A stretch of 64,000 nucleotides of DNA from a virus, in IMG/VR virus record IMGVR_UViG_3300046170_000313, positions 1-64,000 of that record; one strand, given 5' to 3'. Each line of letters starts with the position of its first letter. Position 1 is the stretch's first letter. The position numbers and the translations under genes are program-made. This document shows, in pieces, positions 1 through 64,000 of the stretch. The notes under the pieces were generated by a model. It was not told where the DNA came from and searched no databases. It was given only the letters and a program-made list of their open reading frames with translations.

Positions 1-3000
1 GTTATCAATAAAGATCTGTGTTACAGATCCAATAGTGCCATTGTTATATCTTATATTTCCATTTCCAGGATCAGAATCTCCAGTTGTTGTACTGAAGGTA
101 TATGGAGTACCACCGCGACTACCATAGTTACCTTGTAGACCTTGGTTACCCTGGTTACCCTGGTTTCCTTGGTTGCCTTGGTTGCCCTGGTTTCCTTGGT
201 TACCCTGTAGACCTTGGTTTCCTTGATTACCTTGGTTTCCTTGATTACCCTGATTACCCTGGTTTCCTTGGCATCCTTGGTTACCCTGTAGACCCTGTAG
301 ACCTTGGTTTCCAATGGGTTGAATACTAAAGAAACAATCTTCAAGGTTATTAAATGTTCCGTTAGAGATTAAAATCTCAACAGTATATTGTCTCCAAGTA
401 CCTTGATCAATTCCCTCGGATTTAATAGCACCAACAATATAAACAGATGCATCTCCAATCTTTTGGATTACAAAAGTAGATCTAAGTTCATTGTTAGAAT
501 AATCTAATAGATCTAATACTGCACTTTGATCTGCTCCGTCAGTATCAATCTCACTGACAGCAAAAGTAGTTGCACTCGTAAATGTAGTATTGTTTAATCT
601 AAAGTTTCCACTACCAGGATTTGCGATTGTTGTACTGTTGCTGTATCTTATGTTAGTTCCTAACGTTCTTGCTGCAGCAACACCCTGCAATCCTTGTAGA
701 CCCTGGTTTCCTTGGTTACCCTGGTTACCTTGGTTTCCTTGATTGCCTTGTAGACCTTGGTTACCCTGGTTACCCTGGTTTCCTTGGTTACCCTGGTTAC
801 CTTGGTTTCCTTGATTGCCTTGTAGACCTTGGTTACCTTGGTTACCCTGGTTTCCTTGGTTGCCCTGGTTGCCTTGGTTGCCTTGGTTACCTTGGAGTCC
901 TTGTAATCCCTGGTTACCCTGATTACCCTGGTTGCCTTGGTTACCCTGGTTTCCTTGATTTCCTTGATTTCCTTGATTACCTTGTAGACCTTGAACACCC
1001 TGGAGACCAGTCTTAGTGAAGAAAACAGTTACCTCTTGTCCATTTGAAGGTAGAGTACCTGTCAGATAGTTGACAGGTATAGTGTGATAAGTTGTATTAT
1101 CTGTTACTGCACCATCTACTTCAAATACTGCACTGACATTAGTTGATGAATCTGCAGAAGTGATATAAATGAATCCTCTATTGAGGCCAGGATCCATTGT
1201 TGTATCATCCCAAGTTTCATACCATGCAGTCTGATCAATACCAAACTCATCAGTATCATCAAAATACATGCTTGTGACATTTGCAATGCTTGAAGCATTG
1301 AACCTAAGTCTTCCTTGACCACCAGATCCCGCAGTGATAGTGGTATCAAAGAGATAAGGAATACCACCACGATCTCCAAGCATACCTTGAAGACCCTGTA
1401 GACCTTGGTTGCCTTGATTTCCTTGGTTGCCTTGGTTACCCTGGTTACCTTGGTTTCCTTGATTGCCTTGTAGACCTTGGTTACCTTGATTTCCTTGGTT
1501 GCCTTGGTTACCCTGGTTACCTTGGTTTCCTTGATTGCCTTGTAGACCCTGGTTTCCTTGGTTGCCCTGGTTGCCTTGATTTCCTTGATTGCCTTGGTTA
1601 CCTTGTAGACCTTGTAAACCTTGAAGACCTTGATTGCCTTGATTACCCTGGTTTCCTTGGCGTCCTTGGTTGCCTTGTAAACCTTGAAGACCTTGGTTGC
1701 CCTGGTTTCCTTGGTTGCCCTGGTTTCCTTGGTTGCCCTGGTTACCCTGGTTACCTTGGTTTCCTTGGTTACCTTGCAGACCCTGGTTGCCTTGATTACC
1801 TTGATTACCTTGATTACCCTGGTTGCCCTGGTTACCTTGATTACCTTGGTTTGGTTACCCTGAACACCCTGAATACCCGTTTTAGTGAAAAATATAGTTA
1901 ACTCTTGATTATTTGTTGGTAGAACACCCGTCAAATGAGTAACTGGAACTGTATAATACGTTCCATTATCAACTACAGGATCATCTACAAAAAATACGGC
2001 AGATACATTAGATGATGCATCAGCAGAAGTTATATAAACGTAACCTCTATTAAGACCTGAGTTGACAATCGTATCATCCCAAGTGTCATACCAAGCAGTT
2101 TGATCTACACCAAATAAGTCGGTGTCATCAATATAAAGTTGAGTTACTGATCCAATAGTAGAGTTGTTGAATCTAAGTCTTCCTTGACCACCAGAACCTG
2201 CTGTAGTTGTTGTGTCAAAGAGATAAGGAATACCACCACGATCTCCAAGCATACCCTGGTTACCCTGGTTTCCTTGGTTACCCTGGTTTCCTTGGTTACC
2301 TTGCAGACCCTGGTTGCCTTGATTACCTTGATTACCCTGGTTGCCCTGGTTGCCCTGGTTACCTTGATTGCCTTGTAGACCTTGGTTACCCTGGTTTCCT
2401 TGGTTACCTTGATTGCCTTGATTTCCCTGTAGACCTTGATTGCCTTGATTACCCTGGTTTCCTTGGCATCCTTGGTTGCCTTGTAAACCTTGAAGACCTT
2501 GGTTGCCTTGATTGCCCTGGTTTCCTTGGTTGCCTTGATTGCCCTGGTTTCCTTGGTTGCCTTGTAAACCTTGAAGACCTTGGTTGCCTTGATTGCCCTG
2601 GTTTCCTTGGTTGCCTTGATTGCCCTGGTTTCCTTGGTTGCCTTGGTTACCTTGTAAACCTTGGAGACCTTGGTTTCCTTGGTTGCCCTGGTTTCCTTGG
2701 TTACCCTGATTTCCTTGATTGCCCTGGTTACCTTGTAATCCCTGATTGCCTTGATTACCCTGGTTACCTTGGTTGCCTTGTAAACCTTGAATACCTGCTA
2801 AACCAAAACTAATAAAGATCTCATCATTATTACTAAATCCAGATCCAACTGAAATAGAATCAGTTAAATCTAAAGTACTCCATCCATTAATACCAGCAGA
2901 CTCTAGAGTAACTCCACCAAGTCTAAAAATATAGAAGTTATTTGAATTTGTTTGGGACTGGATTTTAATAAATCCTTTGTTCCCTGGTGATCCATATGCA

Positions 3001-6000
3001 TCAACAAAGCTATAAAAGTCACTTAAATCTGAACCATTTTGATCTGCATGGTCCAGATACATTTCTGTAGAGTTTTCAATAGTAGTACTATCAAATCTAA
3101 AGTATCCACTTCCAGGATCTGCCGATATAGTGCTTGTTGAATAGAAATATTCAAAAGTATCTCCAGAACTTACACCATCTGGACCCTGAAGACCCTGTAA
3201 ACCTTGAAGACCTTGGACACCAGATCTTGTAAAATTATATACTAACTTTTCAGAGTTGGTTGGTAAAGATCCAGATACATATGCAACAGGAACTCTGTAA
3301 TATCCAGTTTCTGCTGTAACTGCTCCTACAACATTAAAGATATTTACATCAGTATCTGCACTATCTGCAGATGTTATTACAAGATTACCACGACTTAAAC
3401 CTGCATTTAGTTGAGTATCATCCCAAACATCATACCAAGCGGTCTGATCATTACCTAGGTCATCTAAGTTATCAATATAAATTTCGGTTACAGAACCAAT
3501 GGTTGCATTGTTATATCTAAAATTACCATTACCAGGATCTCCATTCTGTGTAGTTGTAGAGAAGATATAAGGAACCCCACCACGGTTACCAATGTTTCCT
3601 TGTAGACCTTGTAGTCCTTGATTACCCTGATTGCCTTGGTTACCTTGATTACCCTGGTTACCTTGGTTTCCTTGCAAACCTTGGTTGCCTTGGTTACCTT
3701 GATTTCCTTGGTTACCTTGATTGCCTTGTAGACCTTGGTTACCCTGATTTCCTTGATTGCCCTGGTTTCCTTGTAATCCCTGATTGCCTTGATTACCCTG
3801 GTTACCTTGGTTGCCTTGTAAACCTTGAAGACCTTGGTTGCCTTGATTGCCCTGATTTCCTTGATTACCTTGGTTGCCCTGGTTACCTTGCAGACCCTGG
3901 TTGCCTTGATTACCTTGATTACCCTGGTTGCCCTGGTTTCCTTGGTTACCCTGTAGACCTTGTACGCCTTGTGGACCAATCAGTGAGAATGATAAGAATA
4001 CTGCATCATTTGCACTGAAGTTGCCAGAAGTTGCATAGAATGATTCAATATCAAATGAGAACCATCCAGTAGCACCACCAGTTTGTAGTGTTGTATTACC
4101 AACAACAAACAGATGATACTGAGACGAATCAGCAGGATCTACAATCTTACATAGTGCCTGTCTTGTTGGAATGCCATATGCCGAAATATCAGCAAAGAAA
4201 TCTGCTAGAGATGTTCCGCTTCCATCACTATTTGAAACATACATCTCAGTAGCACTTGACTGAGTTGTAAAGTTATCAAATCTTAAGTTACCTGAACCTG
4301 GATTGGCAGATGCAGTTTGTGATCTAAAAGTATAAACATAAGTAGTTTCAGCATTTCTACCACTTAAACCTTGTAGACCTTGTAGACCTTGAGTACCACT
4401 CTTGGTAAAAAATGCTGTTAAATCTTGCCCGTTAGTAGGTGCAGTACCAGTCAAATATTCAACAGGAACAGTATAATATGTTCCATTACTTGTCACTGCT
4501 CCATTGACGGAGAAGATCATACTAATATTATTAGCACTATCTGCAGAAGTTAGATAGATATAACCACGATTTTCTCCAACAGATACTTGTGTATCGTCCC
4601 AAGTATCATACCAAAGTGATTGATCAATACCGAATAAATCATTATCATTAAAATATAGAGCAGTAATATTTGATAGATTATTACTATTAAATCTTAAGTC
4701 TCCGTCTGATGTTGTACCAGCAGTAGTCGAAGTGTCAAAGTTATAAGGAATACCACCACGATCTCCAAGCATACCTTGCAAACCTTGGAGACCTTGGTTG
4801 CCCTGGTTTCCTTGATTACCTTGGTTACCCTGGTTACCTTGGTTACCTTGGTTACCTTGGAGTCCTTGTAATCCCTGGTTGCCTTGATTACCCTGGTTAC
4901 CTTGGTTGCCTTGATTACCCTGGTTACCTTGGTTGCCCTGTAAACCTTGGCGTCCTTGGTTACCCTGTAGTCCCTGGTTACCTTGGTTACCTTGGTTACC
5001 CTGGTTGCCTTGATTACCTTGGCGTCCTTGGTTGCCCTGAACACCTTGAGTACCACTCTTAGTGAATAGAACTGTTATTTCTTGACCATTTGAGGGAATA
5101 TCTCCACTTACATAAGTAACAGGAACAGTCCAGTAGGTAGTATTATCAGTTACAGCACCATCAACATAGAATATTGAGGTTACATTTCCACCAGAATCTG
5201 CTGATGTTACATAAATGTAACCACGATTTAAACCACTATTAAGAATAGTGTCATCAAAAGTATCATACCAACCAGTTTGATCTGATCCAAATGAATCAGT
5301 ATCGTCAAAATAAATTTCTGTAATGCTTGCAGCAGTCGTGTTATTATATCTTAGAGATCCTTGTCCGCTAGTACCTGCTGTGGTAGTAGAATCAAAGTCA
5401 TAACGAACACCACCACGATCTCCAAGCTTACCTTGCAAACCTTGCAAACCTTGGTTGCCCTGGTTTCCTTGATTACCCTGGTTACCTTGGTTGCCTTGTA
5501 AACCTTGAAGACCTTGGTTGCCTTGATTGCCCTGGTTTCCTTGGTTGCCTTGATTGCCCTGGTTTCCTTGGTTACCCTGGTTGCCTTGGTTACCTTGGTT
5601 ACCTTGAACACCTTGAATACCTGTTCTGGTATGGAACAGGGTTAAGATGTCTCCATTAGATGGTAAAGTACCAGTTACATACTCTACAGCAATCTTATAG
5701 TAACCAGATGCTACTTGGTTTGCACCATTAATTCTGAAAATATTTACTGTAGTTCCAGATAGAATATCTGCAGAGATAAAGTATAAGTATCCTCTATCTG
5801 GGTTCTCGGTATCATCCCAAACATCATACCAGTTAGTTTGGTTGTTACCTAAATCATCTTCATTATCAATATAGATTTCTGTTACTGCGCTGATTGAAGA
5901 GTTGTTATATGCAAAGTTTCCTAATCCTGGATCAGCATCGGTGGTTGATGAAACATACTGGTATCTAATACCACCACGGTCACCAATACCACCTTGCAGA

Positions 6001-8264
6001 CCTTGAAGACCCTGAGAACCTACACCTTGGAGACCCTGGTTGCCCTGGTTGCCCTGGTTGCCTTGGTTACCTTGTAAACCTTGATCTCCAACACCCTGCA
6101 ATCCTTGGAGACCCTGGTTGCCTTGGTTTCCTTGGAGACCTTGATTACCCTGGTTGCCTTGTAAACCTTGGCGTCCTTGGTTACCCTGTAGTCCCTGGTT
6201 ACCTTGGTTACCTTGATTACCTTGATTACCTTGTAAACCTTGGTTTCCTTGATTACCTTGATTTCCCTGACGACCTTGTGTTCCCTGAACACCCTGAATA
6301 GATACATCAGTGATAGTTGCTTTCTTTAAGTTACCAGCACTCGTATCATATAAGAGTAAATAATCAGCTCCTTGAATGTCACCAGTTAACTGTGGCCTAT
6401 CAAAAATAACATTTGGATTGACATTTCTTAGATTAGAATCAGTGACTCCAGTTCCAAGAGAGGTTGAATCTACTACAACATTACCGCCAATCTTATAAGA
6501 TTCTGTAGCAGGAATATTTACATTTGCATTGACACCAATAGATTCGGTTGCATATTCCCAAACAATAGTTTTCTCAATATTGGTTGAACCGATACCAATA
6601 CCAGCGCCATCAAGTAAAGCTTCATTACTAACACTTTTTGCAATAGCAACTTTGAAGTCGGGAATATCAAGTGTACCACTACTAATTGTAATAGTTTCAC
6701 CGTCAACAACTAGGTTACCCTTAATCCTAACAAGACCTGTATTATCACCAACTCCTGCTGGGTCAATAAGAATAGTTCCTGGACCAGTAATAGAGTTACT
6801 GGTAACTCTGATTGCTTGTCCCTCTTCACCTAACTCAAGAGAAGATGCACTGACAATACCTGCAACATATAAGTCTTGATTATTAAAGAATCTTAGGTTA
6901 TCATTACCTACAGGTAGATTAGAAGCATTTTTGTATATGATTTGATCAACATCACCTTCTACTGGACCTGCAACACCTTGCAAACCCTGTAGACCTTGTA
7001 AACCTTGGTTACCTTGTAGACCCTGTAAACCCTGGTTGCCTTGTAAACCTTGTAAACCTTGGTTACCTTGTAGACCCTGCATACCTTGCAGGGCAGCACT
7101 TAAGATAGTATCTTTCTTTAATAAACCATCAGTCTGATCATAGAAAAGGATAAAATCATCTGGTTGTGCTTGTTCTTGAACTCTATCATTAATAAATCCA
7201 GGATTTGCGTTTCTAAGATTAGAACTCGTAACACCTGCACCTAAGGTTGTTGCATTTAGTACTTCATCAGTGCCAACATAATAAGCAGCTGATGGATCAT
7301 ATACACCAAAATTTACACTAGATTGCCATGCATCAATAGCAAATGAATATCTGAGTTCTTTTCTAATACTTGTAGAACCAATACCAATAACAGTTCCATC
7401 AAGCTCAGATTCTGATGTCTCCCGAGCATTAAAAATAATAGAATCTGTACCAAGAATAACGTCATCATTAAAGAAATTAATGCTATTACTGTTAAATCCA
7501 ATAGGTGTTCCTTTAATAGACAAGTCACCTTCAATATACACCAAACCATCTGAGAATGGTGCGATAGTAATAGAAGAAGGACCATTAATCCTTGTTTGAG
7601 TAATACTTAGTGATGAAGTAGTATCAAATCCAGTATAAAATGCATCTGCAGTTAGAATACCAGAAATTACGTTTTCAAATGATGGACTAGATCCAGAGGT
7701 AACTACACCATAGTCGCCAATGTAGCGATAGCCAACAATGTAAATATTACTTGAAGTTACTCCACTCGGAACAACTGATCCATTAAAGTTTAGGATGCCC
7801 GATGAATAATCAAAAAACCAAGTATCGTTTGATCCTGCACCAGCAGCAGATAGCTGCACCCCACCAGATGCAGGATCCCCTCTATAAACTTTAACAATGT
7901 ATTCTGGACCAAAGCTAGGATCAATCCAGTTATTAAGATTACTTGAAGTATTATTTCCGTATATTGATCTTGCAATAAATGCTCTATTACCACTAACAGT
8001 AGGGTCTACTGTCATTCTAAGGGCACTACTAGTGCCATACACCTGTACAATAGAACCAGAGGATGAAGGCGGTGTAGAAGGAATAAGATTAGATTCTGCC
8101 CAAATAGTATCTGCGCGTGTTACTATAGGGGAGGGTATAGCTTCTGCGAAAGGAGCTTTTTTAGTACCTGATAAAGTAGAATCCTCAGATATACCAGTTT
8201 TGGATGCGGTATAACCTATCTTTTTTAATAGAAAATCTAGCTTTTGTTCTTGAGATGCTGCCAC
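1..8264 (-). CDS. Giant collagen-like fibre protein; runs off window and carries a frame lesion
   Basis: Probable virion fibre, at least ~2750 residues. It starts at GTG 8264 (MAASQEQKLDFL); the N-terminal ~208 residues match the whole protein at 22803-23429, which supports this start. Next comes a beta-rich region with short Gly-X-Gln tracts, then roughly nine alternations of a ~120-residue globular module (hallmarks GDRGG, WYDTWDD, NRGYIYITSAD) with long collagen-like tracts of Gly-Asn-Gln and Gly-Leu-Gln. The phase holds for 2138 codons to base 1851, then is lost. The uninterrupted frame continues out of phase as a Lys/Thr/Arg/Val-rich tail to a stop at 1116. The correct Gly-X-Gln and globular sequence resumes one frame over at 1845 and stays open to base 1. 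Product class confident; receptor binding is inferred. Confidence 0.85.
122..7090 (-). repeat. 9-base Gly-Asn-Gln / Gly-Leu-Gln collagen-like repeat tracts
   Basis: Blocks of the minus-strand unit GGT-AAC-CAA and variants. Approximate positions are 122-312, 680-1010, 1380-1860, 2250-2790, 3590-3970, 4770-5055, 5430-5620, 5990-6295 and 6970-7090, with shorter pieces at 3180-3215 and 4360-4400. Position Y is almost always Gln. Position X is Asn or Leu, with occasional Val, Arg or Cys. Synonymous variation (AAC/AAT, CAA/CAG, GGT/GGA/GGG) shows the protein sequence is conserved rather than freshly amplified DNA. Confidence 0.95.
1846..1850 (-). other. Frame lesion inside a collagen-like tract
   Basis: On the minus strand, in-phase codons GGT AAC CAA end at 1851 and the next in-phase GGT AAT CAA starts at 1845, leaving five bases (ACCAA). 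A normal 9-base unit (GGAAACCAA) with four bases missing would give exactly this. No classical X-XXY-YYZ slippery heptamer is visible. It could be a real deletion, a slip in a 9-base repeat, or an assembly error. Confidence 0.85.
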
Positions 8265-8284
8265 AGATCTTACTTTCCCTTAAC

Positions 8285-10414
8285 TTATGTAGACGTGAAT
8301 GACATGGCAGTTATTGACTGCCCAGAGTTCAATCTCCAACGAATCAAAATGCGATTATTCGAATCATTAGATGAAGATTCTGTACCAAATACGCAAGTAA
8401 ATGTTCCACTATTACCATTCATCGCTCCACCTGAAGAACATCCTGGTTCTGCTGATGTTGGCACACCAGCACCTCTGTATGCTTGGAACATATCTGCCCA
8501 ACCATTTGTTCCTGACAAAGATGATGTCCAAGTAGAGTTGTTTGGCATACAAACCCAACAACCAGCATAAGAACCAGTTACGACAATTTTAAACTCAGAT
8601 ACCTGAGATCTAATAAAATCCATTTGAAAATACTGTGCCCCAGTTCTACCGGAAGAATAATCTGGTCCTACTGGTAACCAAGATCCATTTGAATAATCGG
8701 TTACATCATGACGCAGTACAGCACCTCTAACGATAGATTCATATGTAGCAGCAGTGTTAGATGCTGTAAATGTTGTAAAGACTGGTGATGGATTATCACC
8801 AGTAGAACCTGCATTTACTCTTTTAGCGTTACCAGAACCAGTTCCTAAAGAACTCACTAAGATGTTATCCTCATCAATTTTATTAGTTCTTGCAGTCGTT
8901 CCCATCATATTAACTGCCTGAGTTATAGTTGCTCTGACAGAATTTGATCCATAAGGAGTAGTTGCAGTATAGTTAGAGAACCTTGTCGCATCAGTATTAA
9001 CAGTTTGATGGAGATCTCTGGGTGCCTGAGAAACTAAGCAGGTTACACCAGTACCTACACCATAATTCTGGACTGGTGGATTCGTCCCACCATCAAAATC
9101 TGCATAACTCTTAGTACCTCCATTTTGGAATCCTGTAGTTTGACCACTAGATGCCAGGAAAGTGTTCTGAGTATACATATCACCACTAGCATTCTCACAA
9201 GTTATTACATAAGTGAATGCATTGCTAGAAGATTGTGTGTAATGTGGTACACCTGAAGAATAATTTAAGGTTGGTGAAGGTGGTGTTACTGGAGTAGTAG
9301 CACTTAATACAGGTGCAGAGACTGTACTTGGATCTTCATACCAAAAAGCGCGTTGAGTTTTATATCCAAACTGCTGAATATATCCTCTATTAAACCCATT
9401 TGGAGATGTGGCATTAATCAATCTAGCATCATAAACTTCATAAAACTCTGAGTTAATACCAGGATTTCTAGTTGAGAAAAACGCATCCTTATCATTTGAA
9501 ATCTGTAAAGCACCGTAAATGCCGTCATTTGATCCAGTTGTCAGAGTAACTACTCCAACAGAACCATCATTTATATACCCCGTTACAGTCCCTGCATCAC
9601 CAGGACCATACTCTGTAATGTAGTTTGAAGTTACTGAGTTAGTGATGTTCCTATCATATTGTGTACCTGCTGATGGAGTCAACTCTCCACTAGTACTATT
9701 TGTTGGCGCAAAACCAGCACATAGTCTACCAACACCTGTCAATCCAGTCATAGTAAATACTACGTTTGAAATAGTATCGGGTGGTTTTGGTACTAGTTTT
9801 CCTAAAATAAAGTTGATTTCATTAACAGAATCTTTTGTATAATCTGCAGTCTCAATGCCAACTGCTCCTGGAAGGAATCCTCCATTAGGAGTTCCAATGA
9901 CTTGATCACCATAAAACTCTGAAGCTGTTACAAATCCAGTTACTTTTACGTCATCAATAATAGATAATCTATGATCTAGTAAGGGAAAAGATGTTCCAAT
10001 ACCTACACTATTTGTAGAAGGAGAAAAAACAAATAAAGGATCAACAGATAATGATGTAATAATACCAGAAGTTGCTGTTAAAAACCCAACATACCTAGCA
10101 TCATTACCAGTGGGATCTGCTAGTTTATTTGATAAAACATTAGATAATGTGGATCCATCACCATAATATTTCTTTGCAGTAATAAATCCAGATACTATGG
10201 CATCACCATCAACGGTGATGCCATTAGATACATTAATATCTGAGGCAGTTAGTGCCCCAGATACTAAAACATCTCCTGTAACGGTTAGATCTGCGGATGC
10301 ATATGTTGTACCAATGCCAACCCTACCAGTTACCTCAAGTACAGTAGAGTTTTCGGTATAAGAAGATATACCGACACTAAGATTCCTTTTACGTTCGCTT
10401 AAAAACTTTGGCAT
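8285..10414 (-). CDS. Putative tail fibre / appendage structural protein (paralogue of 23442-25460)
   Basis: 709 residues, unknown family, probably a virion appendage component. The N-terminus (MPKFLSERKRNLSVG) matches those of 25460 (MAKYLSQLNRTLRVG) and 21827 (MAKYLSPTQRELTLG), suggesting a shared attachment module. Residues ~20-170 are Val/Gly/Thr repeats of the type VTGxVxVSGxxTA, usual in trimeric beta fibres. The rest is Ser/Thr/Gly/Asn-rich and aligns throughout with the 672-residue paralogue, including the C-terminal FGTESSSND motif. The stop lies 20 nt before the start of the collagen-like gene, repeating the gene order at 25460/23429. Structural role is inferred. Confidence 0.7.
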   Translation of the reverse strand: MPKFLSERKRNLSVGISSYTENSTVLEVTGRVGIGTTYASADLTVTGDVLVSGALTASDINVSNGITVDGDAIVSGFITAKKYYGDGSTLSNVLSNKLADPTGNDARYVGFLTATSGIITSLSVDPLFVFSPSTNSVGIGTSFPLLDHRLSIIDDVKVTGFVTASEFYGDQVIGTPNGGFLPGAVGIETADYTKDSVNEINFILGKLVPKPPDTISNVVFTMTGLTGVGRLCAGFAPTNSTSGELTPSAGTQYDRNITNSVTSNYITEYGPGDAGTVTGYINDGSVGVVTLTTGSNDGIYGALQISNDKDAFFSTRNPGINSEFYEVYDARLINATSPNGFNRGYIQQFGYKTQRAFWYEDPSTVSAPVLSATTPVTPPSPTLNYSSGVPHYTQSSSNAFTYVITCENASGDMYTQNTFLASSGQTTGFQNGGTKSYADFDGGTNPPVQNYGVGTGVTCLVSQAPRDLHQTVNTDATRFSNYTATTPYGSNSVRATITQAVNMMGTTARTNKIDEDNILVSSLGTGSGNAKRVNAGSTGDNPSPVFTTFTASNTAATYESIVRGAVLRHDVTDYSNGSWLPVGPDYSSGRTGAQYFQMDFIRSQVSEFKIVVTGSYAGCWVCMPNNSTWTSSLSGTNGWADMFQAYRGAGVPTSAEPGCSSGGAMNGNSGTFTCVFGTESSSNDSNNRILIRWRLNSGQSITAMSFTST

Positions 10415-10482
10415 TAGTCAACCTATACATTTGTGGTATATACCGCAGATCCAGTTATATAACTGAATATAATAATATTTAT

Positions 10483-10770
10483 TCAATTAAATGTTTCTTC
10501 ATTGTCCAAAATACTTTCTTCTGCGTCTTGTTTTGCTGACGTTACTTTAGTTTTTCTGGAGGTTCTTTTTTTCAGTTTTTCTTGTTCTTTAGTAATATCT
10601 CCAATAGTTTCGTTGAGATTTTCTACCATAGAACTAAGAGTTGCTACCTTAGCTTCCAATGAGATGTTTTCATTAAACAACTTAAAAGTTTTTTGTTGAT
10701 ATACTGAGATTAAAGTTTTATAGTCATCCTCAGAGATATACTGAAACTCATCTTCTTTATTTCTAGACAT
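10483..10770 (-). CDS. Small coiled-coil protein of unknown function
   Basis: 95 residues from ATG 10770 (MSRNKEDEFQYI). A longer frame from a GTG at 10794 would have to translate the hairpin at 10777-10798, so the shorter start is preferred. The middle (residues ~25-70) has a heptad-like pattern (LFNENISLEAKVATLSSMV), and the C-terminal third is Lys/Glu-rich with TSRKTKVTSAKQ. It lies between structural genes and could be a small fibre chaperone or accessory; that is a guess from position. Confidence 0.6.
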   Translation of the reverse strand: MSRNKEDEFQYISEDDYKTLISVYQQKTFKLFNENISLEAKVATLSSMVENLNETIGDITKEQEKLKKRTSRKTKVTSAKQDAEESILDNEETFN

Positions 10771-10798
10771 AAAAAAATAGGTGTAATAATACACCTAT
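10771..10798 (-). terminator. Rho-independent-type hairpin abutting a start codon
   Basis: A perfect 9-bp stem (ATAGGTGTA / TACACCTAT) with a 4-base loop is followed on the minus strand by seven T residues (10777-10771), and then immediately by ATG 10770. CATAAATA (10796-10803), a near-match to the late promoter, overlaps its upstream edge. It should end transcripts from 10832-11173 or limit readthrough into the next gene. Confidence 0.7.
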
Positions 10799-10831
10799 TT
10801 ATGTGGATTTGATTATATTATTTTTTTTAAA

Positions 10832-11173
10832 TTAGTTTAGGGTCTCAAGAACTGAAACGATAAACTTGACATCACTATTTGTACTTCCTTCAACCTTAAG
10901 GGAATCTCCCTGCTCCATAACTAGTTTTCCTGCTAATAGATTGACAGAATCATTTGATGGGATTGGAAACTCACGGAATAGTTCGGTTGTTACCGCAATA
11001 CCAGATTTGGTTCTTACATGAGAAACGCTAATATCTTGACTAGATGCTCCCACGTTTGATGCTTGTGCCAGGAGGAGTACTCCCGTGTAACCCACGGGAG
11101 CAGTATAAATTCCTACTGGTTCTGTTGAGACAACATTAGTGATTGTCTTGAATACGTTAAGGGCTAATGCCAT
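10832..11173 (-). CDS. Small virion-type structural protein, unknown
   Basis: 113 residues (MALALNVFKTITNVVS). The beta-type composition with Gly/Val/Thr alternation (VGYTGVLLLAQASNVG) resembles small cyanophage virion proteins lying downstream of giant fibre genes. The start is ATG 11173, only 3 nt after the stop of the 3351-residue protein, so the two are likely translated in tandem. No catalytic motif, signal peptide or membrane segment. A capping or accessory role is inferred only from position. Confidence 0.65.
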   Translation of the reverse strand: MALALNVFKTITNVVSTEPVGIYTAPVGYTGVLLLAQASNVGASSQDISVSHVRTKSGIAVTTELFREFPIPSNDSVNLLAGKLVMEQGDSLKVEGSTNSDVKFIVSVLETLN

Positions 11174-11176
11174 GGA

Positions 11177-14100
11177 TTACTCTCCTCCGAGTGCTAGAAT
11201 GAATGGGGTTAGGGTTGAGAACAACGACTTGGAATATGCCGTTCCAGAGATAGTACCAGTATTCTGGTTAATGATTAGTCCGTCACCAATCTTGAAGTTA
11301 CCTGACTGATCAGTACTGGTGAATACGACCAGACCACCATTCAGATTCACAGTTTCATTTTGAGGAATAGTAACGCCACCATTCTGAGGAAGTGCAGCCT
11401 TTACATTAATACCAGAACCAATATATTCAAATGCATGAGATGATGCGAGAACTCTACTTTGCTTGTAGAACTCAACTTCCATTCCAGCGGTTACTTCATA
11501 TGGAACCTGTGCGTCAAGGGTGATTGTTGAGATTCCTGCAGAAGGATATGTTGCCTTATTAACTGTGTAGTAACTTGGATACATATCAATCACGATTCTT
11601 GCAGGTGTTCCTCCACCTATAGGAGCACCGATTGTAACGGTTGGAGGAACAATGAATCCTCTACCGCTAGAAACAACTTCAACTCCAGTTACCTGACCAT
11701 TCTCGACTGTTGCGATTGCCTGTGCAGGTACGCCCCAATCAGTTGTTGGATTACCAATAGTAACTTCTGGAGTACTGGTATAACCAGAACCTTTAGTTGT
11801 TACTCTAATCTTGTCAACCTGATAGTATAACTTATCAAACACAGTTACTTGACCGTCGAACGGTCTCTGTGGATTAATCTGTACTGTACCACCAGAAGTA
11901 TATGAGTGTGGGAATGGACCTTTACCTACGTTAGCGGTAAAGTCTGTTGAAGTTGTAGCAACCGAGCATGTGGTTGGTTGACCCTTAACGATTGCGTCAG
12001 TTGCGATACCAATGAGGTTATCAATAGTATCTTGAACATTTTGGCAAGCGTCTGGATCGTTATTGGAGTTAACAACAGGATCAGGAGCGAGCTTGAAGTT
12101 CTTGCTATTTAGTTGATTATTGATAGCGAGTTGCATATAGTCAGCAGATGCACGGAAAGCAGTTACGGTTTCAACTTCTTCACCGATTAGTGCATCAGAG
12201 AGTGGCTTGCCAGTCTCTTGATCGAAGTAGTAGTTGGTTGCACTAATGATATTTTTATTAGTGAAGTTAAGAAGATCATTCTTAACTGCATCAACGATGT
12301 AACCAATGTCTCTTCTGCACTTAGTCTCTTGATCTAGGAGTCTACCTGCATTAGGTAAGAAGTTATCTAGTTCAGTTAGAGTACCGATTCCGATTACAGT
12401 TGTAACGATTCCGATTCTATTATCAACTACGTCCTGAACATCTTGACAGGTTTCAGGATTACCCGATCTTGTATAAGTGATTACTGGACCAACACCGTAG
12501 TTTGCACCACCGAAGGATAGAGTTAGATCCTTAGTATAGAGTTGGTTAGTTAGAGCACCCTTCATGTAATCACCTGCCTTACCGAAAGCAGTTACAGATT
12601 CAGATCTTTCACCATACAGACCTGGAGTTAGTGGTTGACCAGTTCCAGTGAAGTATTGCTTAGTGAAGTCTCTTGAATAAGTATTGCCTCCGAGGAATAC
12701 GTCAGTTGAAACAGCGTCAACTAGGTATCCAATGTCTCTTGCACACTTATAACCACCTGGGGAAGAAGTAGTTCCGAGACCAACGAAGTCATCTGCATCA
12801 GTTCCATAACCAACTGTCTGACCAAACTCGCCTAGTTCTAAGTAGAAATAACCATTGTTGATACCGTATGTTTCATCATAAAGTGCTGCAGTGTTACCTG
12901 CGGCAACTACGACTGTTACAATACCAACTAGGTTTTCAATGTTTGCCTGAACATCTGCACAGGTTTCACCATTACCCGAAGCATTATACTCGATATTACC
13001 ACCAGCACCATTGTAAGATGCAGGACCGAAGGATAAAGTTAGATCCTTAGAATATAGTTGGTTAGTTACTGCTTGCTTCATGAGAGGTTCAGCAGCTTCA
13101 AATGCGGTTAGTGAAGGTGCGAGTTCACCGTCTAGTCCGCCTCTGATTACTGATCCATCAGCGTAGTAGTATTGCTCAGAGAATCCTCTGGAATATCTAT
13201 TACCACCAGTAAACACGTCAGTTGATACTGCATCAACTAAGAATCCAAGGTCTCTAGCACACTTGTAACCGCCAGGGTTCTCAGTGGTTCCGATACCAGT
13301 TCCTCTGTCGAAGATTCCAGTATCATAAGTTAGAGTGCCGAATGAAGCAGTGCTTCCAGCACCAAGAGCAACAGTTACAATACCAACCAGAGTATCAATG
13401 TTATCCTGAACATCTAAGCAGGAATTCTCGTTTCCAGACTGTAGAACAGGGATAGAGGAACCGATACCATAGTACTGAGGACCAGATGAAATACCAAGAT
13501 CCTTAGTATAGAGTTGGTTAGTGATTGCATCCTTCATCCACTCACCGCCACCCATTAAACCAACGATTGTTGGAGAAACTTCATTTCCATCAATGTAAAT
13601 AGCACCAGACTCGTTGAAGTATTGCTTGGTAAACTCTTGTGAGTATCTGTTACCAGAAGTAAATACGTCGGTTGCGACGGCATCAACAAAGAATCCAACG
13701 TCTCTTGCACACTTATAACCACCTGGAGTGTTAGTTGTACCAACACCAACTGATTGATCAAATAGACCAGTGTTGAGTGGGAATGTGATAGAAGCAGTGC
13801 TTCCAGCACCAAGAGAAGATGTTACGATTCCAGCGAGAGTATCAATGGTATCTTGAATATCCTGACATGCAGTTGAAGAAGTGTTAGGAACGTCTGAACC
13901 CTCATTTCCTGCATTATATGTTGGGTTACCAACTGAGATTGTTAGATCAGAGTATGTAGCGCCAACTAAAGAGTTAGTAACTGCATTGAGCATGTACCCT
14001 CTTGCTTGATCAAAGACATAGATTGACTCATCAATCTCACCCTGTAGACCATTAGAGATTATTGAACCATTTTCAAAATATTGGAAGGTGAACTCAGAAG

Positions 14101-17100
14101 CATAAGTATTACCACCAGTTAGTACATCAAGAGCAACTGCATCAATGAAGAATCCAGTATCTCTCTTACACTTCTCTTCAACTGAAGCGAAGTTGAATGA
14201 ACTGAATAGTGGGTTATTGACTGCATCGGTGAACGCTGCGCCAACGATTACCTCCTTATTGAGTTGAATCATTCTGTAGGCATCATAATATCTTGATCTT
14301 CCGTTAGACTGTGCGTCACCTGGGAAGTAGAATGCATCATAATCATCATAACCTTGAGCAATAGAACCGATAGATCTATCGATAACTTCTTGCTTGTTCT
14401 TTTGGATTAGACGATATGAATCGAAGTATCTGTACTGCTCATCATCTCTCTCATCAAATCCAGTGTTAAGAGTTGGGAGTTGTGAAGTGGTTCCTAGACC
14501 AACTGCAACAGTTGCAATACCAACTAGGTTCTCGATTAGGTCTTGAACATCTGCACAAGATGATGCGCTTCTGTTGTCATTAGTGACGTAATCGGGAGAA
14601 ATAGTTAGGTCTTGAGCATTGAGTTGGTTAGTTACTGCTCCTCTTGCGAGATCGCCAAGTGCAGTGAATGCGGTAACTGACTCAGACTCTTCACCGAGTA
14701 GACCATCAGAGATTGGATTACCATTACCATCGAAGTATGATAGAGCGAATCCAACAACATTATCGTTAGAACCTGCCCATACATCCTCTGCGAGTGCGGA
14801 GTGTAGATAACCAAGATCTCTAGCGCACTTAAATCCGCCTGGGGATGCTACAGTACCAACACCCGACTGGTTAAAGTAACCAACATTTAATGTTGGAAGA
14901 CTATTGGTTGATCCAAATCCTACTGCAGTAGTAACCACTCCAACTAGGTTTTCAATGTTTGCTTGGACATCAACACAAGCTTCAGCATTACCAGAAGGTA
15001 GTACAGGGATGGAAGAACCAGCGCCTGCATAAATCGCTTTACCTGGGGAGATTGTTAGATCCTTAACATTAAGTTGGTTAGTGATTGCCTTTCTTGCATA
15101 GAATCCTGCGTAATCGAAGGAAACAACGCTTGGTGACTCTTCACCAGTTAGACTTTCTGTTGGTGAACCTGCTCCATCAAAGTAGAATAGAGTGAAGTCT
15201 CTTGTGTAGCTATTACCGCCTGTGAATACGTCAGTTGCAACAGCATCGACAAGGTAACCAATATCTCTTGCACACTTAGTACCACCAGGAGATAGAGTAC
15301 CGAAGTCTTCCATCTGGAGTGATAACTTAGTGAATGGATCAGTGTTGACTACAAAGTTACCAGTATTGAGAGCATCGCCAGAAGGTAGTTGTGTAGTGGT
15401 TCCGAGACCAACTGCAACTGTTACGATACCAACTAAGTTCTCAATAGCAGACTGAACATCAATACAAGCATTAGCATTACCAGAGAGTAACACAGGTAGT
15501 TTAGTATCACCGATACCGTATCTAGCAGTACCAGAAGAAATGCCAACATCCTTAGAGTTAAGTTGGTTGGTAACTGCCTTCTTCATGAAGGTCTCTGCAG
15601 AATCAAATGCTACAAGTGATTGTGCTTCTTCACCAACCAGACCATTGCTGATTGGAAGTCCAGCGCCATCAAAGTATTGAAGAACGAACTCTCTAGAATA
15701 GCTGTTGCCTCCAGTAAATACGTCGGTTGAAACTGCATCAACTAAGAATCCAATATCTCTAGCACACTTGAATCCACCTGGGGATGAAGTAGTACCAATA
15801 CCAATACCAGATTGTGAGAAGTAACCATCATTGATTGATGTAGGAACGTCTGCGAATGTTGCGGTTGTACCAATAGAAACAACTGCAGTAACAACTCCAA
15901 CCAGAGTATCAATGTTATCCTGAACATCAATACATGCTGCTGCATTGCCCGAAGGAAGAACTGCAATATCTCCACCAGCACCACCATAAGTAGCAGCACC
16001 AGAAGAAATGCCAACATCCTTTCTATAAAGTTGGTTGGTGATTGCGTCCTTCATAAACTCACCAGCAGCAATGAATGCAGTGTTTGAAGGAGCTTCTTCG
16101 CCTAATAGACCTGTCTTAATCCATCCACGATAGGTTGGTTCATATGACTTGACAGAATCGATTGTTGTTCTTACGAATGTATGTGCAGACTGTGGAAGAT
16201 GCTTGATTGCTCCAGCGATTGCACTTACAAATGTATGTGCTGTTTGTGGTTCATGTCTAATAGCATTACACTCAGCACGTACAAATGTGTGTACAGAACC
16301 TGATGCAGAACCAGCATTTCCAACATTAACTGTGAATGTACCAGTCTGCCTCTCAAGACCGTTTGCAGATGCACTTACAAATGTGTGAGTTCCAGTATAG
16401 TCAGAAGCACCAATATTAATCTTGAAGGTATTATCAGTCTTCTCACTGATCTTTAACCAGCGACTTGATGGATAATCATATCCAGCGCGTGGATATGACT
16501 TAGATACTGTGTTACCATCTAGTTCGCAAGTGAAGGTTAGTGAACCATCATCAAGTTTAATATAATCTTCATTAGCAAATCCATGAGAAGCAACTGTTAG
16601 AACAACATCTCCAGTTGCAGGGTCATAAGTTGCTGCAGTTACAGTATGAGTGGAAACGCCAACTTCATTGATCGCAGTTGCGATACCTGAGATTGGGTTG
16701 CCTGCTGCAGGATATGCATGTTCAGTAGCATTTCCATCCTGGTCACAAGTGAAGATCATTGACTCATCTTCAATAATGACTGCACGACCAACGCCAAGAC
16801 CATGCTGACCAACAGTAACAGTTAGATCACCAGTTGCTGCATTATAAGTAGCAGCAGTTGGATCAAAGTACTTGTTAGGACCAGACTTACCTACATTGAC
16901 GGTTAGAGAATCATCTGTAACACCAGTAATCTTGATTGATCTACCTGCGTATGGATCGATTCCTGGACGTGGATATGTCTTCTGTGCTTGATTATTATCA
17001 AATGCACAAGTTAAGGTGAAAGAGTTGTCCTCGATAATAATACCCTCTCCAACACTCAGTGTGTGTTGACCAACAGTAACGGTGAAGTCACCAGTTGCAG

Positions 17101-20100
17101 GATCATATGTTGCTGCAGTTGGGTTGAATGACCAGTCAGTACCAGAAGCACCAACATTAACAGTCACTGATGTTGCACTAGTTCCAGTAATCGTTAGAGG
17201 AGAGTTATATGCAACTTGACCTTTTGCTGGTAGAGAGTGCTCACTCTTATTGCCATCCATTGCACAAGTGAAAGTGAAGCTTTCCTTGTCTAGGAAGATA
17301 ACATCATTTAGTTGTAGTGGGTGATCTGCACCAACAATCATCGTGAAGTCGCCAGTTGCAGGATCATAAGTTGCAGAAGTTGGTGTCCAACCTGCTGCCT
17401 CTTGGAAGTTATTTTGTAGATAACCAATAGCGTAGGAGTTACCTCCAGTAAATACGTCAGTTGAAACAGCGTCAACTAAGAATCCAAGATCTCTAGCACA
17501 CTTAAGTCCACCAGGAGAATAAGAGCTAATACCAAGTGCCTGGTTAAACTCACCTACGTCTAGAGTTCCTTGACTTGTAGGTAGTTCTGAAGTTGTACCG
17601 ATACCTACAGCGTAAGTAACAATTCCCACAAGTGCATCAATACTATCCTGAACATCTAGACATGCATTTGCATTACCAGATCTTAGAACCTCAATGTCAG
17701 AACCGCCACCTCCGAAGTATGCTTTACCCGAAGAAATGCCAACATCCTTATTGAAGAGTTGGTTAGTTACTGCATCCTTCATGTATTCGCCAGCAGATTC
17801 AAATGCGACGACTGAAGGACCTTCTTCACCTAGAAGACCATTAATGATTGGAGCAGCATTATCAAAATACTGCAATGCAAATCCATCTGCATAGTAGTTA
17901 CCAGCAGTGAATAGGTCAGTTGAAATAGCATCGATGAAGAAACCAAGGTCTCTTGCACACTTATAACCACCTGGCGATGAAGTAGTACCAACACCAACAG
18001 ACTGGTTGAAGTAACCATAGTTGATAGTTGCCGTTACATCAGATGTAGTTGCAGTGGTTCCTAGACCAACAACTGAAGTAACGATACCGATTAGGTTATC
18101 AATGTTGTTCTGAACGTCAATACATGAAGCTTCGTTACCAGATCTTAGAACAGCAATATCACCTCCACCACCACCATAAGAAGCAGAACCAGATGAAATA
18201 CCAAGATCTTTAGTATAGAGTTGGTTAGTGATTGCGTCCTTCATGAACTCACCAGCTCCGATGAATCCATATAGAGACTGTAGTTCTTCTTCGTATAGAC
18301 CCTCACTGATTGGATTACCAGTTCCATCATCGAAGTACTCAAGGATAAACTCTCTAGAATAGAGGTTACCGCCAGTAAATACGTCAGTTGAAACTGAATC
18401 GATTAGGAATCCGATGTCTCTAGAACACTTGAATCCGCCTGGAGTTGCAGTGGTTCCGATACCTGCTTGGTTGAAGATACCGAGATTTCTTGTACCAGCG
18501 AAGGAGGTTGTATTTGCCTCAGTAATAGCATCAGTTACGATTGTAACTAGGTTTTCAATGTTTGTTTGTACGTTAGCACAAGCACCAGTATCAGTATTTG
18601 AAGATGCTAGAGGATCAGTTGTAATACCAACATCAGTATAGGTTAGGTTGTTAGCAATAGCTAACTTCATTCTGTTTCTTGCTTCATTGAAAGCGTAGAT
18701 GGATTGAACCTCTTCGCCACCAATACCATTATCATAGATAGCACCATTCTCAAAATATTGTAGAGTAAAGTCTTGAGAATATGCGTTACCACCAGTTAGA
18801 ATGTCAAGAGAAATGGCATCAATAAAGTAACCAAGGTCTCTCTTACACTTAGTTTCAGTGCTAAGGATACCAGGATACTGAGTTCTTGTAGCATTCCAAG
18901 AACCATTAATAATCTCATCTTTGTTTTTCTGGATCAGACGATATGAATCATAGTATCTGGAACGTGCATTTGTCTCTTCATCACCAGGGAATACCCAATC
19001 AGTTGGATAAAGATCATAGTTAACAGTGATGTTACCAATAGATCTATCAATAATTTCTCTTCTGTTCTGTTGGATTAGACGATATGAATCGAAGAATCTT
19101 GATCTTTCATTAGTTTGAAGATCGTTAGGGAAGTAGAAATCAGGATAACTGATAGAGATAGATGCCAGCGACTTATCAATAATCTCCTGTCTATTCTGTT
19201 GGATTAGACGATATGAATCATAGTATCTGGATCTTGCTATAGTTTGAGAATCGCCTGGGAAATAAAAGTCTGGATGATCTAATGAAATAGCAGCAAGTGA
19301 CTTATCAATAACTTCTTGTCTGTTCTGCTGGATTAGGCGATATGAATCGAAATATCTTGAGCGAGCATTGGTCTCAAGATCTCCAGGGAAGTAGAATTGA
19401 TCATACTTAGTTGCAATAGAAGCAAGTGACTTATCAATAATCTCTTGCTTGTTCTCATTGATTAGACGATATGCATCATAGAATCTTGATCTTGCATTGG
19501 TCTCTGTATCGCCAGGGAAGAAGAAATCGTCATAGTCGTCATAATCTAATGAGATAGAAGCAAGGGACTTATCAACAATTTCTTGCTTGTTCTGAAGGAT
19601 TAGACGATAAGAATCATAGAATCTAGATCTATCAGTCGTCTCTGCATCATCAGGGAAGTAGAAATCTGGGTGATATAGACCGATAGTCGCAAGAGACTTA
19701 TCAATGATTTCATCTTTATTTGAGTTAATAAGATTAAATGAATCTTTAAATCTGTTTCTTGAAGTATCTGGGAAGTAGAAATCTGGGTGGTCAATAGCAA
19801 TCTGTGCTAGCGACTTATCAATAACTTCCTGTCTGTTCTTCTGAATCAGACGATATGAATCAAAGAATCTTGATCTTGCGTTTGTCTGATCATCATTAGG
19901 GAAGTAGAAATCAGGATGCTCAACAGCAATCTCTGCAAGTGATCTATCAATGATCTCTTGCTTATTCTGTTGGATTAGACGATATGAATCAAAGAATCTT
20001 GATCTTGAGTTAGTCTCTTCTTCGCCTGGGAATACAAAATCAGGATGCTTATAAGAGATAGAAGCAAGTGCCTTGTCAAGAATCTCAGTTCTGTTTGCTT

Positions 20101-21232
20101 CGATTGACTCACTAGCATCACTATATCTACCAGGAGCAACAGACTTAACTTCAAAAATAGTACCGTAGTTACCTGTTGGATATAGAAGTGTCTCCTGACC
20201 ACCGTCTGAAGTGCAAGTAAATCCTAAACCTGCAATAGTAACACCCATGCCAACACTTAGTTCGTGTTGTCTGTCGAGTGTGAATGAAGTAACTCCTGTT
20301 ACATGATCATAAACAGCGTCAACAACATTCATTACAGGGGCGTTTGCATCAATATTAATCTCAAAAGTAGATGCATCTACACCTGCATTTGATGTTACGA
20401 CACCAACATATTTGAGAGGTCCAACGCCATCAGCGACAAGACCGAAGTTACCGAATGATGAGTTAGAGTTGGTAAGGTCGCAAGCACCACCTGACTGACA
20501 GAGGATTGCGGTATCTGAACAGATGGTGAACATGGACACCAACTGAGCAAATGCTTCGTTGAAGATCTTAGCACCTAAACCACCTGGGTTAATCTGGGTA
20601 TAGGAGTCAAGAACCATGGACTTAATGGGTCCAATGGCATACTTACCATCAATGTTTAGACCAATAGTGCCTGGAATAAAGTTAGTACAGTTTTGAATAT
20701 ATGGCGACTGATCAATATAAGGAACAACTTCTGGGTTAAATGTAACAATAGCACCGTTAGATTTTTGCTCAGGTCCAATGAATGACATCTCTGCGATGTA
20801 GCATCCATTGTCTAACCAGAACAAGTCTCCTTGATTTTTTGGTGTAACCGTAACTTCACGAAGTGAGTCGCCAACGACTGACACATTGTCGGGAAGTACG
20901 ATTGGGTTATCTTCTAGATAAACTCCAGCACTAATTTTAATAACAGTTCCTGGGACAGATTCTGAGACGGCAGCTTTAACGGTTCTTTTTGCGTCTCCGA
21001 GTTTCTTACCTGTGTTGTTGTCGTTACCATCTTGTGTTACATATAGGACATTAATAACGGTCGCACCAGCACCAACTCTTACAATGTCTGTTCCAATACC
21101 TGGCCTATTTCTGGCCATGTAAACTTCGCCATCATTAGTATTAATGGCGATTTCCCCTAGAGGAAGATCAGAGACTGTAGGTTTTTTGTTAGGTACTGAA
21201 GACCTTTTGAATCTAATTTTAGGACTTGCCAT
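11177..21232 (-). CDS. Giant (3351-residue) multi-repeat putative tail fibre/appendage protein
   Basis: Starts at ATG 21232. The N-terminus (PTVSDLPLGEIAINTNDG) has the pattern common at the start of phage tail fibres. Residues ~75-250 resemble a right-handed beta-helix/pectin-lyase region (VIKISAGVYLEDNPIVLPDN). Three repeat families follow: ~12 helical units of ~44 residues with SYRLIQxNxQEIIDKSLA; about a dozen ~150-residue units with KCARDIGFLVDAVSTDVFTG and a second half containing CxDVQxNIxNLVGIVT; and five ~85-residue beta units (TAATYDPATGDFTVTVG). The C-terminus has beta motifs ending in LTPFILALGGE. Intact frame over 10 kb; the fibre role is inferred. Confidence 0.8.
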   Translation of the reverse strand: MASPKIRFKRSSVPNKKPTVSDLPLGEIAINTNDGEVYMARNRPGIGTDIVRVGAGATVINVLYVTQDGNDNNTGKKLGDAKRTVKAAVSESVPGTVIKISAGVYLEDNPIVLPDNVSVVGDSLREVTVTPKNQGDLFWLDNGCYIAEMSFIGPEQKSNGAIVTFNPEVVPYIDQSPYIQNCTNFIPGTIGLNIDGKYAIGPIKSMVLDSYTQINPGGLGAKIFNEAFAQLVSMFTICSDTAILCQSGGACDLTNSNSSFGNFGLVADGVGPLKYVGVVTSNAGVDASTFEINIDANAPVMNVVDAVYDHVTGVTSFTLDRQHELSVGMGVTIAGLGFTCTSDGGQETLLYPTGNYGTIFEVKSVAPGRYSDASESIEANRTEILDKALASISYKHPDFVFPGEEETNSRSRFFDSYRLIQQNKQEIIDRSLAEIAVEHPDFYFPNDDQTNARSRFFDSYRLIQKNRQEVIDKSLAQIAIDHPDFYFPDTSRNRFKDSFNLINSNKDEIIDKSLATIGLYHPDFYFPDDAETTDRSRFYDSYRLILQNKQEIVDKSLASISLDYDDYDDFFFPGDTETNARSRFYDAYRLINENKQEIIDKSLASIATKYDQFYFPGDLETNARSRYFDSYRLIQQNRQEVIDKSLAAISLDHPDFYFPGDSQTIARSRYYDSYRLIQQNRQEIIDKSLASISISYPDFYFPNDLQTNERSRFFDSYRLIQQNRREIIDRSIGNITVNYDLYPTDWVFPGDEETNARSRYYDSYRLIQKNKDEIINGSWNATRTQYPGILSTETKCKRDLGYFIDAISLDILTGGNAYSQDFTLQYFENGAIYDNGIGGEEVQSIYAFNEARNRMKLAIANNLTYTDVGITTDPLASSNTDTGACANVQTNIENLVTIVTDAITEANTTSFAGTRNLGIFNQAGIGTTATPGGFKCSRDIGFLIDSVSTDVFTGGNLYSREFILEYFDDGTGNPISEGLYEEELQSLYGFIGAGEFMKDAITNQLYTKDLGISSGSASYGGGGGDIAVLRSGNEASCIDVQNNIDNLIGIVTSVVGLGTTATTSDVTATINYGYFNQSVGVGTTSSPGGYKCARDLGFFIDAISTDLFTAGNYYADGFALQYFDNAAPIINGLLGEEGPSVVAFESAGEYMKDAVTNQLFNKDVGISSGKAYFGGGGSDIEVLRSGNANACLDVQDSIDALVGIVTYAVGIGTTSELPTSQGTLDVGEFNQALGISSYSPGGLKCARDLGFLVDAVSTDVFTGGNSYAIGYLQNNFQEAAGWTPTSATYDPATGDFTMIVGADHPLQLNDVIFLDKESFTFTCAMDGNKSEHSLPAKGQVAYNSPLTITGTSATSVTVNVGASGTDWSFNPTAATYDPATGDFTVTVGQHTLSVGEGIIIEDNSFTLTCAFDNNQAQKTYPRPGIDPYAGRSIKITGVTDDSLTVNVGKSGPNKYFDPTAATYNAATGDLTVTVGQHGLGVGRAVIIEDESMIFTCDQDGNATEHAYPAAGNPISGIATAINEVGVSTHTVTAATYDPATGDVVLTVASHGFANEDYIKLDDGSLTFTCELDGNTVSKSYPRAGYDYPSSRWLKISEKTDNTFKINIGASDYTGTHTFVSASANGLERQTGTFTVNVGNAGSASGSVHTFVRAECNAIRHEPQTAHTFVSAIAGAIKHLPQSAHTFVRTTIDSVKSYEPTYRGWIKTGLLGEEAPSNTAFIAAGEFMKDAITNQLYRKDVGISSGAATYGGAGGDIAVLPSGNAAACIDVQDNIDTLVGVVTAVVSIGTTATFADVPTSINDGYFSQSGIGIGTTSSPGGFKCARDIGFLVDAVSTDVFTGGNSYSREFVLQYFDGAGLPISNGLVGEEAQSLVAFDSAETFMKKAVTNQLNSKDVGISSGTARYGIGDTKLPVLLSGNANACIDVQSAIENLVGIVTVAVGLGTTTQLPSGDALNTGNFVVNTDPFTKLSLQMEDFGTLSPGGTKCARDIGYLVDAVATDVFTGGNSYTRDFTLFYFDGAGSPTESLTGEESPSVVSFDYAGFYARKAITNQLNVKDLTISPGKAIYAGAGSSIPVLPSGNAEACVDVQANIENLVGVVTTAVGFGSTNSLPTLNVGYFNQSGVGTVASPGGFKCARDLGYLHSALAEDVWAGSNDNVVGFALSYFDGNGNPISDGLLGEESESVTAFTALGDLARGAVTNQLNAQDLTISPDYVTNDNRSASSCADVQDLIENLVGIATVAVGLGTTSQLPTLNTGFDERDDEQYRYFDSYRLIQKNKQEVIDRSIGSIAQGYDDYDAFYFPGDAQSNGRSRYYDAYRMIQLNKEVIVGAAFTDAVNNPLFSSFNFASVEEKCKRDTGFFIDAVALDVLTGGNTYASEFTFQYFENGSIISNGLQGEIDESIYVFDQARGYMLNAVTNSLVGATYSDLTISVGNPTYNAGNEGSDVPNTSSTACQDIQDTIDTLAGIVTSSLGAGSTASITFPLNTGLFDQSVGVGTTNTPGGYKCARDVGFFVDAVATDVFTSGNRYSQEFTKQYFNESGAIYIDGNEVSPTIVGLMGGGEWMKDAITNQLYTKDLGISSGPQYYGIGSSIPVLQSGNENSCLDVQDNIDTLVGIVTVALGAGSTASFGTLTYDTGIFDRGTGIGTTENPGGYKCARDLGFLVDAVSTDVFTGGNRYSRGFSEQYYYADGSVIRGGLDGELAPSLTAFEAAEPLMKQAVTNQLYSKDLTLSFGPASYNGAGGNIEYNASGNGETCADVQANIENLVGIVTVVVAAGNTAALYDETYGINNGYFYLELGEFGQTVGYGTDADDFVGLGTTSSPGGYKCARDIGYLVDAVSTDVFLGGNTYSRDFTKQYFTGTGQPLTPGLYGERSESVTAFGKAGDYMKGALTNQLYTKDLTLSFGGANYGVGPVITYTRSGNPETCQDVQDVVDNRIGIVTTVIGIGTLTELDNFLPNAGRLLDQETKCRRDIGYIVDAVKNDLLNFTNKNIISATNYYFDQETGKPLSDALIGEEVETVTAFRASADYMQLAINNQLNSKNFKLAPDPVVNSNNDPDACQNVQDTIDNLIGIATDAIVKGQPTTCSVATTSTDFTANVGKGPFPHSYTSGGTVQINPQRPFDGQVTVFDKLYYQVDKIRVTTKGSGYTSTPEVTIGNPTTDWGVPAQAIATVENGQVTGVEVVSSGRGFIVPPTVTIGAPIGGGTPARIVIDMYPSYYTVNKATYPSAGISTITLDAQVPYEVTAGMEVEFYKQSRVLASSHAFEYIGSGINVKAALPQNGGVTIPQNETVNLNGGLVVFTSTDQSGNFKIGDGLIINQNTGTISGTAYSKSLFSTLTPFILALGGE
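11990..18860 (-). repeat. ~150-residue CARD/VDAV repeats in the giant protein
   Basis: About twelve units share a first half with KCxRDIGxxVDAVxTDVxTGGN and an aromatic YFDG/YFE segment, and a second half with MKxAxTNQL, a Gly-rich loop, CxDVQxxIxNLVGIVT, and often GxGTTSSPGG. Two cysteines per unit are conserved, which is unusual for a phage fibre; they could form disulfides or bind metal. Confidence 0.85.
16140..17395 (-). repeat. ~85-residue beta repeats with HTFV motifs
   Basis: Five units contain TAATYDPATGDFTVTVG, then FTLTCAxDxN and SLTVNVG. They end in a cluster of AHTFVSA / HTFVRA segments with short basic linkers. They form an inserted island between two of the ~150-residue repeats. 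The pattern resembles beta-sandwich adhesion modules, but the fold assignment is a guess. Confidence 0.75.
18875..20105 (-). repeat. ~44-residue helical YRLIQ repeats in the giant protein
   Basis: About ten consecutive units follow the pattern (D)SYRLIQxNKQEIIDKSLAxI, then xHPDFYFPGDxxTNARSRF. Two further copies lie apart near 14220-14440. Aromatic and Arg positions are strictly kept while linkers vary, suggesting a repeated helical hairpin. DNA identity between units is only moderate, so the duplications are not recent. Confidence 0.85.
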
Positions 21233-21314
21233 TAACCCATCCAGAAAAATTTTCGGTACTTTTACTTTATTTATGAAATATTTTTATTAAGTTACATTAC
21301 AATATTATAAATCT

Positions 21315-21827
21315 TTAAACTCCGTAGAGTCCACAATCAACAGTAATATTCTCCATCAATCTCTCACCATCTTCACAGGTGATGACTTGAGACTGACCAG
21401 CGCAATCATTCAACCATAGTGCTCCAATTTCAAGAGCAGCATATGCTTCTGCAAGAACACTATTACCATTTAATGTAGTTCTCTGAGCAAACTTCATTCT
21501 ATCATCATCATTATCATAATACATTGCAGCTTTCTCTGCAGAGTTAGTAGCAGTATCAAAATAGTTCAGAACAATGCCAACATCATTACCCAAATCTTGA
21601 GTTGGAGGAACTAACTCTCCAGTACCCTCATCTAATACTAAACCAAGTTCGATTAAAGGATCTCTGAGCGTGAAAGTTTCAGAATCTACAAGGAATCTTC
21701 CACCATCAATAAGCAAATCACCAGTAATATTGGCATTACCAATAACTGTTAGTACAGTTTCGAAGTCAGTGTATCCCTGAACACCAAGTGTTAACTCCCT
21801 TTGAGTGGGACTTAAATATTTTGCCAT
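21315..21827 (-). CDS. Small fibre-family structural protein with the MAKYLS N-terminus
   Basis: 170 residues from ATG 21827. Residues 1-45 match the N-termini of the 709- and 672-residue fibre proteins (MAKYLSPTQRELTLGVQGYT, then VTGN-like VIGNANITGDLLIDG), followed by a short unrelated C-terminal domain with two Cys pairs (NDCAGQSQVITC, ENITVDCGLYG). It may be a short member of the same attachment family or a baseplate-proximal adaptor. No enzyme motif. Confidence 0.65.
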   Translation of the reverse strand: MAKYLSPTQRELTLGVQGYTDFETVLTVIGNANITGDLLIDGGRFLVDSETFTLRDPLIELGLVLDEGTGELVPPTQDLGNDVGIVLNYFDTATNSAEKAAMYYDNDDDRMKFAQRTTLNGNSVLAEAYAALEIGALWLNDCAGQSQVITCEDGERLMENITVDCGLYGV

Positions 21828-21876
21828 TTAGAAATAACCCTTCTTGACCGTAAAGTTATTTAGGGAAATAGTATTT

Positions 21877-22443
21877 TTAATAATCCCCACCATCAAAATC
21901 GATACGGTTATCAAGATCTGTGTCAAGTTGATCAATAAAGACTTCTGGTAGACCTGGATTCTCGGGTTCTTGAACAGCAGCAGAAAGAATGTTGTCTGGG
22001 TTTTCCGCTCTCCACTTATCGAGTAGTTCATTATACATGAGAGTGTATCTATCTCTAGCATCATCAACATCAGTATCGACAAGATCGGATAGACGAAGAT
22101 TACTAAGTTTATCAAGGATAGCTTCCAGAATCTGGTTAGATGAGTCTAGTTGTAAGTTAGATCTTAAGTATTCTAAGAAATCCTCAGGTAATCCTGGTTG
22201 AGTAGTTTCAGTTAAAGCAGCAGCACTAAAAATCTCATCAGGGTTAACTGATTCATATTTTTGAGTATTTTCATTAAACATTAACACATATTTATCCAAT
22301 GTGCTGTCTATGTCAACATCCTGAAGATCGGAAAGTTTCCTTGCCATTATTATCCCTGATTTAGTAACTACTTTAATATTTCCTAATGGGAGTTTACTTT
22401 TTACATTAAATAGTTTTTTTCTTACTCTGACTTTGATTGTCAT
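21877..22443 (-). CDS. Structural accessory protein with an internal tandem duplication
   Basis: 188 residues from ATG 22443, which overlaps the stop of the upstream gene by 4 nt. After a basic N-terminus (KVRVRKKLFNVKSKL) there are two similar halves: ARKLSDLQDVDIDSTLDKYV (to ~residue 100) and LRLSDLVDTDVDDARDRYTL (to the end). Both carry YxLMxNE and NPDxIxSAA. The C-terminus DFDGGDY resembles the DFDGGAF ending of 22803-23429, so the two may use the same docking tail. Exact role unknown. Confidence 0.65.
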   Translation of the reverse strand: MTIKVRVRKKLFNVKSKLPLGNIKVVTKSGIIMARKLSDLQDVDIDSTLDKYVLMFNENTQKYESVNPDEIFSAAALTETTQPGLPEDFLEYLRSNLQLDSSNQILEAILDKLSNLRLSDLVDTDVDDARDRYTLMYNELLDKWRAENPDNILSAAVQEPENPGLPEVFIDQLDTDLDNRIDFDGGDY

Positions 22444-22772
22444 ATGGTAGTATCCTCGACAATTATTGTTCCAGTTACAACTCTAGTGACAAAATCTAAC
22501 TCACTATTTTTAATAAACACATCAAAATAGTTTCTTCCAGAGGTCAACTCCGTTGTCATGGATCTCCCCATGGAGATATTTACCTCTGCATCTGCTGTAG
22601 TAATACCAACGACAAAACTATGTGATTTAGTTGCTGTTGGATGTTTTTTGATCTTTGCAAATGCAGTAGTATATAGCATGTTGAGCATGTCGCCGTCATC
22701 ACCAGTTAGATAGAATGATGCTTCAAAATCTGCACCTTTTTCTATTGTTAGGTTAACAACAGCTGCACTCAT
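22440..22772 (-). CDS. Small structural protein, unknown
   Basis: 110 residues (MSAAVVNLTIEKGADFEASF). A single beta-rich domain with alternating polar and hydrophobic strands and no catalytic motif. The pattern LxIxKGADFEA is common in small baseplate/fibre-region proteins of cyanomyoviruses. It overlaps the next gene by 4 nt (ATGA), showing translational coupling within the fibre operon. Confidence 0.65.
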   Translation of the reverse strand: MSAAVVNLTIEKGADFEASFYLTGDDGDMLNMLYTTAFAKIKKHPTATKSHSFVVGITTADAEVNISMGRSMTTELTSGRNYFDVFIKNSELDFVTRVVTGTIIVEDTTI

Positions 22773-22802
22773 TTTCTTATACCTTTACCGTAATTCTATT
22801 TA

Positions 22803-23429
22803 TTAAAAAGCACCGCCATCAAAATCTGTGATTGCTCCTACTGTTCCAACATACCTCCATCCTTTAATATAAACACTTGCACCGCCAGTAACTAAAGTTG
22901 GTACATTTGTTCCCGCAAAGTTTAATATCCCAGATGAGTAATCAAAAAACCATTCATCATTATTACCGCTACCTCCAGCAGAAAGTTTCGTCCCCCCAGA
23001 TGCTGGATTTCCTGCATAAACTTCTACAATATAATCTGACCCAAACTGAGTATCAATCCAGTTAGTTACATTATCAGAAGTATTTACTCCAACTATCTCT
23101 CTGGCAATAAAGCTTCTTCTATCGCCAACAGTGTTATCCTCTGTCATTGGATAAGCATTGGATGTTCCATATGTTTCAATCAAAGTATAGGATGGATATC
23201 CTTCTCCAGGAAAAATGATCAAATCTCCTGTCGGTGGAGTTGATGGTATCCTAGCAGACTCAAACCAAAGACCGTTGTTTGGTATTATTATAGGTGATGG
23301 TATTGATTCCGCAAACGGAGCTTTTTTAGTCCCCGAAATAGTGGAATCCTCAGCAATACCAGTTTTACTTGATGAATATCCTAACTTCTTTAGAAGAAAG
23401 TCAACCTTTTGCTGTTGAGATAATGCCAT
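22803..23429 (-). CDS. Fibre-base domain protein, stand-alone version of the collagen protein N-terminus
   Basis: 208 residues from ATG 23429 (MALSQQQKVDFLLKKLGYSS). Nearly the entire protein aligns with residues 1-~208 of the collagen-like giant at 8264, including KTGIAEDSTISGTKKAPFAE, NWID, the Gly-rich NPASGGTKLSAGGSG and WFFDYSSGILNF. It is likely the anchoring domain without the collagen shaft. It lies 12 nt after the stop of 23442-25460, mirroring the order 10414/8264. Confidence 0.75.
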   Translation of the reverse strand: MALSQQQKVDFLLKKLGYSSSKTGIAEDSTISGTKKAPFAESIPSPIIIPNNGLWFESARIPSTPPTGDLIIFPGEGYPSYTLIETYGTSNAYPMTEDNTVGDRRSFIAREIVGVNTSDNVTNWIDTQFGSDYIVEVYAGNPASGGTKLSAGGSGNNDEWFFDYSSGILNFAGTNVPTLVTGGASVYIKGWRYVGTVGAITDFDGGAF

Positions 23430-23441
23430 TAGATCCTAGTA

Positions 23442-25460
23442 TTAAGTATTGCGGAATGACAATGTGTTAATCTGATCTCCAGAATCCAATCTGATTCTTA
23501 TGAGTATTCTATTAAAAACATCATTAGACGATGACTCAGTACCAAATACGCATGTAAAAGTTCCCGTCCCTCCAGTCATATTTCCTGCAAAAGCGCATCC
23601 AGGAAGGGCGCTATTAGGAATACCAGAACCTCTATATGCTTGGAACATATCTGCCCAACCATTGGTTCCAGATAGGGATGTATTCCATTGGGTATTGTTT
23701 GGCATACAAACCCAAAATCCACCATAAGATCCATCGATTGAAATCAAAAACTCTGAAACGTTTGATCTAAACATTTCAAGTTGAATGTATTGAGCTCCAG
23801 TCCTACCAGAAGAATAATCTGGTCCTACTGGAAGATATCCAGTAGAATAGTTTGTTTGATCGTGTTTTAAATCACCACCAATAACAACAGCTTCATAAGT
23901 TGCTATTGGGTTTGATGCAACCCAAGAAGTAGTAACAGGTGTTGGATTATCGCCCGATGATCCAGCATTCACTCTTCTAGCATTTCCAGATCCAGTACCA
24001 AGTGACTGAACTAAAATATTATCTTCATCTATTACATTTGTTCTAGCAGTTGTACCCATGATATTTACATTCTCAGTTATAGTTGCACGAACACTATTTG
24101 ATCCATATGGAGTGGTTGCAGTATAGGTTGAGAAATTCTGGTTGTTGGCGGTTACAGTGCGATGAGAATTTCTAGGAACTTGAGACACTGTACATGTAAC
24201 TCCAACACCAACACCAAAGTTTCTTACTGGTGGATTAACACCGCCAGTAAAATCTGGATATGATTTATTTCCCCCATTTTCAAATCCAGTAGTTTGACCA
24301 GAAGAAGTCAAGAATGTATTTGTAGAATACATATCTCCAGTTGCATTCTGACAAACAATCTCATATACAAAAGCATTATTTGTTGCTTGTGTATAATTAG
24401 GAATACCCGAAGAATAGTTTAGTGTTGGTGATGCAGGTGCTACTGGAGTAGTTGCTGCTAAAACAGGAGCAGGTACTACACTAGAATCTTCATAATATAA
24501 GTATTTTTGAGATTCATATATGATAGTTTCAACTTGATGTTTAATATAAGCCATATTAAATCCATCAGGTGATGAAGCATTTAATATTCTTGAGTCGTAT
24601 ACCTCATAAAAGTTTGATGCAATACCAGGATTTCTAGATGAAAAAAATGCGTCTTTATCATTTGCAATCTCCAATGATGTGTAAACACCATTATCACTGT
24701 TAATATCATTAGAGATACTATTATCAAGATTGATAACATCATTTGTTATCATCATCCTAGTTCCTTTAGGATCAAAGTTTATCATAGCAGAAACATCACC
24801 ATCATCGCCAGGACCATACTCAGTCAACCAGGTTGATGTAACACTGTTGCTAGTATTTCTTGGATATTGTGTTCCTGCTACTGGAGAAAATACCCCAACA
24901 GTATTATTAGTAAAAGAAAATCCTGAGCACAATCTACCAACACTAAGTCCAACTATACTAAAAGAAGCGTCAAGAATAGTTGCTGGTGGTTTTGGAACTA
25001 GTTTTCCTAGAATAAAGTTAATATCATTAATAGAGTTTTTTGTAAACTGGGTTTCATCTATTTCAATAGCGCCAGGTTTAAAGCCACCAGTAGGTTCACC
25101 AAATCTTAAAGGACCATTATATTCACCAGCAGAAACAGCATTACTTACATCAACGGTTCCTCTGAATAGTGAAGGACCATTAACATCAAAATCTGTAGTA
25201 GGTTCACTATCAGTATTTCCAACAGCAACCTTACCCCTAAAACTACTTATTCCAGTTGCAAACGTATCTTTTGATTTTAATGTAGTATCAACACTCAAAA
25301 CGCCAGAGACTAAACCGTCTCCAGCGACATGAAAATCTGATCTGGCAATATCAGTTTTAACTCCAACATTGCCAGTAACTTGTAGTGCTGTAGTGTTGTC
25401 AGTATATGATGGTATACCAACCCTAAGTGTTCTGTTAAGTTGACTTAAATACTTTGCCAT
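23442..25460 (-). CDS. Putative tail fibre / appendage structural protein (paralogue of 8285-10414)
   Basis: 672 residues from ATG 25460. Residues 1-40 carry the MAKYLS..L.VGIPSYTD attachment signature. Residues ~40-130 are short fibre repeats, and the remainder aligns with the 709-residue paralogue (LVPKPPxTI, TEYGPGD, YYEDSS, PVGPDYSSGRTGAQY, FGTESSSND). Divergence is substantial, so the duplication is old. Fibre role is inferred from the family pattern and neighbours. Confidence 0.7.
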   Translation of the reverse strand: MAKYLSQLNRTLRVGIPSYTDNTTALQVTGNVGVKTDIARSDFHVAGDGLVSGVLSVDTTLKSKDTFATGISSFRGKVAVGNTDSEPTTDFDVNGPSLFRGTVDVSNAVSAGEYNGPLRFGEPTGGFKPGAIEIDETQFTKNSINDINFILGKLVPKPPATILDASFSIVGLSVGRLCSGFSFTNNTVGVFSPVAGTQYPRNTSNSVTSTWLTEYGPGDDGDVSAMINFDPKGTRMMITNDVINLDNSISNDINSDNGVYTSLEIANDKDAFFSSRNPGIASNFYEVYDSRILNASSPDGFNMAYIKHQVETIIYESQKYLYYEDSSVVPAPVLAATTPVAPASPTLNYSSGIPNYTQATNNAFVYEIVCQNATGDMYSTNTFLTSSGQTTGFENGGNKSYPDFTGGVNPPVRNFGVGVGVTCTVSQVPRNSHRTVTANNQNFSTYTATTPYGSNSVRATITENVNIMGTTARTNVIDEDNILVQSLGTGSGNARRVNAGSSGDNPTPVTTSWVASNPIATYEAVVIGGDLKHDQTNYSTGYLPVGPDYSSGRTGAQYIQLEMFRSNVSEFLISIDGSYGGFWVCMPNNTQWNTSLSGTNGWADMFQAYRGSGIPNSALPGCAFAGNMTGGTGTFTCVFGTESSSNDVFNRILIRIRLDSGDQINTLSFRNT

Positions 25461-25516
25461 TTATTTGTTTACTAAAATGCAATGACAAAAAAGATTATTA
25501 TCCCTATATATTTTAT

Positions 25517-26041
25517 TTAGTCAAGTTGCTTATCGAACTCAAACATCCCATACTCTGATCCCCATACCATTTTTTTAGTTACAGGATCATATCCCCTATC
25601 AATAACTCTATAAGTATTTTTTCTCAATTCAGACATAGTAAATAAGAACGATTCTTTACCATTTTTATTTATCATACATTCACACCCCATGATCATACCA
25701 TAATAAACACCATTCTGTTTAGTAAAAATACAATCACAGTTCTCATTCTTTTCTAAATCATCTTCAATGATTTTATTTATATCAGTGAAATATAAAAATC
25801 TTTTACCATTCTTTACTTTATAACTACTAACTATTAGTTTATCTTCATACTGATTTATCTCCAGAACAAACTGTCTATAAGGAGGTTGTTTGCGAACAGA
25901 ATATTTCTGTTCTCCATAAATCATATTATTACTTAATAACTCATGACGTAAACTAATCTGAGAATATTGTGAAGGGTATGAAAATGCTTGTTTTCGATTA
26001 TGAAAAGATCCAAGTAACCATTCTGTAAACTCCTTAATCAT
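25517..26041 (-). CDS. cpeT: CpeT/CpcT-family phycobiliprotein lyase (T-type)
   Basis: 174 residues. T-type lyases attach bilin chromophores to a phycobiliprotein beta-subunit cysteine. The length and features fit the family: an N-terminal helix with LLGSFHNRKQAFSYP, beta-barrel strands (YRQFVLEINQYEDKLIVSSY), a Cys-rich MIMGCECMI segment and a final SEYGMFEFDK. ATG 26041 overlaps the ho1 stop by 4 nt (ATGA), so it is coupled to heme oxygenase. In infected cells it is expected to act on host phycoerythrin metabolism, by analogy with other cyanophage copies; its true substrate is unknown. Confidence 0.85.
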   Translation of the reverse strand: MIKEFTEWLLGSFHNRKQAFSYPSQYSQISLRHELLSNNMIYGEQKYSVRKQPPYRQFVLEINQYEDKLIVSSYKVKNGKRFLYFTDINKIIEDDLEKNENCDCIFTKQNGVYYGMIMGCECMINKNGKESFLFTMSELRKNTYRVIDRGYDPVTKKMVWGSEYGMFEFDKQLD

Positions 26042-26733
26042 TCAGTACTACCTCTTCTTGAATGACGTGTTAATGTAGAAAATAATACCTTACCAATAGC
26101 AGATATTAGATTACCTTCAATTTCATTAAAGACATTCATATTTAGTTTGAATGCTAGATTAGCTTCTTTGATAATCTCATCGATTTCATTTTGATCGAAA
26201 GGAAGAGTATCTAATACATCTCTATAATCTCCCTTAAAAACTTTTTCATCTTTAATATCTTTAAAAATATAAAAGTTCATCCCAACATCAGGAACTTTTA
26301 AAGCAGATTGAGCAATATTTTTCAATACTTGTCCACCAGAAAGATCGCCAATATACCTAGTATAATGATGTGCAATCAATAAGTCTTGATTTTCATTAGA
26401 TACCTCTTTAATCCTGGCAACATATTCTTTGCAAGATTTTGTTTGAGTAATCCTTTCTTTCCAATCATATCCTAGATAATATTCTAAATCTTTTTCTAAA
26501 GATTTTTTTCTGAAGAGTTGTGGAAAATAAATGTTTGACACAATCATATCATCTTTGTGTCTTTCAAACTCTTTTTCCATCGCGGAATAGATATGGTACA
26601 AGTCTGATAGTAATCTTACATAAGATTTCTTTTCAACCACACCTTTGAGAAAACAGGTAATGAAACCTGTATTCTCTGCCATAGTGTGAGATTTTTTAGT
26701 ACCTTCTCTTATTTGTTGTGATAGGTTAGACAT
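26038..26733 (-). CDS. ho1: Heme oxygenase (biliverdin-forming)
   Basis: 231 residues, close to cyanobacterial HO1 (~240). It opens heme to biliverdin IX-alpha, CO and iron using ferredoxin electrons. The proximal heme ligand is His16 in KKSHTMAEN, and the distal-helix signature GDLSGGQ is at residues 129-135. HHYTRYIGD precedes it as in the family. It is followed, with 4-nt overlap, by cpeT, giving a bilin supply-and-use pair; no bilin reductase (pebS/pcyA) is seen in this window. The upstream glycosyltransferase stop is 5 nt before the start. Confidence 0.93.
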   Translation of the reverse strand: MSNLSQQIREGTKKSHTMAENTGFITCFLKGVVEKKSYVRLLSDLYHIYSAMEKEFERHKDDMIVSNIYFPQLFRKKSLEKDLEYYLGYDWKERITQTKSCKEYVARIKEVSNENQDLLIAHHYTRYIGDLSGGQVLKNIAQSALKVPDVGMNFYIFKDIKDEKVFKGDYRDVLDTLPFDQNEIDEIIKEANLAFKLNMNVFNEIEGNLISAIGKVLFSTLTRHSRRGSTE

Positions 26734-26738
26734 AAGTT

Positions 26739-28508
26739 CTACTTGGTATTAGAATCCGACACTTTTCCAAGATATGGATCATAATCAGTAATCATGTTTA
26801 CATCAATATCTGATCCGTTCGCTTTCCAGAAGTTTAAAACTCCTCGATAAGAAGCTTTATGGAATTTATCAACATGATCTGGGTGGATTGTCGATCCTAG
26901 GTCTGTTTTATAAAGTAAAAGTGGAGTGGCGTAAGTCGCACCAGAGTTGTAGATTAGATCATCTGCAACAGGTCTTGGTTTAACACCATTGTCAAGTTTA
27001 TATTTAGCGCCTCTCACATGATTTTTGATGATTTTTTCTGCATGATGCCTTGTAATGACATAACATGCGGTTGAAAAATCATTAACAAACCTGTTATGTA
27101 CGGGAACTACGATATTGCCAGTACAAATAATAGCTAGTTGTAAAACATCCCAAGAGTAAGGTGCTTTAGCAATAAAGTCTTGCCAAGTAAAGTTCCAATA
27201 GAGAACAGTCTCTAAACTACAATCATCTTCCATGATGACTGCATAAGGAGAATCTGATGTTTCATACCAATGTTTGATTGCTTTAATATGAGAAGTAACA
27301 CATCCAATCTCACCTGATGACATCATCGGAGGATAAGTTCCTTTGATAATATCACTTAGATCATCTTCTCTACCATCGTATGCAGAGATACGCTCATAGT
27401 TTTCAATTTCCCAATACTTAAACTGATCTTCCATCCACTTACGACGCTCAGGTTGACCATCTAGATTTAGATAATAGATAGGACCAAAGTTTTTAAGTTT
27501 GTAAGCTGCTTTGTTTTTTTCCGAGAAATCAAAATCTAACTCTATTTTTTCCTCTTCTTTAGGAACGTAAGATTCAATAAGTTTTTCCATGGAGGGAATG
27601 TGATATTTCTCTAGAGTATTCTTCCACTCAAACTGTTTTGCATACTCTAGGATTTCTTGACGATTAGCGACTGAATACTCTCTGTTCTTGATGATTTCGG
27701 ATTCAACATATTCAATGTCGTTGATTTTATCTTCAGGGATTACAGTAATAAATCCTCTATCAATATCAAGATTTGCTTTACCCCATTCGCTAACAACAAC
27801 ACCTAGTCCTGCAGCGAATGCTTCCATACACACTAATGGATGAGCTTCTCCATCAGAAAGAAGAACTAGATTTCCATATTCAGTCAACTCATCATATAGA
27901 GTTTCTTTAGTCCATTCCCCAAGATAGTTTTTGTTAATATCAAACTTTTTATCATCAACAATACCAGCATAATAAAGAGAACTAATAGACTGGAATAGAT
28001 GCTGTCGTTTCCGATAGTCTACCTTTGCGACATAAATGCTTTTATCACTTTGTTTTGGTTCCTCAGTTACCCTAAAGTTTTTCGAGTTTACGCCATTAGG
28101 AGTAACGAATACTTGATCTTCTGGAATATTATTATTGACGTATACTTCTTTAATGCCTTCAGAAAGAGCAAATACATTTGGTTTGTAAACCTTGAATGCA
28201 TCTAGTACAGCTCGATAACCGCCAATCTTTTCTGGTTGCTCAAGATATGCATAGTGTGTTGTAATCGCTGTCGGATATTTAAGATGGGGATATAGTCCGA
28301 CCATATTGTCAAACTCGATATGAACAAAATCTGGATTAAACTCATCAATCTGCTTAATCGCATCAGATCCATTTGTAGTATTGACAATCTGAACTTCATG
28401 TCCAAGTTCTTCATAGCAACACTTCATGTCCCAAATAAGAATTTCTACAGCACCCCACCCTTTAGGTGGAATAGGCATCACGCCAGGACCTACGATTGAT
28501 ACTTTCAT
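26739..28508 (-). CDS. Two-domain glycosyltransferase: GT4-like N-terminus fused to GT25-like C-terminus
   Basis: 589 residues. Residues 1-~335 form a GT-B (GT4-type) domain opening with MKVSIVGPGVMPIPPKGWGA and containing YVAKVDYRKRQ and VCMEAFAAGLGVVVSEWGKA (donor-binding region). A linker at ~335-365 leads to a GT25-type domain with YYLNLDGQPERRKWM, SSGEIGCVTSHIKAIKHW and the DxD-like VIMEDDCSLE. The N-terminal half is paralogous to 28621-29592. Its start overlaps the stop of a stranded gmd tail (ATGA). It probably adds two sugars to the operon's glycan; donors unknown. Confidence 0.8.
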   Translation of the reverse strand: MKVSIVGPGVMPIPPKGWGAVEILIWDMKCCYEELGHEVQIVNTTNGSDAIKQIDEFNPDFVHIEFDNMVGLYPHLKYPTAITTHYAYLEQPEKIGGYRAVLDAFKVYKPNVFALSEGIKEVYVNNNIPEDQVFVTPNGVNSKNFRVTEEPKQSDKSIYVAKVDYRKRQHLFQSISSLYYAGIVDDKKFDINKNYLGEWTKETLYDELTEYGNLVLLSDGEAHPLVCMEAFAAGLGVVVSEWGKANLDIDRGFITVIPEDKINDIEYVESEIIKNREYSVANRQEILEYAKQFEWKNTLEKYHIPSMEKLIESYVPKEEEKIELDFDFSEKNKAAYKLKNFGPIYYLNLDGQPERRKWMEDQFKYWEIENYERISAYDGREDDLSDIIKGTYPPMMSSGEIGCVTSHIKAIKHWYETSDSPYAVIMEDDCSLETVLYWNFTWQDFIAKAPYSWDVLQLAIICTGNIVVPVHNRFVNDFSTACYVITRHHAEKIIKNHVRGAKYKLDNGVKPRPVADDLIYNSGATYATPLLLYKTDLGSTIHPDHVDKFHKASYRGVLNFWKANGSDIDVNMITDYDPYLGKVSDSNTK

Positions 28509-28625
28509 TCTACTTCTCCCATGTCATAGTCACACATTTTCTTTACAAGATCTTCAAAAGAATATTTTGGATCCCAGTTTAGAGTTCTTTTGGCAAAACT
28601 GGGATCTCCAACAAGAGTATTTATC
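28505..28625 (-). pseudogene. C-terminal remnant of a second GDP-mannose 4,6-dehydratase gene
   Basis: The 'gap' between two glycosyltransferase genes translates in one frame as NTLVGDPSFAKRTLNWDPKY, then SFEDLVKKMCDYDMGEVE and a TGA. It aligns with the end of the intact gmd here ([20 protein letters not shown]). Homology begins right after an in-frame TGA near 28626, and there is no start codon or SDR core. The remnant's TGA overlaps the ATG of the next gene, the usual operon coupling, so an entire gmd probably once stood here. Confidence 0.85.
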
Positions 28626-29592
28626 TCTCAAAACTTAAGATATCTTTTTCGTAAACATCAACAATATTTTGCCATGAGAAGTTATTGATACCATACTGTC
28701 TAATGTCTTCTCTCATTTGAATAGATTCTTTACGATTCTTTTCAATAGTACTAGAGATATAATCCATATCATCTAGTTTATCTTCAGGGATAACATCAAT
28801 GAAAGGAAGATCATAATCCAAATCATATGCACAATAATGAGAACATACGATACCAAGTCCAGCAATCAAAGCTTCTTTGATTACTAGAGGAGTTCCATTT
28901 TCACCGTCAGAAAGCAAAACCATATTTCCATATTTGGTCAACTCATCATATATAGTTTCTCTAGTCCATTCTCCAAGATAGTTTGGATTATTCTTTTTGA
29001 AAGAAGTTTCTGAAGTGTATCGACCAACAAAGTCAATGCCTGGAAGATCCTGATAAATCCATTGACGTTTTCTCCTAGAAATCCTTGCTAGGTAAATAGA
29101 TCTATCTGCATATTCAGGTGCTTCTGCATACTCTAAAGTTTTATGTTGAGCACCAAGTCCTAGTCTGAGAAGTTTACTTTCATTTGCTCCATTATCTTTA
29201 AAGGTATTTAGATCCTTATCGGACAAAGCAAAGTTATAATGATCTTGCTGATTACATACCCATTTGAAGAAACCAGAATATCCGTCTTGTGCATGTTTAT
29301 CAAACTGATCAACATAAGGATAGGAACTACTAATAGCAGTTACTGTGTTTGGACAGCGAGATTTAATCTCATCCATGATTGGATAGAAAACATCGTAAAA
29401 TAGATGTATAAAATCAAACTCACCTTCTTCAATATCATCAATAACACTATTCAAATCTTGAGTATTAAAAATGACACCTTCATGATCTTTCTCACCAAGT
29501 TCAGAAGCAATCTCCCAGATTAAACTTTCTACGGCACCCCAACCTTTAGGGGGAATCTCAACAATACCTGGACCAATTAATGCGATTTTCAT
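28621..29592 (-). CDS. GT4-like glycosyltransferase
   Basis: 323 residues. GT-B protein opening with MKIALIGPGIVEIPPKGWGA, nearly the same as the fused enzyme at 26739-28508; it also shares IYLARISRRKRQW, LGEWTRETIYDELTKYGNMV and VIKEALIAGLGIVCSH. It lacks the GT25 domain. The stop codon region abuts the gmd remnant, suggesting this copy arose by duplication that displaced most of a gmd gene. It overlaps the preceding gene by 4 nt. Donor sugar unknown. Confidence 0.75.
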   Translation of the reverse strand: MKIALIGPGIVEIPPKGWGAVESLIWEIASELGEKDHEGVIFNTQDLNSVIDDIEEGEFDFIHLFYDVFYPIMDEIKSRCPNTVTAISSSYPYVDQFDKHAQDGYSGFFKWVCNQQDHYNFALSDKDLNTFKDNGANESKLLRLGLGAQHKTLEYAEAPEYADRSIYLARISRRKRQWIYQDLPGIDFVGRYTSETSFKKNNPNYLGEWTRETIYDELTKYGNMVLLSDGENGTPLVIKEALIAGLGIVCSHYCAYDLDYDLPFIDVIPEDKLDDMDYISSTIEKNRKESIQMREDIRQYGINNFSWQNIVDVYEKDILSFER

Positions 29593-30398
29593 TTAGATAA
29601 CTCCTGAATAAACTCGTATGCTCTATGCTTTCCAGCATGATTTTCAAAGGCAATAAACATATCTGGATTATTTTTATAAACATATGCCATAGCACTTTGC
29701 TCATTGTTGATTAGATTGTTAGCGATCATTTTGTTTTGAAGGACATCATCTATAAGATCACAGAACTTACTCATGACTTCTCCTCCTCCACACCAAAGAC
29801 CTGCCATTACCCACGATCTAGCATCCCACAAATCTTCTAAGGTATATGATTTAGCGTTAACCAAATCTCCATAGTAAGACATTGAGGTTTGTATTATAAC
29901 ATGGTCTTTGCAATCTAGCAATGTTTCCATGGCAGTCTGTGATGGATACTCCAAATCCATGCCAAAGAAAAATCTGGATAGACCAGCATCCATCCACATA
30001 AAAAGTTCAGTATTAAAGGGATTGTCGGAAATAATCCGATTTACCCATCGAAACTTAGAATAGATAACTGAGTTATAAAGAGCTAGTTTACATTCTATTC
30101 TGTTGGGAGCTTGAACTTTTTCCTTAAAGTTATCAGAGTTTAAAATACCATCAATCTTCTCAGTTAAATGATAGTAAGGAATATCTTCCAATGCTTGGGT
30201 GATTATCTTTGTAGGCAACCCTTCCCTACATTTTTCTACAAATGAAACAAGAGACTCTTCTACAAAGATTACCATCGGTCTGGTAACTTTTAGAGTTTCT
30301 TCAAACCAAGAAAGATATTCTTGAAACTTTCTACCATCACCATCTTGTTCTCTATTGATATCATAAAGGGCAGTTACTATTGTTATAGAATCAGACAT
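29589..30398 (-). CDS. HtrL/YibB-like (WlaTC-type) putative glycosyltransferase
   Basis: 269 residues. The features fit the HtrL_YibB/WlaTC family of surface-glycan genes: an N-terminal SITIVTALYDINRE strand-loop, then MVIFVEESL, the candidate metal/donor motif FMWMDAGLSRFF, and NEQSAMAYVY near the C-terminus. It overlaps the GT6 gene by 8 nt upstream and the GT4 gene by 4 nt downstream. The family is associated with LPS biosynthesis, but the exact reaction is not established. Confidence 0.65.
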   Translation of the reverse strand: MSDSITIVTALYDINREQDGDGRKFQEYLSWFEETLKVTRPMVIFVEESLVSFVEKCREGLPTKIITQALEDIPYYHLTEKIDGILNSDNFKEKVQAPNRIECKLALYNSVIYSKFRWVNRIISDNPFNTELFMWMDAGLSRFFFGMDLEYPSQTAMETLLDCKDHVIIQTSMSYYGDLVNAKSYTLEDLWDARSWVMAGLWCGGGEVMSKFCDLIDDVLQNKMIANNLINNEQSAMAYVYKNNPDMFIAFENHAGKHRAYEFIQELSK

Positions 30399-31107
30399 GA
30401 TATTTTGAATTATTTTTACTCAAATGAACAATCTTAGGTTCAAAATCACAGTATTGACCAAACATTTCTGGGTATGCAAACTGTGGTCCTAAGACATTTG
30501 TATTATCTCGGTTTTCTATAAGAAACTTATTAAGGTGACTTTCATCATGCCACTGAGCAATCACATCATTATCTAAATCTGTTTGAACTCGACGATCAAG
30601 TTCACAAATAAGATTCATAATCTTTGAAGACTTTCCTCCCCATAAGCATCCTTGGAAATACACAGATAAATCATCATCCTCTGAAATAGCAGATGTAGAT
30701 TTTTTATTCGTCTCAAACGCACCAAACTTCTGATTATGTGGGGGCATCTTAAGAAAATGGCAAGGATGATGAACACCAAAGAAATCTTTAGTATCATCAA
30801 AGAACTCTTCTTCAGTTACAGTATCTACAACTAAAGCATCCGCATCAATAAAAACAAACCAATCTGCTTCTGAGATTACATCTTTTGCTTTTTGAATAAT
30901 CTCAAATCTTTTTAGTGTGATATAAGGCCATTCAATATGCTCATAGTCATAGGTATTAATATCTTCTGGAAAATCTCCATCACCATCAGTAAAAACTAAA
31001 AACTGTTTTTCGGTATTAGGCAAAAAATATTCATGAATATTTTCATAGTATCTGGGAAGAAAGTTTAAATACTTTCCTGTTCCAATAAAACAAATAGCAA
31101 CTTTCAT
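30391..31107 (-). CDS. Family GT6 (ABO / alpha-1,3-galactosyltransferase type) glycosyltransferase
   Basis: 238 residues, matching the catalytic domain length of GT6 without the animal membrane anchor. Family landmarks in order: IGTGKYLNFLPRYYENIHEY (8-27), WPYITLKRF (60-68), the metal-binding DAD in FIDADALVV (88-90), QGCLWGGK (152-159) and WHDESHLNKF (186-195). GT6 enzymes transfer Gal or GalNAc in alpha-1,3 linkage, usually to a fucosylated acceptor. The DxD form is like vertebrate enzymes, whereas many bacterial homologues carry NxN. I recall a GT6 being reported in cyanophage P-SSM2. Donor not determinable here. Confidence 0.88.
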   Translation of the reverse strand: MKVAICFIGTGKYLNFLPRYYENIHEYFLPNTEKQFLVFTDGDGDFPEDINTYDYEHIEWPYITLKRFEIIQKAKDVISEADWFVFIDADALVVDTVTEEEFFDDTKDFFGVHHPCHFLKMPPHNQKFGAFETNKKSTSAISEDDDLSVYFQGCLWGGKSSKIMNLICELDRRVQTDLDNDVIAQWHDESHLNKFLIENRDNTNVLGPQFAYPEMFGQYCDFEPKIVHLSKNNSKYHV

Positions 31108-31733
31108 CGTTTTAGAAAATCATAGTTTACATGTTTACCTGCAATGTCAGAGAAGTCACTTCTTTGCCATGCCAAATGAGGTCTGAAAATATAAGTCCTT
31201 AAGTAAGATTGCAGTTTTGTATATATTACATCTAATGGTCCTTCCATCTTAGACACAAAATCAATAAGCAGATCATAGCAACTACTGTTTATTGCATATG
31301 CATGAGTAGCGTGAGCATTATAAACTTTATATACATGATCCGTTACTTTGATTGGCGGTCTATTCATGTATGGATAGCATAATGCATGAGTAGCACCAAG
31401 ATATAAAATATCCCATTCAGGAACTTCTTTTATATACTCTGAGAAAAGTTTATCAAAGTTTGAACAAAACTCAACATCATCTTCTAAGATCAAAACATTT
31501 GACACATTATCTTCTTTACATTTTTTTAAAATGTTTAAATGTGAAAGAAGACACCCTACTTCTCCATGACTCATTTTTCCAACACGATCATGTTTAGTGC
31601 CATCTACAGCTTCATACCTTTCAACATTAATATTATATTGAGAGAATACTTCTTTACAAATATCCCATCGTTCTGGTCTTCGTTCTAGATTAACACAATA
31701 GATTTTTTCAAAGCAATCATTAAGAGTTTTCAT
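31104..31733 (-). CDS. GT25-family glycosyltransferase (LPS type)
   Basis: 209 residues. Typical GT25 start (IYCVNLERRPERWDICKEVF), then YEAVDG, the signature GEVGCLLSHLNILKKC and the metal/donor motif VLILEDDVEF. Related to the C-terminal domain of 26739-28508. ATGA overlap with the GT6 gene. Family members transfer galactose or other hexoses to LPS or, in animals, to collagen hydroxylysine; with a collagen-like virion protein encoded nearby, the acceptor is an open question. Confidence 0.82.
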   Translation of the reverse strand: MKTLNDCFEKIYCVNLERRPERWDICKEVFSQYNINVERYEAVDGTKHDRVGKMSHGEVGCLLSHLNILKKCKEDNVSNVLILEDDVEFCSNFDKLFSEYIKEVPEWDILYLGATHALCYPYMNRPPIKVTDHVYKVYNAHATHAYAINSSCYDLLIDFVSKMEGPLDVIYTKLQSYLRTYIFRPHLAWQRSDFSDIAGKHVNYDFLKR

Positions 31734-32376
31734 CGTATCTTGTTAAATATTTTCTAAAAATAGAAGATCCTGCATTAAATTTTACTGCTTGAGTAAACAA
31801 ATCTTTTTGCCCACGATCATGGGCACTAATGTTATTATAGATTCTAATATATCCATTCTTTGATTTGCTGTTTAACTCTTCAATATTATCCAAGTATCTT
31901 TGCCAATTTGGACGCTCTACAATATCATTACTGTCTAGTATTTTTTTAATACAGTCTGGTTGCAACTCAAGATTAATCAGATCTTCATAGTAAATAAAAG
32001 TTGCTTGATTTTTGCTCCAGTCATAATAACGAAGAAGATTACAATAATCTTTTATTTGATCATTTAAAGATCTAGATGATCCTCTCTTTGAATGAGAAAC
32101 AATAGCATCATAATAATCTCTAATGATAAGAGTTACTTTTGAATCTTTGATAAGTTCTTTTTCATTGAGTGTTGGATCTACCAAATGAAACTTCCTAAGA
32201 ATCGGAGGATTCTTAGGTTTAACTTCTAGGTTTCCACCAACCAGATAGTCGATTGCACTATCTGGAATGTCTTCATTAAAATCAACAACAACCCTTTCGG
32301 TAATGTATTCAATCAAAAACCTCAATAAAGTATTACCACTTCTAGGGTAAGATATTAAACAGTTTGGTTCACTCAT
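31720..32376 (-). CDS. Sulfotransferase-like protein
   Basis: 218 residues from ATG 32376 (MSEPNCLISYPRSGNTLL). The longer frame would need a TTG at 32388, while the ATG makes a 4-nt overlap with the preceding stop. PAPS-binding motifs are visible: 5'-loop SYPRSGNTLLRFLIE (residues ~9-23) and the 3'-binding pattern RDYYDAIVSHSKRGSS (~90-105). Family members transfer sulfate from PAPS to sugars or small molecules. In this operon a carbohydrate acceptor is most likely, but this is inference. Confidence 0.75.
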   Translation of the reverse strand: MSEPNCLISYPRSGNTLLRFLIEYITERVVVDFNEDIPDSAIDYLVGGNLEVKPKNPPILRKFHLVDPTLNEKELIKDSKVTLIIRDYYDAIVSHSKRGSSRSLNDQIKDYCNLLRYYDWSKNQATFIYYEDLINLELQPDCIKKILDSNDIVERPNWQRYLDNIEELNSKSKNGYIRIYNNISAHDRGQKDLFTQAVKFNAGSSIFRKYLTRYDENS

Positions 32377-33161
32377 AACACAATCCAATCACTACAATAT
32401 ATATCCTTAGTTTCAAGGTGTGCATTATTTGGACCAAACCATTCCTTAGGAGCAACAATAGTTTTTGCCTCCGATAGATAAGCTCCCCACCAACTAAAAG
32501 TACTACTAGCAGTAATGATATATTGACACTTTGTCATCAGACATAGGTCAAGATATGCATCATCAGTTTCAGAAACTAAGAACCTATCAGAAGAAAAAAT
32601 AGATTGCTTTTTGCACCATGCAGGATCATCAGAAAAGATTAGAACCTCACAATCTCCAGGAATCTGATTCAAAGCTAGTTGAAAATAGTTTTCATTCTGA
32701 GAGTTATGACTCGGATTATTTACATAATCAGTTCTTCTAATGTGAATAGCGGCAACGTTTTCACTAAAAGAATCTCTTACTTCAGTTGCAACAGATTCAT
32801 ATTCCGATTTAAATTTAAAATCTTTTTTGATTTCATCTTTAATATGATCAAACCATTTAGCACTTTGAAAGAAACCAAATAAGTTTACGTTTCCTTCTGG
32901 TAGATTTTCAAATAACTCTGGATCAAATCCAAATCCTTTCTCCTGAACAGTGGGAAAATCAGAGATACCACGTTGGCAAACAATGTCAAAGCAATCGTCA
33001 ATATTACTTCTAAGATTTGTATAATAATGTTTACCAAATACCTCAGTTGGAGGAATCATAAAATCCTTACCATGCTTTACAGCAATACCTTTAGTAGCTG
33101 CGTACTGGAACATTTGATTTCCCAAATGTCCATTATTACCAAGATGATTAAACGATATCAT
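32373..33161 (-). CDS. Family GT11 alpha-1,2-fucosyltransferase-like
   Basis: 262 residues. GT11 hallmarks: the N-terminal GNNGHLGNQMFQYAATKG, the GDP-binding HIRRTDYVN (~residue 145), IFSDDPAWC, and the C-terminal ITASSTFSWWGAYLS with VAPKEWFG. GT11 enzymes transfer fucose from GDP-L-fucose to the 2-position of galactose. GDP-fucose genes gmd/fcl lie in the same operon. It overlaps the sulfotransferase by 4 nt and the GT10 gene by 14 nt. Confidence 0.88.
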   Translation of the reverse strand: MISFNHLGNNGHLGNQMFQYAATKGIAVKHGKDFMIPPTEVFGKHYYTNLRSNIDDCFDIVCQRGISDFPTVQEKGFGFDPELFENLPEGNVNLFGFFQSAKWFDHIKDEIKKDFKFKSEYESVATEVRDSFSENVAAIHIRRTDYVNNPSHNSQNENYFQLALNQIPGDCEVLIFSDDPAWCKKQSIFSSDRFLVSETDDAYLDLCLMTKCQYIITASSTFSWWGAYLSEAKTIVAPKEWFGPNNAHLETKDIYCSDWIVL

Positions 33162-33957
33162 AGTTTTCTAAAATAAAATCTTCTAGCACTCCAATCTTTT
33201 TAACACGCTCTAGATTATCTTCTATAGCATCCATTTTATCATAATAGATTTCTTCAGAAACTTCAAACTCCTCAATGAGTTCAATAATACCTTCTGCATT
33301 AAAATACTCACTGATAGAGGGAGATCCCATATAAACTGGAATAGTTCCAGTTGCAAAACAATCTAAAATCTTTTCAGTATGATAGGAATCGTAGAATCCA
33401 TTCTCAATCGCCACTGAAAACATATAATCACAAAGTCCTTCTTCTTTCAAAGGGATTTCATTAAATCCTCTACCAAAAAGATCCACTTGATCACCAATCA
33501 TATCAACCCATTTTAGTCTGAGTTTATGTCCTGGTGTACTATTTTTATTTGACGTAATAAAAGATAGCATCTTTGTTTTTGGATATACTTGTGGATCTTT
33601 AATCCAAGTTCCATTTGGGGGACACCATTTAAATCTCTCATCAAGATCCAATAGTTCTTTATTGTGAGTGAAAATATATCTAAAAACTTCTAGATATTCT
33701 TTATAATCTCTTTTTACATCATTAACAATATCTGGAGTAACATACTTTGACTCTAGCAACCACCCATATTTAATACCTTTTACATTATCAGAGAATGCTT
33801 GCGTCATGCTCCGATCAACATAAAATGAAACACCATTGCTATCATCAAAAACCCACTCTACAGTTTTTGCTTCTTTCCCATGAACAGAGTATCCTTTATT
33901 TCCATGAGTGAGATGAGTAAAAGAATCTCCAACCAAATTTAACTTAGTTTTACTCAT
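33148..33957 (-). CDS. Family GT10 alpha-1,3/4-fucosyltransferase-like
   Basis: 269 residues from ATG 33957 (MSKTKLNLVGDSFTHL); a longer frame from 34026 would run through the preceding gene. The C-terminal donor-binding signature AIENGFYDSYHTEKILDCFA then TGTIPVYMGSP is typical of GT10 (IENS..YxTEKxxDCFxxGTIPVYxG). FITSNKNSTPGHKLRLKWVD matches the family's central R-L-x-x-V region. It transfers fucose to GlcNAc/Glc-type acceptors in known members. Together with GT11 and GT6 it gives a Lewis/ABO-like enzyme set. Confidence 0.85.
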   Translation of the reverse strand: MSKTKLNLVGDSFTHLTHGNKGYSVHGKEAKTVEWVFDDSNGVSFYVDRSMTQAFSDNVKGIKYGWLLESKYVTPDIVNDVKRDYKEYLEVFRYIFTHNKELLDLDERFKWCPPNGTWIKDPQVYPKTKMLSFITSNKNSTPGHKLRLKWVDMIGDQVDLFGRGFNEIPLKEEGLCDYMFSVAIENGFYDSYHTEKILDCFATGTIPVYMGSPSISEYFNAEGIIELIEEFEVSEEIYYDKMDAIEDNLERVKKIGVLEDFILENYDIV

Positions 33958-34303
33958 CAAATACGCCCTTGTAAAGTTTAACACTATCTTCTCTGATAGG
34001 AGTTCCATTAACAATGGAATCTTCAACTAGAAGATTAATAGCTTGGACCAGTTTAGGTCTTTTTACTTTGAAGCAGATATCGATCTTTTTCTTTAGTTGA
34101 GCAATCTCTTCATCAGTTGTTGCTTCCTGAATGGCGTCTTCTAACATCCAAGTTCTAATATGGAGAATAGCAAGTTTCTCCACAACTTCCCCAAGATTAT
34201 CTGTTGCAATATACTCAACATCAGGGATCTCTCTCTTGGAAAGAAATGTTTTAATAGTTTCTTGAAGACAAGATTCTAAAAGTGTTCCGAATGTAGTAAT
34301 CAT
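33950..34303 (-). CDS. Small glycan-operon protein, possibly DUF4254-like
   Basis: 117 residues from ATG 34303, 1 nt after the preceding stop. All-helical; the segment LHIRTWMLEDAIQEATTDEE followed by KKKIDICFKVKRPKLVQAIN has the H..W..ED....K..ID....R...V..ID layout I associate with DUF4254 proteins, which occur in LPS gene clusters. Assignment is tentative. The operon position suggests a helper for glycan assembly rather than a transferase, as no donor-binding motif is visible. Confidence 0.5.
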   Translation of the reverse strand: MITTFGTLLESCLQETIKTFLSKREIPDVEYIATDNLGEVVEKLAILHIRTWMLEDAIQEATTDEEIAQLKKKIDICFKVKRPKLVQAINLLVEDSIVNGTPIREDSVKLYKGVFDE

Positions 34304-34304
34304 T

Positions 34305-35171
34305 TTAGTACATAATAGGTTTTTTGATTTCAGTTTCAATCAAATCATATACAACATTTAAGTTGTGTTGATCTGTATTAACTTGCTTTGCTACTGAGTT
34401 GTCATACCAAATGCCTTCATTAGGATACTTAGAAAAACTAATATAAGTTTTTGTCTTATCCAAAAGATTTTCTTTAGTATGTGTGTAGCAATATGGACCA
34501 GATGCCCTTCCAATTATTATATCACAAAATATTGAAATATATGATATTAGGAGAAGGTCGCAATCGATATTACCAGTTATCTGAGGAACTCTGATAATGC
34601 TTTCATGATTTATCTTTGTTTTATTAGTCATCAAGAAAGCAACCTTAGGATATTCTTTAGAAAGGCGCTCTATAACTGGATCAAAATCAAAGTTTGTAAT
34701 CTGACCAGACATGCAATCATTATTACATACCAAAACTATTTTGTCATAACAGGTTCTTATTGTCCACAAATCATTGATTACAACATCTGGAACATATGGA
34801 TCCATATCAAAGAACTTTACTGTAGGCAAAAGATCTTCTTCATGATCATATTTAATGCCATAGTATTGAAAGATTTCATCTGCTAGAGGAACATATCCCC
34901 TAAAAGAACATGCATCTTTTTTAACAAACTTTGCTTTTTCTTTCCCAATCCAAGTGTTGATAAGATTTTCTTTATAGTTGTTTGCACCTCTTGGGATATG
35001 AATATTTGGGTTTGTGGGACCAGCATACAATCCTGGATAATCATCTAGAATTTTAGGATTCATTCTATGATAATACTTTACATCAAAATCATTTTTTAAA
35101 AACTGATCGATGATTATCCTAGAATAAAAAACATCACCATTATGAAAATCATTATAAAGTTTAATAGTCAT
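34305..35171 (-). CDS. Unknown glycan-operon protein, possible GT-B-type transferase
   Basis: 288 residues (MTIKLYNDFHNGDVFYSRII). The N-terminal GDVFYSR segment recalls the acceptor-site start of GT9-like enzymes, the middle has strands IVLVCNNDC and VAFLMTNKTK, and the C-terminal part has IIGRASGPYCYTHTKENL, resembling a donor-domain loop. No definite family. ATGA overlap with the aminotransferase-like gene makes it part of the operon. Glycosyltransferase is a guess from layout. Confidence 0.5.
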   Translation of the reverse strand: MTIKLYNDFHNGDVFYSRIIIDQFLKNDFDVKYYHRMNPKILDDYPGLYAGPTNPNIHIPRGANNYKENLINTWIGKEKAKFVKKDACSFRGYVPLADEIFQYYGIKYDHEEDLLPTVKFFDMDPYVPDVVINDLWTIRTCYDKIVLVCNNDCMSGQITNFDFDPVIERLSKEYPKVAFLMTNKTKINHESIIRVPQITGNIDCDLLLISYISIFCDIIIGRASGPYCYTHTKENLLDKTKTYISFSKYPNEGIWYDNSVAKQVNTDQHNLNVVYDLIETEIKKPIMY

Positions 35172-36328
35172 AATACTTCTAAAATATCATATAAAAGTTG
35201 TAGATGATCTAGACCAACAAACTGACTGTTACCAATATAAATCCCATTTTCATGAATAAGATCTACATTTAAAGTACCTTCTTTGTTACTGCAGATTTCA
35301 TAGTTTAAGTATGGTTGTCGTAACAAGTTTCCACCAACAACTGGTCGATATTCAACTCCACGGTCAATAAGAAGATCAATAAGACGCTTCTTAACTTCAA
35401 CCGTTTTACAGATTAATGGAAAGCAAAAAGAACTATTTCCAAGGTTATGTGCAATGGGGTAAAGTTTAGAGCAGTTGTTTACAATATTAACATACTCATC
35501 ATAGTTTTCTCTCCTAATATCAATAAATGTATCAAGACGTTTTAGTTGAGAAGATCCAAGCACGGCACCTAACTCAGTATTCCTAAAGTTATACCCATCA
35601 GTTACAAACAAAAAAGACTTTTCAATCTCTGGGTTTTGTTTAGAATAATAGTCAAAATGATCAGATGCTCTAGCAAGACCATGCGTTCTTTTCATCTTCA
35701 TCAGATCATATAGCTCACTATTGTTAGTAGAAATCATTCCACCTTCAATGGTTGACATATGGTGTCCAAAGTAAAAACTGAACGTAGATCCTAGACTATT
35801 AGAACCAACTTTTTCTCCAAGTAGTTCACATCCATGAGATTCGCATACATCATCTAAAAAGATGGCGTCTGGAAAATAGGACTTATATACAGGAACATTG
35901 GCAGGAATACCAAGCAAGTGTGTTACAAAAACTAACTTAATATCTGGATGTTGTTCTTTAACATACTGCAAGGATTCTAAATCAAATCCATAATCTTCCA
36001 AACTAACGTCACAAAAAATAGGAGTAAGTCCAAGTTGAAAGATGGGATTAATATTTGTCACCCATGTACATGCTGGTAGCAAAACTTTATCTCCTCTCTT
36101 GAGTCCATAAAGTTGCATAACTGCAGCAATAAGAAGAAAGTTTGCCGTACTGCCAGAGGTTACATAAAGAGAATGTTTACAACCTAACCAGTTAGACCAC
36201 TCATCCTCAAACTTTTTTACTCTTTCTCCTTGAGTAAATCTATCTGACGTAAGAATAAACTTTGCTAATTTTAATCTGTCCATAAAAGACAGAGTATTTT
36301 CCATCAATGGCCAGTTATACCCTTTCAT
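35168..36328 (-). CDS. ColD-like PMP-dependent GDP-4-keto-6-deoxymannose 3-dehydratase (DegT/AHBA fold)
   Basis: 386 residues of the DegT/DnrJ/EryC1 fold: the phosphate-binding VTSGSTANFLL (~56-66), ACTWVTNINP (~86-95), the cofactor Asp in FLDDVCESHGCELLG (~157-171), and SFYFGHHMSTIEGGM (184-198). The usual Schiff-base Lys is replaced by His189. Known ColD uses His here and removes the 3-hydroxyl from GDP-4-keto-6-deoxymannose on the way to GDP-colitose. With gmd upstream the substrate is at hand. A 3-dehydratase rather than an aminotransferase is therefore favoured, but not proven. Confidence 0.75.
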   Translation of the reverse strand: MKGYNWPLMENTLSFMDRLKLAKFILTSDRFTQGERVKKFEDEWSNWLGCKHSLYVTSGSTANFLLIAAVMQLYGLKRGDKVLLPACTWVTNINPIFQLGLTPIFCDVSLEDYGFDLESLQYVKEQHPDIKLVFVTHLLGIPANVPVYKSYFPDAIFLDDVCESHGCELLGEKVGSNSLGSTFSFYFGHHMSTIEGGMISTNNSELYDLMKMKRTHGLARASDHFDYYSKQNPEIEKSFLFVTDGYNFRNTELGAVLGSSQLKRLDTFIDIRRENYDEYVNIVNNCSKLYPIAHNLGNSSFCFPLICKTVEVKKRLIDLLIDRGVEYRPVVGGNLLRQPYLNYEICSNKEGTLNVDLIHENGIYIGNSQFVGLDHLQLLYDILEVL

Positions 36329-37259
36329 ATGTACTCCTATTCTTCAAGAACCAATCAATAGTAATCTTAAGACCATCTTCTAAATTTGTTTTAGCAGACC
36401 AGTTTAATGATTTCATTTTAGAAGTATCCAAAGCTCTCCTCGGAGTTCCGTTGGGTTTTGACGTATCCCATGAGATAAGTCCTTCATAACCAACATACTT
36501 TGCAACGATTTCTGATAACTCCCTGATACTAACTTCCCGATCTGGTCCAATATTTATAATCTCTGGATCATCATAGTTATTCATCAAAAAGATAAGACCA
36601 TCTGCTAAATCATCAGAGAATAAAAACTCTCTAGTAGGACTACCATCACCAAAACAAGTTACAATAGGACTATTATTATCCTTTGCAGTGATAAACTTAT
36701 TGATAAAACTTGGAATAACATGACACTTTTCGATATTGAAGTTGTCATTGATTCCATATAGATTGTTTGGCATTACAGAAATAGTATCAAAACCATATTG
36801 CTCTGAATACTTTTTACACATAATGTAACCAGAGATTTTTGCCAGTGAATATGCAATGTTAGTCTCCTCTAAAGGAGAAGTCATTAAATATTCTTCTTTG
36901 ATTGGTACTGGAGCATGTTTAGGATAGATACATGCTGATCCAAGAAATGCAAGTTTTTTAGCTGCGTTTTGATATGCTGCATCTATAACATTTGTTTGGA
37001 TCTGTAGATTCTCTCTAATAAAATCGGCAGGGATTGCTTTATTATAACCAATACCACCTACTCTTGCAGCAGAAAGAAACACATACTCAGGTTTATGATA
37101 TTCAAAAAAGTCTTCTACATCAACTTGACAAGTAAGATCTACTTTTGATTTATCTGCTGTAATAATATTGGAATATCCTTGGTTTGTCAGTTGCCTGATT
37201 AGAGCAGATCCTACTAGACCTTTATGTCCCGCAACATAAATTTTCGAATCATGATTCAT
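36315..37259 (-). CDS. fcl: GDP-L-fucose synthase / GDP-4-keto-6-deoxymannose epimerase-reductase
   Basis: 314 residues, usual length. Rossmann motif GHKGLVGSA (11-19). Catalytic positions are all present: Ser108 and Cys110 in GSACIYPK, Tyr137 and Lys141 in AYSLAKISG, His180 in KCHVIP, each one residue later than the E. coli enzyme. It converts GDP-4-keto-6-deoxy-D-mannose to GDP-L-fucose with NADPH. It overlaps gmd by 11 nt and the ColD-like gene by 14 nt. It could also finish GDP-colitose in a ColC-like role after ColD action; that is speculation. Confidence 0.92.
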
Positions 37260-38250
37260 TTTGACACATCTCCATAACTAGATCACAAAAAGATACAGTT
37301 GGTTCCCAACCAAGTTGTTCTTTTGCTTTTGTTGGATCTCCCAAAAGAGTTTCTACTTCTGCTGGTCGATAATATTTTGGATTAACTGTAACAATGGTTT
37401 TTTTAGTCTTTTGATCCATACCAATCTCATCTTCACCACTACCATGCCACTCAATATCCATTCCAAAATAAGGAGCTGCTTTTTCTACAAACTCTCGAAC
37501 AGAATGCTGAACACCAGTAGCAATGACATAATCTTCAGGAGTTTCTTGCTGGAGCATCATCCACATTGCTTTACAATAGTCTCTGGCATGTCCCCAATCC
37601 CTCTTTGCATCTAGATTTCCAAGTTGCAGAATAGTTTGCTTCCCTTCAGAGATTGCTTTTAGTCCTCTTACAATTTTACGAGTTACAAATGTCTCACCGC
37701 GTCGTGGAGATTCGTGATTAAAAAGAATACCACTACAGGCATACATTCCATATGACTCACGATAGTTCTTTACAATCCAATATCCATACAGTTTTGCAAC
37801 ACCATATGGAGAACGTGGATAAAAAGGTGTGGTTTCTGTTTGAGGAATCTCTTGCACCTTTCCATAGAGTTCGCTAGTAGATGCTTGGTAAATACGAATC
37901 TTATCTTCCATACCCAGAAGACGAACTGCCTCAAGGACTCTCAGAGTGCCCAGTCCATCAGTCTGTCCTGTGTACTCAGGCATCTCAAACGATACCTTGA
38001 CGTGACTCTGAGCGCCAAGATTATAGATTTCGTCTGGTTGAACTTGCCGAATAACTCCTACTAGGTTAGTAGAATCAGTCAAATCTCCATAATGAAGATT
38101 AAGTTTATCGTAAATATGATCAATACGATGTGTGTTGATCAAAGAAGAACGACGAACAATACCATGAACTTCATAACCTTTTTCAAGAAGAAGTTCTGCG
38201 AGGTATGAACCGTCTTGTCCCGTAATACCAGTGATTAAAGCTTTTTTCAT
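37249..38250 (-). CDS. gmd: GDP-mannose 4,6-dehydratase
   Basis: 333 residues, slightly shorter than bacterial GMD. Rossmann motif TGITGQDGS (7-15), [13 protein letters not shown], active-site STSELYG (124-130), Tyr149 and Lys153 in [11 protein letters not shown], and C-terminal [18 protein letters not shown]. It makes GDP-4-keto-6-deoxymannose, the branch point for fcl and the ColD-like enzyme. It lies 3 nt after the cupin gene. A second copy of this gene's C-terminus survives at 28505-28625. Confidence 0.95.
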
Positions 38251-38253
38251 AAA

Positions 38254-38595
38254 TCAAACTCTTCCAAAATCATCTTCAAGTCTAACAATGTCATCCTCAT
38301 CGCAAGGATCACCAATCTGAACTTCAATAAGGGTTATTCCTGTTTTGCCTCCCGTAACTCTATGCACAGTAGTTCTTGGTACAAAAATAAAGTCTCCAAC
38401 TTTTACATCTTTTTCAGACTCACCTACAATAACTTTAGCATCTCCTTGAACAACTGTCCAATATTCGTTTCTTAAGTTATGATACTGGAGAGAACAACTT
38501 TTTCCAGGATCGACATAAAGTCTTTTACATTTATAGTTGGAGGTTTCGGAAAAAACTTCCTCATACCACCCCCAAGGTTTTTCAACTCTTTCCAT
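38254..38595 (-). CDS. Cupin, mannose-6-phosphate isomerase type II-like
   Basis: 113 residues from ATG 38595 (MERVEKPWGW). ATGs at 38601 and 38607 are possible, and the GTG at 38676 lies inside a terminator-like region. Cupin motifs: SCSLQYHNLRNEYWTVVQG (first metal box, H/H-like and E) and VGDFIFVPRTTVHRVTG (second box, P..HR). This is the C-terminal PMI domain layout of ManC. Probably the mannose-6-phosphate/GDP-mannose supply end of the pathway. First gene of the glycan operon, just downstream of a terminator. Confidence 0.75.
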   Translation of the reverse strand: MERVEKPWGWYEEVFSETSNYKCKRLYVDPGKSCSLQYHNLRNEYWTVVQGDAKVIVGESEKDVKVGDFIFVPRTTVHRVTGGKTGITLIEVQIGDPCDEDDIVRLEDDFGRV

Positions 38596-38626
38596 GTACA
38601 TAAACATAGTGACTATGATATGTATA

Positions 38627-38658
38627 CAAGAAAAAGGAGGGTTATTACACCCCCCTTT
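38627..38658 (-). terminator. Rho-independent-type terminator before the glycan operon
   Basis: Minus strand: stem AAAGGGGGG / CCCTCCTTT (9 bp with one G-T wobble), loop of 8 bases, then a T-rich tail (38631-38627). It separates the small-gene island from the cupin-gmd-fcl operon, implying a separate promoter just upstream of 38595; no clear TATAAATA box is seen there. Confidence 0.75.
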
Positions 38659-38809
38659 GTAGGTCTTTTCATGCACGCCACTTGCTCTTTTAGAGAAGCA
38701 AGAAACTCATATTAGGGTCATATGACTCCACCACACATTTTTGAGAGGAATGAGAAACTCCAGGGGTCAATGACCATCCCGACCAGGGTTTTTATAGACT
38801 CTCCATGTC

Positions 38810-39025
38810 TTAGGCAACTTCAACAGTTTCAAGATCATTATAAAGATATTCCATTAAAATCTCATAATCATCAAGAGGATCTCCAGAGAAAACTACTCCA
38901 CTATTTTCATAAAAGCGTCGAACTTTTTTATAAAGTTTTGGATTTTTAACATCTAAAAAGATTTCTCCATTTGCAGCAGACCTGAGTGTGCTGATGTCTT
39001 TTTTGAACTTTTCTGTAAGTGCCAT
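38810..39025 (-). CDS. Small conserved cyanophage-type protein, unknown
   Basis: 71 residues from ATG 39025 (MALTEKFKKDISTLRS). The ATG at 39043 would coincide with the predicted transcription start of the promoter at 39048-39076, so the inner start is preferred. Basic helical N-terminus, then GEIFLDVKNPKLYKKVRRFY and an acidic end (DDYEILMEYLYNDLETVEV). No family recognised. Expressed from its own early-type promoter between a tRNA and the glycan operon. Confidence 0.65.
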   Translation of the reverse strand: MALTEKFKKDISTLRSAANGEIFLDVKNPKLYKKVRRFYENSGVVFSGDPLDDYEILMEYLYNDLETVEVA

Positions 39026-39047
39026 TTTTTTGAGTGTTGACATTTAT

Positions 39048-39076
39048 ATTGTAATGGTTTGACAGTGAACTGTCAA
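39048..39076 (-). promoter_or_regulatory. Sigma70-like promoter with overlapping inverted repeat
   Basis: TTGACA (39076-39071), a 17-base spacer, and TACAAT (39053-39048). An inverted repeat, TTGACAGT-TC-ACTGTCAA (39059-39076), covers the -35 box and half the spacer, the position of a repressor site. It also lies directly 3' of tRNA-Met, so it could form part of a 3' hairpin of that transcript. Confidence 0.75.
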
Positions 39077-39149
39077 TGGGGAATGTGGGGATCGAACCCA
39101 CCTCAGCCGAATTATGAGTTCGGTGCATTCACCAGATTGCTAATCCCCC
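39077..39149 (-). tRNA. tRNA with CAU anticodon (elongator Met or Ile2)
   Basis: Cloverleaf: acceptor GGGGGAT/ATTCCCC, anticodon stem CCGAA/TTCGG with loop CTCATAA (anticodon CAT), T-arm GTGGG-TTCGATC-CCCAC. G1-C72 pairs, so it is not a typical initiator. CCA is not encoded. It could be an Ile tRNA if C34 is lysidine-modified. Confidence 0.93.
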
Positions 39150-39162
39150 GTACCTCTTATTT

Positions 39163-39191
39163 AAGATATTATAGTAAAAGAGATTTGTCAA
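39163..39191 (-). promoter_or_regulatory. Sigma70-like promoter upstream of tRNA-Met
   Basis: TTGACA (39191-39186), 17-base spacer, TATCTT (39168-39163). A perfect TATAAT also occurs in the spacer, but only 12 bases from the -35. It overlaps the 3' end of the Phd-like gene and precedes the tRNA by ~14 nt. Confidence 0.6.
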
Positions 39192-39382
39192 GAAGCATCA
39201 TTGTTTAATATGGTGTGTATTTTTACTATTTCATCATCTGCTAGAATCATAACTGCAGTTTGCCCAGTTTTTTCGTTTTTGATTCCTATATTCTCCCCAT
39301 TTTCAACTCTTTCAATCAAAGCTTCCCAGTTATTTTGCCACTCTTCCACTGTGTAAATCTCAATAGTTGTTGTATTTATCAT
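39188..39382 (-). CDS. Phd/YefM antitoxin-like small protein
   Basis: 64 residues from ATG 39382. Layout as in Phd/YefM N-terminal domains: a short beta strand (TTIEIYTVEEW), helix WEALIERVENGENIGI, then a hairpin KTGQTAVMILADDEI. These antitoxins bind DNA and neutralise RelE/Doc toxins. No recognisable toxin partner sits next to it; the overlapping upstream gene (39360-39950) is not of a known toxin family. It may have been kept as a regulator or to counter a host toxin. Confidence 0.55.
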   Translation of the reverse strand: MINTTTIEIYTVEEWQNNWEALIERVENGENIGIKNEKTGQTAVMILADDEIVKIHTILNNDAS

Positions 39383-39950
39383 ATGATTTAAAGAATATTT
39401 TTTTATAATCGGAAATAAAATTATAGAATGCTTTTGAAGGTCTTTGAGATTTTAGATTAAATGTCAATGAAGTTGATATATGTTCTTTAGGAATAACATT
39501 TTCCAACTCGTAAACTTTTAGATAATCTATAATAAACAAAGAACAGATTTCTGGATCTAAACTTTGCATGAATAATCTCTCAAGTCTTTCCGTAGATTCT
39601 TGACAGTTTTGAGGTATTTTATAATAGTTATCAGAAAAGTCTTTGGTTTCTATTCTATTTTTTTCTATGTGGTCTTCAATCGGTGATGTATTTTTTTCCA
39701 AATAATATCTACAAAATCTTGTAAAGATATTTTCCATATAAACTGCATTATATTCTGCAACCTCATTGACATCTAGTTTAAAGTTCCAAGGCATTCCACT
39801 GAAGCAACATACGATATGTGCAATATCATGTGTCGGAGTTGTTGGAGGAACCTCATCATTATGTAAAGTTAAAACTTGATTGTCAGAATAAAAAACTTTA
39901 AAGAGTGTATTTCCTTTATCCCAAGACCAAAAAACTTCTTTTACTTCCAT
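39360..39950 (-). CDS. Unknown 196-residue protein
   Basis: Start at ATG 39950 (MEVKEVFWSWDKGNTLF). A longer open frame to 40157 runs through the tRNA-Pro gene and is not credible. Mixed alpha/beta, aromatic-rich, with DIAHIVCCFSGMPWNFKLDV and YMENIFTRFCRYYLEKN. The HDIAH region could bind metal, but no family is recognised. The 3' end overlaps the Phd-like gene by 23 nt, so the pair is probably co-expressed. Conceivably a non-classical toxin partner; no direct evidence. Confidence 0.55.
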   Translation of the reverse strand: MEVKEVFWSWDKGNTLFKVFYSDNQVLTLHNDEVPPTTPTHDIAHIVCCFSGMPWNFKLDVNEVAEYNAVYMENIFTRFCRYYLEKNTSPIEDHIEKNRIETKDFSDNYYKIPQNCQESTERLERLFMQSLDPEICSLFIIDYLKVYELENVIPKEHISTSLTFNLKSQRPSKAFYNFISDYKKIFFKSYDKYNNY

Positions 39951-39968
39951 CAGAATAATAAAGGGTAA

Positions 39969-40039
39969 TCGGGGATGCAAGAATCGAACTTGCGTTTCTG
40001 CTTCCCAAAAGCAGCGTGATACCATTTTACTAATCCCCG
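39969..40039 (-). tRNA. tRNA-Pro (UGG)
   Basis: Acceptor CGGGGAT/ATCCCCG, anticodon stem CTGCT/AGCAG with loop TTTGGGA (anticodon TGG), T-arm GCAAG-TTCGATT-CTTGC. The D arm is short. C1-G72 is as expected for Pro. CCA is not encoded. It probably belongs to the transcript from the consensus promoter at 40209-40237. Confidence 0.92.
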
Positions 40040-40136
40040 TTGACGATGGACTTATCAGTATGCTTGCTATGGGGCATCTCAACCCAACACACTGACAGTT
40101 TCGCATCGGAGTAAGACAGGGGTCCTTCCTGAATAT

Positions 40137-40179
40137 CCAAAGGGGGCTGATTCCCAACTACACCGTTGGGCACCTTTGG
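40137..40179 (-). ncRNA. Candidate structured RNA between a consensus promoter and tRNA-Pro
   Basis: The 40040-40202 stretch has no credible gene. On the minus strand it folds by eye into a two-tier hairpin: outer stem CCAAAGG/CCTTTGG (7 bp, perfect) and inner stem CCCAAC/GTTGGG (6 bp, perfect) with hexaloop GGTGTA and an asymmetric internal loop (2 and 9 bases). It starts ~25-30 nt after the predicted transcription start. It is not a tRNA: no T-loop TTCGA. It may be a leader structure, a processing signal or a small regulatory RNA. Confidence 0.45.
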
Positions 40180-40208
40180 TCGGAACGTCTCAAGTCCTCG
40201 TTGAAATA

Positions 40209-40237
40209 ATTATACTACTTCTTATGCCCCCTGTCAA
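40209..40237 (-). promoter_or_regulatory. Perfect sigma70 consensus promoter
   Basis: TTGACA (40237-40232), 17-base spacer, TATAAT (40214-40209). It drives the structured RNA region and tRNA-Pro. It lies inside the 3' end of the small membrane-protein gene, its -10 directly following that gene's stop codon. Confidence 0.88.
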
Positions 40238-40376
40238 ATGGTTCCCAGTGCTCCCATCCATAATGATGCACTGCCCACATTCCTAGGATGGGAACAAACA
40301 CAAGAAGAGAACCCATGACGCCAAGGCACCAAGGAGTGTTCATTACACCCCTAACGAACAGTTGTACGTGATTCAT
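40215..40376 (-). CDS. Small membrane protein (53 residues), unknown
   Basis: Starts at ATG 40376 (MNHVQLFVRGVMNTPW); an inner ATG at 40343 gives 42 residues. One hydrophobic segment, LGVMGSLLVFVPILGMWAV (~18-36), is a clear membrane span, followed by a His/Trp-rich tail (HHYGWEHWEPFDRGHKK). It lies 12 nt after the stop of the 46-residue gene. Such single-span mini-proteins are common among phage early genes targeting the host; function unknown. Confidence 0.6.
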   Translation of the reverse strand: MNHVQLFVRGVMNTPWCLGVMGSLLVFVPILGMWAVHHYGWEHWEPFDRGHKK

Positions 40377-40388
40377 CAGTCTTCTTTA

Positions 40389-40529
40389 TCACCAGTCTTT
40401 TTCATGTTGCTCATCGTCCCATTCTGGTTCATAGAGCGGACAAGGTTCTTCAAATAAGTACCCAATCTTTAATTGATAGATTCTCTCTCTAAGAGATTTG
40501 TAAAACTCTCTCTTTTCGTCCTTAGTCAT
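40389..40529 (-). CDS. Small acidic protein (46 residues), unknown
   Basis: MTKDEKREFYKSLRERIYQL, then a Pro/acidic tail ending in DDEQHEKDW. The ATG overlaps the upstream stop by 4 nt (ATGA), strong evidence of a translated operon. An amphipathic helix followed by a disordered tail. No family recognised. Confidence 0.6.
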   Translation of the reverse strand: MTKDEKREFYKSLRERIYQLKIGYLFEEPCPLYEPEWDDEQHEKDW

Positions 40530-40675
40530 TCCTTGTTTTCAAGCATTCTTTCTAATGGGTCTTTCTCTCCGCGAACTATAGCACATGCTCTTTGATAGAA
40601 TAAGTTGTCTGTGTTACCAGATTCTTCAAATGTTTTCTTTACCCTTATCCAATTATTATAGGTGTGTTCGTCCAT
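40526..40675 (-). CDS. Small protein (49 residues), unknown
   Basis: MDEHTYNNWIRVKKTFEESG followed by NTDNLFYQRACAIVRGEKDP and LERMLENKE. Helical, charged; 4-nt overlap with the next gene. The pattern W.RVK..FE..G.....FY.RA..I..G..DPL is like small cyanophage early proteins, function unknown. First gene of a three-gene mini-operon (40675-40215). Confidence 0.6.
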   Translation of the reverse strand: MDEHTYNNWIRVKKTFEESGNTDNLFYQRACAIVRGEKDPLERMLENKE

Positions 40676-40773
40676 TTGATTGAGGTTTTTACTAGTTATG
40701 TTTTTATTCTAGTAAGAACAACCAAAAAGGCAACAAATGTGTTCATCCTGTAACACTGTTTAAGAAATTATAA

Positions 40774-40859
40774 CGGAAAGTGAGGGATTTGGACCCTCGG
40801 AGGATACTAACCCCTTCAGTTTTCAATACTGACGCAATCGACCACTCTGCAAATCTTCC
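40774..40859 (-). tRNA. tRNA-Ser (UGA)
   Basis: Acceptor GGAAGAT/ACTTTCC (one A-C mismatch), anticodon arm CAGT-ATTGAAA-ACTG (anticodon TGA), a long variable arm (AGGGGTTAGTATCCTCC) as in class II tRNAs, T-arm GAGGG-TCCAAAT-CCCTC. The discriminator is G, as expected for Ser. CCA is not encoded. Confidence 0.92.
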
Positions 40860-40864
40860 ATGTT

Positions 40865-41125
40865 TTAGCGGACTTCAAAGTCCAACTTACGAACCTTGCG
40901 TTGTCTTCTTGCCTCTTGCCAAGCAATATCTTCAGAACTTAAAACATTATTTGATTGCTTTGACTTGTAAGTGTTTAACATAACTACCTGAGATAAGTCA
41001 ACTGCAGAAATATTTTCATAATCTCTAATGGTTGCCATATTTGGACAACCACAAGTAACAGTTTTTCCGACAACCCCTAAAAGTTCTTTAGAACATGACT
41101 TGCATCTTATTTTTACAGGATCCAT
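40865..41125 (-). CDS. Small Cys-rich (zinc-ribbon-like) protein, unknown
   Basis: 86 residues. MDPVKIRCKSCSKELLGVVG then KTVTCGCPNMATIRD gives a CxxC...CxC pattern, a possible zinc ribbon. A C-terminal helix is rich in Gln/Arg (EDIAWQEARRQRKVRKLDFE). Preceded by two late promoter octamers (41146, 41190) and followed 5 nt later by tRNA-Ser. Might bind nucleic acid; that is inference. Confidence 0.65.
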   Translation of the reverse strand: MDPVKIRCKSCSKELLGVVGKTVTCGCPNMATIRDYENISAVDLSQVVMLNTYKSKQSNNVLSSEDIAWQEARRQRKVRKLDFEVR

Positions 41126-41145
41126 AATATAACATGCTTTCTTAT

Positions 41146-41153
41146 TATTTATA
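41146..41153 (-). promoter_or_regulatory. T4-type late promoter TATAAATA
   Basis: Exact octamer ~21 nt upstream of the ATG at 41125, the expected distance for T4 late promoters (transcription starts ~5-6 nt after the box). Confidence 0.75.
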
Positions 41154-41170
41154 ATTGAGAATAGGAGATT

Positions 41171-41190
41171 AGATTAGAACGTTCTAATCT
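41171..41190. repeat. Perfect 20-base palindrome
   Basis: AGATTAGAACGTTCTAATCT equals its own reverse complement. It lies immediately downstream of the TATAAATA at 41190-41197, so on the minus strand it would sit at the 5' end of the late RNA, or act as a dyad operator. Confidence 0.8.
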
Positions 41191-41197
41191 ATTTATA
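41190..41197 (-). promoter_or_regulatory. T4-type late promoter TATAAATA
   Basis: Exact octamer 3' of tRNA-Arg, followed by the palindrome at 41171-41190. Second of two tandem late promoters for 40865-41125. Confidence 0.7.
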
Positions 41198-41203
41198 AAC
41201 CAA

Positions 41204-41276
41204 CAGGCAAGGTAGGACTCGAACCTACAATCGGCAACTTAGAAGGTTGATGCATTATCCATTATGCTACTTGCCC
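41204..41276 (-). tRNA. tRNA-Arg (UCU)
   Basis: Acceptor GGGCAAG/CTTGCCT, anticodon arm CAAC-CTTCTAA-GTTG (anticodon TCT), T-arm with GTAGG-TTCGAGT-CCTAC. The discriminator is G. It reads AGA codons, frequent in this AT-rich phage sequence. Its own consensus promoter lies at 41291-41319. Confidence 0.93.
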
Positions 41277-41290
41277 TTGAGTATCCACAT

Positions 41291-41319
41291 ATTATAAGAC
41301 ATGTTGAAAACCTTGTCAA
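41291..41319 (-). promoter_or_regulatory. Perfect sigma70 consensus promoter for tRNA-Arg
   Basis: TTGACA (41319-41314), 17-base spacer, TATAAT (41296-41291), ending 15 nt before the tRNA 5' end. Typical of a strong host-polymerase early promoter. Confidence 0.9.
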
Positions 41320-41386
41320 GTGTTTTGAGGTCTTACTGGATTTACGAAGTGGCCAGTTTCTACACTAGTTAAAACCCCATTTTTAT

Positions 41387-41788
41387 TTATTCTTCACCCA
41401 AAACAAGATATGTCATTTCTTCTTGATCTGGAGGAATATTGATCCATTCATCAAACTCTTCTGCAATCGCTACTGCGTCAAACTGAGATTCAATATCACC
41501 TTCTACAAGGTCATGGATTCTATTGATTGACCATTCACGAATAAGTTTTACTGGTTCAATCGTCTTTTCCATAATAATCTTTTCTGAAGTATCTGCTGAG
41601 GATGTTACTATTGTAGTATGCTGGTTCTCCTGTGTCAAGGGATTCGGTGAGGACGTTGTTCTGGAAGAGTTGTTTTGTTTCTTCAAAGTTTGTTTTGCCT
41701 TTTGTTTTGTGGAGGGAGAGGATAGTCCGTCTGAATATCCCCTTACCATATTTTTCCACATCTTCTTTAAGTTCTGTACAAGACTCAT
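41387..41788 (-). CDS. Unknown 133-residue protein with disordered middle
   Basis: MSLVQNLKKMWKNMVRGYSD, then a Ser/Thr/Gln/Lys-rich low-complexity stretch (~25-70), then a folded acidic C-terminal helix region (INRIHDLVEGDIESQFDAVA, EEFDEWINIPPDQEE). No family recognised. It begins 9 nt after the preceding gene's stop, so is probably part of the late operon starting at 42524. Confidence 0.6.
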   Translation of the reverse strand: MSLVQNLKKMWKNMVRGYSDGLSSPSTKQKAKQTLKKQNNSSRTTSSPNPLTQENQHTTIVTSSADTSEKIIMEKTIEPVKLIREWSINRIHDLVEGDIESQFDAVAIAEEFDEWINIPPDQEEMTYLVLGEE

Positions 41789-41797
41789 AATAATTCT

Positions 41798-41977
41798 TTA
41801 AAGTTTAGATAGTTCTGAGAAATAATCTTTAGAAGCAATGCGAGGAGTATATCCAGGATAAAACTCTTTAACAATAGAACCAATCCCCATAGCAGTAATT
41901 GCACTATCACAAAGAACCCAGACTTCTTTTTTGTCCTCTAAAACAACATGTTGAAATGGAAACTTAGTCTTCTTCAT
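41798..41977 (-). CDS. Small protein (59 residues), unknown
   Basis: Start ATG 41977 (MKKTKFPFQHVVLEDKKEVW); the longer frame to 42016 lies inside the neighbouring gene. Mixed alpha/beta with WVLCDSAITAMGIGSIVKEF. Overlaps the 3' end of the putative internal head protein by 14 nt. The pattern suits a small globular domain; function unknown. Confidence 0.55.
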   Translation of the reverse strand: MKKTKFPFQHVVLEDKKEVWVLCDSAITAMGIGSIVKEFYPGYTPRIASKDYFSELSKL

Positions 41978-42524
41978 AAGTAAATGTTTTATTTTTAATT
42001 TTAGTGTCAAATTCACCAGTGCGTCCTGGTCTCATCTTCCCTACTTTAACATTCTTACCCTTACCAGGCCAAGATGTTTTGGAAGTTCCTTTAAGTGTAG
42101 CAGATCCACCTTTCTTACGTTGAATCAAAACTGAGTCCTGATCATCTTTGCTTGAACCTGATTTTACATTCTTTTTGTGCTTAAGTCCACCCTCTGTGCC
42201 CAGTTTCTCAACTGTCTTCTTGAACTTCCTCTTGCCCATCTTGCCAGAAGAAACTACATGAGATTTCTCTCCCACTTTCTTTTCCTTATCAGTTCCAGGA
42301 TTCTCTGTGTATCTTCCAGAAACTTTTGTTGGCCCAGGAAGTCCAGCACCACGAATCCTTCTTTCAGTTCTCTTGCTTCTTTCTTTATTTTCTTTGGAAG
42401 ACTTATCTCCTCTCTGTCCAGACAGAATAGCCATTCCACCTTTCTCTGATTTAGAACGAATTCTATTCATTGATGTTTCCTGAATATCATAACATTCAGT
42501 CATAAATTCTTGGAATGTCTTCAT
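41964..42524 (-). CDS. Basic putative internal head protein with T4-like capsid-targeting N-terminus
   Basis: 186 residues, very Lys/Arg/Gly/Ser-rich and likely unstructured. The N-terminal ten residues, MKTFQEFMTE, match the capsid targeting sequence of T4 internal proteins (MKTYQEFIAE) at 7 of 10 positions, with the Glu where the gp21 protease cuts. T4 internal proteins are packaged in the head with DNA and injected. The strong positive charge suits DNA association. Preceded by a TATAAATA late promoter at 42548. Targeting is inferred from the motif. Confidence 0.6.
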   Translation of the reverse strand: MKTFQEFMTECYDIQETSMNRIRSKSEKGGMAILSGQRGDKSSKENKERSKRTERRIRGAGLPGPTKVSGRYTENPGTDKEKKVGEKSHVVSSGKMGKRKFKKTVEKLGTEGGLKHKKNVKSGSSKDDQDSVLIQRKKGGSATLKGTSKTSWPGKGKNVKVGKMRPGRTGEFDTKIKNKTFTYEED

Positions 42525-42547
42525 CTTTTCCTAAAAGTTTGTCAAAT

Positions 42548-42555
42548 TATTTATA
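42548..42555 (-). promoter_or_regulatory. T4-type late promoter TATAAATA (minus)
   Basis: Exact octamer 24 nt upstream of ATG 42524 of the putative internal head protein. Divergent to the plus-strand octamer at 42591. Confidence 0.75.
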
Positions 42556-42590
42556 ATAAAGTTATTGATATGAGTCAAAAATACTTTCAC

Positions 42591-42598
42591 TATAAATA
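42591..42598 (+). promoter_or_regulatory. T4-type late promoter TATAAATA (plus)
   Basis: Exact octamer upstream of the only plus-strand gene. Transcription would start near 42604, so translation from ATG 42604 would be leaderless and the ATG at 42622 is more likely the start. Confidence 0.75.
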
Positions 42599-42621
42599 TT
42601 TTTATGGTAGAAAGTATTTTT

Positions 42622-43326
42622 ATGTCTTGGAGATATAACGAAAACGAATTCATAGAGGCTCCTAAAGGAATTGAAGGATTTGTTTATCTCATAACAAATC
42701 TAACAAATGATAGAAAATATGTTGGTAAAAAATCTTTTTGGACAAGGAGAAAAGATAAAAAGACTGGTAGAAGAAAAACAAAAGAAAGTGATTGGAAAAA
42801 ATATTTTGGATCTTGTGATGAATTAAATGAAGATGTAAAACTTCTTGGTGAAGATAAGTTTTTGAGAGAAATACTCTACCTATGTCCTCATAAAAAATCA
42901 ATGTCTTATTATGAAACTATGGAACAATTTAAAAGAGATGTTCTAATGACTGATGATTATTATAATACAAATATTGAAGGAAGATTTTTTGTAAGTGAAA
43001 GGGCAGGAATTTATGAAGTCGTTATGAGAAACGATAAGTTCTGCGATATGAGAAGTGAAAAAATGAAAGACAAATCATACAATCCAGTATATAAAACAGA
43101 AGTCCGTGAAAAGTTTAGTAAAATGTATAAAGGTGAAGGAAATCCTATGTATGGAAAAAAACTTACTGAAGAACATAAAAAAGCACTCACAACATCAAAA
43201 AATGTAAGAGTGAGTGATGGAGAAAATACTTGGGAAAGTGTTGTATCTTATCTAAAAGAAAAGAAAATAGGACACCAAAAATATAAGAAACAATTAAAGG
43301 AAGGACTAATCTTTATTGTTAATTAG
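42622..43326 (+). CDS. GIY-YIG homing-type endonuclease with NUMOD3-like motif
   Basis: 234 residues from ATG 42622 (MSWRYNENEF). The N-terminal GIY-YIG module is degenerate: GFVYLITNLTNDRKYVGKKS (GxVY...KYVGK), then a Lys/Arg-rich segment and Glu in YYETMEQF. The C-terminal DNA-binding part has the NUMOD3-type motif GEGNPMYGKKLTEEHKKALT. Lone plus-strand gene, flanked by a late promoter, typical of free-standing phage homing nucleases (Seg type). A truncated relative on the other strand lies just beyond its 3' end. Confidence 0.85.
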   Translation: MSWRYNENEFIEAPKGIEGFVYLITNLTNDRKYVGKKSFWTRRKDKKTGRRKTKESDWKKYFGSCDELNEDVKLLGEDKFLREILYLCPHKKSMSYYETMEQFKRDVLMTDDYYNTNIEGRFFVSERAGIYEVVMRNDKFCDMRSEKMKDKSYNPVYKTEVREKFSKMYKGEGNPMYGKKLTEEHKKALTTSKNVRVSDGENTWESVVSYLKEKKIGHQKYKKQLKEGLIFIVN

Positions 43327-43348
43327 TTCTATTATAGTTTTTGGATTA

Positions 43349-43462
43349 TTATGGCTTATTGGTAATGAGATAAACAAAACCAAAGTAGTCCCCAATATCA
43401 TCGCTATTAAAAGCTCGTTCCATGTAAATCCAGGGATTTTCATAATCAATATCGATACTCAT
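43349..43462 (-). pseudogene. Truncated GIY-YIG endonuclease N-terminus
   Basis: 37 codons from ATG 43462: MSIDIDYENPWIYMERAFNS, then DDIGDYFGFVYLITNKP and TAA. The FGFVYLITN core is the start of a GIY-YIG domain, and the W.Y...F.....G..YGFVYLITN layout matches the plus-strand gene. The catalytic YVGK half and everything after is missing. The break lies 23 nt from the end of the plus-strand nuclease, which may have inserted into or replaced it. Confidence 0.7.
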
Positions 43463-43607
43463 CAAGTATATCAAAAACTTTGTTTAAGTATTTATGAGCA
43501 AGATCTCTCTCACCCTTCCATACTGATGAAGGTTCTTGATCTACCTGACTCTTTAATTTTAGCACACGAACCTTGAGTTCGTCTTTCTTTACTCCATTGC
43601 TTGGCAT
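43446..43607 (-). CDS. Small helical protein (53 residues), unknown
   Basis: MPSNGVKKDELKVRVLKLKS, then QVDQEPSSVWKGERDLAHKY and a final helix LNKVFDILDEYRY. It overlaps the GIY-YIG remnant by 17 nt. Helical and charged, with the general look of small cyanophage genes beside nrdB. It carries CATAAATA, a near-match to the late promoter, inside its coding sequence near 43490. Confidence 0.55.
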   Translation of the reverse strand: MPSNGVKKDELKVRVLKLKSQVDQEPSSVWKGERDLAHKYLNKVFDILDEYRY

Positions 43608-43630
43608 AAAAAGTTTTGCATCTTCACTAT

Positions 43631-43810
43631 CTATGTTGCTATTCCAGTGAACTCATCAAGCGCATCAAGATTTCCAAACATAAAGCCATCATATTCTGCT
43701 GCTCGTTTATAAGCATCTAAACAAAGTTTAACTTCATCCTTGCTTGATTTAGGAGGAGTCAATGGTTCGATTGAATCCATAAACTCCCACTCTTCTTTAT
43801 ATTTTTCCAT
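43631..43810 (-). CDS. Small acidic protein (59 residues), unknown
   Basis: Start at ATG 43810 (MEKYKEEWEFMDSIEPL), 1 nt after the nrdB stop; the longer frame to 43849 overlaps nrdB and is less likely. A helix with CLDAYKRAAEYDGFMFGN and an acidic end (LDALDEFTGIAT). Position suggests co-translation with nrdB. No family recognised. Confidence 0.6.
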   Translation of the reverse strand: MEKYKEEWEFMDSIEPLTPPKSSKDEVKLCLDAYKRAAEYDGFMFGNLDALDEFTGIAT

Positions 43811-43811
43811 A

Positions 43812-44993
43812 CTATAGCTTGAATCCTGAGAATGTGTTGGACTGGACATCTTGTTTGATTCCTCCTACTAAGTAAGATTCTACTTCAGTCTCTTGAGGAG
43901 CAACTTGAAGACCTTTGGAAGAAATCCAATGCTGCGTCCATGGGAGTGGATTATTATTCGCAGAAATATCATACTGAGGTTTTAACCCGATTGCTTTTAA
44001 TCTCCTATTGGCAATCCATTCTACATACTGTTTTAGCAGTTTGTCGTTCAAACCAATCATAGATCCATCTTTGAACAAATAATCTGCCCACTTCTTTTCT
44101 TCATTTACGGCAAGATCAAATGCCTTATAAGTCCACTCTTGTTCTTCATCCATGATCTTTTTCATTTCAGGATCATCACCATATTTCCATTTGTTCAAAA
44201 TGTTTTGAGTAATTGCAAGATGCTGATTTTCGTCTCTGGCGATGAGAGAGATAATCTTAGCGGATCCTTCCATAAGTTTGAGTTCTCCAAATGCAAACGA
44301 GCAAGCAAAGGAGACATAGAACCTAATGCCTTCAAGAATGTTAACGTTCGCAACTGCTCTGTAAAGTTTTCGTTTGACATCATTGATCTCCCATTTAGAA
44401 CTTGGTGACGATCTGAAATCTTCTTTCCACATGTTACCAGTACCCCACATTTGAGCACTATGAATAAAGTCATCATATGCTTCTGTAACGCTTCTAGAAC
44501 GCTCTAGAATGCGCTCATCGGTCACAATCTTATCAAAGACTTCAGCTGGGTCCGAATAAACGTTTTTAATGATGTATGTATAAGAGCGACTATGGATCAT
44601 TTCCATGAATCCCCATACTTCTATACATGCCTCAAGTTCAGGAAGTGAGCAATATGGAAGGAATGCCATATTAGGTCCACGACCCTGAATAGAATCAAGC
44701 ATGATCTGATACTTTAAGTTAGAAGTATAGATATGTTTCTGTTCTGGTTTTAATGTTTGATAATCTCCACGATCTTTTTGTAGTGAAACTTCTTCTGGTC
44801 TCCAAAAATATCCAAGTTGTTGAGTAGTAAGTTTATCAAAAACTGGGTATTTGTAAGAATCATATCTTTGTGGACCTAAAGGTTTACCAAAAAACATTGG
44901 TTGCTTTTTAGTATTCACTTCTTCCGTATTAAATACGGTCATTCCCTGTATTTCAGGTTTCTGCTTTTTGGTAGTCAGAAAATCGTATTGCAT
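43812..44993 (-). CDS. nrdB: Ribonucleotide reductase class I small subunit
   Basis: 393 residues. Ferritin-like di-iron subunit that supplies the radical to NrdA for dNTP synthesis. Metal-binding helices are visible: IEVWGFMEMIHSRSYTYII (ExxH) and IISLIARDENQHLAITQ (second ExxH-type, DENQH), with SLPELEACIE just before. The C-terminus (NTFSGFKL) is the likely NrdA-docking tail. It follows nrdA by ~35 nt. Length and motifs are intact. Confidence 0.95.
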   Translation of the reverse strand: MQYDFLTTKKQKPEIQGMTVFNTEEVNTKKQPMFFGKPLGPQRYDSYKYPVFDKLTTQQLGYFWRPEEVSLQKDRGDYQTLKPEQKHIYTSNLKYQIMLDSIQGRGPNMAFLPYCSLPELEACIEVWGFMEMIHSRSYTYIIKNVYSDPAEVFDKIVTDERILERSRSVTEAYDDFIHSAQMWGTGNMWKEDFRSSPSSKWEINDVKRKLYRAVANVNILEGIRFYVSFACSFAFGELKLMEGSAKIISLIARDENQHLAITQNILNKWKYGDDPEMKKIMDEEQEWTYKAFDLAVNEEKKWADYLFKDGSMIGLNDKLLKQYVEWIANRRLKAIGLKPQYDISANNNPLPWTQHWISSKGLQVAPQETEVESYLVGGIKQDVQSNTFSGFKL

Positions 44994-45028
44994 TCGTTGC
45001 CTCTTTTGATTCTTGTATGTATTATAAC

Positions 45029-47329
45029 TTAAATTTTACAGGATTCACATTCTTCCTCTTCAGAAGCCTCAATATCATTTAGGATACTTTGAAGTTCAGA
45101 CTTTTCTTCAAAGTCTTCATCATCTTTTTTGCCATCATATGTATTTTGATAATACATTGTTTTCCAACCCACACGGAAACAAGTAAGAAGGTCTTGTGCT
45201 AAGACACTTACAGGAACCTCATTATTTGGATAGTTCTCTGGATTATAACTGGTATTACCACTGATTGCTTGGTCAAAGAACTTTTGCATTACCGCAACAA
45301 TGTTAATATAACCAGTGTTGCTAGGCATATCCCACAGAAGCGTATAATTGTTCTTTAGAGATTGATACTGCGGAACAATCTGCTTAAGAGGACCTTTCTT
45401 CGATTTTTTAATGGACAAATAATCTCTTGGTGGTTCAATTCCATTTGTTGCGTTTGACACAACGGAACTGCTCTCCGATGGCATCTGTGCGGACAATGTG
45501 CTGTGTCGCAATCCGTGCTCCAAGATAGATGCTCTAAGACTTTCCCAATCATGCTGCAGTTTAATGTTTGAAATTTCGTCTACATCCTTTTTGTATGTAT
45601 CAATTGGAAGAATACCATCTGCATACTTTGTACGACCAAAGTCAGTACACCAACCCTTCTCCTTAGCAATCTGATTAGATGCTTTCAGAAGATAGTATTG
45701 GAAAGATTCTGAAAGACCATGAACTGCATCCCATGCTTCCTGAGAGTCATATTTAAACCCTAGTTTAGCAAGGTAATGTGCTAGACCAATAAAACCAATT
45801 CCAAGGGATCTACGTGCCTTTGTAGCGCGTTCTGCTGCCTTCACAGGATACTCTTGGTAGTCAATCAGTTCTTCGAGTGCGCGGACGGAAAGATCACACA
45901 ACTCTTCAAGTTCAGAATCCGATTTAATCTTACCAACATTAATAGCAGAAAGAATACACAGAGCAATCTCACCAAACACATCATCAATATGAATGATAGG
46001 ATCTGTTGGGAGTGTAATCTCTTGGCAGAGGTTAGACATGTTAACCTTGTCTTTAAAAGATGAGTGTGTATTGCAATGGTCGATATTCATAATGAAGATA
46101 CGACCAGTCTCTGCCCTCTCCTTCAGAAGGTTTAGAATGAGTTCTTGAGCACCGATAGTTTTTCTTGGAATAGACTGATCTGATTCATAATCATTGTATA
46201 GTGCATCAAATCTATCAGTACCAAAAGCATCATACAGACCAGGAACGTCGTGTGGAGAGAAGAGTGAGATTTCTCCGTTTTGGATGAAGCGTTCGTAGAA
46301 GAGTTTGCTGATTTGAATACTGTAGTCTAGTTTACGAACACGATTATCATCCGTCCCTTTATTATTTTTTAGGACTAAGATATCTTCTATTTCTTGGTGC
46401 CAGATTGGGAAGTGGACAGTCGCTGAGCCACCTCGTATTCCATTTTGTGTACAGCACCTGACAGTCGATTCAAACTTTTTAAGGAATGGTACAACACCTG
46501 TGTGTTGAACTTCTCCACCTCTGATCTTACTGTTGATGCCACGGATTCTGCCTGCGTTGATACCGATGCCTGCCCTTTGTGCAACATATCTGCCGATAGC
46601 CATATCAGAACTAAAGATGCTATCGAGGGTGTCATCAACATCAACAAGAACACAGCTAGCAAATTGTCGAAGTGGAGTTCGCACTCCCGCCATGATAGGT
46701 GTGGGAATGTTGATTTTGTGTCTGGAGATTGCGTCATAATACCTCTTGACATATGACATTCTGGTTTCTTTTGGATACTCTGCAAAGATTGTCAGAGCAA
46801 TCATAATGTACATAAACTGTGGCGTTTCATATACTCTACCACTGCTTCTATCTTGCACAAGGTACTTGTCAACGACCTGACGTAGACCTGCATAAGTGAA
46901 TAGATAGTCACGGTGATGATCAATAAAGGAATTAGCTTTATTGATTTCCTCCTTAGAGTATTTAACAAAAATCTCTTTGTCATAAACTTCTGCATTAGTG
47001 CAGTTAATAATATGCTCTTCTAAATGAGGAAAGTCCCTAATCATTCCATATAGAGATTTCCTAACAGCAAATAGCAGCAATCTTGCAGCAACGTATTGAT
47101 AGTTGAGATGATCGAGATCAATAAGATCGCTTGCACTACGAATTAGAATCTCTTGAATCTCTGCTGTAGAAATACCATCGTAAAACTGAATACCAGATTT
47201 CATTTCTACTTGACTAGCAGAAACTCCAGCAAGACCTTTACATGCTTCATCTACCATGATGTGCATTTTATCAAGATCAAGTACTTCAACTCGACCGTTT
47301 CTTTTAACTACTTTTGTTCCGTTGCTCAT
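45029..47329 (-). CDS. nrdA: Ribonucleotide reductase class I large subunit
   Basis: 766 residues from ATG 47329 (MSNGTKVVKRNGRVEVLDL), which overlaps the primase stop by 4 nt (ATGA). A TTG at 47341 would extend it by four residues but is unlikely. N-terminal ATP-cone type region, catalytic barrel with NLCQEITLPTDPI, PSESSSVVSNATNGIEPPR and the C-terminal redox pair CESCKI. It reduces NDPs to dNDPs with NrdB, supplying phage DNA synthesis. Full length. Confidence 0.95.
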   Translation of the reverse strand: MSNGTKVVKRNGRVEVLDLDKMHIMVDEACKGLAGVSASQVEMKSGIQFYDGISTAEIQEILIRSASDLIDLDHLNYQYVAARLLLFAVRKSLYGMIRDFPHLEEHIINCTNAEVYDKEIFVKYSKEEINKANSFIDHHRDYLFTYAGLRQVVDKYLVQDRSSGRVYETPQFMYIMIALTIFAEYPKETRMSYVKRYYDAISRHKINIPTPIMAGVRTPLRQFASCVLVDVDDTLDSIFSSDMAIGRYVAQRAGIGINAGRIRGINSKIRGGEVQHTGVVPFLKKFESTVRCCTQNGIRGGSATVHFPIWHQEIEDILVLKNNKGTDDNRVRKLDYSIQISKLFYERFIQNGEISLFSPHDVPGLYDAFGTDRFDALYNDYESDQSIPRKTIGAQELILNLLKERAETGRIFIMNIDHCNTHSSFKDKVNMSNLCQEITLPTDPIIHIDDVFGEIALCILSAINVGKIKSDSELEELCDLSVRALEELIDYQEYPVKAAERATKARRSLGIGFIGLAHYLAKLGFKYDSQEAWDAVHGLSESFQYYLLKASNQIAKEKGWCTDFGRTKYADGILPIDTYKKDVDEISNIKLQHDWESLRASILEHGLRHSTLSAQMPSESSSVVSNATNGIEPPRDYLSIKKSKKGPLKQIVPQYQSLKNNYTLLWDMPSNTGYINIVAVMQKFFDQAISGNTSYNPENYPNNEVPVSVLAQDLLTCFRVGWKTMYYQNTYDGKKDDEDFEEKSELQSILNDIEASEEEECESCKI

Positions 47330-48321
47330 ATTTTTTTCCAAGTGGTAAACTTAAGTTTTGCTTCTAGTCCTGAATATGTATTAGATTCTATCACAGATTT
47401 GACATCAAGTCCAGCAAGAACCATGTCATTAATATCCTTTTGATTTATTGTCGAAGGCCAGATAACAACTTTTTGTCCAGTCTCGATAGCACGGGATATT
47501 CTTGATAGGATTTCTTTATTGCGGGGTTCGTTATCATATACCCAAATAGCATCGCTAATCCCCCAGTTGCCAATATTAGCGTCAGCTCCACACATAGCAA
47601 TCGAGTTGCAAAGGAATGTGCTGTCGAATGGTCCTTCTGTAACGTAGACTGGAGCATCTGTTCTGATGTTATCAAGTCCATAGATTTTTGGTACATCATC
47701 ATTAAACATTACAGTGATATATTTAACAGATTTGGAACTTAGGGATCTTCCCTGAACTCCAATTAAGTTTTGATTATAAAACAAAGGTATAATAATTCTA
47801 GGTTCATCATACCTTACATTCTCAAACTTGGGTGTTATAGTATTAACCCAAGTCATAAACTTTTCAGCGTAGTAAAAAGTATCTGGATTTAACTTTCTTT
47901 TTTCTAGAAATATTTTTGCGTCTTCATTTTCAGAAGCTTTTGGAAGATTTAACTTTTTCACATCTTTGGATTTTTCACGTCGAGTGGAAAAGTCAGGTTT
48001 CTGAAAATTAAACTTAGGTTCTTCTGCAACGAAGTTTTTACCAGTTTTACCCTCTTTAAACTTATCAAAAGTATATTGCTTATGAAGATCTAAATCAACA
48101 TTCTTTAGAAAGTTATTAAATGAAATATTTATACCACAGTTGTGGCATTTGAAGTTAGTATTATTCTTTACTTGGTAGAAATAACCTCTTGCTCTATTTT
48201 TATTTTTCCGCGAGTCTCCACAAATAGGACAACGAAAGTTGTATAGATTATTTTTAACTTTTTTAAACTTTGTCAGTTTTGGTGACAAAATACTGATGTA
48301 TTTGGTGTCAACAAAATCCAT
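47326..48321 (-). CDS. gp61: DNA primase (T4 gp61-like)
   Basis: 331 residues, like T4 gp61 (342). N-terminal zinc-binding motif with Cys31, Cys34, Cys59 and Cys62 (CPICGDS, CHNCG). Central LNLPKASENEDAKIFLEKRK linker, then the Toprim-type catalytic core APVYVTEGPFDSTFLCNSIA and IWVYDNEPRNKEI. It makes RNA primers on the lagging strand with gp41 helicase. Start ATG 48321. ATGA overlap with nrdA. Confidence 0.92.
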   Translation of the reverse strand: MDFVDTKYISILSPKLTKFKKVKNNLYNFRCPICGDSRKNKNRARGYFYQVKNNTNFKCHNCGINISFNNFLKNVDLDLHKQYTFDKFKEGKTGKNFVAEEPKFNFQKPDFSTRREKSKDVKKLNLPKASENEDAKIFLEKRKLNPDTFYYAEKFMTWVNTITPKFENVRYDEPRIIIPLFYNQNLIGVQGRSLSSKSVKYITVMFNDDVPKIYGLDNIRTDAPVYVTEGPFDSTFLCNSIAMCGADANIGNWGISDAIWVYDNEPRNKEILSRISRAIETGQKVVIWPSTINQKDINDMVLAGLDVKSVIESNTYSGLEAKLKFTTWKKI

Positions 48322-48330
48322 GAAAAACTA

Positions 48331-48762
48331 CTACAACTTCTCTAATATACTAGCACTTGAGGAGGGACTTGTCAAAGCATTTGGCACTAGGTTTGAAATA
48401 AATCCAGTCGTTAGAGATCCTAAAATGATGCTCGCAACTACAAGGACTCCTCCAACTTGCCATCTAAACTTTGATAGATCTTGAATCTTTTTATCCAAGG
48501 TATCAATCTTTTTTTCTACTTCACTATGCTCTGCGCTATTTCTTTCTTTCATATCTTCAATCATCTTCAATATGATTGAATAAGTTTTATCTCCTTCAGA
48601 AATTTTTGCTTCATGTCTTTCTAAAATAATAGCAATCTTATTACTATTATCAGATATAGTATTAACAGCTCTCTCCAACTTATCCAACATTTCTTTGGAG
48701 AGATCTTCGTATATTTCAAACTTTGATTCTAAGACAGCAAACTTATTACCAAACCCGAACAT
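48331..48762 (-). CDS. Coiled-coil protein with C-terminal membrane span
   Basis: 143 residues. A long heptad-rich coil (residues ~10-105: KFEIYEDLSKEMLDKLERAV ... KKIDTLDKKIQDL) leads to one membrane segment, WQVGGVLVVASIILGSLTTG (~111-130), and a short tail rich in Ser/Pro. The layout resembles XhlA-type hemolysin/holin-associated proteins, but also general membrane-anchored phage proteins. No signal peptide. Upstream of primase by 9 nt. Confidence 0.6.
   Translation of the reverse strand: MFGFGNKFAVLESKFEIYEDLSKEMLDKLERAVNTISDNSNKIAIILERHEAKISEGDKTYSIILKMIEDMKERNSAEHSEVEKKIDTLDKKIQDLSKFRWQVGGVLVVASIILGSLTTGFISNLVPNALTSPSSSASILEKL
48347..48375 (-). promoter_or_regulatory. Possible sigma70-like promoter before primase
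   Basis: TTGACA (48375-48370), 17-base spacer, TAGTAT (48352-48347), inside the 3' end of the coiled-coil gene and ~26 nt upstream of the primase ATG. The -10 matches 4 of 6, so it is weaker than the tRNA promoters. Confidence 0.45.
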
Positions 48763-48910
48763 AGCATTTACCTGTTGAAATAGAGTACTGTATTACAATA
48801 AAACGTAATGACTCCAGTCCATTTAATCACATTATTTGTGAGTTTCAACATCTGGTATGAAGAACACGGAGTTTGGTTTTTCATTTGGCATTCTTGCCAA
48901 TAACTTATTA

Positions 48911-49105
48911 TTATTTATTTTTCCAGTTTGCTCTAACACCTTTCAACCAAATATATCTATTCTTTTTTTTCTTTCTTACAGGAGGATCATCCCCAGCTTG
49001 CGATGTCCCACCTATATTACCTGGGGCAAGGCTATTTGTAGGAACTATCGCAGCGTCTTCTCTAAGATTCCTAAAATATCTTATTACTTTATCAATCTTG
49101 TCCAT
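48911..49105 (-). CDS. Small conserved cyanophage protein, unknown
   Basis: 64 residues: MDKIDKVIRYFRNLREDAAI, then a Gly/Pro/Thr-rich linker (TNSLAPGNIGGTSQAGDDPP) and a basic tail VRKKKKNRYIWLKGVRANW. The helical start, flexible middle and basic end match a small family I associate with cyanomyoviruses next to the following gene. Overlaps the upstream gene by 14 nt. Function unknown. The 148 nt downstream (48763-48910) have no supported gene. Confidence 0.6.
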   Translation of the reverse strand: MDKIDKVIRYFRNLREDAAIVPTNSLAPGNIGGTSQAGDDPPVRKKKKNRYIWLKGVRANWKNK

Positions 49106-49475
49106 AGATCTTCTTAAGTTCTTTTAAACAAAATAAATCGACCTGAATATCATGAATATACGATTTTGGATACTCTGGGAGCTTATTCAAAAATAAAATG
49201 AAAGTTTTTACTTGAGGCCACATCTCCTTGTCTATCTTTAAAAATAACATAGGAGTAGTAGCTTCTCCAAATACATTATAAAGAATAACGAAATGATTGA
49301 TCAAAAGGTGTGTTCTTATCTCACCCGTTTTATGATATCTCTTTAGAAGTCTTTTAATATACTTAAAATGATTAAGATCTTTATTAAAATCTTCTTTCGT
49401 TACGGCATGAGGATTCTCGTAATTTTTAATAGCGAAGTATAAAAAGTTATCCTCATTCAGTTCATCAAATCTCAT
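49092..49475 (-). CDS. Conserved cyanophage protein, unknown (127 residues)
   Basis: MRFDELNEDNFLYFAIKNYE start, helical throughout, with HFKYIKRLLKRYHKTGEIRT and LLINHFVILYNVFGEATTPM in the middle and LPEYPKSYIHDIQVDLFCLK near the end. The IRTHLLINHFVILYNVFG core matches a small uncharacterised family widespread in T4-like phages of cyanobacteria. No catalytic motif. Intact; overlaps the 64-residue gene. Confidence 0.6.
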   Translation of the reverse strand: MRFDELNEDNFLYFAIKNYENPHAVTKEDFNKDLNHFKYIKRLLKRYHKTGEIRTHLLINHFVILYNVFGEATTPMLFLKIDKEMWPQVKTFILFLNKLPEYPKSYIHDIQVDLFCLKELKKIYGQD

Positions 49476-49493
49476 TATTTACTCTTTCATTTA

Positions 49494-50027
49494 TCAGTTG
49501 CCTGGGAAATAAGCATCACCAGGAGCGTCACTAGTTGTTAGGATTCCTCCGGCAACTAGTACTTCGTTCTTAACTCTTAGATTACCATGCATATCCATAT
49601 AAGAGGTGATGCCTACCCATCCACCATGAGTTACTGCATATGCTGTTGTTGCTGCTGCACCAACTTCAATCTCATCTACACCATATACACTAGAAGTGTA
49701 ATCAGACTTAACTTCAGGTGCCTGATAATGAGAGTCACCAACAGTATAGATTGGTTCCTGTGAAACAAAATAAGTTGCCCCAGCAGGTACAGTCGTTAAA
49801 CCAGAAACAAATCCTTCTGTAGAAGCAATCGAAAGAGTGGTAGAGGTAACTCCGATTACTACTGCATAACCATATGTTGCCCCAGATCCTACTGTAACAA
49901 CATCACCTTCAGAAACAGCAGATGTAAAGGTAGTTGCACCTACTACACCATCAATGACTCCCGTTTCAAGATTGACGGAAACTGTTCCTTCATTATATAC
50001 AAGATCTTTATTACCCCAGAGTGCCAT
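49494..50027 (-). CDS. Virion structural protein, unknown
   Basis: 177 residues. Beta-rich with Gly/Val/Thr repeats (VGSGATYGYAVVIGVTSTTL, VGAAATTAYAVTHGGWVGIT) and a C-terminal segment ending in APGDAYFPGN. A late promoter octamer 35 nt upstream and the composition both suggest a late structural protein, as for similar small proteins of cyanomyoviruses. Exact location in the virion unknown. Confidence 0.65.
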   Translation of the reverse strand: MALWGNKDLVYNEGTVSVNLETGVIDGVVGATTFTSAVSEGDVVTVGSGATYGYAVVIGVTSTTLSIASTEGFVSGLTTVPAGATYFVSQEPIYTVGDSHYQAPEVKSDYTSSVYGVDEIEVGAAATTAYAVTHGGWVGITSYMDMHGNLRVKNEVLVAGGILTTSDAPGDAYFPGN

Positions 50028-50061
50028 TCTTTTTACCTATTAAAAAAGTTTAACTAAAAAA

Positions 50062-50069
50062 TATTTATA
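50062..50069 (-). promoter_or_regulatory. T4-type late promoter TATAAATA
   Basis: Exact octamer upstream of the structural gene starting at 50027, directly at the T-rich tail of the terminator at 50071-50092. Confidence 0.8.
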
Positions 50070-50070
50070 A

Positions 50071-50092
50071 AAAGGAGAGTTTCCTCTCCTTT
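50071..50092 (-). terminator. Terminator hairpin with GAAA tetraloop
   Basis: Minus strand: perfect 9-bp stem AAAGGAGAG/CTCTCCTTT closed by GAAA, a stable GNRA loop, followed by T-rich sequence that merges with the late promoter (50069-50062). It should end the 50107-50292 transcript just before the next unit starts. Confidence 0.8.
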
Positions 50093-50106
50093 ATTGTATG
50101 TACTAT

Positions 50107-50292
50107 TTATGAAGCAGAATCTTCTGTTCTGAATAGTAATGATTCAACAACATCTACTGCACGATCATCCAACTTATTGTCGGTAGAAGCAGCTAGATTT
50201 CTTAAGATTGAAACCAGATAACGACGGACTTCTTCTTTTTCCAGAAGATTACCGATTGTTCTCTTAGCAAGAGGAAGGAATAATGTCCACAT
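50107..50292 (-). CDS. Small conserved protein (61 residues), unknown
   Basis: Start ATG 50292 (MWTLFLPLAKRTIGNLLEKE); a TTG at 50307 would add five residues. Hydrophobic helix at the N-terminus, then EEVRRYLVSILRNLAASTDN and LDDRAVDVVESLLFRTEDSA. Two amphipathic helices, no family recognised; the hydrophobic start could contact membrane. Preceded by a 16-base palindrome (50322-50337) and followed by a terminator. Confidence 0.6.
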   Translation of the reverse strand: MWTLFLPLAKRTIGNLLEKEEVRRYLVSILRNLAASTDNKLDDRAVDVVESLLFRTEDSAS

Positions 50293-50321
50293 GATTGGTT
50301 TTACCAAAATCTACAGATTAT

Positions 50322-50337
50322 ATATGATTAATCATAT
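50322..50337. repeat. Perfect 16-base palindrome
   Basis: ATATGATTAATCATAT is self-complementary, with flanking CAGAT/ATCTG extending the dyad. It lies between 50363-52570 and the 61-residue gene, with no T-tract, so it is more likely a protein-binding dyad or RNA-processing site than a terminator. Confidence 0.7.
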
Positions 50338-50362
50338 CTGGATGCGTGTTTTGCCATCGCTT

Positions 50363-52570
50363 TCACTTCTCCTCATCTACACAGTTAGGTACTTCTCGAC
50401 CATTTTTCATTTTAGTGCCTTTGGCAACTTTTCCAGGCCAACATTTAGAAGCACCTACATTTTTACGTGCTTGTTTAAGACCTTCATCTACAAGATCAGA
50501 ATCATGCTCCACTCCGTTAGAAAGAACTTTCTTTGTATTTTTTGCTACTTTAGCAGTAGTCTTAACACCAGAAGAGAATCCTTTACCAAACTCTTTAGCA
50601 CCCTTAGCACCTACTTTTGCCGCCTTAGAAATGGTATTACCAGTCTCTCTAGCAGCTGCCATTGCCTTCTTATGACGCTCCATTCCTTTCAGAACTTGAC
50701 CAGCAACTCTATCCAAAATACCTTTCTTCTTAGGTTGAGCACTCTTTGCTTTAGATACTGCAGTGCTTCTCTTAGCAGCAGTTTTTGATTGACTCTGAAG
50801 TGCTGCCTTCATTCCTGAAGGTTTTGCTGCAGATGCTTTTGCTTCTGCATCTCTTCTTGCTGCTTTTTCCTTGCGAAGACGCTTGATAGCAGAAGTTCTA
50901 GGACCTCCTTTGAGGGATCCTACAGACTTGCCAGTCTTAGTTACAGGAGCAACTTTAACTCCACCCGCTCTTGCTTCATTTAGTTCTTCGGTGAGCATGA
51001 TTTCTTCACCAAGATCATAAACAAACTCAGCAAACTCATCAACACCAAGTTCTTCAATAAGGATTGCTACACCCTCTTCATTTAAACCTTCTTCAATAAA
51101 ATACTCAGCAGCAATCTCACAAGATTCTTGATAGAACTCTTCAGACATTCTCTTTCTGACACTCTTAGCACCAGCAGCAACTGCTCCAGCACCAACCTCA
51201 ACAGCGCGAGCACCAACTCTAACAGTTCCTTTGATTGCTTTCTTTAGACCAGAACCAACTCTGCTCAGTAAACTTCTCTTCTTATCTGAAGTAGACGATG
51301 TTGGTGCTGATGAAGATGATCCTTGAGAAGATGAAGATGATCCTTGAGAAGATGAAGATGATCCTTGAGATCCTCTTGCATATCCTTCTTTAGCTTTATC
51401 TCTTAGTCTTCTAGCTGCTCTAACAGTAGCACCAGCAGCATAACCAGCACCATAACTAGCAGATTTTCCTACTTTCTTTACACCAGATTTAATCTTTTCA
51501 CCTGCAGTTTGAGCAGCACTTTTTACTGCTTTAAGTCTTGCATTTCTTCTAAGAGTTGCAGGATCTGGTCTAAAAGTCTGTGCTTTTGCTCTTAGTTGAG
51601 TCCTCTTTATATCCTTAGAACGTTTTCTTGCAGCAGTTTCAGCAACTCCTTCAGTTAAAACTTCTAGACTATAATCTACAGAAGATACAATAGATTCTAC
51701 AATATAATCTAAATCATAACCTTCATCAAGTAGTTCTACAATAGATTCCTCAACAATATCATAAATGAAATCGTCATCCACGAAGTAAATCTCTGCATCA
51801 ACAAAATTCTCAAAGATGCAAGTTGGTTCGGGTGCATCAAACTCAATATCTTCTAGGACCACACCATCAATAGAAGCAATAGAGTTTTCTAAAACTGGGT
51901 TGATTTTAATAGTATTTTTCTGGTTCTTAGGCATTTCTTTGAACTTTTGTTCTTTGCCATCTTTCTCCAAAACTTCATTAATCTCATTTCTCCAGTTAGA
52001 GAAAGATTCTTTTCTAGTTTTAGGTCCACTAAATGTTCTCTTACCGTTTGGTGTCGGAACAAACTCACCATACTGTCCCTTACGCTTATCATTATGCTCC
52101 ACATCACCATCAACATCAGTGTCGATTCTTGAGACTGCTTTCTTTACAAGAGACTTTATATCTCCAGAAGGAACTTCAATTTCTCCATGAACATTTTTTG
52201 ATTCCTTTACTTTGTTTAATGGCACTCTTCTTCCATGCTTATCAATAGTAGTAGGAATTTTTGTTGGTTTCTTTTTACCCTTATTTCTCGGAGTGAGCAA
52301 ATAGATTTCATCTACTTTTTTATCATCACACTCACACTTTTTCTTTTCACATTTCTTACATACAGATTTGCCCATTACTTTTTTAATGGCATTATCCTTC
52401 ACACCAGCATATTCATCAGTCTCATCTTCTACAGTGCCGTCACCGTCATAATCTTTTGATTTCTTACCAGATTTTTTGGGGTACTTATGCTCTTGGTCTT
52501 CGCCAGCACCTTCTGCCTCAGCAATCTGCTCAAGATAAATCTTGGAGATATCGTTAAGATGTAATGTCAT
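50363..52570 (-). CDS. Large acidic/basic putative head-associated protein
   Basis: 735 residues. The N-terminus has KDYDGDGTVEDETDEYAG (Ca-loop-like) and a Cys cluster (CKKCEKKKCEC). An acidic helical domain (~230-300, IVEESIVELLDEGYDLDYIV) ends in VLTEG, followed by a Lys/Arg/Ala-rich region, a Ser-Gln-Gly low-complexity patch, another acidic helix (FIEEGLNEEGVAILIEELGV) ending in MLTEE, and a basic C-terminus ending CWPGKVAKGTKMKNGREVPN. LTE-G/E sites resemble gp21 prohead-protease targets. Paralogous to 54182-55285. Late promoter at 52603. Head role inferred. Confidence 0.65.
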   Translation of the reverse strand: MTLHLNDISKIYLEQIAEAEGAGEDQEHKYPKKSGKKSKDYDGDGTVEDETDEYAGVKDNAIKKVMGKSVCKKCEKKKCECDDKKVDEIYLLTPRNKGKKKPTKIPTTIDKHGRRVPLNKVKESKNVHGEIEVPSGDIKSLVKKAVSRIDTDVDGDVEHNDKRKGQYGEFVPTPNGKRTFSGPKTRKESFSNWRNEINEVLEKDGKEQKFKEMPKNQKNTIKINPVLENSIASIDGVVLEDIEFDAPEPTCIFENFVDAEIYFVDDDFIYDIVEESIVELLDEGYDLDYIVESIVSSVDYSLEVLTEGVAETAARKRSKDIKRTQLRAKAQTFRPDPATLRRNARLKAVKSAAQTAGEKIKSGVKKVGKSASYGAGYAAGATVRAARRLRDKAKEGYARGSQGSSSSSQGSSSSSQGSSSSAPTSSTSDKKRSLLSRVGSGLKKAIKGTVRVGARAVEVGAGAVAAGAKSVRKRMSEEFYQESCEIAAEYFIEEGLNEEGVAILIEELGVDEFAEFVYDLGEEIMLTEELNEARAGGVKVAPVTKTGKSVGSLKGGPRTSAIKRLRKEKAARRDAEAKASAAKPSGMKAALQSQSKTAAKRSTAVSKAKSAQPKKKGILDRVAGQVLKGMERHKKAMAAARETGNTISKAAKVGAKGAKEFGKGFSSGVKTTAKVAKNTKKVLSNGVEHDSDLVDEGLKQARKNVGASKCWPGKVAKGTKMKNGREVPNCVDEEK

Positions 52571-52582
52571 TAGTATAAGTGT

Positions 52583-52861
52583 TTACTTTTTTACCTTATA
52601 CTTATTTATAAAATTCCTAATGCTCTTCACATCTGCCATTTTCATAGTGTATTGAGTAAGTGAAGGAGTTCCAACTTCTCTCTCGCTAGCAACTACACCA
52701 CATACATTAGTAAAATCTTTCTTCTCAACTACATCGGTAATCCATGATTTAAACATAAGATCATCTTCTGTTGCACAAATAAGATAGTTAGTTCCTCTAC
52801 GAATAATTTTTCCCCTCAATCCAGTGTTTATATTTTCAACAATAGATCCAACCTTAAAAAT
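52583..52861 (-). CDS. Small conserved protein (~92 residues), probably initiated at AUU
   Basis: The body (NINTGLRGKIIRRGTNYLIC, MFKSWITDVVE, RNFINKYK) matches a small cyanophage family that, as I recall it, begins MFxVGxxVENINTG. Here that N-terminus is encoded in frame as (I)FKVGSIVENINTG, with ATT at 52861-52859 where Met is expected and AGGTGG four bases upstream. The only standard alternative, TTG 52819, would delete 14 conserved residues. Beta-rich, small. Overlaps the upstream stop by 8 nt. Function unknown. Confidence 0.6.
   Translation of the reverse strand: MFKVGSIVENINTGLRGKIIRRGTNYLICATEDDLMFKSWITDVVEKKDFTNVCGVVASEREVGTPSLTQYTMKMADVKSIRNFINKYKVKK
52603..52610 (-). promoter_or_regulatory. 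T4-type late promoter TATAAATA
   Basis: Exact octamer in the last codons of 52583-52861, 33 nt upstream of ATG 52570 of the large head-associated gene. Confidence 0.7.
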
Positions 52862-53738
52862 ATTTCCACCTAATATAGTTTTCTCTTAATGCACTATAAT
52901 GAACTTTTGGAGCAATCTTCCAAAGTTGATATTCTTCTTTTTGATTCTTGATGGCCATTCCAGTCTGAACTGCTTTAAATACTTTCTCAACATCTTTATA
53001 TCCTCTAGGAAGTCCAGTTCTAAAAGAATTAAGATTATCTTCTGCAGCAGATTGTCTCATCTTTGATGATAGTTCTGTGTCAGAATCTTTTTCTCCTCCA
53101 GCAACTACTGTAATATCATTAAAGTTATATACACTTCCATTATGCTTTTGTGCAAGACTTCTAAACTCAGATAATCTATCCATACCAACTACAATAGTAA
53201 CTTCACTATAACCATCATTTTCAGCTGCTTGCAATACATCAAAGATTGTAATCATTTTTTCATCATTGACGATATTATCTTCAAAGTTAGGAAACATTTT
53301 TTTCATGAACCCAATCTTTGGATCTGGTTTGATTGGATTTCTTTCATTATCATGAATTCTAGATGGATATATTTTCAAGTCGGAGTTGCCAGCAATACTT
53401 CTTGCTGAAGTAAATAGTTGTTGATGTTCTTTTGTTGGGGGATTAAATCTCCCAAATACTATTGTAAGTTTTGCTCCGCCATTTTCATCAGGTTCTGGAG
53501 AAGATGATTCTGGATTTCTTTCAACTTTTGGTTTTTTATCTGAAGGATTAGGAACATCTCTTCCAGGTCTCTGACCTTTATTGTAGAAAACTAAATCTCC
53601 ACCTTCAGTCTTTGCGATAAACTCTCCAGACGCATTATACCATCCACCATGACCGTCTCCCTTGAGTCCCATTTTCTTTGCTCTTTGGGACGCAAGTGAC
53701 TCTTGTGCTTCAGTTATAAAACTAGAGAACTTTTTCAT
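52854..53738 (-). CDS. Nucleotidyltransferase-like protein with possible capsid-targeting N-terminus
   Basis: 294 residues from ATG 53738 (MKKFSSFITEAQES); ATG 53747 is possible. The start resembles the T4 capsid targeting peptide (MKTYQEFIAEA), with ITE-A a gp21-like site. Residues ~95-260 have a cytidylyltransferase-type core: VFGRFNPPTKEHQQLF (HxGH-like as TKEH), then VTIVVGMDRLSEF. The middle of the N-terminal part is Gly/Lys/Pro-rich. Substrate unknown; it could be a NAD-type or other nucleotidyltransferase, possibly packaged. Confidence 0.65.
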   Translation of the reverse strand: MKKFSSFITEAQESLASQRAKKMGLKGDGHGGWYNASGEFIAKTEGGDLVFYNKGQRPGRDVPNPSDKKPKVERNPESSSPEPDENGGAKLTIVFGRFNPPTKEHQQLFTSARSIAGNSDLKIYPSRIHDNERNPIKPDPKIGFMKKMFPNFEDNIVNDEKMITIFDVLQAAENDGYSEVTIVVGMDRLSEFRSLAQKHNGSVYNFNDITVVAGGEKDSDTELSSKMRQSAAEDNLNSFRTGLPRGYKDVEKVFKAVQTGMAIKNQKEEYQLWKIAPKVHYSALRENYIRWKYF

Positions 53739-53761
53739 CTTTGTCATCAATATATATGTAT

Positions 53762-54169
53762 TTATTTCCTCAAAAACTTTGCATATTTTATGCTACGCAT
53801 AGTCATTATTTCTTCATTTAAAACTTTATGAAAATATCCTGCAACTTCTAACCAAGTATAGTTTCTTACATCCGCACCTTCAAGACCTACCCAATGAAAG
53901 TTTAAACCAACAAACCCCCATCTATCAACGGCAAGAACAGCAACTAATGGATGCTGATCATATAGTTTTCTGGGGGTTTTTGCATTGTATATGAAAGTAT
54001 AATACTTTCCAACATCAGGAGTTACATCAAAATCTTTAAAGACATCAATAATTTCAACCATAATATCTTCAGGATCAGTAAGATACTCTATTCTTTCAAA
54101 CAGAGTATCCATCCTAGAAGGATTTTTACTCCTATATTTTTTCTGATCCCGAACTCTTTTTCTTGGCAT
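53762..54169 (-). CDS. Conserved protein (135 residues), unknown
   Basis: Basic start MPRKRVRDQKKYRSKNPSRM, then DVGKYYTFIYNAKTPRKLYD, HPLVAVLAVDRWGFVGLNFH and a C-terminal YTWLEVAGYFHKV. The pattern 'YxF.Y..KTP...YD..PLV.v......GF.G.NfHW' is a small conserved unknown of T4-like cyanophages. It lies 12 nt after the stop of 54182-55285. It may be a late structural or DNA-end factor; this is not established. Confidence 0.6.
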   Translation of the reverse strand: MPRKRVRDQKKYRSKNPSRMDTLFERIEYLTDPEDIMVEIIDVFKDFDVTPDVGKYYTFIYNAKTPRKLYDQHPLVAVLAVDRWGFVGLNFHWVGLEGADVRNYTWLEVAGYFHKVLNEEIMTMRSIKYAKFLRK

Positions 54170-54181
54170 ACGCCTTAATAA

Positions 54182-55285
54182 TCAAACTCTACCTCTTGTC
54201 TTAACCGTCCAAGTCTTTCCACCTTTCTCAAAACCAGTAACTGAAGCCTCAGGTCTTCTCCTATCTACAGTGTATCCCTTCTTTTCATCAGGATCAGGTT
54301 TTTTCATAGATCTACCCATGTACTCTACTGGTTTAGATTTATCTTTTTTTTTACCTAAACCAAATAGTTCTTCAAGTTCATACAGTTCAACAATCTGCTC
54401 GATATCCTCTGCGGTAACCTCATTTACCATAATCCAGTTTGCTTCATTAATATCATCAGCAAGACCTTCTGAGATTAGGAAGTCAGCTACAACATCAAAC
54501 ATATCGAAACTATTATTCAGTTTCTCCATTCTCTTTCTACCTGCTTTTGCTGCTCTTGAGAGTGCAAAAGTAACTTGACTTGGTTTTCTTAGATTACCAG
54601 CATCAGTTCTTGAAGTTGCCCCTTTAGGAGGAAGTGCTCTACCTTTGCTTGAAGGTCCACCACCAGATCCACCTGAAGACTTAGAACGAATAGTTCCTGC
54701 TGCGCCAGCACCAGCAGATCCAGTTACATCCTTTCTAGATACTTTCTTCTCTACTGCTTTAGGTGCTTTTGCTTTCCCCGTTACTGCCTTACGAAGGTTC
54801 TTCACAGCAGCACTCTTCATTTTTGCTTTTGCTCTTCTGGTAGATCTTTCAGCAGATCTATCTCTACCTTGCATTGCTTGTTTTGCTTTTTCAGCACCAA
54901 GACCAACTTTTTTTGCTGCTCTCTTTACACCTTTTTTAATAGAAGAAAGAACTCCTCTTGCAGCACTCTGAATCTTTTCTTTTCTTGCTTTTCTCTTAGC
55001 AGACTTTCTAGAAGCAACTCTTACTTTAGCAGCTCTAAGTGATCCAGTTCCAATAGTTACTTTTGCTTCAGTTAAGAAAGTCTCTTCAAATATTTCTTCC
55101 AGTTCTTCTACTTCATATCCTTCATCAATAAGTTCGTAGATAACTTCCTCTACAATATCTTCAATCTCTTCGTTATCAAAATCATCTAAGAAAGCATAAT
55201 CTTCTTCTAGATATTCTTCTCGTATTTCATTATCATAGACCGCATTAAATGCTTCCATTAACTCATTAAGACTTGCCGTGCCCAT
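54182..55285 (-). CDS. Acidic/basic putative head-associated protein
   Basis: 367 residues, sharing the plan of 50363-52570: acidic helices (EEIEDIVEEVIYELIDEGYE), a site FLTEAK that fits the gp21 consensus (L/I-x-E then A/G/S), then a Lys/Arg/Ala-rich region. A Gly/Ser linker precedes the helical module VVADFLISEGLADDINEANW ... EDIEQIVELYEL, seen in many cyanophage proteins. The C-terminus has basic KTWTVKTRGRV. Late promoter at 55315. Likely head interior or core-type protein, by composition and sites only. Confidence 0.6.
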   Translation of the reverse strand: MGTASLNELMEAFNAVYDNEIREEYLEEDYAFLDDFDNEEIEDIVEEVIYELIDEGYEVEELEEIFEETFLTEAKVTIGTGSLRAAKVRVASRKSAKRKARKEKIQSAARGVLSSIKKGVKRAAKKVGLGAEKAKQAMQGRDRSAERSTRRAKAKMKSAAVKNLRKAVTGKAKAPKAVEKKVSRKDVTGSAGAGAAGTIRSKSSGGSGGGPSSKGRALPPKGATSRTDAGNLRKPSQVTFALSRAAKAGRKRMEKLNNSFDMFDVVADFLISEGLADDINEANWIMVNEVTAEDIEQIVELYELEELFGLGKKKDKSKPVEYMGRSMKKPDPDEKKGYTVDRRRPEASVTGFEKGGKTWTVKTRGRV

Positions 55286-55314
55286 TTTTTTACAAGATTA
55301 CTTTTACATAAAAA

Positions 55315-55322
55315 TATTTATA
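55315..55322 (-). promoter_or_regulatory. T4-type late promoter TATAAATA
   Basis: Exact octamer 30 nt upstream of ATG 55285 of the putative head protein. Confidence 0.8.
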
Positions 55323-55334
55323 AAAAAAAGACCC

Positions 55335-55556
55335 TCAAAGAATCTCGGTTTTTTCTTCTGTTTTTTTATTGAATCCAAATGGACCAGCAAGTTTGTCTTC
55401 AAGTGCTTTCTTAAGAGCAACTCCTCCGACTGCTTCCATAACCTTCAGAATATCCTCAGGTTTTGCATCTTCTCCAAGTTCTTTGGCAACATACCAATAC
55501 TTAGGAAAGAATTCTTCTCCTGCTTTTTCGTAATCTTCTAGTGTAAGTGTTTTCAT
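55335..55556 (-). CDS. Small protein (73 residues), unknown
   Basis: MKTLTLEDYEKAGEEFFPKY, then WYVAKELGEDAKPEDILKVM and EAVGGVALKKALEDKLAGPF. Helical; PEDILKVMEAVGGVALKKAL resembles short regulatory or structural helices. Coupled by ATGA overlap to the upstream 48-residue gene. No family recognised. Confidence 0.6.
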   Translation of the reverse strand: MKTLTLEDYEKAGEEFFPKYWYVAKELGEDAKPEDILKVMEAVGGVALKKALEDKLAGPFGFNKKTEEKTEIL

Positions 55557-55699
55557 TTTCCTACTCCATAATCAGGTGCGTTTTTCTTTTCAAGTTCTCG
55601 AATGTTTTCATGCATTCGTTCTAATGCTTCACGCATTTCTGGTGTTTCTTCCCACTCCCAAGTATCACCTTTGGAGTTCTTCTTTGATTTTTTACTCAT
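55553..55699 (-). CDS. Small protein (48 residues), unknown
   Basis: MSKKSKKNSKGDTWEWEETP, then EMREALERMHENIRELEKKN and APDYGVGK. A basic start followed by one charged helix. ATGA overlaps at both ends (55696-55699 and 55553-55556) place it firmly in the operon running from mazG to 55335. Confidence 0.6.
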   Translation of the reverse strand: MSKKSKKNSKGDTWEWEETPEMREALERMHENIRELEKKNAPDYGVGK

Positions 55700-55920
55700 T
55701 TGTATTCTTCTCCAGTGACGGCACACTCATGCTCAATCAGTTCTTCTTGTTCTTCAGACCTTTTAATCTGGTCCTCAGTCCACATCTTCATTCTTTTAAG
55801 AGAATCTAATCTCATATCTCTATAAAATTTTTCATCAGTTCTAATGTGGTCCCACCTTTGAAGTTCATAAGCAACTGCATGTGAAAATCCAGTTGTAAAG
55901 TCGTATTCTTTTTTACTCAC
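55696..55920 (-). CDS. Small protein (74 residues), unknown
   Basis: GTG start at 55920 within a GTGA overlap with the mazG stop (MSKKEYDFTTGFSHAVAYEL). Helical and charged, with RWDHIRTDEKFYRDMRLDSL and WTEDQIKRSEEQEELIEHEC. No known family. Its use of a GTG coupled start matches other starts in this block. Confidence 0.55.
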   Translation of the reverse strand: MSKKEYDFTTGFSHAVAYELQRWDHIRTDEKFYRDMRLDSLKRMKMWTEDQIKRSEEQEELIEHECAVTGEEYK

Positions 55921-56324
55921 AGGTCTTCCTCCTTACGGTTTTCAGAATAGTAAACATCAAACTCACCACCAGGATAACGTGCAACTAGTTTCTCAACATT
56001 CATCTCCATGATTTCATCGAGAGAAGTGCCAAGACCCATACATGCTTGAGCAACATACCACATGATGTCACCCAGTTCACGTTTCAGATGAAATAGGTTC
56101 TCTTCAGTTACAGGTTTGCCTTGGAAGATAGTCTTCTTAATGATTTCAGTAAACTCACCTGCTTCGGCAGACATACCTACAGCAGCAGTAAGCAGTCGCT
56201 CGGTAGGGAAATTTTGATTTTCAAGATCAAAAATCCTTGCGGCAAAATCAGAATAGTTTTTACTTTCGTTAGATGTCACTGCATCTACAAACTCTACATA
56301 CTTTTTAGTGTCAACTGTACTCAA
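55917..56324 (-). CDS. mazG: MazG-type nucleotide pyrophosphohydrolase
   Basis: 135 residues from TTG 56324, forming a TTGA overlap with the helicase stop. MazG-fold motifs: TAAVGMSAEAGEFTEIIKKT (ExxE metal site) and KRELGDIMWYVAQACMGLG (ExxD site). Phage MazG hydrolyses dNTPs or alarmones and is a common cyanophage host-derived gene; the ppGpp role is debated. Single-domain length is typical. Confidence 0.9.
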   Translation of the reverse strand: MSTVDTKKYVEFVDAVTSNESKNYSDFAARIFDLENQNFPTERLLTAAVGMSAEAGEFTEIIKKTIFQGKPVTEENLFHLKRELGDIMWYVAQACMGLGTSLDEIMEMNVEKLVARYPGGEFDVYYSENRKEEDL

Positions 56325-57709
56325 AATCTAAATCCTCCAAATTTATTAAGTGATGCTGGTGGGTCATCATCATCATCATTATGATAACCCATGTTCTTAC
56401 TATTGTCAAGAATATCTTTTTGTGCAGATTGTTCAACATCAAACAATCTCATTTTTGCTCGATCAATCCCAACCACAAATCTCTTATTCATAACTGGGTC
56501 ATTGTATCGATTCTTCAACTGCTTCACCATAATTTGTCCCAACTCTTCAAGCTCATCTGTAGAAATAAGGGCAAACATAAAATCAGCAGTAGCAGGGAGA
56601 CCAAAGGACTCAGAAGTATCAGTAAGGTCAACATCAGAGCTACCAAAACCAGAGCGAGTGGTCTGGGTGGCAGATACGATAGGGACGTTTGCCTCAACAG
56701 CCAACCCTCGAAGCTCTTCAGCAATAGACTTGATATACGAATATGAATTGACAGTGCTGTTTCCGCGATAACGGGAGGAAGCACATATATTAAGGTAATC
56801 AATGAAAATAATATCAGGTCTAAATGACTTCTTAAGTGCAAGCTCACTAAGAAGTGCTTTAAAATGTCCACTATGTGCAGATGCTGTAGGGTATTCCTTA
56901 ATTATAAGTGTGCCCTGAGTTTTTGCTGCCAACTTAGTTACTTTGTTCTCAAACGTTGACTTAGGTAAATCTACAATATTCTGAATAGCAACATCTAATA
57001 AGTTTGCGTCAATTCGTTCAGCAATTTTCTCTTCTGCCATCTCCATTGTAATGTAGAGAACGTTTTTCCCTTGGAGCAACACGGAGCTAGCAACATGGCA
57101 CATGAATAAAGACTTGCCGACGCCTGTACCAGCAAGCGCGATAGTAAGAGTCTTATTAGATATACCCCCGCTCGTAATCTTATTAAGGTATTCGAGATCA
57201 AACGAAACCTTCTCCTCCTTCCTGTGATAGTACTCATACCTTTCTTGATAATTTTCTAAGTAGTCGTGTCCAATGTTGTTATCAAAACTTACCGATAAAG
57301 CATCCGATAGAATACCTGGAATGGCATCTCTATTTTTCTTCTCGTCAGAATCGTCTGTAAGAGAAATAGATTCCATTAACGCAATATAAATTGCACGATC
57401 TCTACACCATTTTTCAGTAGTATGAATCAACCAATCATCATCTACTGGTATGTAGTCAAGATTCTCAATAATCTTAACAATCTTTCGATATTGATCTTCT
57501 GTGATATCAGTTCTCTTTTCGCATTCAATAACTACGATTTCTTTTGTTGGTTGTTGATTATATTTGATAATAAAATCAGAAATCTCTTGGAATACTTTAG
57601 CATTTTCCCCATCTTCAAAATATTCTTTTTTAATGAAAGGTAGTACTTTCCTCACATATTCATTATTGTTCAATAGATTTTTCAGAACCAAAAACTCAAC
57701 GTTATCCAT
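56321..57709 (-). CDS. gp41: Replicative DNA helicase (DnaB-like, T4 gp41)
   Basis: 462 residues, as T4 gp41 (475). N-terminal helical domain; RecA-type core with Walker A AGTGVGKS (193-200), ITMEMAEEKIAERID, Walker B DIIFIDYLNIC and the DNA-loop region. C-terminal AKMRLFDVEQSAQKD. It unwinds the fork 5'-3' and recruits gp61 primase. The ATG abuts the stop of the oxygenase gene; TTGA coupling to mazG follows. Confidence 0.95.
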   Translation of the reverse strand: MDNVEFLVLKNLLNNNEYVRKVLPFIKKEYFEDGENAKVFQEISDFIIKYNQQPTKEIVVIECEKRTDITEDQYRKIVKIIENLDYIPVDDDWLIHTTEKWCRDRAIYIALMESISLTDDSDEKKNRDAIPGILSDALSVSFDNNIGHDYLENYQERYEYYHRKEEKVSFDLEYLNKITSGGISNKTLTIALAGTGVGKSLFMCHVASSVLLQGKNVLYITMEMAEEKIAERIDANLLDVAIQNIVDLPKSTFENKVTKLAAKTQGTLIIKEYPTASAHSGHFKALLSELALKKSFRPDIIFIDYLNICASSRYRGNSTVNSYSYIKSIAEELRGLAVEANVPIVSATQTTRSGFGSSDVDLTDTSESFGLPATADFMFALISTDELEELGQIMVKQLKNRYNDPVMNKRFVVGIDRAKMRLFDVEQSAQKDILDNSKNMGYHNDDDDDPPASLNKFGGFRF

Positions 57710-58252
57710 TTAGTTATAATGCAAATAAGAACTCATGATATATTTTGCTCCACTAATCGGAACAGACCCTTTGTGGGGATACATCCATAATGGTGGGAAA
57801 ATTACTAGTCTACCACACTTTGCCTTTACATGCCCAAAATCAAAGACAGTTTCCCCTCCGACATCAACGTCATTCAGGTAAAACAAGAAAGCAAGAAATC
57901 TTTTAGATGTTTGATGGTCAACTACATCGACATGCGTATCAAATAGTTGCTTTCCATTATTTTGATATCTTTTGATTCTAACTTCTTCGTAAGAATATGA
58001 TTGAGGAAAGTATTCTGAACCAACTCTAGTAAGGTAGATATTTTTGAACTTTTTTAGTGCAAATAAAACATCATAGTATTCTTTGCATTTTGCACTATCA
58101 TTAAATAAAGTTATTTGATCAAAGTTAACTCCTGGTTGACTAATATTTTCACGATTTGATTCACTTTCAAAAATAGTTATTAGATTATCACAAACTGATT
58201 TTTCTAGTGCATCATCAAAAACATAAACTAAATCGGAAAGATTAACTTCCAT
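57710..58252 (-). CDS. 2-oxoglutarate/Fe(II) oxygenase, prolyl-4-hydroxylase-like
   Basis: 180 residues from ATG 58252 (MEVNLSDLVYVFDDALEK); the longer frame lies inside uvsX. Double-stranded beta-helix features: iron ligands in FDTHVDVV (HxD) and the distal His in WMYPHKGSVP, a 2OG-binding basic residue in SGAKYIMSSY. Such oxygenases are common in cyanophages, with unknown substrates. The phage also encodes a collagen-like fibre, but that fibre lacks Gly-X-Pro. Overlaps uvsX by 11 nt. Confidence 0.85.
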   Translation of the reverse strand: MEVNLSDLVYVFDDALEKSVCDNLITIFESESNRENISQPGVNFDQITLFNDSAKCKEYYDVLFALKKFKNIYLTRVGSEYFPQSYSYEEVRIKRYQNNGKQLFDTHVDVVDHQTSKRFLAFLFYLNDVDVGGETVFDFGHVKAKCGRLVIFPPLWMYPHKGSVPISGAKYIMSSYLHYN

Positions 58253-59246
58253 AACTAAACTCTGATTTAGCAATCTCATTTAGTTTTTCCATTACTTCTG
58301 AAGTAAAATAAACTTCTGGTTCTTTGAGGATTTGTTTGGCATATACTTTTTTTCCATCCATTTCGTAACGTCCTGCGACGTTTTTCCAGAGACCGCCAAT
58401 CTCACCGAGTTCAAGAAGACCATAATACTTATCAAGACCCCTATAATCATAAAATAAACGAATAGTGACATCCTTGTTTTCTTTACTCAGACGTGACTTA
58501 GCAGTCTTTGCCTTGATAAGATTTCCAATGACTTCTGTTCCATCTTTTTCTTTCTTCTTGCTAAGATGAATAATGGTAGAGGCAGCATACTTAAGGCCAC
58601 TACCACCTCCCATCTCTTTAGTAGGAACATAAGAGCCGATAACGTCATAAGTGTGATTGGTAACGATCATTGGAATGTTAGCCTGTCCCAACTTGAGTGT
58701 CAACATTCTGAAGGCACCCTTAATCAGTTGTGATTTTGTCATATCACGAACCTGCTTTTCGTTGAGTGCATCAGTAATCTCTTTCTCAGTCGAAAGCATT
58801 CCTAAAGAGTCTAGCACAAACATGCAGGGTTTGCGATCTTCCTCAGGTGCTTTTTGATACATGTCCACTGCCTTAAGTGCCTTACTGCGGAACTCCTCAA
58901 CGGTTACTACATTGACCACGACAAGACGTTTAAGGTCAATTCCACGACTTTCTAAGAGTGACTTATTGACAGCTGCCTCAGTATCAAAATAAAGGCAATA
59001 TGCATCGGGATTAGTATCCAAGAAGTTCTTGACCACTGCGAGTGAGAAAAAAGTCTTTCCAGTAGAACTTTCCCCAGCAATTGCAGTGATTTTATTCCCA
59101 GAAACACCACCACGGATAGACCCAGATACAAGAGCATTAAAGATGAACGAACCAGTGTCAACGTATGTTTCAGTTTCGTCAATGTCTGCTGCCAGTTTGG
59201 TAAAGTCATCTCCGATTTCCTTTACTATGTCTTTTAAAAAATCCAT
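58242..59246 (-). CDS. uvsX: RecA-like recombinase UvsX
   Basis: 334 residues. Walker A GESSTGKT (58-65), VTVEEFRSKALKAVDMY, Walker B CMFVLDSLGML and the L1/L2 region with MGGGSGLKYAASTII. Promotes strand exchange and recombination-dependent replication in T4-like phages. It starts at ATG 59246, directly after the decayed polymerase C-terminus, whose terminal TAA precedes this ATG closely. Confidence 0.94.
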   Translation of the reverse strand: MDFLKDIVKEIGDDFTKLAADIDETETYVDTGSFIFNALVSGSIRGGVSGNKITAIAGESSTGKTFFSLAVVKNFLDTNPDAYCLYFDTEAAVNKSLLESRGIDLKRLVVVNVVTVEEFRSKALKAVDMYQKAPEEDRKPCMFVLDSLGMLSTEKEITDALNEKQVRDMTKSQLIKGAFRMLTLKLGQANIPMIVTNHTYDVIGSYVPTKEMGGGSGLKYAASTIIHLSKKKEKDGTEVIGNLIKAKTAKSRLSKENKDVTIRLFYDYRGLDKYYGLLELGEIGGLWKNVAGRYEMDGKKVYAKQILKEPEVYFTSEVMEKLNEIAKSEFSYGS

Positions 59247-59594
59247 TATACAAAAAATAAATCAAGGTTTACTGTTTTTTTCTGCGCACATCCACTCCAA
59301 TCGCATCAAGAATATGATTTGAGTGGGTCTCAGACAAAATGCTTTTCAAATTGTAAGTTCATAATCTATGTATTTGTCAAGACCGAGTTCATGTAGGAAA
59401 ATCTTGAATAAATGAAATGACATTCTCCTGAATAGATATTTGGTTTCTTCAAATAAAGAACTTTGATTTTCTCCCATTATTGAATAAGAGAATACTTATT
59501 AGTCAAGTTTCTTCTCTTTAATATAATGATTGAATAGCAGTGCTCCACGACAATGAATGGGAGTTCCTTTTGATAGATGATAAGAATGAGATTT
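59247..59594 (-). pseudogene. Decayed C-terminal region of DNA polymerase gp43
   Basis: After the gp43 TAG (59597-59595), the same frame reads KSHSYHLSKGTPIHCRGALL then FNHYIKEKKLD and TAA TAA. A second frame continues KYSLIQ (stop) WEKIKVLYLKKPNIYSGE; the first frame then gives HELGLDKYIDYEL; the second gives LQFEKHFV (stop) DPLK; the end reads KKTVNLDLFFV before a TAA. This matches, piece by piece, the ~110-residue thumb and clamp-binding (LDxFF) tail expected in cyanophage gp43. At least four stops and several frame changes occur in ~345 nt. Confidence 0.85.
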
Positions 59595-61754
59595 CTACTT
59601 CAATACATCAGATACTGAACGGGGAAAAGCAATTTCTTCTGGAGGAAGTGACTTAAACTCTTTACGACACTTATCAATAAAGTTAATCACATCTTCTTCA
59701 GTACCACTCATCATCAGTTTGAGTCCATCCTTAATCATCTTTCTACAGGGTGCAGGAGTGGATGATTTGACTGCCTCAATACCCATCATCTTAAGTTTAG
59801 GTTCAGAATACTGAACCCCTTCACTGTTCCATACGTTAAGAATATAGCGTTTCTTCGCAGTCCAAATACCGCGTTCTGCAATATTCTCACGCTTCATAAT
59901 CATTTTTTGATCATATGCCGCAACGTAATCCGCAAGTTCCTTATAAGATCGTTCGATGAATGGTTCCAATTTGTCTTCACAGATCTTATCAAGTAACTCA
60001 ACAACCTTTGTTTTATCATCAGACTTATGACTAAGAAATTTATCAACAAGAGGTCCCATATTAAGATAGATTGAGTCAGTGTCGGATGCAATGACATAAT
60101 CGACTTCTTCGGTTTTTAAAATCTTATTTAGAAATCCGTTCATCTTATTCTCAATCCAACGGATAGAGACTTGACCAGAAAGCGTAATCGCTTCCGCATT
60201 GGCCAGTTTGTAGTAACGGAAATATTGATTACCAATAGCACCATATGCAGAGTTGAGTTGAATCTTGCGCGCCATTTGAATGTTGTTACATCTGGCGATC
60301 TCCTTTTCAAGTGCTTTAGTAGGAGTCTTCTCATACTCCTGCTTTGCGGTAAGCATTTTCTTTTTGAAGATAACACGATCTCCATACATTTTCTCCATTA
60401 GTTCAGGAAGGACACCTTTAAAATCTTTACGATACATTGCACCATTAGGACATACCGCATATTCACTATAAGGCGTTAGATCAACCTCTTTCTTTAAAAT
60501 CTTTTCAACAGATACATAAGGACACCTCTCTTCAACCAAAGTCTCTGGACTAATATTTGATTGCATAATCAAATGAGGATATAGAGAGTTTAAATCAAAG
60601 TTAACAATCCAATCATAGATTCCAGGAACAGGTTCTTTTACATATGCTCCAGCATATTTTCCATCTTTATCAGATTTATCTTTAGGTGGGATAACTATAT
60701 TACGCTTTTTTAGGTAGTTATAGATAATACTATCCCACATACGAACCTGATAAAATACATCTCCAAAGTTGACTTTGGCATCATATGCCATAGTTAGTGC
60801 AAGTTCGATGAGTTTCATCTTGTCTTCTAGACGGTCAACAAGTTCCACGTCAACAATATTATACTCTACAAACTTTTGCCACCCATTTGTATAGAAATCC
60901 TTAAACGTATCAAACTCAGAGTGATCTAGCTTCTTAGCACCAAGTTCTACATTAGCAATATGGTCAAGACGATATGATTCTTGCGCTTTATAAGTAAACT
61001 TTTTGTAAAGATCAAGATAATCTAGTTGAGTGATTCCACCAACATCCATGGCAATATTTTGCCTGTTATTGATAAAAACTTCTCTTCGACTGACCAAACC
61101 CCAAGGAGAAAATGACTTTGCCCTCTTTTCTCCAAGAACTTTTTCTAGTCTAGAATAAATGAATGGAATATCGAAAAACTGAACATTCCACCCAGTGATT
61201 ACTTCTGGATGAGAGTTCTCCCAAACAGAAAGAAAATCATTTAGAAGATCATACTCAGTATTAAACTGTCGATAACTTACATTCTTTTGTTTATTGTCAA
61301 AACTACCATTGCCCCATGTAGTGATTTGTTTTGTTGCATAGTCTTGAACTGTAATCAAAAGAATCTCTTGGTCTGCAACTTTAGGATCTGGAAACCCATT
61401 CTCAGACCCAACCTCAATATCCAAGGTTACAAGTTTGATTTTAGTGATATCAAACTTGATTTCATCTTCTGGATATTTGTCTGAAATATACTGATAGATA
61501 TATCTATCATTGCCGTAGATTTTAAATCCCTCAACATTTTCATACTTAGAATAAAATTCTCTACAATCTTTTACTGTACCTGGATTAACAGATCCAACAT
61601 ATTCACCTTCAAGAGTTTTGTATTTTGATTCTTTATTGGACTTAATGTAAAGAGTGGGAAAATACTCCTCTTTGAACATAACATGCTTACCGTCTTCATA
61701 TCCGCGAACAAGAAACTTGTTGCCGATCATTTGAACGTTAGTGTAGAACTTCAT
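59595..61754 (-). CDS. gp43: DNA polymerase gp43 (family B), truncated at C-terminus
   Basis: 719 residues; cyanophage gp43 is expected to be about 830. Exonuclease motif DIEV (from ~112), WNVQFFDIPF; polymerase motif A FDLNSLYP (~385), motif B NSAYG (~503), motif C SDTDS (~560), all intact. Palm and fingers are present, but the frame ends at SVSDVLK, where the thumb should begin; the rest lies downstream as decayed sequence. Losing the thumb and the clamp-binding tail should harm processivity. Either a real truncation or an error-ridden end; read evidence is needed. Confidence 0.93.
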   Translation of the reverse strand: MKFYTNVQMIGNKFLVRGYEDGKHVMFKEEYFPTLYIKSNKESKYKTLEGEYVGSVNPGTVKDCREFYSKYENVEGFKIYGNDRYIYQYISDKYPEDEIKFDITKIKLVTLDIEVGSENGFPDPKVADQEILLITVQDYATKQITTWGNGSFDNKQKNVSYRQFNTEYDLLNDFLSVWENSHPEVITGWNVQFFDIPFIYSRLEKVLGEKRAKSFSPWGLVSRREVFINNRQNIAMDVGGITQLDYLDLYKKFTYKAQESYRLDHIANVELGAKKLDHSEFDTFKDFYTNGWQKFVEYNIVDVELVDRLEDKMKLIELALTMAYDAKVNFGDVFYQVRMWDSIIYNYLKKRNIVIPPKDKSDKDGKYAGAYVKEPVPGIYDWIVNFDLNSLYPHLIMQSNISPETLVEERCPYVSVEKILKKEVDLTPYSEYAVCPNGAMYRKDFKGVLPELMEKMYGDRVIFKKKMLTAKQEYEKTPTKALEKEIARCNNIQMARKIQLNSAYGAIGNQYFRYYKLANAEAITLSGQVSIRWIENKMNGFLNKILKTEEVDYVIASDTDSIYLNMGPLVDKFLSHKSDDKTKVVELLDKICEDKLEPFIERSYKELADYVAAYDQKMIMKRENIAERGIWTAKKRYILNVWNSEGVQYSEPKLKMMGIEAVKSSTPAPCRKMIKDGLKLMMSGTEEDVINFIDKCRKEFKSLPPEEIAFPRSVSDVLK

Positions 61755-62011
61755 TTAACAAGGTTTTGATATTTTTCTAAAATAGTTGGTTTTGGATCTG
61801 CCATTGCTAAGATTTTATCAGAATGAATTTTATATTCATTAGTTGTTGTAAAATCAATCAACCATGGACTCAAGGTTAAATCATTTTTATTCAGAAGAAA
61901 TGGTTCAATCAGTTTACATTCAGGTTCACCAAGCTCTGCCCATACCTCTTCAATTTGGGATACTAGAACTTGATTGTTCATCAGAACTAAAAGTTTGATC
62001 TCCATCTCCAT
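61751..62011 (-). CDS. Small Sm-like-fold candidate protein, paralogue of 61950-62303
   Basis: 86 residues from ATG 62011. MEIKLLVLMNNQVLVSQIEE parallels AVKLCVMRSGEKVIANVIDM of the next gene, and both have a later 'PFLL/PFLV' and 'LSPW/ITPW' segment. The register supports the upstream start despite a 62-nt overlap. The pattern resembles small LSm-type beta barrels seen in cyanophages between gp43 and hsp20, but the fold is not proven. It overlaps the gp43 start by 4 nt. Confidence 0.6.
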   Translation of the reverse strand: MEMEIKLLVLMNNQVLVSQIEEVWAELGEPECKLIEPFLLNKNDLTLSPWLIDFTTTNEYKIHSDKILAMADPKPTILEKYQNLVK

Positions 62012-62303
62012 ACACTCCTTTTTCGTAAATATTTAATAGATTTTCAATAGGATTTACTTGCGTAATAACTTCATCCAAAGGAACTGAAATAATCCTATCT
62101 CTGGTAAGAGGAATCCAAGGCGTGATCCCAATCTTAAACTCAGTCTCTGACTGTTCTTCGTCAGAGGGTTTCTTTTGAGCAAACATAACCAAAAAAGGTC
62201 TGTCTAGGTTATATCCTACAAGAACACCATCTTGACTAATCATATCTATAACATTAGCGATCACTTTTTCACCAGATCGCATTACACACAGTTTAACCGC
62301 CAT
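61950..62303 (-). CDS. Sm-like-fold candidate protein
   Basis: 117 residues from ATG 62303 (MAVKLCVMRSGEKVIANVID); the TTG at 62309 is less likely, as it is close to the predicted transcription start. A barrel-like domain with DGVLVGYNLDRPFLVMF and GITPWIPLTRDRIISVPLDE, then an acidic/Ser tail (SSDEQSSSSIPN). Promoter TTGACA-18-TAAAAT precedes it. Paralogous to the following gene; both may bind RNA if truly Sm-like, which is inference. Confidence 0.6.
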   Translation of the reverse strand: MAVKLCVMRSGEKVIANVIDMISQDGVLVGYNLDRPFLVMFAQKKPSDEEQSETEFKIGITPWIPLTRDRIISVPLDEVITQVNPIENLLNIYEKGVYGDGDQTFSSDEQSSSSIPN

Positions 62304-62328
62304 AATCAATCATTATTCTTACCTAAGG

Positions 62329-62358
62329 ATTTTAGCACAAAAAAATGGGAGGTGTCAA
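62329..62358 (-). promoter_or_regulatory. Sigma70-like promoter (TTGACA-18-TAAAAT)
   Basis: TTGACA (62358-62353), 18-base spacer, TAAAAT (62334-62329), overlapping the space after the hsp20 stop. It would start RNA near 62322 for the Sm-like pair and gp43. This supports an early or middle start for the polymerase block. Confidence 0.7.
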
Positions 62359-62362
62359 AGGA

Positions 62363-62797
62363 TTACAGATAATCTTTCCTTCTATGCGCTTCTGGAATAA
62401 CTTTCTTAAGGAAAACTGTTAGGAGTCCATCTTCAAAAGTAACTGATCCAACTTCAGTATCTTCTGACAGTGCCCATACTCTAATAAAAGATCTTTGAGC
62501 CATGCCTTTATAAGCATAATCAACTTTCTCATCGGAACTCTCTTTCTTGCCCTCAATAAAGAGTTTTCCATTTTCAGTATATACATCAACTTCTTTACGC
62601 TTAAATCCAGCTAATGCAATTTCAAGTTTAGATTCATTGTGATTTATATTGATAAGATTATATGGTGGATAATTTGATTGAGATTCGTGAAGGTTAAATA
62701 GACGATCAAAGTATTCATCCATACCAATACTATTCTTTGTGATTCTATCCATCAGTGCAGGAAGATCCGACGCAGTATAGCGCATGAGGTTAGTCAT
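62363..62797 (-). CDS. Hsp20-family small heat-shock protein
   Basis: 144 residues. Alpha-crystallin domain: YPPYNLININHNESKLEIAL, FKRKEVDVYTENGKLFIEGK, then FIRVWALSEDTEVGSVTFED and GLLTVFLKKVIPE (G-L-L-x-V/I motif). C-terminal RRKDYL. A chaperone common in T4-like cyanophages, probably aiding folding of phage scaffolding or fibres. It has its own late promoter (62857) just after a terminator. Confidence 0.92.
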   Translation of the reverse strand: MTNLMRYTASDLPALMDRITKNSIGMDEYFDRLFNLHESQSNYPPYNLININHNESKLEIALAGFKRKEVDVYTENGKLFIEGKKESSDEKVDYAYKGMAQRSFIRVWALSEDTEVGSVTFEDGLLTVFLKKVIPEAHRRKDYL

Positions 62798-62856
62798 TAT
62801 TGTAGCTCCTTTTTAAAGCGAGTTTGTGTTGTGTGGACCCTTACGGCATCCATACA

Positions 62857-62864
62857 TATTTATA
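62857..62864 (-). promoter_or_regulatory. T4-type late promoter TATAAATA
   Basis: Exact octamer upstream of hsp20, ten bases beyond the end of the terminator's T-run (62874). Confidence 0.8.
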
Positions 62865-62873
62865 ACATGATAC

Positions 62874-62904
62874 AAAAAAAGAGGCAAGGTGATAACCGTA
62901 CCTC
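62874..62904 (-). terminator. Rho-independent terminator after regA
   Basis: Minus strand: 10-bp stem GAGGTACGGT/ACCTTGCCTC (one mismatch, one wobble), loop TATC, then seven T residues (62880-62874). Ends the gp62-regA transcript before the hsp20 late promoter. Confidence 0.85.
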
Positions 62905-62929
62905 TTTATAGGGTGTTCCGACTTTCGTA

Positions 62930-62949
62930 GAGACCGCACGAAAGGTCTC
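62930..62949 (-). other. Hairpin just after the regA stop
   Basis: Stem GAGACC/GGTCTC (6 bp, perfect) with an 8-base loop, between the regA stop (62958) and the main terminator. No T-run; perhaps a stabilising 3' element. Confidence 0.55.
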
Positions 62950-62957
62950 AGTTTTAT

Positions 62958-63398
62958 TTAGTTATTTTCAGTTGTCTTAACTTTTTTCCCAATATTATAT
63001 TTTTGCTCAAGAATCCATTCACTTTTTTCCTTATAAGGAAGAACTTTGATTTGATTTAAAGGAGCAATGTCAGTAATCATCTCTGGATTTACTACATCAA
63101 CTAATCCCCAATCAAATAATAGTTTTACAATCCTATTTCTTCTCTGAAGATCATTGACAGTAAGGTTCGTGTTCTTGCCATCAAGAGCAAACAACTCCTT
63201 AAAATGAGTAATATAATATTTCCCCTGTTTATGGAGAATGTGAGCACTCTGATAAAGCTTTTTCTCTTTCCTAGAAGCAACTCCAATACGAGTCAAAGTT
63301 TCACGAACTTTTAGAAAATCATCAGGTTCTCCCAAAGTTATTTCAATCATCATCCCAGGGTTCCAGTTCGCCTGAGGTTCAACAATTTGATTTTCCAT
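62958..63398 (-). CDS. regA: Translational repressor RegA
   Basis: 146 residues from ATG 63398 (MENQIVEPQANWNPGMMIEI); an ATG at 63353 or 63350 would give the ~131-residue core like T4 RegA (122). The core matches: MIEITLGEPDDFLKVRETLT, YQSAHILHKQGKYYITHFKE, and C-terminal EQKYNIG. It binds start regions of early phage mRNAs and represses translation. It overlaps gp62 by 20 nt at the longer start. Twin hairpins follow. Confidence 0.9.
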   Translation of the reverse strand: MENQIVEPQANWNPGMMIEITLGEPDDFLKVRETLTRIGVASRKEKKLYQSAHILHKQGKYYITHFKELFALDGKNTNLTVNDLQRRNRIVKLLFDWGLVDVVNPEMITDIAPLNQIKVLPYKEKSEWILEQKYNIGKKVKTTENN

Positions 63399-63771
63399 TT
63401 TTTCCACCAGTTTCAAGTTTAGATTTTATAATGTCGATCTGTTTACTATTTAGTATTTTCAAAACTTGATGTGCTTTTTGGTCACTATAACCATAATATT
63501 TTTTGATGGCGTCTAGATTATCAACTTTCTCTTTCTTTAACCAAGGAGAAAATCTTTTTTTTACTCTAAGAGCATGTAGATAATAACTATACTGCATGTC
63601 TTTTGGTAAATGATGATACATATTCATTTGATTTGAATGAATCAAAGAATCCACATGAGAGGAAAGACATTTGTTCACAATAAAAGGTGGATAATCTTTT
63701 GCATCCGAAGGATTTTCAACAAGATTATTCTTGAGATGATTAACAGAATTCAACCAATCTTTTAGTTCCAT
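63379..63771 (-). CDS. gp62: Clamp-loader small subunit (T4 gp62-like)
   Basis: 130 residues, shorter than T4 gp62 (187) but usual for cyanophages. MELKDWLNSVNHLKNNLVEN, then YPPFIVNKCLSSHVDSLIHS (P-P-F-I-V-N motif), MNMYHHLPKDMQYSYYLHAL and the basic RVKKRFSPWLKKEK. With gp44 it loads the sliding clamp gp45. Stop of the upstream small gene overlaps its ATG (TAATG). Confidence 0.88.
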   Translation of the reverse strand: MELKDWLNSVNHLKNNLVENPSDAKDYPPFIVNKCLSSHVDSLIHSNQMNMYHHLPKDMQYSYYLHALRVKKRFSPWLKKEKVDNLDAIKKYYGYSDQKAHQVLKILNSKQIDIIKSKLETGGKNGKSNC

Positions 63772-63914
63772 TATTTAAATACGGCAGTAACGCTTACAAC
63801 TTTTGCACCTGGATTACGAGCAAGGGTAACATTTTTTGCATCTTGATAATCTGTTGCGACTACTTCTTCAGCAAAGACTTGCCCTGCTTTATACAAATTT
63901 ACTTGACATTTCAT
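63771..63914 (-). CDS. Small conserved cyanophage protein (47 residues)
   Basis: MKCQVNLYKAGQVFAEEVVA, then TDYQDAKNVTLARNPGAKVV and SVTAVFK. Beta-alpha-beta layout with LARNPGAKVVSVTA; a very similar small protein is, as I recall, placed between gp44 and gp62 in many T4-like cyanophages. Start ATG 63914; it lies inside the end of the next upstream frame. Function unknown. Confidence 0.65.
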   Translation of the reverse strand: MKCQVNLYKAGQVFAEEVVATDYQDAKNVTLARNPGAKVVSVTAVFK

Positions 63915-64000
63915 AGTTAAACAAAATAAGTTCTTTCCTATCCCTCTGCTCTCGCATATAGTCGCCTACAGATCTCATCGTATAAGTAAGATCAAACTCA
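63889..64000 (-). CDS. C-terminal end of an upstream gene, cut by the window edge
   Basis: The only open frame from base 64000 down reads EFDLTYTMRSVGDYMREQRD then RKELILFNYEMSSKFV and a TAA at 63891-63889. It continues beyond the window. By order gp44 would be expected near here, but the residues do not identify it. It overlaps the 47-residue gene. Confidence 0.4.
   Translation of the reverse strand, partial: EFDLTYTMRSVGDYMREQRDRKELILFNYEMSSKFV

Follow-up and report, generated by a model that had tools for sequence, protein, structure and literature searches.

The minus-strand segment 40042-40198 of the window (the whole 64,000-nt stretch of viral DNA that was analysed) is, as judged by comparison with related phages, a member of a conserved RNA family whose members occur in sequenced Synechococcus phages of about 10 lineages and in more than 140 IMG/VR contigs. 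The comparison showed a conserved RNA fold that sits in phage tRNA arrays like a tRNA and is gained or lost as a cassette. The segment probably encodes a discrete, trans-acting structured phage RNA. The following features of the window were used for the analysis (E-values of the model matches are rough due to a short calibration):

39360-39950, minus strand: 196-aa ORF downstream of tRNA-Pro, no confident family; possibly in the same transcript as tRNA-Pro
39969-40039, minus strand: tRNA-Pro(TGG), 2 nt downstream of the RNA
40042-40198, minus strand: structured RNA cassette, type A, 157 nt; match over the full length to model R2 (152.3 bits, E 3.9e-37), this element being one of the 58 sequences inside the model
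40043-40115, minus strand: 3′ module, a long irregular hairpin composed of P5, P5b (ACUGUC/GAUAAGU), P6 and P7; match to model R1 (80.6 bits, E 2.3e-18)
40108-40113, minus strand: conserved linker UACUCC (family form URCUCC), found in types A and B; its final C opens helix P5
40117-40131, minus strand: hairpin P4 with GG in the loop; 100% of cells paired and compensatory change in every pair
40137-40179, minus strand: P2 (CCAAAGG/CCUUUGG) around P3 (CCCAAC/GUUGGG, 40153-40170); covariation given below
40182-40198, minus strand: P1, 5′ hairpin AGGAC / loop UUGAGAC / GUUCC; compensatory changes at columns 3-15 and 5-13
40209-40237, minus strand: perfect sigma-70-type promoter (-35 TTGACA at 40237-40232, 17-nt spacer, -10 TATAAT at 40214-40209)

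The original prediction, made from the window alone, had described a geneless segment of about 160 nt with nested perfect stems, followed by tRNA-Pro. The tRNA was found at the expected place, and the bounds of the segment were refined to those of the conserved element. The term geneless holds insofar as no conserved reading frame runs through the segment, but short mechanical ORFs are present. The stems were present as described: on the plus strand, CCAAAGG at 40137-40143 faces CCTTTGG at 40173-40179, and CCCAAC at 40153-40158 faces GTTGGG at 40165-40170. These stems correspond to P2 and P3; the two-tier hairpin formed by them is, however, the middle of a larger fold, which additionally comprises one hairpin at the 5′ end, a third one and a long hairpin at the 3′ end.

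The GC content of the element is 51.6% versus 37% for the window. Folded alone, the segment was modestly more stable than shuffled sequence (z -2.0, with 8 of 200 shuffled sequences equally good), so the window by itself is no proof and the case rests on comparison. Independently of model R2, blastn of the window element against Synechococcus phage S-T4 gave E-values down to 1e-36. In the window's own 68.8 kb virus record, one copy of the element was found with model R1.

Distribution of the RNA family

In a search of phage records by blastn, the part of the segment from 40197 to 40050 had matches in several Synechococcus phages. These were S-N03, MA01/MA10/ME01/MC09, S-T4, S-PRM1 and S-TIM5/54/61/66 as well as S-SM2, S-8S55, Syn1, S-RIM44 and S-CAM9, with a partial match in Sf-CH5/8; S-SKS1 was added as a carrier by a second query. 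According to record taxonomy the carriers belong to Kyanoviridae genera, Aurunvirus (S-TIM5) and Llyrvirus (S-SKS1), a patchy spread across three phage groups. In the carriers' annotation the element is mostly not represented at all, or it is covered by 'hypothetical protein' calls differing in strand and frame.

IMG/VR contigs were collected with sequence patterns. The first pattern, from the 3′ part of the element, matched at least 119 contigs, and patterns from the 5′ part yielded additional contigs; one of the 5′-module patterns was so narrow that it matched a single locus, and a promoter-anchored pattern returned no match. The first collection pattern (a truncated motif) fixed UACUCC, ACUGUCAG and UGGGU, and their invariance in alignments A2 and A3 is therefore partly built in. 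The lengths of 91 distinct elements ranged from 133 to 199 nt. Sequence counts do not represent independent events, and related sequences inflate the cell counts reported for the alignments.

When 17 phage genomes were searched with model R1, one copy each was found in 10 genomes and no copy in the other seven (Syn9, S-PM2, P-SSM2, S-RSM4, S-CRM01, S-SSM7 and S-ShM2), which indicates that the RNA is dispensable. One copy per genome together with patchy presence fits an accessory function. No copy was found with model R1 in 386 cyanobacterial genomes, a search with strict filters and few scored candidates that gives weak evidence of absence in hosts. The single match across genome contigs of 84,980 species, in Oscillatoria L131, was attributed to chance, as the 3′ half of the motif is absent; model R1 found nothing in that genome.

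Consensus structure and covariation

Covariation was evaluated for 48 pairs in A2, an alignment of 58 non-redundant type A elements. The order of the predicted helices from 5′ to 3′ is P1, P2 enclosing P3 and the variable hairpin P3a, P4, the linker URCUCC, and P5-P5b-P6-P7. Of the A2 cells 94.5% were paired, compared to 85.6% after shuffling. Double changes occurred in 24 pairs and amounted to 240 cells versus 79 ± 6 in shuffled alignments, while slid registers reached at most 41, and the covariation score was attained by none of 500 shuffles. An independent run of RNAalifold gave 14 pairs with double changes. Compensatory base-pair change, the criterion for a structured noncoding RNA, is present in the family. 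The original prediction had named conservation and covariation in relatives as its check, and both were observed, in several phage genera and more than 140 contigs and as strong compensatory change, respectively.

The individual helices contribute to a different extent. P3 showed 9 double changes at columns 31-67 and 31 at columns 32-66; P2 is mostly invariant, with double change in two pairs; P5 and P6 covary in A2. The invariance of P5b and P7 in A2 is partly due to the search pattern, which fixed one strand, and compensatory changes in these helices were found in sequences collected free of the pattern, namely CUGUUAG/CUAAUAAG in L152 and UUAGGU/GCCUA in L156. Invariant nucleotides are located in the P1 loop (UUGAGA in all 58 sequences; type A form UUGAGAY), the linker and helix P5b. 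The linker was part of the first search pattern, yet it varies (UGCUCC) among pattern-free matches.

Three further candidate features were considered. A pseudoknot between the GG of the P4 loop and the CC of J3/2 in type A was suggestive, but a slid register scored better and the pseudoknot is not claimed. The P1-loop GAG may pair with the linker CUC, in mostly invariant sequence. A similarity between UGUUGGGUUUAA and a 16S rRNA helix was dropped, since this sequence varies freely in relatives and rRNA models gave no match. In some elements (L008, L013, L022, L027 and L037) the 3′ module contains an extra hairpin of about 15-25 nt, and P3a alternates among several unrelated hairpins; this variation suggests an exchange of peripheral parts.

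A second type of element, type B, carries another 5′ module on the 3′ module common to type A. The type B 5′ module comprises a hairpin with the loop UGAG and the helices ACGGUG/CACUGU and GAGAGU/ACUCUC. The 3′ module was present in 16 of 18 new type B loci, the remaining two being cut by the contig end. The type B loops UAACC and GGUUA are complementary and almost invariant. For the nucleotide that follows UGAG and the one that precedes CUCC, the combinations were U/A in seven cases, U/G in three and C/G in one, all of which can pair. Both 5′ modules have a first loop containing UGAG and a loop containing GG before the linker, and on the basis of these shared motifs they may be distant homologues.

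Setting among tRNA genes and interpretation

The element was always found on the strand of the tRNAs. The upstream tRNA ends 1-4 nt before it in 103 of the 118 elements with upstream sequence, and the downstream tRNA starts 0-2 nt after it in 105 of the 117 with downstream sequence. Gaps between neighbouring tRNAs within the same loci are 0-4 nt, so the spacing of the RNA is that of a tRNA. Most copies are located in the middle of an array with tRNAs on both sides and without a promoter of their own, and the tRNA that follows varies between copies (Leu, Thr, Val, Asn, Gly, Pro and others). Empty sites were represented by 11 contigs in which tRNA-Met and tRNA-Leu lie 2 nt apart without the element, and occupied sites by 15 loci with the element between matching tRNA-Met and tRNA-Leu genes.

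The TTGACA-17-TATAAT promoter of the original prediction was in place on the minus strand. Transcription is predicted to start at about position 40202 (A), approximately 4 nt 5′ of the structured RNA, and from the sigma-70 consensus we infer that the promoter belongs to the early class. Two perfect TTGACA-16/18-TATAAT sites are present in the 64-kb window versus 0.11 expected, a number reached in none of 100 shuffles of the window, and both precede tRNA transcription units. The second site is located at 41291-41319 on the minus strand, about 14 nt before tRNA-Arg. All 15 elements without an upstream tRNA, the window's included, have a TATAAT-type -10 at a fixed short distance, most of them with TTGAC(A) 17 nt further up, and the -10 distance is kept across several unrelated upstream contexts. 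One type B copy (L164) has the -10 as in promoter-proximal type A copies. The long untranslated leader of the original prediction applies to this promoter-proximal subset only, and not to the majority of relatives, which lie mid-array. Taken together, the flush tRNA spacing, the fixed -10 and the empty and occupied sites show that the RNA is a discrete cassette, whose boundaries are known with a precision of 2-3 nt.

No protein gene accompanies the RNA in all cases. In the window, a 53-aa ORF (40215-40376, minus strand) overlaps the promoter with its 3′ end, and the DNA around the end of this ORF (GCACTGGGAACCATTTGACA) recurs 5′ of the element in several other contigs. A gene for a SegE-type GIY-YIG endonuclease with a NUMOD3 motif (42604-43326, plus strand; PF19835, E 9.7e-38) lies at a distance of about 1.3 kb to tRNA-Arg. 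The RNA of Synechococcus phage MA01 is directly followed by a gene for an HNH endonuclease (L010 1777-2307), which was not seen in S-N03. The window also contains a wcaG RNA (RF01761, 51.5 bits; 38667-38762, minus strand) just 5′ of a mannose-6-phosphate isomerase-type cupin gene, which is followed by genes for GDP-mannose 4,6-dehydratase and an epimerase, the ordinary wcaG setting.

Given the fold and the tRNA setting, a discrete RNA processed along with the tRNAs is the simplest reading. The RNA would be transcribed either from its own sigma-70-type promoter, as in the window, or as a unit of a polycistronic tRNA transcript, and its ends would result from tRNA maturation. The 3′ end would be left by the RNase P cut at the 5′ end of the downstream tRNA, and the 5′ end would be generated by trimming of the upstream tRNA or by a transcription start located 3-4 nt upstream. 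In this way, a stable RNA about 145-200 nt long would be released along with the phage tRNAs. More speculatively, the folded RNA might bind or occupy a host component while the phage takes over the cell; translation or RNA processing is tentatively suggested as the site of its target. Conservation and covariation support the original prediction, which was a small phage RNA so far unrecognised and transcribed together with tRNA-Pro, and the flush position of the tRNA fits co-transcription.

The constant tRNA strand, the distance of a few nucleotides to the tRNAs and, in 15 elements, the position directly after a promoter would also suit a cis-acting element of the tRNA transcript, i.e. a put-like antitermination signal or a processing signal without a separate RNA. 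However, most copies are flanked by tRNAs on both sides, the identical tRNA pair occurs in arrays devoid of the element, and the identity of the next tRNA varies, which renders a cis-acting signal quite unlikely. An antisense small RNA comparable to cyanobacterial Yfr1 was considered because both types keep URCUCC between P4 and P5 and this motif is complementary to Shine-Dalgarno sequences of the GGAG type, so that it could pair in single-stranded form with ribosome-binding sites. Its CUC can also form internal pairs with GAG, a conserved part of the P1 loop, though, and a 6-nt seed leaves most of the RNA unexplained; such a role is considered unlikely. The RNA could also be a decoy that engages a host tRNA enzyme or an anticodon nuclease: it travels with tRNAs, and P1 of type A resembles an anticodon arm, with a 5-bp stem and a 7-nt loop, UUGAGAY, that is invariant in 58 sequences and has U, as is usual, in the second position of the loop. 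Against this, the type B loop is the shorter UGAG and not a 7-nt anticodon-like loop, and tRNA models gave no match on the element, leaving the decoy with a slim chance.

With z -2.0 only, the single-sequence fold would be compatible with an ordinary untranslated leader or with chance hairpins devoid of function. This is contradicted by the covariation, and also by cross-genus conservation and fixed spacing, and can hardly be the case. A short peptide gene, to which the 'hypothetical protein' annotations in S-TIM5, S-SM2 and Syn1 might point, was rejected as highly improbable for want of a common reading frame: those calls disagree in strand and frame, a frame is open in at most 27 of 91 elements, whichever frame is chosen, and the element lengths fall into all three classes modulo 3. 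The discrete RNA processed with the tRNAs stays the preferred reading. It is possible, although rather doubtful, that it represents a new phage RNA class with tRNA-pathway biogenesis, which would disarm or redirect a host RNA or translation machine (e.g. a tRNA-targeting defence) and would move as a tRNA-slot cassette between unrelated cyanophages.

Comparison with known structured RNAs

Marine cyanophages are abundant and well studied. The RNA is nevertheless absent from Rfam 15, though it is carried by the long-sequenced isolates S-SM2, Syn1 and S-TIM5. A search of the window's element and a type B element against Rfam 15 at lax thresholds (E up to 10) returned the flanking tRNA and chance-level matches only. 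Neither of them was matched by the GOLLD covariance model, be it at the gathering threshold or with E up to 10, and the covariance models of 6S, RNase P, Yfr and all other Rfam 15 families gave no match to the element. ARAGORN and the Rfam tRNA model called the flanking tRNAs only and did not recognize the element as tRNA or tmRNA. No description of the RNA was found in the literature searched; a 2017 list of 224 structured RNA motifs lay outside that search.

In the tRNA cluster of phage T4, the stable RNAs C and D are small non-tRNA RNAs inside the tRNA transcript, to which the new RNA may be comparable. The structured RNAs wcaG, manA, glnA and PhotoRC-II of T4-like cyanophages have been described as cis-regulatory and located before protein genes (PMC2864571, PMC9964418, PMC10665884). 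The new RNA, in contrast, is placed between tRNA genes and is followed by tRNAs; unlike a cis-regulatory mRNA leader or riboswitch, it has a tRNA and no protein gene within 2 nt downstream in 105 of 117 elements.

GOLLD is a structured RNA of phages and prophages that is often found near tRNA islands; its function is unknown, its 3′ region is conserved and its 5′ region variable, and it is often longer than 800 nt and forms nanocages (PMC12286853). ROOL is likewise encoded by phages and prophages, often near tRNA islands, was non-essential where tested and measures 659 nt in the form studied (PMC12286853). The new RNA shares with both the location in or beside phage tRNA arrays, and with GOLLD also the phage-borne structure with a conserved 3′ part and a variable 5′ part. 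It differs from GOLLD in its length of 133-199 nt (91 elements), below the several hundred nucleotides by which that class is defined, and in the lack of a sequence match; compared to ROOL it is several times shorter and has no sequence or covariance match. With natural pairs of arrays that contain or lack the element, the role of non-tRNA RNAs in phage tRNA arrays can be tested in cultured Synechococcus. At about 150 nt and in single copy, the RNA offers a small and tractable counterpart to GOLLD and ROOL for phage tRNA islands.
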